From Dehalococcoidales bacterium (lineage in GTDB: Bacteria > Chloroflexota > Dehalococcoidia > Lucifugimonadales > Lucifugimonadaceae), in contig JAACCT010000016.1 in the NCBI GenBank assembly GCA_009937255.1, forward strand, positions 1 through 35,470: a stretch of DNA of 35,470 nucleotides, read 5' to 3'. Of the stretch, positions 1 to 35,470 are shown in pieces. Each line of letters opens with the position of its first letter. The first letter of the stretch is position 1. The notes under the pieces are model-generated. The model saw only the letters and a program-made list of their open reading frames with translations. It was not told the DNA's origin and made no database searches. A program made the position numbers and the translations under genes.

Positions 1-401
1 ATAGTACTAGCTAATCTCTCTCCCATTTCCTCTTCTGCAAAAATAACCTTATCGCAACCTAATCTTTTCAAAGTACTTTCATGAAGAGTAGAAGATGCTC
101 TAGCCATAACTGTGCCTATATTAAACGTCTTAAAAAGAACTGTAACCATAACTGAAGTTTCAATATTTGAAGCCATGGCTACTACCCCAACATCAAAATC
201 TTGAACTCCTAGCTCTCTAAGAGCATTTTCAGATGAAGCATCCGCAGTTACAGGATATGTTACCTGTCCAATCATTGATTGGACTTTTTCTTCATCTTTG
301 TCTATAGCCATTACATCATAACCTAGTTGATACATTTTGCTTGCAAAGCTAGTTCCAAACCTTCCTAATCCAACAACAACTATTTGTGGTTTTATCTTCA
401 T
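1..401 (-). CDS. ktrA: KtrA/TrkA-type potassium channel regulatory subunit (partial, 3' end beyond window)
   Basis: Cytoplasmic nucleotide-binding gating subunit of a Ktr potassium uptake system. It forms an RCK ring under the membrane subunit and responds to NAD(H) or ATP/ADP. The visible 133 codons are an N-terminal Rossmann RCK domain starting MKIKPQIVVVGLGRFG. They have the GxGxxG dinucleotide loop, an acidic residue at the end of beta-2 (MAIDKD) and a DA(S)xxxAL segment typical of TrkA_N. The start ATG lies 2 bases after the stop of the upstream ktrB, so the two are surely co-transcribed and probably translationally coupled. The C-terminal RCK_C half lies outside the window. KtrA and single-domain TrkA cannot be separated without the C-terminus, but pairing with a KtrB-like channel favours KtrA. 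Confidence 0.9.
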   Translation of the reverse strand, partial: MKIKPQIVVVGLGRFGTSFASKMYQLGYDVMAIDKDEEKVQSMIGQVTYPVTADASSENALRELGVQDFDVGVVAMASNIETSVMVTVLFKTFNIGTVMARASSTLHESTLKRLGCDKVIFAEEEMGERLAST

Positions 402-403
402 TT

Positions 404-1888
404 TTATCCTAACCTGATATTTTCATATGCTGGCTTAGCATTTACTTTATAATTTTTACCTATGAACATAAGTGCTAATAGTAATGGTCCAAATCTACCA
501 ATGATCATTAGAAAAATAATAAAAATTTTAGAAACTCCGCTTAATTCACTAGTAATACCTGTTGTTAAACCTACATTACCAAAAGCGCTAACACATTCAA
601 AAAGTAATTCTCTAAATATATTATCAGGTTCAAAAGCTGAAATAATCATAAATGAAAAAATTATAACAAGTATTGAAAAAATAAAAATTATTAAGGCTCT
701 TCTTGTAGCTTCTTTTGATAGTGTCCTTTTAAATATAGTTATATCTTCTTTACCCATAATATTAGATATTAAAGCAGCAAAAATTACGGTTAAAGTCCCA
801 ACTTTTATACCACCTGAAACTGAAAGAGAACCGCCCCCAACAAACATTAGCATCATAGTAGTTACACTTGTACTGTTATGTATTAAGTTGTAATCAATTA
901 AAGAAAATCCAGAAGTTCTATTAAAACTATGGAAAAAAGAAATTAGAATTTTATTTTCAACAGATTCTTTTCCTAAAGTATGAATATTTGACCACTCAGA
1001 AAACATAAACTGTAACATTCCAAATAGGATCATAAATATTGTAGTAGAAATCACAACTTTAAAGTTTAAAGAAAAAAACATACTTTTGAATTTAGATTGT
1101 AAAAATAATTTAAAATTTTCTATAAATTCTAAAATAATAGGATATCCAATGCTTCCTAAAAAAACTAAAAAAGATATTGTATATAGCATATTTATATTTT
1201 GACTAATTGATCCAATGCTTCCTCCATTTTTATCGGAGATAATATCAAAGCCTGCTCCATTGAAAGATGAAATACTTTGAAAAATTGAGTTAAAACATAC
1301 ACTATAATTATTATTAAGATCTTTAGAATTCCACAGAAAATAGATAGCAATAACCCCAATAATTTGGATTGCAACAGTTATATAAAAAATATTTAGAACT
1401 ACTTTTATTGAAGTCCCTGAATTAAATTTTGAAGTGCTACTATCTGAAATACTTTCATTTATTAACATTTTTTGTTCTAAATTAATCTTTTTCCCAAAAA
1501 AAATATAAATTAAAAATCCAGCACCTACCATAAATCCTAACCCACCTACAATAGATAATATTGAAATTATTGTTAAGCCATATATATTCCAAGTAACCTC
1601 AGATTGTAAGGGTGTAAGCCCAGTCACTGTTACGGCAGATGCAGATATAAAAAAACTATCTATTAGGCTAATAGATTGATTTGAATTACTAGAAAATGGT
1701 AAAAATAATCCAATAGCACCTATAAAAATTAAAAATATAAGACCATAAAATAATAATAAGGGAGAATTTATCCCTCTTCTTGATTTTGATCTTTTGTCTA
1801 ATCTAATAATTTCAGTTTTAAGTTCAGATGATCTCTGGACTCTATGAATTTTATTTCCATCTTTATTTTTTAAATCAAAGTTATTCAT
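404..1888 (-). CDS. ktrB: KtrB/TrkH-family potassium uptake membrane subunit
   Basis: Integral membrane potassium-translocating subunit of a Ktr/Trk system, 494 aa, within the normal KtrB range (about 440-500). The protein has the fourfold M1-P-M2 layout of the superfamily of K+ transporters. The four filter loops are visible around TVTGLT (87-92), NGAGFD (210-215), NRTSGFS (323-329) and GNVGLTTG (437-444), each keeping the filter glycine. The first ~40 residues are a basic, lysine/arginine-rich cytoplasmic tail. A glycine-rich stretch near 350-362 (GGGSLSVSGG) matches the family's intramembrane gate loop before the last repeat. The gene is first in a minus-strand pair with ktrA and diverges from the folate genes across a 90-base AT-rich gap. 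The family is known to be Na+-coupled in many bacteria; ion specificity here is inferred. Confidence 0.95.
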   Translation of the reverse strand: MNNFDLKNKDGNKIHRVQRSSELKTEIIRLDKRSKSRRGINSPLLLFYGLIFLIFIGAIGLFLPFSSNSNQSISLIDSFFISASAVTVTGLTPLQSEVTWNIYGLTIISILSIVGGLGFMVGAGFLIYIFFGKKINLEQKMLINESISDSSTSKFNSGTSIKVVLNIFYITVAIQIIGVIAIYFLWNSKDLNNNYSVCFNSIFQSISSFNGAGFDIISDKNGGSIGSISQNINMLYTISFLVFLGSIGYPIILEFIENFKLFLQSKFKSMFFSLNFKVVISTTIFMILFGMLQFMFSEWSNIHTLGKESVENKILISFFHSFNRTSGFSLIDYNLIHNSTSVTTMMLMFVGGGSLSVSGGIKVGTLTVIFAALISNIMGKEDITIFKRTLSKEATRRALIIFIFSILVIIFSFMIISAFEPDNIFRELLFECVSAFGNVGLTTGITSELSGVSKIFIIFLMIIGRFGPLLLALMFIGKNYKVNAKPAYENIRLG

Positions 1889-1978
1889 AAATCTAATTTA
1901 ATTACTTATTTTTAATTTATTTATTTTATATATAGATTATACTTACAATTATTATTATATTCTTTCAAATTATTTTTT

Positions 1979-2767
1979 ATGCTTAAATACTCGCTAGAAA
2001 TTATTCCTAAACAATTAGAACGAATTGAACTTCTTCCTAAAGATAAATTTAAAGATATTTATGTGGCCTTTATACCAGGTGACAATTATAAAAATATTAT
2101 TCTTGCTTCTAAAACTTTAATTACTAAAGGTTATAATCCAGTTCCACATATACCTTCAAGAAGTATCTTGAATGAAATTCAATTAAATGATTTTTTATTA
2201 GGTCTAAATACTATTGGTGTAAAAAAAATATTAGCTATTGGTGGAAGTCCTAAAAACAAAATAGGAATTTTTGATAAAACTATGGATATTTTTAATACAG
2301 GAATATTTAACAATTATGATTTTAATCACATAAATATAGCGGGTCATCCTGAAGGGAATCCTGATGATTTAGATTCTGATGAAAATCTTTATGAAAAGTG
2401 TCAATGGCTTTATAAAAATAAATATAAATCTTCTATAGTAACTCAATGGACACTGAATATTGACTTGACTAATGATTGGATAAAAAAAATTAAAACTTAT
2501 ACTGATACTAAATATAAAAATAATTTTGATATTAGTATAGGAATAGCTGGGCCAGCAAAATTATCAACTTTAATTAATTATGCAAAAATTTGTGGAGTCT
2601 CAGCGACGAGTCTAATTATAAAAAATAAAAAATTTGGATTAACAAAACTAATTAAACACAACCCATCTGAAATTTTAAATAATTTAAATAATTATGATAA
2701 TGTTCATTTTTTCCCTTTTGGTGGTATTAAAGAACTTTCTAATTGGATTGAAAAAAATAAAGGATAA
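1979..2767 (+). CDS. Atypical methylenetetrahydrofolate reductase (MTHFR/MetF family)
   Basis: Flavin-dependent TIM-barrel protein of the MTHFR family, 262 aa, shorter than E. coli MetF (296). Family landmarks are recognisable but diverged: SLEIIPK near the N-terminus (for SFEFFPP), HIPSRS near residue 55 (for the H-isoAR motif), a GGS turn where MetF has RGD, AGHPEGNPD near 120 (for GYPEGHP) and TQW near 150 (for TQFFFD). The catalytic Glu of the first strand and the Gln of the TQ motif are kept. The next gene, 2 bases downstream, is a pterin-binding methyltransferase, so the pair probably moves methyl groups to or from tetrahydrofolate. The divergence from MetF means this could be a dedicated catabolic paralogue (oxidising methyl-THF from demethylation) rather than the methionine-biosynthesis enzyme. 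ATG start; a short AT-rich leader precedes it with no clear Shine-Dalgarno. Confidence 0.8.
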   Translation: MLKYSLEIIPKQLERIELLPKDKFKDIYVAFIPGDNYKNIILASKTLITKGYNPVPHIPSRSILNEIQLNDFLLGLNTIGVKKILAIGGSPKNKIGIFDKTMDIFNTGIFNNYDFNHINIAGHPEGNPDDLDSDENLYEKCQWLYKNKYKSSIVTQWTLNIDLTNDWIKKIKTYTDTKYKNNFDISIGIAGPAKLSTLINYAKICGVSATSLIIKNKKFGLTKLIKHNPSEILNNLNNYDNVHFFPFGGIKELSNWIEKNKG

Positions 2768-2769
2768 CT

Positions 2770-3768
2770 ATGTCAAAATTTATTATTATTGGTGAAAATA
2801 TTCATACAACCAGGTCTGTAAAACTTGGAGGTATTAGATCAGCAAAGATAGATAATAAAGAGGTTATTTCATATAAAAAAATTGGAGATAAATATTCATA
2901 TATGGATATTCCTGAGCATTTTAAATCCACTCAACCATATAAGCAGGGACAATTAAAGCATTTCATGATAGCAATTTGGCAGGGAATGAATGGAGATACT
3001 TCTCAAGGTATAGATTATATTAAATGGGAAATTCAAAGACAGATTAATAATCAAGCTTCTTTTTTAGATATAAATGTTGATGAGTATAGTTATAAAATTG
3101 AAGAGCAAATTTTGGCAATGAATTGGCTTGTAAATATCATAAAGGAATTTTCTTCTATTCCTGTATCTATTGATTCTTCTAATCCAGAAATAATTAAAGC
3201 AGGACTTAAAGAATATGATAATCACATGCGTCCTTTAGTAAACTCTTTATCCTTAGAACGAATTGATTTAATTGAGACTATAATTCAATATAATGCACAA
3301 GTTGTTGTAAGTGCTGCTAGTGAAAGTAGTATGCCAGATAGTGCTGAAGAAAGAATTAAGAACCTAAGAAATATTATGAATAACTCAAAACAAAAAGGAA
3401 TTATTGAAAAAGATATATTTATAGATCCATTAATATTTCCTATATCTGTATCTTCTTCTTATGGTAATGATGCATTGAATGCAATAAGTATGATTAAAGA
3501 AATATGGCCGGAAGTAAACATTACAGGTGGAATGAGTAATGTATCTTTTGGATTACCTAAAAGGAAACTAATCAATGATGTATTTATTAGTCTCGCAATA
3601 GAGAAAGGTGCTAATTCTGGAATTATAAATCCTGTAGAATCAAAAATAGATAGAATATTAAATATTGATAAAACAACTGAAGCATATGATATTGCGAAGT
3701 CAATGCTTGAAGGGAATGACGAATTTTGTGTTTCTTACCTAAAAGCTTTCAGAGAAAAGAGGATCTGA
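2770..3768 (+). CDS. Pterin-binding methyltransferase (methyltetrahydrofolate:corrinoid methyltransferase-like)
   Basis: TIM-barrel pterin-binding protein of the dihydropteroate synthase/MeTr superfamily, 332 aa. Visible pterin-site signatures match methyltetrahydrofolate:corrinoid methyltransferases such as AcsE and the MetH folate domain: IGENIHTTR (7-15), LDIN (99-102), PVSIDSSNP (131-139), VNSLS (157-161), DPLIFPIS (219-226) and GMSNVSFGLP (254-263). The Asn in the last motif corresponds to the N5-protonation residue of MeTr. A segment of about 60 residues (15-75) between strand 1 and the first helix is longer than in AcsE. It sits 2 bases after the MTHFR-like gene and 1 base before the YihY gene, so it is mid-operon. 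No corrinoid protein or substrate methyltransferase is in the window, so the methyl donor (for example a methylated amine, betaine or ether) is unknown. It lacks the features expected of folate biosynthetic FolP. Confidence 0.82.
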   Translation: MSKFIIIGENIHTTRSVKLGGIRSAKIDNKEVISYKKIGDKYSYMDIPEHFKSTQPYKQGQLKHFMIAIWQGMNGDTSQGIDYIKWEIQRQINNQASFLDINVDEYSYKIEEQILAMNWLVNIIKEFSSIPVSIDSSNPEIIKAGLKEYDNHMRPLVNSLSLERIDLIETIIQYNAQVVVSAASESSMPDSAEERIKNLRNIMNNSKQKGIIEKDIFIDPLIFPISVSSSYGNDALNAISMIKEIWPEVNITGGMSNVSFGLPKRKLINDVFISLAIEKGANSGIINPVESKIDRILNIDKTTEAYDIAKSMLEGNDEFCVSYLKAFREKRI

Positions 3769-3769
3769 A

Positions 3770-4681
3770 GTGTATTTGATACGTTTCTTTCTATGGTTTT
3801 TGAGGTTTGTTGGAGATATTGTTAATGAATTTATAGAAAAAAATGTACCTTTTATGTGTGCTTCTATTTCTTTTTATGCATTTTTTTCTTTATTTCCCTT
3901 ATTGCTAGCTTTGATAATGATTTTTTCAATATTTATAGGTATTAGAGATTTTGAGGAAATTATAATTGACTCTTTAATGAATTTAATTCCAATTTTTGAT
4001 GAACAAGATGATGAATTCCTGAAGACTTTCTTTGATAGTTTAACTTCAAATAGATTAGCTACAAGTACCCTTGCAGCCATAGGATTACTTTTTGCTTCTA
4101 GTGCAGTTTTTGGAACTATTAGAAAAAGTATTAATTTTATATGGGAAATTGATAAAAAAAGAACTTTTTTTCAAGAGAGAAAAATTGATTTTTCTATGCT
4201 TTTTTTAGCTTCATCTTTACTTATTGGTTCGGTTGTTTTAACTACAGGATTAAGTTTTTTGAGTGAATTATTTGTAATTACTTTTCCTGATTCTCCATTA
4301 ATTGATCCTAATATTTGGAATAGAATGGCATTATTAGTTCCTCCATTATTAACTTTTTTAGTTTTTCTGATTTGTTTTTGGTGGTTACCAAATATTGAAC
4401 TGAGTTTTATTTCTGTTTTTCCTGCTGCTTTAATTGCAACTTTAGCTGAAGAGATAACTAAAATGTTATTTATATTGTATTTGAGAAATTTTAGTGGTCT
4501 TTCAGGGTCTATTTATGGAGGAGTTAGCGCAATTATTGTTTTTATGGCTTTTATATACATATCATCAATAATTCTTTTAGTAGGAGCTCAAGTTTCTGCC
4601 AGAAATACTATTTATATAAATATTAGAAAGCAAAATCATCAAAATAATATACTACAAAATAGTTTAGATAGATTGAGTTAG
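3770..4681 (+). CDS. YihY/BrkB family inner membrane protein
   Basis: Polytopic membrane protein of the YihY/virulence factor BrkB family, 303 aa, with about six hydrophobic segments. These include the family hallmark near residues 28-55 (CASISFYAFFSLFPLLLAL) and GLSGSIYGGVSAIIVFMAFIYISSIILLVGAQ near 243-274, which contains the glycine-rich turn typical of the last helices. The family was once called ribonuclease BN, but that activity belongs to another gene; its true function is not settled. The start is GTG, 1 base after the stop of the methyltransferase gene; the first ATG would delete part of helix 1. The 3' end overlaps ileS by 4 bases tail-to-tail. Co-transcription with folate genes is probably incidental. 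Confidence 0.88.
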   Translation: MYLIRFFLWFLRFVGDIVNEFIEKNVPFMCASISFYAFFSLFPLLLALIMIFSIFIGIRDFEEIIIDSLMNLIPIFDEQDDEFLKTFFDSLTSNRLATSTLAAIGLLFASSAVFGTIRKSINFIWEIDKKRTFFQERKIDFSMLFLASSLLIGSVVLTTGLSFLSELFVITFPDSPLIDPNIWNRMALLVPPLLTFLVFLICFWWLPNIELSFISVFPAALIATLAEEITKMLFILYLRNFSGLSGSIYGGVSAIIVFMAFIYISSIILLVGAQVSARNTIYINIRKQNHQNNILQNSLDRLS

Positions 4682-7600
4682 ATTTTATTTATGCTTAAAT
4701 CTAATTTATAAGAGTCAGAAATTTTAATTTCCTCACTATTTTTTGTTTTGCTAAAAATAATTGTTTCTGCTAAAGAATTAGACGAGATATAATTTTCAAA
4801 TTTGTCTAGAGTATCTTTAATTATTTGTTCCCCAAAAATATTTACAATAATTTTATCTGATATATCTAAATCAAGTTCTTTTCTCTTACTTTGTATAGCT
4901 CTCAATATATCTCTTGCAATACCTTCTATTTCTAAATCTTTATCAATATCAATATTTAAAGAAACAACTATATTTTCCTCAGGAATCTCTCTTGTTTCTG
5001 TCCCTGGTAATGATTCTTTTTCTATAAAATATTCATCTTCTTGTAATTTTTCATCAAGAATACTTAGAGTTTTATCACTATTTATTTCCCACTGGAAGTT
5101 ATTAGCAGCTTCCATAAATTTCCCTATATTTTTACCTAATTTTGGACCTAATTTCTTTAAGTTAATCTTTATTTTATTTCTATAAAGTAAATCAGAATTC
5201 TCGTCAACAATAATTTTTTTCGTATTCACTTCTTCAGTAATATAATTTTCAAAATCTTTAATCCACTCAATTTTATCTCCAGCTATTGTAATTTCTTTTA
5301 ATGGCTGTCTTACTCTAATATTATTTGATTTTCTTATTGCTAGACCAGCAGATGCAATGTCCCTTACAATATCCATTTTTTTTAAAAAATCTTCATCTGA
5401 AGGGAACACTTTTGTATCTGGCCAATCATTTAGGTGCACACTTTTGTCACTTGTAAGCTTAGTATAAATTTCTTCTGATATTAGGGGTAATAATGGCGAT
5501 AGAGCTTTAGTTAAATTTATTAGAACTGTATATAGAGTATCGTAGGCATTTTTAGAATCATTATTATCAGCATGTTTCCAAAACCTAGGCCTACTTCTTC
5601 TAATGTACCAATTATTAATTGCATCTATAAAATTAGGTACCGATTGACATGCGCTTGCAATATCATAGTTAGACAAGTGTTCATTAATATTTTCAATTAA
5701 TTCTTTTGTTTTCAATAATGCATATTTATCTAAAGGATTATCTGAAGCATAATTTTCTTTCGCAGATATATTTTCAGCATTAGCATAAAGGCAGAAGAAA
5801 TAAAATGAATTCCAAAGAGGAGTAATGATTAATCTTTGTGCATCAGCTATTCCTTTTCCTTCCATATCTATCTGTAAATTTTGCCCTTTGAGTATAGAAG
5901 AAGCACAAAAAAACCATCTAAGCGAATCAGCTCCATATTTATTCCACACCTTTTCAGGTTCAGGATAGTTTCTTAATTTTTTTGAAAGTTTGACCCCTTT
6001 GGTATCTAAAACAATTCCATGGCTTATAGAATTTTTAAAAGGAGGCTTATCAAATATAGCTGTACTGAGTACCATCATTGTATAAAACCATCCTCTAGTT
6101 TGCCCTATATATTCTACTATGAAATCTGCTGGGAAATGAGATTCAAACCAAGATTTATTTTCAAATGGATAGTGAACTTGAGCAAATGGCATTGAACCTG
6201 ATTCAAACCAACAATCAAAAACTTCTGGAACTCTTCTCATTATACTTTTGCCAGTAGGATCATCAGGATTTACTCTTGTTAATTTATCAATATGGGGTCT
6301 GTGTAAATCTTTTGGCCTTTCGCCAAAATCTTTTTCTAACTCATCAAGACTTCCATATACATCAATTCGTGGATATGTTGGGTCATCTGATCTCCAAACT
6401 GGTATTGGTGATCCCCAAAATCTATTTCTACTTATTGACCAGTCTCTAGCACCTTCTAACCATTTTCCAAATGTCCCATCTTTTATATGAGCAGGGACCC
6501 AATTTATTTCTTGATTTAATTCCACCATTCTTTTCTTAAATGAAGAAACATTAACATACCAAGAGTTCACAGACTTATAAATTAATGGTTCATCTGTTAT
6601 CCAACTATGTGGATAATTATGAAGATATGATTCTTTTTTTATGATGATGTTTTTTTCTTTCAAATAGGAAATGATTTTTTCATTTGCATCAAAAACATTT
6701 ATTCCTTCAAAGTCAGTAATTTCTTTTGTAAATTTACCCTGATCATCAACAGGACAAACAAGCTTAATATTATTTTTTTCACAAACCATTTGGTCATCTT
6801 CTCCAAATCCTGGGGCCATATGAACTATTCCTGTCCCTTCGTCTGTGTTAACAAAATCTGCTTCTAAAACTCTAAAAGAGTTTTTGTTTTCTTTAAAATA
6901 TGAAAACATTGGCTTATATATAATTCCTACTAAATCTTTTCCCTTAATTTCAGATATTTTTTCATACCCTTTTAATTCCTCATTAAAATTTTCTAAAATA
7001 TTTTTTGCAATAATATAGTTTTCTTTATTGAGGCTAATTACCTCATAATCTATATTATTTCCAACTGCACACGCTAGATTTGAAGGCAATGTCCATGGAG
7101 TAGTTGTCCATGCGAGTAAAAAAGTCTTATTTTTGTTTTTAAGATTTATGTCTGTTTCTAAAATTTCAAATTTTACAGTGACTGCAGGATCTTTTCTTTC
7201 TCGGTAAGAATCATCCAGCCTAGTTTCAAAATTAGATAATGGAGTTTCTGCTTTCCAAGAGTATGGCATAACTCTATCTTTTTCATAAACTAACCCTTTA
7301 TCCCATAGTTGTTTAAATGCCCAAATAACAGATTCCATATAATCTAAATCCATAGTTTTATAGTCATTTTTAAAGTCAACCCACCTAGCCTGCCTACCTA
7401 CACTTTTTTCCCATTCTTTAGTGTATTTCATTACAGATTCTCTACAATGATTATTGAAATTTTCAACCCCCAAACTTTGAATCTGTCTTCTTCCTGATAT
7501 TCCTAATTCTTTTTCAGATTCCATTTCGGCAGGTAATCCATGACAATCCCACCCAAATCTTCTATCTACCTTATTCCCTTTCATAGTTTGAAATCTTGGA

Positions 7601-7827
7601 ATTATGTCCTTAACAAATCCTGTAAGTAAATGTCCATAATGAGGTAGACCATTAGCAAATGGAGGGCCATCATAAAATACAAATTCACTAGAACCTTCTC
7701 TTTTTTTTAAAGATTCTGAAAAAGTATTTTCTTTAGCCCATTTATTTAAAATCCTTTCTTCAATATCTGGTAATGATACAGAAGATTCAATTTCAGGGTA
7801 ATATTTTTTATTTTTCATAGAATTCAT
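4678..7827 (-). CDS. ileS: Isoleucyl-tRNA synthetase, eukaryote-like (type 2) form
   Basis: Class I aminoacyl-tRNA synthetase that charges tRNA-Ile and edits misactivated valine, 1049 aa. The HIGH signature is HYGH (63-66, in GLPHYGHLLTG) and the KMSKS loop is KLSKK (613-617, followed by LRNYPEP). Both forms are characteristic of the type 2 enzymes of eukaryotic cytosol and a subset of bacteria. The CP1 editing domain shows TTTPWTLPSN (241-250) and GTGIVHMAPGFGEDD (331-345). The bacterial-type C-terminal zinc ribbon is not seen; instead there is the long alpha/beta tail of type 2 enzymes. Type 2 enzymes are known to be less sensitive to mupirocin. Two in-frame ATGs (7827 and 7818) could start it; the first is given. 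It follows the amidohydrolase gene by 37 bases. No T-box leader is seen. Confidence 0.97.
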   Translation of the reverse strand: MNSMKNKKYYPEIESSVSLPDIEERILNKWAKENTFSESLKKREGSSEFVFYDGPPFANGLPHYGHLLTGFVKDIIPRFQTMKGNKVDRRFGWDCHGLPAEMESEKELGISGRRQIQSLGVENFNNHCRESVMKYTKEWEKSVGRQARWVDFKNDYKTMDLDYMESVIWAFKQLWDKGLVYEKDRVMPYSWKAETPLSNFETRLDDSYRERKDPAVTVKFEILETDINLKNKNKTFLLAWTTTPWTLPSNLACAVGNNIDYEVISLNKENYIIAKNILENFNEELKGYEKISEIKGKDLVGIIYKPMFSYFKENKNSFRVLEADFVNTDEGTGIVHMAPGFGEDDQMVCEKNNIKLVCPVDDQGKFTKEITDFEGINVFDANEKIISYLKEKNIIIKKESYLHNYPHSWITDEPLIYKSVNSWYVNVSSFKKRMVELNQEINWVPAHIKDGTFGKWLEGARDWSISRNRFWGSPIPVWRSDDPTYPRIDVYGSLDELEKDFGERPKDLHRPHIDKLTRVNPDDPTGKSIMRRVPEVFDCWFESGSMPFAQVHYPFENKSWFESHFPADFIVEYIGQTRGWFYTMMVLSTAIFDKPPFKNSISHGIVLDTKGVKLSKKLRNYPEPEKVWNKYGADSLRWFFCASSILKGQNLQIDMEGKGIADAQRLIITPLWNSFYFFCLYANAENISAKENYASDNPLDKYALLKTKELIENINEHLSNYDIASACQSVPNFIDAINNWYIRRSRPRFWKHADNNDSKNAYDTLYTVLINLTKALSPLLPLISEEIYTKLTSDKSVHLNDWPDTKVFPSDEDFLKKMDIVRDIASAGLAIRKSNNIRVRQPLKEITIAGDKIEWIKDFENYITEEVNTKKIIVDENSDLLYRNKIKINLKKLGPKLGKNIGKFMEAANNFQWEINSDKTLSILDEKLQEDEYFIEKESLPGTETREIPEENIVVSLNIDIDKDLEIEGIARDILRAIQSKRKELDLDISDKIIVNIFGEQIIKDTLDKFENYISSNSLAETIIFSKTKNSEEIKISDSYKLDLSINKI

Positions 7828-7864
7828 ATCTCTAATAATTTTACATTTGAATGGGACATAAATA

Positions 7865-8689
7865 CTATAAATTGAATACAGATATTGGATTATAAGAAAG
7901 AATATAGTTTTTTTGTTCTGCTTCTAAATGTGAAATTTCGTTTAAACACCTTTCAATATTAATTAATGGGAAGTCTGTAGCAAATAATACTTTTTTTAAA
8001 GTTGAACTATTTAAAACCATATTAAAAATACTTTTATTATATAAAAATGGTTGTGCTGAGCAGTCATAAAAAACATTATGTAATACTTTTTTTACTTCAG
8101 GCATATGTTCATAAAAAATCAAACCTCCCCCAAAATGTGAAAATATAAATATATTATCGGGATTATTTTTTGCTAAATTATATAAATTTTGAGGATGATT
8201 GATTCCTTTACCATTATATTTATGACCAACTGGTTCTGATCCATGAATAATAATTGGTAAATTATTATCGTGAGCTATTTTTAGTATATTTTTAAAAATT
8301 TTATTTTTTTCATAATTTTCTTCATAGTTAAAATGTAATTCACCTATTCCTTTTATACCTTTATCAATACAATTTAATAATTCTTCTTCGGATTTTTTTG
8401 ATTTTATGTTAATTGAACAAAAAGGAATTATATTATTAGGATAATTATTTTTTGATTTAATAATATATTCATTTGTCATTGAGATTAAATCATCATTTTG
8501 CCAGCCAAAACCAGCAACTACTGCTTTATCAATATTATTTTTCCCTATTTCTTCTATTAATTCATTTGTTTGTATAATTTTAGTTTTACTTTCAAACAAT
8601 TCATTAAAAGTTTCATCTAGATTTTTAAATTTATCTATTTCATTAGAAATTTCTTTAGGAAGTATATGTGTTAGAGAATCAATTTTCAT
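7865..8689 (-). CDS. Amidohydrolase family 2 (TIM-barrel) protein with altered HxH motif
   Basis: Metal-dependent hydrolase or decarboxylase fold of the Amidohydro_2 family (as in ACMSD and 2,3-dihydroxybenzoate decarboxylase), 274 aa. The N-terminus reads MKIDSLTH, aligning with the usual D-x-H-x-H metal motif but with Leu at the first His position and His8 kept. Further family landmarks are IIHGSEP near 168 (strand 5 His), FSHFGGG near 204 (strand 6 His) and FATDFPL near 237 (strand 8 Asp). With only part of the metal set kept, it may bind a single metal differently or have changed chemistry. It is transcribed with ileS (37-base gap) and diverges from the DUF362 gene across 38 bases. No substrate can be assigned. 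Confidence 0.75.
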   Translation of the reverse strand: MKIDSLTHILPKEISNEIDKFKNLDETFNELFESKTKIIQTNELIEEIGKNNIDKAVVAGFGWQNDDLISMTNEYIIKSKNNYPNNIIPFCSINIKSKKSEEELLNCIDKGIKGIGELHFNYEENYEKNKIFKNILKIAHDNNLPIIIHGSEPVGHKYNGKGINHPQNLYNLAKNNPDNIFIFSHFGGGLIFYEHMPEVKKVLHNVFYDCSAQPFLYNKSIFNMVLNSSTLKKVLFATDFPLINIERCLNEISHLEAEQKNYILSYNPISVFNL

Positions 8690-8712
8690 AATATTAATTA
8701 TTTTTTTTTATC

Positions 8713-8718
8713 TATAAT
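8713..8718 (+). promoter_or_regulatory. Candidate -10 box (TATAAT) just upstream of the DUF362 gene
   Basis: A perfect TATAAT lies 9 bases before the ATG at 8728, inside the 38-base divergent gap. If used, transcription would begin within a few bases of the start codon. There is no Shine-Dalgarno in the gap, which fits a leaderless or near-leaderless mRNA. The -35 region would fall at about 8690-8696, at the start of the divergent gene, and is not distinctive. Confidence 0.45.
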
Positions 8719-8727
8719 TTAATCATA

Positions 8728-9846
8728 ATGACTAATAATATAATTGATACAAGTAAATTTGGTAAAGTATTTATTTCAAAGACTTCTCCAGAATATGTAA
8801 TAGGAGATTATGCCAATCTACTCTTGAAGGCAAAAATTAATAATGAATTTAGTTTAAAAAATAAAACCTTTATCAAAGCCAATATATCTTGGCAGCATTA
8901 TTTTCCAGCTTGCTCTACAGCACCTTGGCAGTTAGATGGAGTAATTAGGGGATTAAAAAGCTTAAAATTTTCAAATTTAGAAATAGCTCATAATGGTACA
9001 GTTGTTGTTGATGCTAGGGAGGGTAGGGATAATAATGGTTTTTCAAGAATAGAAAATAATTTATCAGTTCCGAGTACTGTTTTAGATGATCCTGATCAAG
9101 AATGGATTCAATACTTTCCAAAAAATAAAATGCTAGTTTTAGATAAAATTTACCCTGAAGGTATTATGATTCCAAAAAAATTAATTAAAAGTAATATAAT
9201 TCATTTACCAACTATAAAAACACATGTATTCACAACTATTACAGGAGCTATGAAAAATGCTTTTGGAGGTTTATTGCATCAAAACAGACATTGGGCCCAT
9301 GCTGATATCCATAATACTCTTGTTGATCTTTTAACTATTCAGTATGAGATTCACGAAAATATTTTTGCGGTTATGGATGGTACTTTTGCCGGAGATGGAC
9401 CTGGCCCAAGAGCAATGGATTTTAAAGTAAAAAATATAATCATGGCATCTTATGACCAAGTTGCAATAGATGCGATTTCAGCAAAATTAATGGGATTTGA
9501 TCCTTTAAGTATCCCAAAATTAAGAATAGCTCATGAAAAAGGATTAGGAATTGCTAATCCCCGAGAAATTAATATAGAAGGGGAACAAATTCAAAATATT
9601 AATTGGAAATTTTCGAGTAATAAAAATACATTTGCTAGCAGAATTCAAAAATATATATATTGGGGACCATTAAAACCTTTAGAAAAAATTCTTTTACGAA
9701 CTCCTTTGGTAAATTTTGCATATTTTGCTTCAAATTTTTATCACAACTCATTTTGGCTAAGATTTATAGGAAAAAAAAGAGTTAGGGAAGCGTTTAAATC
9801 CAAATGGGGAAAATTGCTTTTAAATTATAAAATAATTAAGCCTTAG
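8728..9846 (+). CDS. DUF362 domain-containing protein
   Basis: Member of the DUF362 family, 372 aa, function unestablished. Family hallmarks are the early KANISWQH segment near residue 50, the long conserved block LPTIKTHVFTTITGAMKN near 172-189 followed by FGGL, and AVMDGTFAGDGPGP near 225-238. The last segment resembles the region that in other DUF362 proteins precedes YDQVAIDAISAKLMGFDP. Some family members carry a C-terminal 4Fe-4S ferredoxin domain; no cysteine cluster is present here. The C-terminus (about 295-372) is basic and aromatic and might associate with a membrane, but no clear transmembrane helix is seen. It is monocistronic: divergent from the amidohydrolase gene and ending 1 base from the convergent thioredoxin-reductase-like gene. 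Confidence 0.78.
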   Translation: MTNNIIDTSKFGKVFISKTSPEYVIGDYANLLLKAKINNEFSLKNKTFIKANISWQHYFPACSTAPWQLDGVIRGLKSLKFSNLEIAHNGTVVVDAREGRDNNGFSRIENNLSVPSTVLDDPDQEWIQYFPKNKMLVLDKIYPEGIMIPKKLIKSNIIHLPTIKTHVFTTITGAMKNAFGGLLHQNRHWAHADIHNTLVDLLTIQYEIHENIFAVMDGTFAGDGPGPRAMDFKVKNIIMASYDQVAIDAISAKLMGFDPLSIPKLRIAHEKGLGIANPREINIEGEQIQNINWKFSSNKNTFASRIQKYIYWGPLKPLEKILLRTPLVNFAYFASNFYHNSFWLRFIGKKRVREAFKSKWGKLLLNYKIIKP

Positions 9847-9847
9847 A

Positions 9848-10798
9848 TTACTTATTTTCTAAACAGTAATTATAAGCGCTCAATGCTGATATTGCCCCTT
9901 GAGATGCAGCAGTTATAGTTTGTTTCAAATTAGAACCATTCGTTATATCTCCAGCTGCATAAAGGCCATGAATATTAGTTTTTTGATCTTTATCAACAAT
10001 AACCTCATTAGTTATTTTATCTAGCTTAATTCCAAGTGATTTTGGAATTTCAATTCTTGGATCTGCTCCAGCTTCAATCATCAAACCGTCTATAGTAAAC
10101 TCTTTTTGATTCTCAAAATTATTTTTTAGTTGGATTTTTTCAAGACCTCCAAACTCACTACCAATTAATTTTTCAACACTATTATTAAGTATTATGTTAA
10201 TATTTTTAGTATTCTTCAAAGTATCAATTAATATAGGTTCTGGTCTCCAAAGTTTTTCACCTCTATAAACAAGAAAAACTTTTTTCGCATATTTTGCTAT
10301 TAGTATTGCACCTTCAACGGCAGCGTTTCCCCCACCAACTACTACAGCTAAATCTTTATTTTTATATAAAGGAGCGTCACATGTAGAGCAGTAAGATATT
10401 CCTTTACCTGTCCATTCTTCTTCATGCTTAAGCTCTAATTTCCTTCTTTCTCTCCCAATTGCTAGTATTACTGTCTTTGCAAAAAAACTTTTTCCTCCGT
10501 ACAGTTCACAATTAAATCCATTGTCTTTCTTTTTAAGTGAGATTAAATTATTCTCCAAAATAGGTACATTTAATTTTGTCACTTGGTTCTTAAATTCAAG
10601 CATAAGGTCAAAACCATCTATTTCTATATTTCCTGGATAATTTTCTATTAGTCCTCCTATTGCAGTTTCACCTCCAAATTCTTGTCCTACTATAACGGTA
10701 TTCATTTGGTATCTGGCAGCATAAAGTCCAGCAGCAAACCCTGCAGCACCTTGACCTGCAATCAGTAGATCTATATTTTCTTCTAGATTATTTGTCAT
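9848..10798 (-). CDS. trxB: Thioredoxin-disulfide reductase-like flavoprotein
   Basis: FAD- and NADPH-dependent dithiol oxidoreductase of the thioredoxin reductase family, 316 aa, the normal length. It has an FAD-binding GQGAAG (15-20), the redox-active pair CSTC (137-140, in ISYCSTCDAP), the NADPH-binding GGGNAA (155-160) and the C-terminal FAD motif GLYAAGDITNG near 278-288. The active-site spacing matches low-molecular-weight TrxB, where CATC is usual. No thioredoxin gene is adjacent, so the partner may be thioredoxin, a glutaredoxin-like protein or ferredoxin/flavodoxin; the last would usually lack the CxxC. It ends 1 base from the convergent DUF362 gene. Upstream lies a 387-base gap that contains a terminator-like structure on the same strand. 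Confidence 0.92.
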   Translation of the reverse strand: MTNNLEENIDLLIAGQGAAGFAAGLYAARYQMNTVIVGQEFGGETAIGGLIENYPGNIEIDGFDLMLEFKNQVTKLNVPILENNLISLKKKDNGFNCELYGGKSFFAKTVILAIGRERRKLELKHEEEWTGKGISYCSTCDAPLYKNKDLAVVVGGGNAAVEGAILIAKYAKKVFLVYRGEKLWRPEPILIDTLKNTKNINIILNNSVEKLIGSEFGGLEKIQLKNNFENQKEFTIDGLMIEAGADPRIEIPKSLGIKLDKITNEVIVDKDQKTNIHGLYAAGDITNGSNLKQTITAASQGAISALSAYNYCLENK

Positions 10799-10895
10799 AT
10801 TTATACTCTAAATAATAATAATTTATTTTAATTATATTGTTTTTTTCATAATTCTAAGTCATTTATAATAATAAATTATATTTTTTTTAAAAATT

Positions 10896-10960
10896 AAAAA
10901 AAATGAGCCTCAAAATATAATCTAAAGTGGATTAGAGAAAATATTTTTAATAGAGGCTCA
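10896..10960 (-). terminator. Intrinsic terminator (hairpin plus T8) upstream of trxB
   Basis: TGAGCCTC and GAGGCTCA (minus-strand order) form an 8-bp GC-containing stem followed directly by eight T residues. On the plus strand the same stem has no T-run, so the terminator acts on the minus strand. It lies upstream of trxB rather than after a gene, so it must end a non-coding transcript or attenuate the trxB leader. Confidence 0.6.
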
Positions 10961-10969
10961 AATATCCTG

Positions 10970-10992
10970 TACTAGAAAATTATTTTCTAGTA
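10970..10992. repeat. Perfect inverted repeat (11-bp arms) in the trxB-argJ gap
   Basis: TACTAGAAAAT and ATTTTCTAGTA are separated by a single base, giving a hairpin with an effective 3-base loop. It is the most regular palindrome in the intergenic region and lies within the structured minus-strand element. It could be an RNA stem or, as duplex DNA, a dyad operator. Confidence 0.6.
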
Positions 10993-11050
10993 GTCGGCTC
11001 ACTTTAATTTTACCATTTTATGCAAAAACAATCTGTGTTATTTTTTAAAT

Positions 11051-11079
11051 TTGGTTAGGTATCTAACTAACGCTATATT
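11051..11079 (+). promoter_or_regulatory. Candidate promoter of the arginine operon with internal dyad
   Basis: TTGGTT (11051-11056) and TATATT (11074-11079) are spaced by 17 bases, the optimum for a housekeeping sigma factor. An inverted repeat GTTAG-GTAT-CTAAC (11054-11067) overlaps the -35 box and spacer, where a repressor would block polymerase. It does not resemble a standard ARG box closely enough to be called an ArgR site. A second small dyad, CTCAAA-TATT-TTTGAG, lies in the leader at 11120-11135. Confidence 0.4.
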
Positions 11080-11119
11080 ATACTTATTGTTATAAAATAG
11101 AATTTGTATTCATGTTATT

Positions 11120-11135
11120 CTCAAATATTTTTGAG
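11120..11135 (+). repeat. Small hairpin in the argJ leader
   Basis: CTCAAA and TTTGAG pair around a TATT loop, about 50 bases before the argJ start. There is no T-run after it, so it is not a terminator. It could be an mRNA-stabilising stem or an operator half-site pair. Confidence 0.3.
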
Positions 11136-11185
11136 ATAATACTCTTAATTAAATAATTATAAATTATCAGTTTAGGGAGAGAGAA

Positions 11186-12400
11186 ATGAGTTCCGGTTTT
11201 AAGCATATAAAAAAAGGAAATATTTGTTCTGCAAAAGGATTTTTATCCGGTTCAATTTATTCAGGAATAAAATCTCCGGGACTTGAAAAAAAAGATATTG
11301 GAATAATATATTCTGAGCATAATTGTGTTAGTGCTGGAACTTTTACACAAAATTCGATTGTTTCACCTTCAGTAACTTGGACTAAATCAACAATTGATAA
11401 AGGAAATATAAGAGCGATTGTTGCTAATTCTGGTTGTGCAAATACTTCTGTTGGAGAACAAGGTTTTATAGATGCTAAAGAAATGGCTTTAATAACATCA
11501 AAAGCCTTAGATCTTGATTTAGATTCAGTTGCAGTTGCATCTACCGGGATAATTGGAGTAGAGCTTCCCATGGCTCTAATGAGAAAATATATTCCTCAAA
11601 TTGAAATTTCTAAAAATGACGGAAATGGTTTTGCTAGATCGATTTTGACCACCGATAAAAGAACAAAAGAAATGGCTGTCTCTTTTGATATTGGAGAATC
11701 TAAAGTAACAATTGGCGGTGTATCAAAAGGATCTGGGATGATTCATCCAAATATGGCTACTATGCTTGCTTTTATTACAACAGATATTGATATAAATGAA
11801 TCTATTCTTAAGAATGTTCTGACAAATGCTGTAAATAAATCTTTTAATCAAATTAGTGTAGACGGAGATCAGTCAACTAATGACACAGTGCTTATTTTAG
11901 CTAATGGACAGGCAAAAAATAAAAAAATAAATACAGAAGAAGAAGCTGAAACTTTTGCTAGTGCTTTAAATGAAGTATGTATTTTTTTGGCAAAAGAAAT
12001 TGCCAGAGATGGTGAAGGAAATACTAGATTAATTGAAGCAACTGTAAATGGAGCAAAGAGTCAAAAAGACGCAAATAAATCTTCAAGATCAATTGTTTCT
12101 TCTAACTTAGTAAAAACTGCAGTTTATGGTAGAGATCCAAACTGGGGAAGAATTATGATGGCGGTTGGTGCATCAGAAATAGAATTAGAAGAATCTAAAA
12201 TAGAAATTTTTGTCAATGATATTCAAATTGTGGCTGAAGGGAAAACTACTCCATATAATAATCAAAGTGTTGTTATAGCAATGAATCAAGATCTTATAAG
12301 GCTTACTGTAAACTTAAATATTGGTAAATCATCTGGAACTGCTTGGGGGAGTGAATTAACTGAAGAGTATGTAGTTTTTAATTCAGCATACACAACTTAA
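11186..12400 (+). CDS. argJ: Glutamate N-acetyltransferase / amino-acid N-acetyltransferase (ArgJ)
   Basis: Ornithine acetyltransferase of the cyclic arginine pathway. It transfers acetyl from N-acetylornithine to glutamate and may also use acetyl-CoA. The protein has 404 aa, as usual for ArgJ. The self-cleavage site is clear: GSGMIHPNMATMLAF with the A191-T192 junction, where Thr192 becomes the N-terminal nucleophile of the beta chain. The oxyanion-hole region STG near 119-121 and the C-terminal GRDPNWGR motif are present, as is TVNLNIGKSSGTAWGSELTEEYV at the end. The start is supported by a strong Shine-Dalgarno AGGGAGAG at 11174-11181. It leads a six-gene operon with argB 9 bases downstream. 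The presence of ArgJ implies no need for a separate argE. Confidence 0.97.
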   Translation: MSSGFKHIKKGNICSAKGFLSGSIYSGIKSPGLEKKDIGIIYSEHNCVSAGTFTQNSIVSPSVTWTKSTIDKGNIRAIVANSGCANTSVGEQGFIDAKEMALITSKALDLDLDSVAVASTGIIGVELPMALMRKYIPQIEISKNDGNGFARSILTTDKRTKEMAVSFDIGESKVTIGGVSKGSGMIHPNMATMLAFITTDIDINESILKNVLTNAVNKSFNQISVDGDQSTNDTVLILANGQAKNKKINTEEEAETFASALNEVCIFLAKEIARDGEGNTRLIEATVNGAKSQKDANKSSRSIVSSNLVKTAVYGRDPNWGRIMMAVGASEIELEESKIEIFVNDIQIVAEGKTTPYNNQSVVIAMNQDLIRLTVNLNIGKSSGTAWGSELTEEYVVFNSAYTT

Positions 12401-12409
12401 TTTAAATAA

Positions 12410-13177
12410 ATGTCAAATAATATTTCTGTTATAAAAATAGGTGGATCTACTTTAGGTGCTGAGGACAGTACATATAAAGATATTTTGAATTTATTTAAAA
12501 AAGGTTGGAAAATTGTAATTATTCATGGTGGAGGGAAAGAAATTTCAAATTGGATAAATAAACAAGGCATAGAACCTCAATTTGTCGATGGCTTGAGAGT
12601 AACAGATGAAAAAACACTAGAAGTTGCAATAGCAGTATTATCTGGGAAAATTAATGCAGAAATAGTAACAGAATTTCAAAATATGGGTATAGATGCTGTT
12701 GGAATTTCTGGATCATCAGGAATTATTGAGGCTAAAAGGAAAGATGAAAAATTAGGGTTTGTTGGAGAAATTACTAGTTGTAATATAAATTTATTGAATA
12801 ATCTAATGGATAATGGATTCCTTCCTATAATTTCTCCTTTAGCGATAGCAACTGACTTAAAAAATCAAATTTATAATATTAATGCGGATACAGCGGCTGG
12901 TTATATAGCAAAATCATTAGAAGCAGATAACATAATTTTTCAAACAGATGTTCCTGGAGTATTTGATTCATCAAGAAGAATAATCCCCCAAATGACAAAA
13001 AATCAAGCATTAGAGCTAATAGATACAGGAATTGTTAATGGAGGTATGATTCCAAAAATAAAAGCATGTATAAATGCATTGGAATCTGTAAATTCTGGAA
13101 GAATTATTGATGGAAGAAACTCTGGAGCTCTCTTAAGAGCATTCACTAATGGGAATATTGGTACTAGAATAGTTTAA
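12410..13177 (+). CDS. argB: Acetylglutamate kinase (ArgB), short form
   Basis: Amino acid kinase that phosphorylates N-acetylglutamate, second step of arginine synthesis, 255 aa. Motifs: VIKIGGST (6-13, ATP phosphate loop), HGGGKE near 41-46, the substrate-binding GLRVTDEKTLEVA near 63-75, NINADTAAGYIAKSL near 155-169, and GMIPKIKAC near 212-220. The chain starts directly at the first beta-strand. It therefore lacks the N-terminal kinked helix that links dimers into the arginine-inhibited hexamer in plants, Pseudomonas and Thermotoga, and resembles the arginine-insensitive E. coli form in length. Feedback control may then act elsewhere. LysZ is a possible confusion, but the arg operon context decides. 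Confidence 0.95.
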   Translation: MSNNISVIKIGGSTLGAEDSTYKDILNLFKKGWKIVIIHGGGKEISNWINKQGIEPQFVDGLRVTDEKTLEVAIAVLSGKINAEIVTEFQNMGIDAVGISGSSGIIEAKRKDEKLGFVGEITSCNINLLNNLMDNGFLPIISPLAIATDLKNQIYNINADTAAGYIAKSLEADNIIFQTDVPGVFDSSRRIIPQMTKNQALELIDTGIVNGGMIPKIKACINALESVNSGRIIDGRNSGALLRAFTNGNIGTRIV

Positions 13178-13201
13178 AGATAAAAGATATTGGAGAAAGA
13201 A

Positions 13202-14395
13202 ATGAAATCAACTCAAGAATATAAAGATCTAGAAAAAAAATATTATATGCAAGTAGTTAATCGTATGCCTCCCGTATTAGTAACTGGTAAAGGGACTGTT
13301 GTTACAGATACTGAGGGTAATGATTATTTAGATTTTACTGCTGGATGGGCAGTTCTTAATCTTGGTCATTCACATGATTTTGTTACAAAAGCAATAAAAG
13401 ATCAAGCCGGAAAAATACTTCAAATGAGCAATTTGTTTTATACTACACCCCAGTTATCACTAGCAAAGACTATTGTAGATAATTCTGATGTAGATAGAGT
13501 GTTTTTTTGTAATTCTGGAGCTGAAGCAAATGAAGGAGCTTCAAAGCTAGCAAGAAAATGGGGAAAAAAGAAACTTAATGGTGCTTTTGAAATAATTACT
13601 ACTTTGAATTCTTTTCATGGAAGAACTCAAGCAATGATGGCGGCTACAGGTCAACCACATTATCAAGATAATTGGAGGCCACTTATGCCAGGATTTGTAA
13701 ATGTTGAATATAATAATTTAAAACAAATAGAAGAAGCATATAATGACAATACTTGTGCAGTACTAATTGAACCAGTTCAAGGTGAAGGGGGAGTTAATGT
13801 TCCTGATCCTGATTATTTAAGATCCGTACAGGAGTTTTGTAAATCTAAAAATATCTTATTTATGCTTGATGAAGTTCAGACTGGTATGGGTAGGTTAGGA
13901 ACGCTTTTTGGATATCAGAGATTTCAAGGAGTTGAACCTGATGTCATGACACTAGCAAAAGCTCTAGGATCAGGAGCTCCTTTAGGAGCTTTTTGTTCAA
14001 AAGAGTTTTGCTCTGTTTTAGAACCGGGTGATCATGGATCAACATTTGGAGGAAATGCTTTAACAACAGCATCTGGCGCAGCGGCTGCAGAGTTTATGGT
14101 AGAAAATAATATTCCAGAATTATCTTTAGAAACAGGTAAATATATGATGGAATCATTGAGTAAATTAATGTCAAAATATCAAATAATTACTGAAGTTAGA
14201 GGAATGGGCTTATTGATAGGTATGGAAATGAATAAAGAAATATCTGGAGATATAGTTTCTAAATCTTTAGAAAAAGGATTATTAATAAATGCTGTAAGGC
14301 CAAATATGATTAGGTTCATGCCACCTTTAAATGTTTCAAAACAAGAAGTAGATACCGCTATTAACATTATAGAATCTATATTAAAGGATTTTTGA
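13202..14395 (+). CDS. argD: Acetylornithine aminotransferase (ArgD)
   Basis: Class III PLP-dependent aminotransferase converting N-acetylglutamate semialdehyde to N-acetylornithine with glutamate as donor, 397 aa. The frame is open from a TTG at 13190, but the ATG at 13202 is chosen because GGAG at 13192-13195 is placed as its Shine-Dalgarno. Motifs: NSGAEANEGASKLARKWG near 104-121 (PLP phosphate binding), SFHGRTQAMMAATG near 137-150, MLDEVQTGMGR near 221-231 (Asp binding the PLP ring nitrogen) and TLAKALGSGAPLG with the Schiff-base Lys at about residue 253. The family also includes LysJ and ornithine aminotransferase; the operon position supports ArgD. It ends 2 bases before the argG start. 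Confidence 0.95.
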   Translation: MKSTQEYKDLEKKYYMQVVNRMPPVLVTGKGTVVTDTEGNDYLDFTAGWAVLNLGHSHDFVTKAIKDQAGKILQMSNLFYTTPQLSLAKTIVDNSDVDRVFFCNSGAEANEGASKLARKWGKKKLNGAFEIITTLNSFHGRTQAMMAATGQPHYQDNWRPLMPGFVNVEYNNLKQIEEAYNDNTCAVLIEPVQGEGGVNVPDPDYLRSVQEFCKSKNILFMLDEVQTGMGRLGTLFGYQRFQGVEPDVMTLAKALGSGAPLGAFCSKEFCSVLEPGDHGSTFGGNALTTASGAAAAEFMVENNIPELSLETGKYMMESLSKLMSKYQIITEVRGMGLLIGMEMNKEISGDIVSKSLEKGLLINAVRPNMIRFMPPLNVSKQEVDTAINIIESILKDF

Positions 14396-14397
14396 AT

Positions 14398-15618
14398 ATG
14401 TCAAAAGGGAAATGTATTTTAGCTTATAGCGGAGGTATGGATTCAACTATTTCTGTTGTTTGGATTAAAGAAAAATATGATCTTGATGTTATAACTTTAA
14501 CTGTTGATTTAGGAGCAGGTCCAGAAATTGAAGGAGTTGAAAAAAGAGCTAGAGAAGCAGGAGCTATTGACTCCGTCATACTTGATGTTAAAAACGAATT
14601 TGTAAATGAATATATTTTTCCTGCTTTAAAGGCAGGAGCTATGTATGAGGATGTTTATGCTCTATCTACGGCATTAGCAAGGCCATTAATGTCAAAAAAA
14701 ATAGTAGAAACAGCTAGGAAATTTGGAGCAGAATTTGTATCTCATGGATGCAGAGGTAAAGGGAATGATCAAGTAAGATTTGATGCTTCTATAATGACTC
14801 TTGCTGGAGAGGGAGAATCTATAAAAATAATAGCCCCAGCTAGAGAGTGGGGTATGACTAGAGATGAAGAAAAAGAATATGCTAATAAAGCTGGTTTAGA
14901 ATTAAGAGAAGTTGGTGAAAATAATAGAGTATATTCAATAGATAGAAATCTTTGGGGTCAGGCAATTGAAGGAGAGGACTTAGAGGATACATGGGTGCAA
15001 CCTCCAGAGGATGCTTTTTCATGGACTTCAAGCGTTGAGAATGCTCCAGATTCATCAGAAATTATTGAATTAGGATTTGAAAAAGGAATTCCAATCTCTT
15101 TGAATAATAAAAAAATGAATGGAGTTGATTTGATTGACTCATTGAATATAACGGCAGGTAAGCATGGAATTGGAAGAGTCGATCATTTAGAAAATAGATT
15201 AGTGGGCATAAAAAGTAGAGAAGTATACGAAACTCCTGCTGCTATAATTTTATATACTGCCATTTCAGCTTTGGAAACAGCAACATTATCAAGAGAACAG
15301 CAAAGAATAAAATCTAATTTATCAAAAATTTATTCAGACTTGGTCTACGATGGAAGATGGTTTACATTATTAAGAGAGAATATTGAATCATTTATGAATA
15401 GTGTCCAAGAATTTTCTTCAGGGGAAGTAAAATTAAAATTATATAAAGGCAATGTAACTGTAATTGGTAGAAAATCAAAATATTCCTTGTACGACTATGA
15501 TATGTCTACATATTCAACAACAGATAGCTTTAATCATCAATCCGCTGAAGGTTTTATAGATATTTACTCATTACCATCAAGAATTCAAGCTAAAAAACAA
15601 AAATTTAATGATTTGTAA
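14398..15618 (+). CDS. argG: Argininosuccinate synthase (ArgG)
   Basis: ATP-dependent ligase joining citrulline and aspartate, 406 aa from the ATG at 14398 (an upstream in-frame TTG at 14392 adds two residues and is less likely). The N-type ATP-pyrophosphatase loop reads AYSGGMDST (9-17), a variant of the usual SGGLDTS. SHGCRGKGNDQVRFD near 117-131 and the downstream IIAPAREWGMTRDEE are family signatures, followed by DRNLWGQAIEGE (citrulline/aspartate region). The length and the whole C-terminal multimerisation tail are present. It is sandwiched between argD (2-base gap) and argH (2-base gap). Citrulline must come from an ornithine or acetylornithine carbamoyltransferase encoded elsewhere. 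Confidence 0.96.
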   Translation: MSKGKCILAYSGGMDSTISVVWIKEKYDLDVITLTVDLGAGPEIEGVEKRAREAGAIDSVILDVKNEFVNEYIFPALKAGAMYEDVYALSTALARPLMSKKIVETARKFGAEFVSHGCRGKGNDQVRFDASIMTLAGEGESIKIIAPAREWGMTRDEEKEYANKAGLELREVGENNRVYSIDRNLWGQAIEGEDLEDTWVQPPEDAFSWTSSVENAPDSSEIIELGFEKGIPISLNNKKMNGVDLIDSLNITAGKHGIGRVDHLENRLVGIKSREVYETPAAIILYTAISALETATLSREQQRIKSNLSKIYSDLVYDGRWFTLLRENIESFMNSVQEFSSGEVKLKLYKGNVTVIGRKSKYSLYDYDMSTYSTTDSFNHQSAEGFIDIYSLPSRIQAKKQKFNDL

Positions 15619-15620
15619 AA

Positions 15621-17012
15621 TTGAATAATAAAGAAAACAAAAAAACTTCTTCTGTCCAAGGGGGAGAAATATTCGGTGATTTTACTAGTTCTTTTGAAGT
15701 AGATATTCAAATGTTTAGAGAAGATATTGAAGTGTCTGTAGCCTATTCTAAAATGCTCTTTAAAATAAAAATTATTACAGAACATGAAATGAAACAAATA
15801 AATTCTGCACTTGAAGAAATCAAAATAGAAATTGAAAACAATAATTTTCTATGGAATTCAGACTTAGAAGATATTCATTTGAATATAGAAAATGCTTTAT
15901 ATAATAAAATTGGAGAAGTAGCTGGTAAACTTCACTTTGGGAGATCAAGGAATGATCAAGTTGCCACAGATACTAGGCTTTTTTTTAAAAGAAAAATAAC
16001 AGATATAAAAAAACAAATACATGTTTTATTAAAAGTTTTATTAGTTTTATCAGAAAAAAATATCGAGATTATAATGCCAGGATATACACATCTTCAAAAA
16101 GGGCAGCCGATCCTTTTATCTCAAAATTTAATGTCATATTTTTCAATTATTTCTAGAGATCTTAAGCGATTTGAAAATACGTTTGAAAATACAGATGTTA
16201 TGCCTTTGGGATCAGGAGCATTTGGAGGAGTATCTATCCCAATTGATAGAGAATTTATAGCTAATGAACTAGGATTTAATTCTTTATCTAAAAATTCTAT
16301 TGATGCAGTCTCTTCAAGGGACTATATTCTAGATTTACTTTTTTCTTGCACATCCCTTATGACAAATTTATCAAGAATATGTGAAGAATTGATAATTTGG
16401 AATTCAGAAGAATTTGGATATATTAATCTTTCTGATGAATTTACGACTGGATCAAGTATTATGCCTCAAAAAAGAAATCCTGATTATTTAGAACTTATTA
16501 GAGGTAAAACAGGTGGAGTTGTTGGACAATTAATGTCATTGATTACAACTTTAAAAGGTTTGACCTTTACTTACAATAGAGATTTACAAGAAGATAGACA
16601 AGGAGCAATGAGTTCAGTTATAACCGTTACTAATACATTAGAAGTTTTAAGTACATTGCTTTCAAGAACAACTTTTAATAAAGAAAAAATGCTTGATAAT
16701 GCAATAAACTCTGATGTTTTAGCTACAGATTTTGCTGATTATTTAGCTTTTAAGAAAACACCTTTTAGAGAGGCTTATCAAATTATTAAAAAAATTTCAG
16801 ATACTTTAAAGAATAGTAATAAATATATTCATCAATTATCTCTTATTGAATTAAAAAAAATATCTCCTCTTTTTGAAAAAGATGTTCTAGAAATTAATTT
16901 GAAATCTTCTATAGAAAAAAGGAATTCACTAGGAGGAACATCACCAGATTCTGTAAAAGCTCAGATTTTAGAAGGAAAAAAATTCTTAAGAACCAAAGAA
17001 AATGGAAAATAA
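15621..17012 (+). CDS. argH: Argininosuccinate lyase (ArgH)
   Basis: Fumarase/aspartase superfamily lyase that releases arginine and fumarate, 463 aa. Signatures: HFGRSRNDQVATD (105-117), GYTHLQKGQP with the general-acid region His (154-163) and the flexible loop GSSIMPQKRNPD (277-288) with the catalytic Ser. The start is TTG, 2 bases after the argG stop. The first ATG is at codon 31 and would remove the conserved substrate-binding N-terminus (GGEIFGDFTSS in place of WGGRF), so TTG is accepted although no Shine-Dalgarno is visible. Coupling to argG translation probably supports initiation. The 3' end overlaps rpe by 11 bases. Confidence 0.95.
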   Translation: MNNKENKKTSSVQGGEIFGDFTSSFEVDIQMFREDIEVSVAYSKMLFKIKIITEHEMKQINSALEEIKIEIENNNFLWNSDLEDIHLNIENALYNKIGEVAGKLHFGRSRNDQVATDTRLFFKRKITDIKKQIHVLLKVLLVLSEKNIEIIMPGYTHLQKGQPILLSQNLMSYFSIISRDLKRFENTFENTDVMPLGSGAFGGVSIPIDREFIANELGFNSLSKNSIDAVSSRDYILDLLFSCTSLMTNLSRICEELIIWNSEEFGYINLSDEFTTGSSIMPQKRNPDYLELIRGKTGGVVGQLMSLITTLKGLTFTYNRDLQEDRQGAMSSVITVTNTLEVLSTLLSRTTFNKEKMLDNAINSDVLATDFADYLAFKKTPFREAYQIIKKISDTLKNSNKYIHQLSLIELKKISPLFEKDVLEINLKSSIEKRNSLGGTSPDSVKAQILEGKKFLRTKENGK

Positions 17013-17667
17013 AGATATAGTAATTAGTGTATCTATTTTATCTTCTAATTTTAAAAACTTAGAAAAAGAAATTACATCATTAAACTTTTCTGGAATTGAT
17101 GAATTTCATTTAGATGTAATGGATGGCCATTTTGTAGATAATATATCTTTTGGATTGCCAATTATAAAATGTGTTAAATCACTTACTAACCTACCTATTG
17201 AAACTCATATGATGGTAGATGATCCATATGAGTTTATAGAGTCTTTTACTAAAGCTAAAGTTAATACTTTTACATTTCATATTGAATCAAAATCCAATAT
17301 AAAAGATACAATTTATTTACTTAAAGAAAAAAAAATTAGTATAGGCCTAGCACTTAATCCTGATACTCCTATATCTGCGATAGAACCATATATAAATGAT
17401 ATAGATAGAGTTTTATTTATGACTGTTTATCCTGGTCAAGGAGGACAAAGTTATATTATGTCAGTAAATGATAAAATTGATGAATTTACAAAAAAATATT
17501 CAAATAGTAATATATTAATTGGTGTTGATGGAGGAATAAAATTAGATACAATAAAGAATTCTTTTTTATCGGGAGCTAGGATGTTTGTATCTGGTACAGG
17601 AATTTTAAATTCTAATTTAGGTTATCTTGGAGTTGTAAAAGAGCTAAGAAAAACTATTTTAAGATAA
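17002..17667 (+). CDS. rpe: Ribulose-phosphate 3-epimerase (Rpe)
   Basis: TIM-barrel epimerase interconverting ribulose-5-phosphate and xylulose-5-phosphate, 221 aa. Motifs: SILSSNF near 12-18, EFHLDVMDGHFVDNISFG near 36-53 (metal-binding His and catalytic Asp), ETHMMVDDPYEF near 72-83 (His and Met loop), MTVYPGQGGQ near 143-152 and IGVDGGI near 173-179 (second catalytic Asp and phosphate-binding). All catalytic residues are kept. The start ATG lies inside the argH 3' end (11-base overlap), so it is the last gene of the arginine operon. Its 3' end overlaps rpmB on the opposite strand by 14 bases. The arg linkage has no obvious pathway logic. Confidence 0.95.
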   Translation: MENKDIVISVSILSSNFKNLEKEITSLNFSGIDEFHLDVMDGHFVDNISFGLPIIKCVKSLTNLPIETHMMVDDPYEFIESFTKAKVNTFTFHIESKSNIKDTIYLLKEKKISIGLALNPDTPISAIEPYINDIDRVLFMTVYPGQGGQSYIMSVNDKIDEFTKKYSNSNILIGVDGGIKLDTIKNSFLSGARMFVSGTGILNSNLGYLGVVKELRKTILR

Positions 17668-17866
17668 CCCCTTTTTTATCAAGAGTCCTAATTTCTCTTG
17701 CAGTCAGTTTTACTACATATTTTTTATCATCTATAGTGATGTTTCTCTTTTGAATATTGGGCTTAGAAATCTTTTGGGTAGCATTTAATGCATGTGATCT
17801 ATTGTGACCAAACAATGGCTTTTTTAAAGGACCTAACCCTAAATAAGTTCTTGGATTTACTGACAT
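17654..17866 (-). CDS. rpmB: 50S ribosomal protein L28
   Basis: Large-subunit ribosomal protein L28, 70 aa. The family core is visible: KPLFGHNRSHALNATQ (the GN-x-SHA motif), KPNIQKRNI and the C-terminal VKLTAREIRTLDKKG. In many bacteria the N-terminus has zinc-ribbon cysteines (C-x-x-TGK); here it reads SVNPRTYLGLGPL with no cysteine, so this is a zinc-independent form. It diverges from fakA across 99 bases, in the conserved rpmB-fakA-recG neighbourhood found in many Firmicutes and Chloroflexota. Its 3' end overlaps rpe by 14 bases. Confidence 0.93.
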   Translation of the reverse strand: MSVNPRTYLGLGPLKKPLFGHNRSHALNATQKISKPNIQKRNITIDDKKYVVKLTAREIRTLDKKGVILK

Positions 17867-17965
17867 TTTCTACTCTCGATAAATTATATGTTTTTATATA
17901 TTTTTTTATATATATATTTTTAACTATAGTTTATCATTGAAAACAATATTCTGAAATATTAATCC

Positions 17966-19597
17966 ATGAATTTAAATAAAGAAATTTCTTTACCAAAAAT
18001 TGCTGAAGTATTAAAAGTTTTTATTTTTAGCTTAGATCTATACAAAGAAAAAATAAATAATTTAAATGTTTTTCCTGTTCCTGATGGAGATACAGGAACT
18101 AACATGTTTTTAACATTAAAAAATTTGGATTTGAATATAGACTCTAAAAAAGATATTAGATCCTTTTTATTAGATCTTAAACAATCTTCTTTAATGGAAG
18201 CAAGAGGTAATTCTGGAGTTATTTTATCTCAATTTTTTCTCGGATTATTGAACTCTTTTGAACAAAAAAAATCATTATCGATTTCAGCTATAGCAAATAC
18301 CTTTACTATAGCTGCAGATAGTACAAGGAAATCTTTACCAAACCCAGTTGAAGGTACTATGCTTACTGTTTATGAAGATATAGGTTTATTAGCCACAAAA
18401 TCTATTGATAATTGTAATTCTATTAAAGATATATTAAAAGTTATTGCAAATGCTTCTGTTTTATCAGTAAAAAATACTCCAAATAAACTAAGAATATTAA
18501 GAGATGCTGGAGTTGTTGACTCAGGAGGATTAGGACTGGCTATTATGATGAATGCCTGGTATTTTTCTGAAATCGATTCAAATATTGAAGAGAATTTAAA
18601 TTCTGTTTATTTGGAGATGATAGAAGGTCTTTCTGATAGAGTCTCAAAAGAATATTTAAAAGATAGTGGAGAATTAGAATGGGGCAATTGTACAGTTTTT
18701 ACAATTTTAGGTAAAAATATGAATATCGATATTGAAAGAGAGAAATTATCAAAATTTGGGAAATCAGCCGTCATTACAGGAGATGAAAGTTTAATTAAAG
18801 TTCATATTCATGTTTTAGATGGGGATGAAATTTTGAATTACTCTAAAACATTAGGTGAAGTAAAAAACTTATTTGTACAAAATATGGATGATCAAACGAA
18901 AGATTTTTCTGATTTAGATAAAGATTATAAAAAAATAGTAACTTCTGTAATTTCAATATGTGATGGAAAGGGAATTATAGATGCATTTAATGAATCAGGG
19001 TCAGATTCTATGCATATTATACGAGGAGGAGGAGGAAATAATCCAAGTGTAAAAGAAATTATAGAACAAATTAAGAAAATTAAATCTCAAAATATTATAA
19101 TCCTTCCTAATAATCCAAATATAATCACTACTGTGAACCAGTTAAATGAATTAAGTTTAGATAAAAACATAAAAATAATTAATACAAAATCTATACAACA
19201 AGGAATAGCAGCTATTTTTTCATTTGACTCTAAAAAAGAGTTTGAAGAGAATATAAATAATATGACAGAATCATTAAATCTTGTTGAGGAGGCTTATATT
19301 ACAGTAGCTACTAGAGATGTTGTTATAGATAATAAATCTATAATTAAGAACAAATTTTTTACTGTCTTAAATGACAAGGTTTTTGACTATTACGACAAAT
19401 CTGATGTAGCTTTAAAGCGAATAGTCGATGAAATGTTTAAAAGAAAAGATCTAATAACTATTTTTGTAGGTCATGATTCAGTTTTAAAAAACTATCAAGA
19501 TTTAGAAAAAGAATTATTAGATACCCAAGAAGATAAGGAACTTATCATTGTAGATGGTAACCAATCATACTATAATTACTTATTACTAGCAGAATAG
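17966..19597 (+). CDS. fakA: DAK2/FakA-type kinase (fatty acid kinase ATP-binding subunit)
   Basis: DhaL-like kinase subunit of the fatty acid kinase system, 543 aa, matching FakA length (about 550). The N-terminal DhaL domain has NVFPVPDGDTGTNM (34-47), whose aspartates bind the two Mg ions, then EARGNSGVILSQ near 76-87 and DAGVVDSGGLGL near 177-188. A middle domain follows with WGNCTVFTI near 235-243, holding the family cysteine. The C-terminal FakA domain near 310-400 reads RGGGGNNPS where FakA proteins usually have GGQTMNPS, then IIILPNNPNI. With the adjacent DegV/FakB (8-base gap) it should phosphorylate exogenous fatty acids for phospholipid synthesis. It diverges from rpmB. No Shine-Dalgarno is obvious. 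Confidence 0.9.
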   Translation: MNLNKEISLPKIAEVLKVFIFSLDLYKEKINNLNVFPVPDGDTGTNMFLTLKNLDLNIDSKKDIRSFLLDLKQSSLMEARGNSGVILSQFFLGLLNSFEQKKSLSISAIANTFTIAADSTRKSLPNPVEGTMLTVYEDIGLLATKSIDNCNSIKDILKVIANASVLSVKNTPNKLRILRDAGVVDSGGLGLAIMMNAWYFSEIDSNIEENLNSVYLEMIEGLSDRVSKEYLKDSGELEWGNCTVFTILGKNMNIDIEREKLSKFGKSAVITGDESLIKVHIHVLDGDEILNYSKTLGEVKNLFVQNMDDQTKDFSDLDKDYKKIVTSVISICDGKGIIDAFNESGSDSMHIIRGGGGNNPSVKEIIEQIKKIKSQNIIILPNNPNIITTVNQLNELSLDKNIKIINTKSIQQGIAAIFSFDSKKEFEENINNMTESLNLVEEAYITVATRDVVIDNKSIIKNKFFTVLNDKVFDYYDKSDVALKRIVDEMFKRKDLITIFVGHDSVLKNYQDLEKELLDTQEDKELIIVDGNQSYYNYLLLAE

Positions 19598-19605
19598 AGG
19601 ATTAA

Positions 19606-20442
19606 ATGTCAAATATTGCAATTGTAACGGATAGTACTTGTGACTTGCCAAAAAAAATTATTGAAAAGTATAATATTTCAGTGGTTCCATTAAATGTTCA
19701 TTTTGGTGAAGAAACTTTTTTAGATGGTATTGATTTAGAGCCAGATGCTTTTTTTGAAAAGCTTTCTACTTCTGATACTCATCCTACAACCTCTCAACCT
19801 TCTGTTGGAAGATTTTTAGAAACATATAATGATTTATTGAAATCTCATGATTTTATAATCTCTATACATATTTCAGACAAATTAAGTGCTACCCACAGTA
19901 CAGCATTGCAAGCAATGAACCAACTATCAAATGAAAAAATTAGAGTTATAGATAGTAAAAATGGAACTCTTGGTTTGGGTTCTTTAGTTCATAAAGTCGC
20001 TTTAATAAATGAATCAGATAAAGATTTTGAAAGTTTAATTAATAAAACACAAGATTTAGTAGAAAAGGCAGAGTTTTTTGGATTAGTGCCTACTTTAGAA
20101 TATCTCGCAAAAGGGGGAAGAATAGGTAAAGCTCAAGAATTTTTTGGATCTTTATTAAAAGTAAAACCTATTTTATCTGCTGTTGATGGAGAAATTCATC
20201 CTGTAGGAAAAGTAAGAACTCTTAATAAAGGTATGGACTATATTGTAGATATTGTGAAAGAAAATAAAATAGAAACACTTTTTGTTGTACATGCGAACCA
20301 TTTAGAAAGAGCTAATTTATTAATTGAAAAACTAGATGGAGTTATTGATAAGAAAAGTATAGTTATATCTGAATTTGGACCAGTTGTAGGAACTCATCTT
20401 GGGCCTGGTGCGTTTGGAATAGGGTTTATTACTTTGGAGTGA
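19606..20442 (+). CDS. DegV family fatty-acid-binding protein (FakB-like)
   Basis: DegV-fold lipid-binding protein, 278 aa, the usual length. It presents a bound fatty acid to FakA for phosphorylation. Signatures: TDSTCDLP (8-15), TSQPSVGRF (62-70), ISDKLSATHS (89-98; the family form is S-x-LSGT), DSKNGTLGLG near 124-133, EYLAKGGRIGKAQ near 167-179, and GPVVGTHLGPGAFGIGF near the C-terminus. The Thr and Ser residues of the carboxylate-binding site are in TSQPS and the LSAT loop. AGAGGA upstream serves as Shine-Dalgarno. It lies between fakA and recG in one operon. Chain-length preference cannot be told. Confidence 0.92.
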   Translation: MSNIAIVTDSTCDLPKKIIEKYNISVVPLNVHFGEETFLDGIDLEPDAFFEKLSTSDTHPTTSQPSVGRFLETYNDLLKSHDFIISIHISDKLSATHSTALQAMNQLSNEKIRVIDSKNGTLGLGSLVHKVALINESDKDFESLINKTQDLVEKAEFFGLVPTLEYLAKGGRIGKAQEFFGSLLKVKPILSAVDGEIHPVGKVRTLNKGMDYIVDIVKENKIETLFVVHANHLERANLLIEKLDGVIDKKSIVISEFGPVVGTHLGPGAFGIGFITLE

Positions 20443-20449
20443 TCTTTTT

Positions 20450-22840
20450 TTGAATAATAATAATTTAGATCGCTTTAACAAATTAAAATTAATACTTTCA
20501 CAAGAATATCAACTTGGATTAAATGATCAATCTGTTGAATTAGGCTTAGATAATCTAATAAATAATTTCTATCAAGATTTTAGCTGGATCTATTATGTTT
20601 ATCCCATGAAAGGAAATAGTTACAAAAATTTAGGTATAGGGGAAAGGCATATTTGGGTAAAAAATCTAATATCTAAAATTAATTATGAAATTAAGATTAT
20701 ACAAGACCAAATAAATAGAGATTCAATTCTAGAAAAATTACCACTTGAAACACCAATAAATCATCTCCCATATATATCTAAAAGATTTATTGGTAAATTT
20801 TCTAACATAGGAATATTTAATTTAAACGACCTTTTATTACATATTCCTTTTAGGTATGAAGATTTTACAAGAGTAAAATCTATAAACCTACTCTTGGAAA
20901 ATGAAAGTACTACTATTATAGGTGAAGTTAAAAATACTATATTACTTCCAAATAAATCTGGACCTAGAGCAACACAAATAACTATTTCAGATGGAACGGG
21001 GCAAATAAAAGCTACTTGGTTTAGACAGCCATATTTAGTTAGAAATTTTAAAAAAGGAAGTAAAGTAGCTTTATCTGGAATTGTAAAAAGATGGAAAAAT
21101 ACTCTCCAGTTTACGAATCCTTTACACCAGATAATAAATAGTAAAAATCCTAGAAAATATGAATATTTATTACCATATTATAATTCAACCGAAAAACTAT
21201 CACAAATTACACTAAGAGAAACTATTTCGAAGTCTATTCAAATTGGTTTAAAAAAAATCAATGAATTTATTCCGAATGATATTTTAGAAAGACATGATCT
21301 TTTTAGTCTAAAAAAATCAATTTTTCATTCTCATTTTTCTAAAAACGAATCTGAAAAAGAAAAAGCTCTAAGAACCTATGCTTTTCATGAAATATTTCAA
21401 TCTCAGATATCAGTAAAATATAGGAAAAAATTAAGAGAAAAAAATTTAACTTCTTATTTATTTAAATCTTTTGAAAAAAACTATAATTTAATAAAAAAAT
21501 ATTTACCTTTTGAATTAACAGAAGACCAAAAAAAATCTATTGTAGATATAGAAAATGATTTATCTTCTAACCTTCCTATGGCAAGGCTTTTGCAAGGAGA
21601 AGTGGGTTCAGGAAAAACTATTGTTGCTTTAATATCACTGCTTTGTACAGCAATGGAAGGAAAACAAGGTATTTTACTTGCTCCAACTGAAGTTCTAGCC
21701 GAACAGCATTTTATAAACCTATGTGAATTAGTTTCAGCAAATATAGAATTTGGGACAGCTGAAAATATTAAAATATTTGAAATAAACAAAAAAATGAAAA
21801 TATGTTTATTAACAGGATCATTGAATAATAATTTAAAAATAAAAACTAGAAAAATGATTATAAATAATCAAGTAGATATTATTATAGGTACTCATGCTTT
21901 ACTTCAAGAGGATTTATCAAAGAATTTTTCAGGATTAATTATTATAGACGAGCAGCAAAGATTTGGGGTTGATCAAAGAAATTTATTTTTAAAGAGAAAA
22001 CCTATTCCAAATATGCTAGCAATGTCTGCAACTCCAATACCTAGAACATTAGCATTAACAATTTATGGAGATCTATCTTTATCTACTATAAACACAATGC
22101 CAAATAGAAGAAGAAATGTTAAGACGAAGTGGTTGAAAAATAGTCAATTTGAAGAAATTTTAGATTCGATAGAAAATGAATTAAATTATAATTCACAAGT
22201 TTTTTATGTTTGTCCTTTTATTGATCAATCTATCAAAATGGAAGTTTCTTCTGTTACTCATGAATTTGAGAGATTACGAAAAACAAAACTTTCTAAATAT
22301 AGAATAGCTTTATTACACGGAAGGATGAAAATTGATGAAAAGCAAAAAGTCATGACAATGTTGAGAAATGGTGAAATAGATATTCTTGTAAGTACTCCTA
22401 TTATTGAAGTAGGAGTAGATATTTCTAATGCAACATTAATAGTTATTAACTCAGCTGATAGATTCGGAATATCACAACTTCACCAATTAAGAGGTAGAGT
22501 TGGAAGAGGTGAAAAAGAATCTTCCTGTATTTTAGTATCTTCAGATGAGATAAATGAAATAACCTCAAAAAGATTAGAGGCCTTAGTTAAAAGTAATGAT
22601 GGCTTTACTCTTGCTGAAGAAGATTTGAAAATAAGAGGTCCTGGAGAAGTTGATCAAACTAAACAAAGTGGTTGGCCAGAATTTAAGGTAGCGAGCCCGT
22701 TAGATTTTAAATTAATCGAAAAAGTTAACAAAGAGTCTGAAAGAATCTTAAGTTATGATCCTGAACTTTTGGATAAGAAAAATGGAATAATAAAAAATTT
22801 ACTTAAAAATACTACGTCAAGTGATATAAGTTTAGGTTAA
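20450..22840 (+). CDS. recG: ATP-dependent DNA helicase RecG
   Basis: Superfamily 2 helicase that remodels stalled replication forks and Holliday junctions, 796 aa, longer than E. coli RecG (693) because of about 100 extra N-terminal residues, as in other Chloroflexota and actinobacterial-type RecG. The wedge/OB domain lies at about 105-235. Helicase motifs: Walker A GEVGSGKT (383-390), motif II DEQQ (500-503; usually DEQH), motif III SATPIPRTLA (526-535), motif VI QLRGRVGRG near 684-692, and the TRG-type tail with GPGEVDQTKQSGWPEFKVA. The start is a TTG at 20450; the first ATG is at codon 53, inside the extension, so the exact start is uncertain. It is the last gene of the fakA-degV-recG operon. 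Confidence 0.95.
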   Translation: MNNNNLDRFNKLKLILSQEYQLGLNDQSVELGLDNLINNFYQDFSWIYYVYPMKGNSYKNLGIGERHIWVKNLISKINYEIKIIQDQINRDSILEKLPLETPINHLPYISKRFIGKFSNIGIFNLNDLLLHIPFRYEDFTRVKSINLLLENESTTIIGEVKNTILLPNKSGPRATQITISDGTGQIKATWFRQPYLVRNFKKGSKVALSGIVKRWKNTLQFTNPLHQIINSKNPRKYEYLLPYYNSTEKLSQITLRETISKSIQIGLKKINEFIPNDILERHDLFSLKKSIFHSHFSKNESEKEKALRTYAFHEIFQSQISVKYRKKLREKNLTSYLFKSFEKNYNLIKKYLPFELTEDQKKSIVDIENDLSSNLPMARLLQGEVGSGKTIVALISLLCTAMEGKQGILLAPTEVLAEQHFINLCELVSANIEFGTAENIKIFEINKKMKICLLTGSLNNNLKIKTRKMIINNQVDIIIGTHALLQEDLSKNFSGLIIIDEQQRFGVDQRNLFLKRKPIPNMLAMSATPIPRTLALTIYGDLSLSTINTMPNRRRNVKTKWLKNSQFEEILDSIENELNYNSQVFYVCPFIDQSIKMEVSSVTHEFERLRKTKLSKYRIALLHGRMKIDEKQKVMTMLRNGEIDILVSTPIIEVGVDISNATLIVINSADRFGISQLHQLRGRVGRGEKESSCILVSSDEINEITSKRLEALVKSNDGFTLAEEDLKIRGPGEVDQTKQSGWPEFKVASPLDFKLIEKVNKESERILSYDPELLDKKNGIIKNLLKNTTSSDISLG

Positions 22841-22842
22841 AT

Positions 22843-22848
22843 TATAAT
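22843..22848 (+). promoter_or_regulatory. Candidate -10 box upstream of the NHL gene
   Basis: A perfect TATAAT lies in the 19-base gap after recG, 11 bases before the ATG at 22860. No Shine-Dalgarno is present, so a very short leader is suggested. In such AT-rich DNA chance matches are frequent, so this remains tentative. Confidence 0.3.
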
Positions 22849-22859
22849 ATAAAAACATA

Positions 22860-23852
22860 ATGATAAATAATAAAAATCACGAAGCTGTAAAATTTTGGGC
22901 TAAAATTCCTCATGGTATTTGGCTTAGAGAAGCTACTAGTGTAGCTGTAGATAGTAAAGATAATGTATATGTATTTAATCGGGGTAATATTCCTTTATTA
23001 ATTTTTAATTCTTCAGGGGATTTAATTAATCACTGGGGAAATGAAGATCCATTTGGAGATATAGAAGTTCTTCAATTAAATCCTAACTGGAAACACCAAA
23101 CTTGGAAACACTCAAAATTTGTAAGACCTCACTCAGTTAGAATTGATCATGATGATAATATTTGGTTTGTTGATGATAGTGGTAATACTATATATAAATA
23201 CAATCAATCTATGGAATTACAATTACAAATTGGTAATGGGGAAGCTTCTGAAAGAGAAAGTGGAAAACCTTTTAATAGACCTACTGATGTAACAATTAGG
23301 AAATCTACAGGAGAAATATTTATTAGTGATGGATATGGTAATTCTAGAATTCATCATTTTGATCCAGATGGAAATTTTATTAAAAGCTGGGGTATTTCAG
23401 GGACCTCCCCTGGTCAATTTTCACTTCCTCATAATGTAAATATGATCAGTGATAGTGAACTTATTGTTTGTGATAGAGAAAATCACAGAGTGCAAATATT
23501 TTCTATAGATGGAGAATTTATAAAAGAATGGCATGTACATAAAGCAGTAGCATCTACAGTAGATGAACAAGGTAATATATATATTGCCGAACAAGGTCCT
23601 CCTCCTGTACAAAGAGGAGTTAAAAACCTTGGACATTCTGTAGGAATTTGGAATAAAGAAGGTCAATTAATTGAAAGAATTGGTTCTGATATACCAGGAG
23701 AAAATCATGATCAATTTATGTGGCCTCATTCAATTGCTTTAGATAGCAACGGTACAATTTATGTTGCAGAGGTTTCTTATGTTGAAGAAGGAAGAAATCT
23801 TAATCCTCCTAGAGAAATGACAAGTTTAAGAGTATGGAATAAAATTATTTAA
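22860..23852 (+). CDS. NHL-repeat six-bladed beta-propeller protein (peptidylglycine lyase-like)
   Basis: Beta-propeller protein of 330 aa built from NHL repeats. Repeat signatures are TSVAVDSKDNVYVFNRG near 21-37, HSVRIDHDDNIWFVDDSGN near 86-104, TDVTIRKSTGEIFISDGYGN near 141-160, HNVNMISDSELIVCDRENHR near 192-211, STVDEQGNIYIAEQG near 231-245 and HSIALDSNGTIYVAEV near 291-306. RPHSV, LPHNV and WPHSI place a histidine at the start of three blades. This is reminiscent of the zinc-binding histidines of peptidyl-alpha-hydroxyglycine alpha-amidating lyase (PAL), and database names of that kind are common for such proteins. There is no signal peptide, so it is predicted cytoplasmic. The activity is unproven. 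It overlaps the convergent leuS by 8 bases. Confidence 0.8.
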   Translation: MINNKNHEAVKFWAKIPHGIWLREATSVAVDSKDNVYVFNRGNIPLLIFNSSGDLINHWGNEDPFGDIEVLQLNPNWKHQTWKHSKFVRPHSVRIDHDDNIWFVDDSGNTIYKYNQSMELQLQIGNGEASERESGKPFNRPTDVTIRKSTGEIFISDGYGNSRIHHFDPDGNFIKSWGISGTSPGQFSLPHNVNMISDSELIVCDRENHRVQIFSIDGEFIKEWHVHKAVASTVDEQGNIYIAEQGPPPVQRGVKNLGHSVGIWNKEGQLIERIGSDIPGENHDQFMWPHSIALDSNGTIYVAEVSYVEEGRNLNPPREMTSLRVWNKII

Positions 23853-26283
23853 CTACTAAGTTCATTAATTTATTTTCAATATAAATTTCTTTAACTATTT
23901 TTTTCCCAGCAATATGTTTTTTTATCTTTTCAGAATTATTTAGGAATTTTTTTATTTCTTCTTTTGAAGTGTTTTTTTCAAGTTCTACTTGATCCCTTAA
24001 TTTACCATTTACTTGAATAATTAGAATGTAAGTAGACTTTTCAAGTAACTCTTCATTATAAGAAGGGTTACTTTGTAAATGAATTGAGTTTTTATTGCCC
24101 ATAATATTCCAAATTTCTTCACTAATATGAGGGCAAATAGGAGAAAGATGTATTAATAATCTTTTACAAGCATCCAGCCAATCAGAATTAGAAACAGTTC
24201 CATTTTTTTTAATTTTTGAAAGATTATTACTATATTCCATTAATGTAGCTATTGAAGTATTAAATCTAAAATTTCTCATACCATTTAGAATATCCTTGGT
24301 AGTTTGATTAGAAATTTGTGATAAATTTTTTGAATCTAAATCTAGAACTTCTTTTTCGTGATATTTAGTAGTCATCATTTCCCAAATTCTATTCAACCAT
24401 CTATAAATACCATTTATTCCTGAATCAGACCAATCTCCTCCTCTATCCCAAGGGCCAAGAAACATTAAATAAGCTCTTACTGAATCAGTACCATATTTTT
24501 CTACTAGAGGTTGAGGGTTTAATGGATTATTTCTTTTTGAAATTTTCATATGCCTTGCAAGCATTACTCCTTGATTAAATAATCTTTTATAAGGCTCGTC
24601 AAAATTTACATAACCTAAATCTCTAAGTACTTTATTAAAAAATCGAGCATATAAAAGGTGCATTACAGCATGCTCAGCACCACCCATATATTGATCTACA
24701 GGGCTCCATTTATCAATTTTTTCTTTTTCAAAAGGAACTTCTAAATTTCCTGGACTTGCAAACTTTAGATGGTACCATGAAGAATCCATGAATGTATCCA
24801 TTGTATCTGTTTCACGCTTTAGCTTTCCTAATTTAGGATGATTATAATAAAGAAATTTTTCATCTAAAGTTAAAGGAGATTGCCCTGTAGGCTTAAATTC
24901 TTTTGCATCAGGTAAAATTACTGGAAGTTCGTGTTCTTCCACAGGAATTATATTATTATTTTTATCATAAAACATTGGTATAGGAGTTCCCCAATATCTT
25001 TGCCTAGAAATTAGCCAATCCCTTAGGTGATATGTGATAGTTTTTTTACCTAAATTTCTATTTTGAATTAAGTCAGAAATTTTTTGCTTAGCTTCAATAT
25101 TACTCAGGCCATTAAATTCCGCAGAGTTTACTTGAGTACCATTTCCTGTAAAAGCATGGTCAAGTTCTAAATCACTTGAACCATCAGGAGAAACTACTAC
25201 TTTTATCGGAAGACTATATTTTTTAGCAAAAATATAGTCTCTATCATCATGAGCTGGAACTCCCATTACTGCGCCAGTTCCATATGAAGCTAAAACATAA
25301 TCTCCTATAAATACGGGAATTTTTTCATTAGTTACTGGATTTATACAATTTATATCAGTTTGAACACCAGTTTTTTCTCTTGTGGTTGAAGTTCTATCAA
25401 TTTCAGATAATTTTTGAGAATTTAATATATAATTTTTTACATCTTTATTTTTATCTAAAGATAATCTTGTAACTATTGGATGCTCAGGTGCTAATACTAC
25501 AAAAGTAACACCATAAATAGTATCTATACGTGTAGTAAAAGTACTTATATTTTTAGTATGATTTTCAATTTTAAAATCTATTGTTACTCCTTCAGACTTA
25601 CCGATCCAGTTTCTTTGCATTTGTTTTATTTTTTCTGGCCATTCTAACGTACTCATATCAAGTAATTCTTCTGCATAGTCTGTTATTTTAAAGTACCATT
25701 GAGGCATCATTTTTTTTATTACATCAGCTCCAGATCTTTCAGATTTGCCATCTACTACCTGTTCATTAGCAAGTGTAGTTTGGTCAATAGGATCCCACCA
25801 TACAGGTCCATTTTTTCTATAAGCAAGCCCTTTTTTATACATTTCAATAAAGAATTTTTGGTTCCATTTATAATACTCTGGAGTACAAGTAATAAGCTTT
25901 CTATTCCAATCATATGAATTCCCCATAATATCGAACTGTTTTTGCATATTATTTATATTATCGAAAGTCCATTTTTTAGGATTTATATTTCTTTTAATTG
26001 CAGCATTTTCTGCTGGTAGCCCAAATGCATCAAAACCTTGAGGATGTAAAACATTATATCCTTCTAATCGCTGAAATCTTGCGTGTGCATCTGCAGGTGT
26101 AAAAGCAAACCAATGTCCTATATGCAGATCTCCTGAAGGATAAGGAAACATTGATAATGCATACCAATTTTTTTTTGAAGAAACATTATCTGAAGTTTTG
26201 TAAATATCTGTTTCTTTCCATATAGATTGCCACTTACTTTCTACTTCATTAGGAATATAAGTATTATGTTCTTCTTTGAGCAT
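23845..26283 (-). CDS. leuS: Leucyl-tRNA synthetase
   Basis: Class I synthetase charging tRNA-Leu, 812 aa (E. coli 860). HIGH is intact (54-57, in GDLHIGHWFAF). The CP1 editing domain has the threonine-rich TFTTRIDTIYGVT (248-260) and GTGAVMGVPAHDDRDY (335-350) with the amino-acid-binding Asp. The signature loop reads KISKR (580-584, in HMKISKRNNPLNP) rather than KMSKS; the second Lys is kept. The small zinc-binding insert before QWYFKITDYAEELL normally carries C-x-x-C pairs; here it reads WWDPID and GKSERSG, with no cysteines. The tRNA-binding C-terminal domain is present and ends IEKHIAG-like with NKLMNLVVK. It diverges from the D-aminoacylase gene; no T-box is seen. Confidence 0.96.
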   Translation of the reverse strand: MLKEEHNTYIPNEVESKWQSIWKETDIYKTSDNVSSKKNWYALSMFPYPSGDLHIGHWFAFTPADAHARFQRLEGYNVLHPQGFDAFGLPAENAAIKRNINPKKWTFDNINNMQKQFDIMGNSYDWNRKLITCTPEYYKWNQKFFIEMYKKGLAYRKNGPVWWDPIDQTTLANEQVVDGKSERSGADVIKKMMPQWYFKITDYAEELLDMSTLEWPEKIKQMQRNWIGKSEGVTIDFKIENHTKNISTFTTRIDTIYGVTFVVLAPEHPIVTRLSLDKNKDVKNYILNSQKLSEIDRTSTTREKTGVQTDINCINPVTNEKIPVFIGDYVLASYGTGAVMGVPAHDDRDYIFAKKYSLPIKVVVSPDGSSDLELDHAFTGNGTQVNSAEFNGLSNIEAKQKISDLIQNRNLGKKTITYHLRDWLISRQRYWGTPIPMFYDKNNNIIPVEEHELPVILPDAKEFKPTGQSPLTLDEKFLYYNHPKLGKLKRETDTMDTFMDSSWYHLKFASPGNLEVPFEKEKIDKWSPVDQYMGGAEHAVMHLLYARFFNKVLRDLGYVNFDEPYKRLFNQGVMLARHMKISKRNNPLNPQPLVEKYGTDSVRAYLMFLGPWDRGGDWSDSGINGIYRWLNRIWEMMTTKYHEKEVLDLDSKNLSQISNQTTKDILNGMRNFRFNTSIATLMEYSNNLSKIKKNGTVSNSDWLDACKRLLIHLSPICPHISEEIWNIMGNKNSIHLQSNPSYNEELLEKSTYILIIQVNGKLRDQVELEKNTSKEEIKKFLNNSEKIKKHIAGKKIVKEIYIENKLMNLVVK

Positions 26284-26355
26284 TATTTTTATTTGTTTAA
26301 TTCGTTATCTAATATAGTATAAATGATTATTCGTAAATTTAGTTTCGTGAGAAGT

Positions 26356-27939
26356 ATGTTTGATTTAATTATTAAAAATGGAAATATTATTGATGGTTCA
26401 GGCTCTAAAATAAAAAAAATAGATATTGGAATTAATTCTGATAAAATCACATCATTAGGACAATTAGATGAATCTGATGCAAAAAATATTATTGATGCAG
26501 ACGGTTTAATAGTCTCTCCTGGGTTTATAGATACCCATTCACATGCAGATTTTGATATATTACAGAACCCTCAACATATAAATGGAATATCTCAAGGAGT
26601 AACAACAGAATTACTTTCTCCAGACGGAATAGGTATTGTTCCTCTTGATAAATCTAAATCTAAAGATCATATTAATTATTTAGCAGGTATATTAGGATTT
26701 CCTACTGATGAGTTTGACGGTACTTCTTTTGAATCAGCAAAAAAGTTTTATCATAAGAAAAGTAAAATTAATGTTGGTGTATTTGCAGGACATGGTCCAT
26801 TAAGGCTAAACCTTACAGGTATGGAAGACTTGCCCTTAGAAGGAGATATTTTAAAAGAAGCAAAATACAAACTTGAAGAATCTCTAGAACAAGGAGCGGC
26901 TGGATTTTCTACAGGTTTAGACTATTATCCTCAAACTTTTTCAACTACAGATGAACTAATAGAATTATGTAAAGTTGCTGCTTCAAAGAATTCTGTTTAT
27001 TCTGTTCATTTGAGAAGTCATGAAAAGCAAAGAGCTTTTGCAAACGGTGGAATTTTAGAAGCAATTGAAGTAGCTAGAAAATCAGGTGTTTCTTTATTAG
27101 TAGAACACTATAGAACTGCTGAAAATAACGCAGGTCAAATTGATGCTCTTCTAGAACCTGTTGATAAAGCAAAAAAAGAAGGAATAGATATTACGATGGA
27201 AACATATTCTTATCCTGTTGGTTGCACAGTGCCTCAAATTTTCTTTCCAGCTCCTTTTCATTTGGGAGGGATCTCAAAAATCATGGAAATACTTGAAGAT
27301 CAAAACCTTAGAAACTATTGGGAAACAGAATTATTAAAAAACGCTCCTAGGCATGATATTGAAGGAGCAATGTGGACTTCCATTGGAAATGAAACTATGG
27401 AAGAATATGCAGGGCTTAGTGTTTTAGATGGAGCTAAAAAAGATAATCTTTCTCCTATTCAACACGTAATGGATATAATGTACAGAACTAAATTAAATTG
27501 TGGATTTAGAGTAGTTCCTCCAGCAAGTATTTCAACTTGGAGAAAAGTAGAAGAAGATATAATGAACTTATTGCAACGTCCTGATTATTTAGTTGGATCA
27601 GATTCTGTTATATCAGGACAAATGATTCACCCAAGAGCTTATGGATGCTTCACAAGAATTATAGGTAGATTAAGAAGAAGATTTAATATTCCTTTAGAGT
27701 TACTTATAAATAGAATGACTAAATTACCTGCAGAGACTATAGGGCTAAAAGGTAGAGGAGAAATCAAAGAAGGATTTTATGCTGACTTAGTTATTTTTAA
27801 TGAAAAAGAGATAAATGATTTAGCATCATTTGAAGATCCTGAAATTTTATCTACAGGAATAAATCAAGTATATGTAAATGGCAGCTTAGCTTTTGATAAA
27901 GATAATGAAATTAAAGATTTGAATGGTTATTTTATTTAA
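26356..27939 (+). CDS. N-acyl-D-amino-acid deacylase (D-aminoacylase family amidohydrolase)
   Basis: Zinc amidohydrolase of the D-aminoacylase family, 527 aa from the ATG at 26356. The frame is open from an ATG at 26323, but that one adds 11 unconserved basic residues; family proteins begin near FDLIIKNGNIIDGSG. A -10-like TAATAT sits 7 bases before 26323, so a leaderless start there cannot be excluded. Motifs (numbered from 26356): GFIDTHSHADFD near 55-66 (metal His pair), GAAGFSTGLDYYP near 178-190, VHLRSHE near 216-222, VEHYRTA near 248-254 and GSDSVISGQMIHPRAYGCF near 416-434 with the catalytic Asp. It would release D-amino acids from N-acyl forms such as cell-wall debris. It stands alone, converging on the dehydratase operon with a 2-base gap. 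Confidence 0.88.
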   Translation: MFDLIIKNGNIIDGSGSKIKKIDIGINSDKITSLGQLDESDAKNIIDADGLIVSPGFIDTHSHADFDILQNPQHINGISQGVTTELLSPDGIGIVPLDKSKSKDHINYLAGILGFPTDEFDGTSFESAKKFYHKKSKINVGVFAGHGPLRLNLTGMEDLPLEGDILKEAKYKLEESLEQGAAGFSTGLDYYPQTFSTTDELIELCKVAASKNSVYSVHLRSHEKQRAFANGGILEAIEVARKSGVSLLVEHYRTAENNAGQIDALLEPVDKAKKEGIDITMETYSYPVGCTVPQIFFPAPFHLGGISKIMEILEDQNLRNYWETELLKNAPRHDIEGAMWTSIGNETMEEYAGLSVLDGAKKDNLSPIQHVMDIMYRTKLNCGFRVVPPASISTWRKVEEDIMNLLQRPDYLVGSDSVISGQMIHPRAYGCFTRIIGRLRRRFNIPLELLINRMTKLPAETIGLKGRGEIKEGFYADLVIFNEKEINDLASFEDPEILSTGINQVYVNGSLAFDKDNEIKDLNGYFI

Positions 27940-27941
27940 AT

Positions 27942-29240
27942 CTATGGCTTAACCATAGATCCATCAGCCCTTCTAACGGTATCCCAAGCTCCACCATATT
28001 CTCTTTCCTTAAAAGGATATTTTTTAGCTAATTTTTCATCAATTTCAATTCCCAAACCAGGTTTTTCATTAGCCCACATCATTCCATCTTTCACTTCGGG
28101 ATAGCCTGGAAAAACATCTTTAGTATTATCTCCAAATATAGAATATTCTTGAATTCCAAAATTATAACAACTAAGATCTAAAGCTAGATTTGCTGCATGA
28201 CCAACAGGAGATGTATCACCAGGTCCATGCCAAGCGGTTCTTACTCCAAATAATTCTCCCATAGCAGCAATTTTTTTTGCCGGAGAAATACCTCCTATAT
28301 CTGAAATATGAATTCTTATAAAATCTATAAGCCTATCTTTAATCATAGGAATTATTTCATGGGGAGAACTATATAATTCTCCCATAGCTATTGGAGTTGA
28401 TGTTTGAGAACGAACCATTTTAAAATAATCATTATCTTCAGGGCTAAATAAGTCTTCAAGAAAAAATAATTGATATTTTTCTACCTCTTTAGCAAACCAG
28501 ACTCCTAAAATAGGAGGTACTCTTTCATGAACATCATGTAAAATTTCTATACCATATCCAAATCTATTTCTTATATATTCAAAAAGATCAATAGCAGATT
28601 TCATATAGGGTTTTGGCTCAAATATACCTCCTGGATGAGCGTATAATTTACCATCTTTCTGTGTCTCAACTCTTTTAGTTATAGGTATAGGTCCTAATTT
28701 TACATTTTTATTTCCAAGTGTATTTTTTCCAGTAGCTGATGATTTATTTCCATATGTAGAATAACCAGGAGTTGAAACTTGGACTCTTATGTGATGAAAT
28801 CCTTGTTCAATAAAAGCTTGCATTTTGTCACCTACTTCTTCATTAGACTCTCCTGATGCATGTACATAAACAGCTGCTGCTTCTCTGGTTTTTCCTCCTA
28901 AAAGATCATATAAAGGCATATTTGCCATTTTGCCCTTTATATCCCATAAAGCTTGATCTATACCTGATAAAGCATTATTTAATACCGGTCCATTTCTCCA
29001 ATATGAAGAAACGTAAGATGATTGCCAAATATCTTCAATATTATTTACATCTTTTCCTATAAGAAATGGCTTAAGGTAATCTTCTATTGAATACTTAACA
29101 GGATTCGGTCTTTGCGTAAAAGTAGAGCATCCCAATCCATATAATCCATCTTGGTCAGTAATTATTTTAACAATTATCAATCTAATATTGTCAGGTTCAG
29201 TAAATATAACTTTAATATCTTTAATTTTAGGAGATTTCAT
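27942..29240 (-). CDS. Enolase-superfamily dehydratase, mannonate dehydratase (ManD/RspA)-like
   Basis: Mandelate racemase/muconate lactonizing enzyme fold, 432 aa. The N-terminal capping domain includes TTFTQRP-like STFTQRPNPV (39-48), NIEDIWQS (67-74) and YWRNGPVLNNALSGIDQALWDIKGK (80-104, conserved in ManD/RspA). Barrel metal ligands are Asp236 (in HDVHERVPP), Glu262 (LEDLF) and Glu288 (GELYS), with His238 beside the first ligand and the HISDIGG motif at 311-317. AWHGPGDTSPVGHAANLALD (336-355) is another ManD hallmark. The family dehydrates D-mannonate or D-gluconate to 2-keto-3-deoxygluconate; many members have low or no activity on these. It is the last gene of a minus-strand operon with an aldolase and a second dehydratase, supporting sugar-acid catabolism. 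Exact substrate unknown. Confidence 0.9.
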   Translation of the reverse strand: MKSPKIKDIKVIFTEPDNIRLIIVKIITDQDGLYGLGCSTFTQRPNPVKYSIEDYLKPFLIGKDVNNIEDIWQSSYVSSYWRNGPVLNNALSGIDQALWDIKGKMANMPLYDLLGGKTREAAAVYVHASGESNEEVGDKMQAFIEQGFHHIRVQVSTPGYSTYGNKSSATGKNTLGNKNVKLGPIPITKRVETQKDGKLYAHPGGIFEPKPYMKSAIDLFEYIRNRFGYGIEILHDVHERVPPILGVWFAKEVEKYQLFFLEDLFSPEDNDYFKMVRSQTSTPIAMGELYSSPHEIIPMIKDRLIDFIRIHISDIGGISPAKKIAAMGELFGVRTAWHGPGDTSPVGHAANLALDLSCYNFGIQEYSIFGDNTKDVFPGYPEVKDGMMWANEKPGLGIEIDEKLAKKYPFKEREYGGAWDTVRRADGSMVKP

Positions 29241-29253
29241 AAAAGCCTTTCTT

Positions 29254-29811
29254 TTATTTAGAGTTTCCTTGTTCTTTCATATAATTTTCAAGTGTTTGTA
29301 ATTCCACAAGTTCAACAAAAAAAAACAAAGTACTATTACCTGGAATCCTAGGTGGAGCTCCTTGTATTCCATAACCTAGATTAGGAGGTATTTTTATTAA
29401 TATTTGTCCATTTTTACCTATTTTAGATAAACCTAATTGCCAACCTTCTATAACTCTATCTAAAGGAAAAACTGAATCACTATTTCTTGTGTAAGAAGAA
29501 TCAAAAATACAACCATTTTCTAACCAACCTGTATATTTAGCTGTAACTAAATAATCTAGATTAGGTTTTTCATTTCCTCCTTCATTGAAAATAAAATATT
29601 CTATACCACTAGAGTCTAGTAATAATTTACTTGTTTTTAACTCTTCTAATTGAGGGTAAGAGTCTACATAAATTTCATTTTGGCAATACATATTTGAAGG
29701 TGTAGGTTCTATAATTGGAATTGATGCAACACTTGAAGGATTTGCACCTCCTCCTCTACAACTTAAAATAAAAAATGAAGAAAAGATTAATATTAATAAA
29801 AAATTTTTCAA
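29254..29811 (-). CDS. FKBP-type peptidyl-prolyl cis-trans isomerase, lipoprotein
   Basis: FKBP-domain proline isomerase of 185 aa with an N-terminal lipoprotein signal: a hydrophobic stretch and a lipobox-like ILSC, with Cys18 the predicted lipidation site, followed by a Gly/Ser/Pro-rich linker (about 19-40). The FKBP domain occupies about 80-175. It shows VTAKYTGWLENGCIFDSSY (usual VxVHYxGxLxDGxxFDSS), PLDRVIEGWQLGLSKI (FxLGxVIxGWxxG), GQILIKIPPNLGYG (IPxxLAYG) and FFFVELVEL at the end. It would act outside the cytoplasmic membrane in protein folding. It is inserted between the aldolase gene (2-base gap) and the ManD-like gene (13-base gap), so it is co-transcribed with metabolic enzymes that are cytoplasmic. 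Confidence 0.9.
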   Translation of the reverse strand: MKNFLLILIFSSFFILSCRGGGANPSSVASIPIIEPTPSNMYCQNEIYVDSYPQLEELKTSKLLLDSSGIEYFIFNEGGNEKPNLDYLVTAKYTGWLENGCIFDSSYTRNSDSVFPLDRVIEGWQLGLSKIGKNGQILIKIPPNLGYGIQGAPPRIPGNSTLFFFVELVELQTLENYMKEQGNSK

Positions 29812-29813
29812 AA

Positions 29814-30575
29814 TTAACTTTCTCCAGCATCAACAAATTGCTTTGCGCCATTTGCCATCCATTCTCCAGTGCCCGCAAAAAAGAACTTAACTCCCATTTT
29901 TGAAAATTTTGAAGTATTGCTCAAATTACACATAGTACCTGCTGTTTTACCAGAATCTATTATTTTATTTAATGCCCCATCAATAGTGTTTATAACTTCT
30001 TTATTCTGTAGATCATTAATATATCCCATTGATTGCGCTAAATCGCTTGGAGCAACAAAAAATACATCTATATTATCTACTTCTAGAATAGAATCAAGAT
30101 TTTGTACTGCTACAATATCTTCTATAAGTACAACTAATAAACTTAAATCATTAGCTACTTCGAAAAAATTAGAAACTCCAAAGCCTTGTCTCGATCCAAA
30201 CATCCCTCTTTGACCAATTGGAGCAAATTTACCTCCAGAAACTACATTTTCAGCTTCAGTTTTAGTATTAACATGAGGAACAACAATTCCTTGAGCCCCA
30301 AGATCTAGAGTTCTATAAATTTGTCCTTGTGAATTTTCATTTATTCTTACTATAGAAGTTAATCCCCATAGATCACAAGCTCTCGTTAGATCTCCAACGT
30401 TATTTGGGCCAACAAGACCATGTTCTCCTTCAAGCCAAATACCATCAATTCCTGCTTCAACAGCGGCATGACCAAATGCATCAATATCTGTTGCATGAGC
30501 ATTACCTGCAGCAACATATGCTCTTTGTCCATTTTGTAATTTTTCTTTAACTTTATTTTTTCTTGGCATATTCAT
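29814..30575 (-). CDS. HpcH/HpaI family aldolase (2-keto-3-deoxy acid aldolase-like)
   Basis: Class II metal-dependent aldolase of the HpcH/HpaI family, 253 aa. It cleaves 2-keto-3-deoxy sugar acids or 4-hydroxy-2-oxo acids to pyruvate plus an aldehyde. Visible motifs: GIDGIWLEGEHG near 43-54 (family form DFVxxDxEHG, with the catalytic His), LGAQGIVVPHVNT near 92-104, a glycine/arginine loop with APIGQRGMFGSRQGFG near 117-132, VVLIEDIVAVQNLDSIL near 147-163 (metal Glu) and VFFVAPSDLAQSMGY near 171-185 (metal Asp). A Shine-Dalgarno AGGAG lies just upstream of the ATG. It is second in the minus-strand operon after an enolase-superfamily dehydratase, whose product type it would cleave. Citrate lyase beta-like relatives are less likely because of the EGEHG motif. 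Confidence 0.88.
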   Translation of the reverse strand: MNMPRKNKVKEKLQNGQRAYVAAGNAHATDIDAFGHAAVEAGIDGIWLEGEHGLVGPNNVGDLTRACDLWGLTSIVRINENSQGQIYRTLDLGAQGIVVPHVNTKTEAENVVSGGKFAPIGQRGMFGSRQGFGVSNFFEVANDLSLLVVLIEDIVAVQNLDSILEVDNIDVFFVAPSDLAQSMGYINDLQNKEVINTIDGALNKIIDSGKTAGTMCNLSNTSKFSKMGVKFFFAGTGEWMANGAKQFVDAGES

Positions 30576-30587
30576 TTTTAAACTCCT

Positions 30588-31841
30588 TTATTTATTTGTA
30601 TAACCTGGTCCTTTACCTTGTTGCCATGCATGATCTTCAAAAACTTTAGTATCAATATTAACACCCCAACCAGGTCCTTCAGGAATATCTACAACTCCAT
30701 TTATTATTTTAAGCGGCCCGCCAATCATTTCATCTTTCCATTCAACATCATCAATATCTATCTCCATGATTCTTACATTAGGAATATTAGCACACAAATT
30801 TAGCGAAATCATTGTAGAAAGATGAGAATAATAGTTATGAGGTGCAACATTTATTTGATGGCTTGCTGCAAGAGCTGCTACCTCTTTAGCATTAATAAAA
30901 CCTTGCCAAGGGATATCAATCATTGCGACATCCATAGACCTTTTATCAAAATAAGGTCTATAATCAGTTATGCCTAATAAGTTTTCTCCAGAAGTTATAG
31001 GTATTTCAGTAGAATCTGTAATTTCTCTTAATCCATCTGGTTCATACATATCTATTTCAACCCACATCATATTATATTTTTCAAGAGCTTTGCAAATTTT
31101 CTTAACAGCTTGAGGTTTAAAATTAAAATTTAGATCAAGTCCTATTGTAACTTTTCCATTTGAGCCCTCTTGTAAAGCACTGATATGATCTTCTATAACA
31201 TCAATAAGTTCATAATTTATAAATGTTTGGTTTTCAGAAGTATATTCCAATCCTTGATCAGTAGTGCCTCCTCCTCCTCCAAAGCCTCCAAAAAAAACAT
31301 AAGTACTTTCAGGTTGATTAGTCAAAGGAGAATCAGGTCTTACTATAATATTAGTTTTTAAAGAAGTATATCCTTTGTCAGCTACTTCCTTTCCTAAATT
31401 TATAATATCTTGCCTAGAATTTAATGGATCTACTCCTAACTGTTCATAACTTCTTGCTCTAGAAGTTCCACAATGTGACCAATAAATTTTTTGTTTATCT
31501 CTAAGTTTTCCTCCAAATAAATCATAAACCGGAACCTTATGATATTTTCCTTTTATATCCCAAAGAGCTAGCTCAATACCTGCTATAGCTTTTAAAGCTA
31601 TGCCTCCTCTAGATTGGATAGCCATTCTTTGTAAGTCCCAGTAAATAGACTGTATATTAAGCGGGTCTTTACCAATAAGTAAAGGCTTAAAATCTTCAAC
31701 AGTTCCAACTATTCCCCATGGATTTCTGCCATCAGACATCTCTCCATATCCAGTTATTCCTGAATCAGTAATTATTTCTGTAAACTGCCAAGGTCGCCAT
31801 CCAGCATCTACAACATATGTATTTATTGCTTCTATTTTCAT
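30588..31841 (-). CDS. Enolase-superfamily (mandelate racemase/muconate lactonizing) dehydratase, glycine-loop variant
   Basis: Enolase-superfamily enzyme of 417 aa. The frame extends to 31901, but the ATG at 31841 is chosen: the protein then starts MKIEAINTYVV, as the family does, with AGGAGT at 31848-31853 as its Shine-Dalgarno. Metal ligands are Asp236 (GLDLNFN), Glu262 (VEIDMYEP) and Glu286 (SGENLLG); His335 (PHNYYSHL) is the likely acid/base and Lys162 (SLKTN) lies at the second-strand base position. Residues 183-194 (FFGGFGGGGGTT) form an unusual glycine-rich loop before strand 3. It is not a close copy of the ManD-like enzyme in the same operon, so the two probably act on different acids or different stereoisomers. 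First gene of the operon, divergent from the formylglycine-generating enzyme. Confidence 0.88.
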   Translation of the reverse strand: MKIEAINTYVVDAGWRPWQFTEIITDSGITGYGEMSDGRNPWGIVGTVEDFKPLLIGKDPLNIQSIYWDLQRMAIQSRGGIALKAIAGIELALWDIKGKYHKVPVYDLFGGKLRDKQKIYWSHCGTSRARSYEQLGVDPLNSRQDIINLGKEVADKGYTSLKTNIIVRPDSPLTNQPESTYVFFGGFGGGGGTTDQGLEYTSENQTFINYELIDVIEDHISALQEGSNGKVTIGLDLNFNFKPQAVKKICKALEKYNMMWVEIDMYEPDGLREITDSTEIPITSGENLLGITDYRPYFDKRSMDVAMIDIPWQGFINAKEVAALAASHQINVAPHNYYSHLSTMISLNLCANIPNVRIMEIDIDDVEWKDEMIGGPLKIINGVVDIPEGPGWGVNIDTKVFEDHAWQQGKGPGYTNK

Positions 31842-31847
31842 GTATTT

Positions 31848-31853
31848 ACTCCT
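31848..31853 (-). promoter_or_regulatory. Shine-Dalgarno that fixes the start of the second dehydratase
   Basis: On the minus strand the sequence reads AGGAGT, 6 bases before the ATG at 31841. It selects this ATG over the in-frame ATG at 31901, whose extra 20 residues are hydrophobic and unconserved. Confidence 0.7.
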
Positions 31854-31918
31854 AATAAGTGATATATGTAATATAGACATAAATCTATATAAAGTAAACA
31901 ACCTAAGTAAAAATTACT

Positions 31919-32872
31919 ATGTCAGAAAAAAATTGTTGTGCACCTAAAAGAGATGAAAAAAAACCATTAAGCTTTATATCTTCTATTCCAAAAAATGAGA
32001 TTAAAAACTTTGATGAAATGAAATTTATCGAAGAGGGAGCTTTTTTTATGGGAACTGATTATCAGTCCGGTTTTGTATCTGATGGTGAAGGTCCTGTTAG
32101 AGAAATTAATCTAAGCGAATTCTACATAGATAAATTTCCGGTAACAAATTTAAATTTTGATAAATTTTGTCAAAACACAGGTTATATAACGGATGCTGAA
32201 AAATATGGATGGTCATTTGTTTTTTATAAATTAATCTCAGAGAAGACAAAAAAAAATGTTTCAGAATCTGTATCAACTGCGCCATGGTGGTTAAAAGTTG
32301 AACTTGCAAATTGGAAAAGCCCATTTGGCCCAGATTCAAATATTTTCGATTTAGAAAACCATCCAGTAGTTCATATCTCTTGGAATGATGCATTAGCATA
32401 TGGTAATTGGATAGGAAAAGAATTACCAACAGAAGCAGAATGGGAATGTGCAGCTAGAGGAGGTTTGAAAAAAAACCTTTTTTCTTGGGGAAATGAAAAT
32501 ATAGATATTTTTACAAAATGTAATATTTGGGATGGAGAATTTCCTGAGACAAATACTCTTGTAGATGGCTGGCTTGGAACATCTCCAGTTAATTATTTTA
32601 AACCAAACAATTTTGATATATATGACTCTTCTGGAAATGTATGGGAATGGACAAATGATTGGTTTTCTTCTTCATTTCATATAATAGAAAGAAAAGAGAC
32701 TAGATATGATCCAAAAGGTCCTAATTATGGTACTTCTAAGACTATGAAAGGAGGCTCATATCTTTGTAACGATTCTTATTGCAATCGATATAGAGTTGCA
32801 GCTAGAACTCAAAATACTCCTGATTCATCAACAGGTAATTTAGGCTTTAGATTAGTATATAGAAATAAATAA
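31919..32872 (+). CDS. Formylglycine-generating enzyme (SUMF1/FGE family)
   Basis: Copper-dependent oxidase fold that converts the Cys (or Ser context) of a sulfatase C-x-P-x-R motif to formylglycine, 317 aa. The FGE core is complete: FIEEGAFFMGTD near 35-46, DKFPVTNLNF near 71-80, ENHPVVHISWNDALAYGNW near 148-166, LPTEAEWECAARGG near 171-184, DSSGNVWEWTNDWF near 241-254 and the C-terminal block with the paired catalytic cysteines Cys283 and Cys288 (in LCNDSYCNRYRVAAR), followed by TQNTPDSSTGNLGFR. These correspond to the Cys pair of human and Streptomyces FGE. The N-terminus carries a CC doublet (CCAPKR). No sulfatase is in the window. It diverges from the dehydratase operon (77-base gap) and precedes the Ldh_2 genes by 11 bases. 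Confidence 0.92.
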   Translation: MSEKNCCAPKRDEKKPLSFISSIPKNEIKNFDEMKFIEEGAFFMGTDYQSGFVSDGEGPVREINLSEFYIDKFPVTNLNFDKFCQNTGYITDAEKYGWSFVFYKLISEKTKKNVSESVSTAPWWLKVELANWKSPFGPDSNIFDLENHPVVHISWNDALAYGNWIGKELPTEAEWECAARGGLKKNLFSWGNENIDIFTKCNIWDGEFPETNTLVDGWLGTSPVNYFKPNNFDIYDSSGNVWEWTNDWFSSSFHIIERKETRYDPKGPNYGTSKTMKGGSYLCNDSYCNRYRVAARTQNTPDSSTGNLGFRLVYRNK

Positions 32873-32883
32873 AGGAGAAATAA

Positions 32884-33987
32884 ATGTTAGATAGATTTAA
32901 GGTACCTGATAAGGACAAAATTTTTGTACCAGTAGAAAATATAACAAAAGTGACAGAAAAAATACTAGAAGCGGCTGGTGTATCTAAAAAAGGTGCTAAA
33001 AATTCAACTTCAGTTTTGATAGGAAATGATTTACGTGGGGTTGAAACACACGGAGTTTCTAATGGACTTAGGCTTTATATTGAAAAATATACTTCGGGTG
33101 AATATAACTCAAATCCAAATATTAAAATAATAAGAGAATCATCTACAACAGCTACTATTGATGGAGATATGGGTCTTGGAGCTGAGATTGGTCCCATTGC
33201 TATGGAAATGGCAATTGATAAAGCTGAAAAATATGGAATGGGAGCTGTAGTAGTTAGTAATACTGGTCATTTAGCTGGGTGCGGTTATTATCCTTTGCAA
33301 GCTGTAGAAAAAGATATGATTGGGCAATCTATGACTTCAGGTGGAGCAGGACTAACTGTTCCAACTTGGGGTTCAGAGCCAATATTAGGTACCAATCCAG
33401 TTGCTTGGGCTGCTCCAACAAAAAGTATGCCTCCATTTTTATTTGATATAGCAACTACTCAAATAGCATCAAATAAAATAGGACTTGCGCGAAGAACTGG
33501 TGCAAAGTTACTTCCTGGCTGGATTACTGATAAAAAAGGGGACCCAGTGCTAGAGGAAATTGAAGCACCTGAAAGAAAAGGAAGACATGGAGAATCAAAT
33601 TATCATTTATTACCTTTTGGAGGAACAAGAGAAAATGGTTCTCATAAAGGATTTGGACTTGGAATGGTTGTTGAAATAATGACAAATGAATTATCAGGTA
33701 TGGGGCCTGCTCCATTATTAAAACATGAAGGATCTGATTTTTTTGCTGCTTATTCTATCGATGCATTTACAGATGTTAATAAATTTAAAGAAGATATGGA
33801 TGATTTGTTGAGTAAAATAGTTGAATCTAAACCAGCAAGTGGCTATGAAAAAGTAGTCTATGCAGGTTATTTAGAAAGTGAAGAATTTTTAAAAAGATCA
33901 GAAGAAGGTATTCCTTACCACAAAGAAGTTATTGAATGGTTTGAAAGCCACTGTAATGAAATAGGTATAGATTGTGAGTTAAGATAA
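32884..33987 (+). CDS. Ldh_2 family NAD(P)-dependent dehydrogenase (malate/L-lactate dehydrogenase type 2), copy 1
   Basis: Oxidoreductase of the Ldh_2 family (malate, ureidoglycolate, sulfolactate and 2,3-diketogulonate dehydrogenases), 367 aa. Conserved segments: NDLRGVETHGVSNGLRLY near 49-66 with the catalytic His, TATIDGDMGLG near 90-100, MGAVVVSNTGHLAGCGYYPLQA near 119-140 with the second conserved His, GSEPILGTNPVAWAAP near 162-177 and FGGTRENGSHKGFGLGMVVEIM near 239-260 (KG-GL signature). It reduces or oxidises a 2-hydroxy/2-keto acid using NAD(P)H. A clear AGGAG precedes the ATG. It overlaps copy 2 by one base (stop and start share TAATG). Next to a dehydratase/aldolase operon, a 2-keto acid step in sugar-acid catabolism is likely; the direction and substrate are not known. 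Confidence 0.9.
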   Translation: MLDRFKVPDKDKIFVPVENITKVTEKILEAAGVSKKGAKNSTSVLIGNDLRGVETHGVSNGLRLYIEKYTSGEYNSNPNIKIIRESSTTATIDGDMGLGAEIGPIAMEMAIDKAEKYGMGAVVVSNTGHLAGCGYYPLQAVEKDMIGQSMTSGGAGLTVPTWGSEPILGTNPVAWAAPTKSMPPFLFDIATTQIASNKIGLARRTGAKLLPGWITDKKGDPVLEEIEAPERKGRHGESNYHLLPFGGTRENGSHKGFGLGMVVEIMTNELSGMGPAPLLKHEGSDFFAAYSIDAFTDVNKFKEDMDDLLSKIVESKPASGYEKVVYAGYLESEEFLKRSEEGIPYHKEVIEWFESHCNEIGIDCELR

Positions 33988-35072
33988 TGCTAGATAGATT
34001 TAAAGTCCCAGAAAAAGATAAAATTTATATTTCTGCTGAAAAAATCTCTGAACTAACAGAGAAACTTTTTAAATCAGCTGGAGTTTCAGATGAAGGAGCT
34101 AGAAATTCAACTAATGTTTTGATTGGTAATGACCTAAGAGGAGTAGAAAGCCACGGTGTATCAAATGGACTTCGTCTTTATCTTGGAAGATATTCTTCAG
34201 ATTCTTACAATCCTAAACCAGTAATTAAAGTATTAAGAGAATCTCCTACAACCACAACTTTAGATGGAGATGGTGCGATTGGTACTGAAATTGGTCCAAT
34301 GGCAATGGAAATGGCAATAGAAAAAGCTGAAAAACATGGAATGGGAGCTGTTTCCGTAACTAATACAGGCCATTTAGCTGGATGCGGATACTATCCACTA
34401 CAAGCTGTAGAAAAAGATATGATAGGCCATTGTTTTACCGGTAGTCCTGGAGGACAAACTTTACCCACCTGGGGATCAGAACCAATATTGGGAACTAATC
34501 CTGTAGCTTGGGCTGCCCCCGCAGATAAAATGCCTCCTTTTTTATTTGATGTAGCAACTACTCAAGTTGCAGCTAATAAAATAGAACTTACCAGAAGAAC
34601 TGGTGCAAAATTATTACCTGGTTGGATAGCAAAAAAAGATGGCACACCTATACTAGATGAGATAGAAACTCCTCAAAAAGGAAATTATCACTTGTTACCC
34701 TTTGGAGGAACAAGAGAAAATGGCTCACATAAAGGATTTGGGCTAGGAATGGTTGGAGAAATTATGTCTAATATTTTATCTGGAGCTGGACCTGGACTTA
34801 CATCAAATCATCAAGGTTCAGACTTTTTTGCTGCATACTCTATTGATGCTTTTACCGATGTGAAAAAATTTAAAGAAAATATGGATTTACTATTGAATAG
34901 AGTAGTAAAATCCAAACCAGCTACAAATTATGAAAGAGTGGTTTATGCTGGTTACTTAGAAAATGAAGAATTTATTAAAAGGTCTAAAGAAGGTATACCT
35001 TATCACAAAGAAGTAATTGAATGGTTTGAAAATTATTCTTCGGAATTAGGAATAGAATGTAATTTAAGATAA
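33987..35072 (+). CDS. Ldh_2 family NAD(P)-dependent dehydrogenase, copy 2
   Basis: Tandem paralogue of the preceding gene, 361 aa. By eye 42 of the first 60 aligned residues are identical, and the same catalytic and cofactor segments are present (RGVESHGVSNG, TNTGHLAGCGYYPLQA, GSEPILGTNPVAWAAP, GTRENGSHKGFGLGMVGEIM). The main differences are a 6-residue deletion before NYHLLPFGG, a changed stretch HCFTGSPGGQTLPTWG against QSMTSGGAGLTVPTWG beside the active site, and IELTRR for IGLARR. These lie near the substrate pocket, so the two copies may differ in substrate or form a heteromer. The start ATG shares one base with the stop of copy 1. No strong terminator follows. Confidence 0.9.
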   Translation: MLDRFKVPEKDKIYISAEKISELTEKLFKSAGVSDEGARNSTNVLIGNDLRGVESHGVSNGLRLYLGRYSSDSYNPKPVIKVLRESPTTTTLDGDGAIGTEIGPMAMEMAIEKAEKHGMGAVSVTNTGHLAGCGYYPLQAVEKDMIGHCFTGSPGGQTLPTWGSEPILGTNPVAWAAPADKMPPFLFDVATTQVAANKIELTRRTGAKLLPGWIAKKDGTPILDEIETPQKGNYHLLPFGGTRENGSHKGFGLGMVGEIMSNILSGAGPGLTSNHQGSDFFAAYSIDAFTDVKKFKENMDLLLNRVVKSKPATNYERVVYAGYLENEEFIKRSKEGIPYHKEVIEWFENYSSELGIECNLR

Positions 35073-35470
35073 CTGTTAATAATTTTTACATATAGAACTA
35101 AATTTATAATTTAAATAATTAATATCGAAGAAATCGAGTCCTTCGAGACTTTTGAAAAGTAATAATAATAGTTGCAGTTATATGACCTGATGCTATTAGC
35201 CTACCATCAGCTAAGATATTTATATAAGATTTTAAGCCTCCTATATTTAAAATAACCATATTGAATGCTTATATCTATATAGTCTGATAAAGTTTTGAAA
35301 CTAATATAACTTGCTAATAATAAAATGGTGTTCTGTAGTCATTTGATTTTTGTTAATCAAATTTGATCTATAATGAAAATATTACTAAAATAAAAACGTT
35401 TAATTTATCTATATAATTTGTTCATTGATAATCAGTATCTAAAATATTTAAATTCTTATAGAAAGCGATG
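35073..35470. other. Non-coding right edge with small dyads and a candidate promoter
   Basis: About 400 bases with no convincing gene. A 46-codon minus-strand reading frame (35119-35259, starting MVILNIGG) has no Shine-Dalgarno and no recognised relatives. Three dyads are seen: TCGAAG/CTTCGA (35125-35130 with 35141-35146), a 13-base palindrome ACTTTT-G-AAAAGT (35148-35160) and ATTTGATT/AATCAAAT (35341-35348 with 35355-35362). A perfect TATAAT at 35369-35374 follows the last dyad and could serve a plus-strand gene beyond the window. None of the dyads is followed by a T-run on the plus strand. Confidence 0.4.

Follow-up and report, generated by a model that had tools for sequence, protein, structure and literature searches.

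A structured element between trxB and argJ

Within the window, the whole 35,470-nucleotide stretch of DNA that was analysed, a trxB-like reductase gene (Pyr_redox_2; 9848..10798, minus strand) and argJ (11186..12400, plus strand) are separated by 387 nt (10799-11185). This is the largest inter-ORF gap inside the window when ORFs of at least 80 aa are counted, as a preliminary description of the sequence had claimed. The next largest gap (17668-17965) is mostly occupied by a 70-aa minus-strand ORF (17654-17866) whose product presumably resembles ribosomal protein bL28 (rpmB). The trxB-argJ gap holds a putative small RNA gene on the minus strand (10896..11000), the conserved unit of which measures 95-99 nt in six genomes; in the window genome only, trxB is its co-directional neighbour and argJ its divergent one.

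The predicted RNA starts at the G of GAGCC at position 11000, its structured part extends to 10903 and its 3' end is predicted near 10896, within a run of eight T residues (T8, 10896..10903) that follows hairpin 2 and resembles the tail of an intrinsic terminator (all features on the minus strand). Upstream lies an extended -10 promoter-like box, TGGTAAAAT (11007..11015), which reads TGRTARRAT in 6/6 copies. The invariant 5' end, GAGCCGACT (10992..11000), is mostly unpaired and complements positions 26-34 of a CAU tRNA. Hairpin 1 (10966..10997) has a core of 9-10 pairs at 10970-10992, including two covarying pairs, and hairpin 2 (10904..10960), the terminator hairpin, is formed by pairing of TGAGCCTC with GAGGCTCA. 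The apical block of hairpin 2, AAAATATTTTCTCTAATCCACTTTAGATTAT (10917..10947), is the same in the six copies apart from one extra T in G002 and carries a candidate recognition loop, TCCACT. Each motif named in the preliminary description is present on this strand: TGAGCC at 11001-10996, TGAGCCTC at 10960-10953, GAGGCTCA at 10911-10904 and T8 at 10903-10896. The perfect hairpin reported between the two TGAGCC copies also exists, with 10 pairs and a 3-base loop rather than 11 pairs.

On the minus strand the window element folds at -28.9 kcal/mol against a shuffle mean of -15.17 (sd 2.95; z -4.65), and 0/200 shuffles fold as well. The fold alone does not decide the strand because the plus strand folds nearly equally well (-27.2 kcal/mol, z -4.21); the minus strand was therefore chosen from the promoter box and the T tail.

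Conservation of the fold

From the six sequences RNAalifold predicts two hairpins, with 31 pairs in all, joined by a short unpaired linker. In this structure 98.9% of alignment cells are paired, compared with 35-49% for control structures slid along the alignment. The compensatory base changes by which the preliminary description proposed to check the structure are present in the relatives, with 3/31 pairs altered on both sides. Two of these are in hairpin 1, both through changes in G004, and one is in hairpin 2, where the pair is G-C in two copies and C-G in four; the arms read GAGCC/GGCTC in G000 (the window genome) and G002, GACCC/GGGTC in G003, G006 and G008, and GGCCC/GGGTC in G004. Both hairpins fold in 6/6 copies, and each copy folds better than all of its shuffles (z -4.2 to -6.0). 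Three covarying pairs were matched by 11/500 shuffles and the number of pair types by 106/500, two weaker measures that reflect a set of only six, closely related sequences, and the remaining three measures of structure were each matched by 1/500. The two-hairpin structure in the trxB-argJ gap is real.

The unpaired stretches are as invariant as the stems, with few or no changes in the 5' end GAGCCGACU, in the linker ACAGGAUAU or at the apex of hairpin 2. Invariant unpaired parts together with an invariant apex form the pattern that would be expected of an RNA that acts by base pairing or is read by a protein.

Predicted gene boundaries

Copies of the element share 0.85-0.94 of their bases (mean pairwise identity 0.90). 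Outside the RNA the mean falls to 0.62 over the 30 nt before it and to 0.50 over the 100 nt further upstream; on the 3' side it is 0.57 for the 12-nt tail and 0.54 for the downstream 100 nt. Individual pairs of copies range from 0.42 to 0.58 over the upstream 100 nt and from 0.49 to 0.58 over the downstream 100 nt, against means of 0.51 and 0.53, respectively, for shuffled letters (0.51-0.54 in all). TGRTARRAT, which is taken here to be an extended -10 box, stands 6 nt from GAGCC in five copies and 7 nt in one, so transcription would be expected to start at the first invariant base. Drift of the two bases before GAGCC is understandable since the start would fall after them.

At the other end, conservation stops at the terminator stem, which is found in 6/6 copies. 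The 3' tail is T-rich in four copies, as a continuous run in G000 and G008 and with interruptions in G004 and G006; it is weak in G003, and G002 has no T tract. A consensus terminator scan of positions 10000-12000, which accepts loops of 3-8 only, found none.

The copies are 95, 96, 98, 98, 98 and 99 nt long, with frame-shifting indels and no common start codon, and such indels across 95-99 nt speak against a protein product. Leader peptides were considered and rejected by reading the sequences: a ATGAGCCGACT frame is present in G004, G006 and G008 (GTG in G000) but is replaced by TAG in G002 and ACG in G003, and a TTG/GTG frame after AGGA varies in length between genomes.

Distribution among relatives

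Searching 60 related genomes at the DNA level gave matches at E <= 1 in 27, among them the six strong copies in G000, G002, G003, G004, G006 and G008; the five other copies are 85-92% identical to that of the window. A covariance model (R1) recovered one full-length copy per genome in 6/9 genomes of the genus (E 5.7e-22 to 6.0e-20) and nothing beyond the six in a 76-genome family set or a 250-genome order set, searches run with stricter filters and with at most 52 (family) and 15 (order) candidates scored per genome, so that weak relatives may be missed. Weak BLAST loci were rescored without filters (20/24 of L007-L030, leaving out L025, L026, L027 and L029, the last being the window itself), and the best reached 18 bits (E 0.11). 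A pattern scan of the genome contig collection returned 12 stretches, four of them known copies; among the other eight only L038 scored at E <= 1 (22.5 bits, E 0.02), and it was taken as a chance match because the pattern had preselected it. Allowing 3 mismatches, the pattern occurred in 9/76 family genomes, i.e. three beyond the six: L099 presumably lies in an ABC ATPase gene, and by eye no element surrounds the match in L095 or L096.

In a two-gene unrooted tree, each genus genome that lacks a match (G001, G005 and G007) has an element-bearing sister. G001 also has no match for either of two genes, one dnaN-like and one aldo/keto reductase-like, from the contig that carries the element in its sister G003, and a contig of G007 starts inside an acyltransferase-like gene that is near the element in G008; absence from G001 and G007 may be assembly loss. 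The tree of the element, built from six short sequences, groups G000 with G002, unlike the protein tree. As far as tested, the RNA gene family appears to be limited to one SAR202 (Chloroflexota) genus.

A candidate stand-alone small RNA gene

Comparison with Rfam, suggested in the preliminary description, gave 0 matches in the window at the gathering score (Rfam 15), and permissive scans returned only chance-level matches far under gathering scores. Ten below-threshold matches from the permissive scan included two bacterial sRNA families, ncr1241 and RsaE/RoxS (RF01820). The latter is a Gram-positive sRNA of similar length to the element, and its match, with 14.9 bits (E 2.2) where the gathering score is 79, is at chance level. 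Judged from its sequence, the element represents a family of small RNA genes that lacks an Rfam assignment.

Intergenic, trans-encoded small RNAs are a known kind of bacterial regulator, and the element resembles them in its length of about 100 nt, its stem-loops, its own promoter-like box, a terminator-like end in most copies, and the conservation of unpaired stretches rather than of neighbours. It differs from them in having no detectable Rfam relative and in belonging to a genus without Hfq above the cut-off (0/9 genomes; two sub-threshold matches contain internal stops). On this evidence one SAR202 genus is likely to possess in this element a stand-alone gene for a small RNA about 98 nt long, transcribed alone and acting in trans. 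It is probably a regulator, and trans-acting regulation is the most likely mode.

Under this model, transcription would run from the element's own extended -10 box on the minus strand, starting at the G of GAGCC. The resulting RNA of about 98 nt would fold into hairpin 1, an unpaired linker and hairpin 2, which, with the T-rich tail, would serve as an intrinsic terminator in most copies. Base pairing with other RNAs in trans would then proceed through the 5' end GAGCCGACU, the linker ACAGGAUAU and the AAUCCACUU loop, and would do so without Hfq.

SAR202 bacteria are widespread in the ocean, and no paper on their small RNAs was found by title in the open-licence literature. A conserved single-copy RNA gene would offer a handle on RNA regulation in small genomes that lack detectable Hfq or 6S, and its covariance model could be used on metatranscriptomes.

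The main alternative among stand-alone RNAs is that a protein partner would recognise the invariant apex of hairpin 2. A rival reading, judged unlikely, would make the element a protein-binding or housekeeping RNA in place of a base-pairing regulator; a highly diverged 6S-like RNA bound to RNA polymerase would be one example. Like 6S, it is a single-copy, stand-alone RNA gene, here with its own promoter-like box, and neither arm of the hairpin 2 apex varies, as in protein recognition. Furthermore, 6S (RF00013) was detected in 0/9 genus genomes, although this is a weak test, the control having been detected in only 6/14 genomes. However, 6S RNA is a long rod with a central bubble, whereas the element forms two separate short hairpins; the window has no match to RF00013, nor to any other Rfam family above chance level. 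Archaeal C/D-box guides were weighed and dropped.

Genomic neighbourhoods and a possible mobile element

The neighbours named below, other than trxB and argJ, are identified by reading of the proteins, without a family search. The element is located after a dnaN-like gene in G004, between flavoprotein-like and aldo/keto reductase-like genes in G003, beside a lipoprotein-like gene in G008, beside a 226-aa gene and an enolase-like gene in G006, and amid small variable genes in G002. Some surroundings overlap in part: G003 and G004 have in common the interval from the dnaN-like to a GMP-reductase-like gene, G006 and G008 have a 125-aa gene in common, in both cases with flipped orientation, and G003 and G008 share the reductase. 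Since the neighbours differ in every genome, conservation of the element is not carried by a neighbour. Small genes of one family, about 89 aa in length, turn up repeatedly in variable regions: close to the element in G002 (L086; G002:C5, 1917-2186 and 11490-11756) and close to the aldo/keto reductase-like gene in G000 (L093; G000:C79, 4360-4629).

A site that differs in every genome and is flipped relative to common neighbours could also mark a small mobile DNA element, either MITE-like or a single-strand hairpin cassette, in which the inverted repeats would be features of the DNA and the promoter box and T run incidental. DNA inverted repeats would covary too. Yet each of the six genomes contains exactly one full copy rather than several, and the terminal repeats are not preserved in G002 and G003. 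The unpaired parts are as invariant as the stems, and the conserved ends coincide with the promoter box and the terminator stem. An origin from phage or plasmid was also rejected, given that phage and plasmid collections hold no match to the element and viral contigs none to two exact element patterns. Alignment of the trxB-argJ gaps of four genomes (G000, G003, G001 and G004) resolved no boundaries for an empty site or a target duplication. A mobile origin is considered improbable, and the partly overlapping, flipped neighbourhoods suggest a gene that resides where the chromosome rearranges, not an element that jumps.

Candidate targets and the CAU tRNA

The complement of the hairpin 2 loop (AAAGTGGATTA) has 31 exact sites in the nine genus genomes, six being the RNA genes themselves, against 57 for the reversed control. 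Reading of 30/31 sites found no orthologous place common to more than two genomes, and hence no conserved mRNA target. The complement of the 5' end (AGTCGGCTC) occurs at 18 sites (reversed control, 4), comprising the six RNA genes, eight CAU tRNA genes and four unrelated sites. The only conserved complement of the 5' end is thus the anticodon arm of one CAU tRNA, present in 8/9 genus genomes (L107-L111, L118-L120) and identical at the complementary stretch in the genomes seen. ARAGORN calls this gene tRNA-Met; it would be elongator Met or Ile2, and is presumed not to be the initiator as it does not have the GGG/CCC anticodon stem.

Counted from the predicted start, five copies match the tRNA over 9 nt and G008 over 12 nt, and one or two further bases upstream of that start also match in G000, G004, G006 and G008. 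When the 9-mer is permuted, a match to at least one of 14 tRNA species arises in 77/20,000 cases, the tRNA set being partial, not drawn blind, and inclusive of loci fetched for the CAU match. When whole elements are shuffled, a run of 10, as in G000, is equalled in 17/500 and a run of 11, as in G004, in 6/500, the latter run including two bases upstream of the predicted start; a 9-base run is reached by 73/500 (G000) and 82/500 (G004), about 15%. Cofolding with the CAU tRNA gains -2.1 to -3.1 kcal/mol, which barely exceeds the gain with tRNA-Leu(gag) or tRNA-Gln(ctg). The complementarity is a weak lead, unsupported by hybrid energies. It is very doubtful that the RNA is an antisense regulator of the non-initiator CAU tRNA, with GAGCCGACU pairing to anticodon-arm positions 26-34 and so masking the anticodon or blocking modification of C34. 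If it were, such pairing would tune translation in a streamlined ocean bacterium.

Complementarity to a tRNA anticodon arm combined with a terminator-like hairpin is also characteristic of T-box leaders. The element has both, but it has no consistent downstream gene and its pairing would require the anticodon stem to open; the window has no T-box match at the gathering score.

Proposed competing stems and cis control of trxB

The preliminary description placed the element upstream of trxB and saw in it the layout of an attenuator or of a small RNA with a rho-independent end, the two TGAGCC copies competing for one arm. In such a trxB leader, alternative stems would choose between a stop at T8 and read-on into trxB. 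The geometry of the window permits this: trxB is co-directional with the element, T8 ends 97 nt 5' of its start codon and the first TGAGCC is able to pair with GAGGCTCA.

In the window, the stem formed by the first copy has a pair probability of about 0.0003, and a fold forced to contain it is 5.7 kcal/mol less stable. Nor is it kept in the relatives, where it shows 0 covarying pairs, sets G against G at its central pair in 4/6 copies and fails at its outermost pair in 2/6. The GAGCC core of the first copy is unchanged in the six copies, and the 3' arm varies with the second copy only. Because the second-copy stem flips from G-C to C-G intact while the first-copy stem mispairs in 4/6, the competing stem is rejected; as far as that proposed stem is concerned, mispairing in relatives and low probability in the window exclude the model. 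The second-copy hairpin is the predicted terminator stem.

The location does not favour control of trxB either. The gene downstream of the element differs in 6/6 genomes, with an ORF aimed at the element in G006 and G008, and since neighbours differ in every genome the element is not a cis leader. The position upstream of trxB holds for the window genome, whereas in the other eight genus genomes trxB and argJ also form a pair but the gap lacks the element, any copy being located elsewhere. Cis control of trxB was set aside on these element-free gaps and varied neighbours, and an attenuator or riboswitch in the trxB leader is extremely unlikely. Of the two layouts proposed, the attenuator thus fails, its alternative stem not being kept and its downstream gene varying in all six genomes, and the small RNA is supported by its promoter-like box, its covarying fold, its conservation as a single copy and, in most copies, a terminator-like end.

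The trxB-argJ gap itself is roughly 115-170 nt in G001, G003 and G004 (from tblastn ends), holds other sequence in G006, G007 and G008, and contains an extra dehydrogenase-like frame in G002 and G005. In the G006 assembly the trxB-argJ pair occurs twice (C17, L052; C6, L058) with nearly identical gap sequence, which suggests a strain mixture or an assembly duplication.
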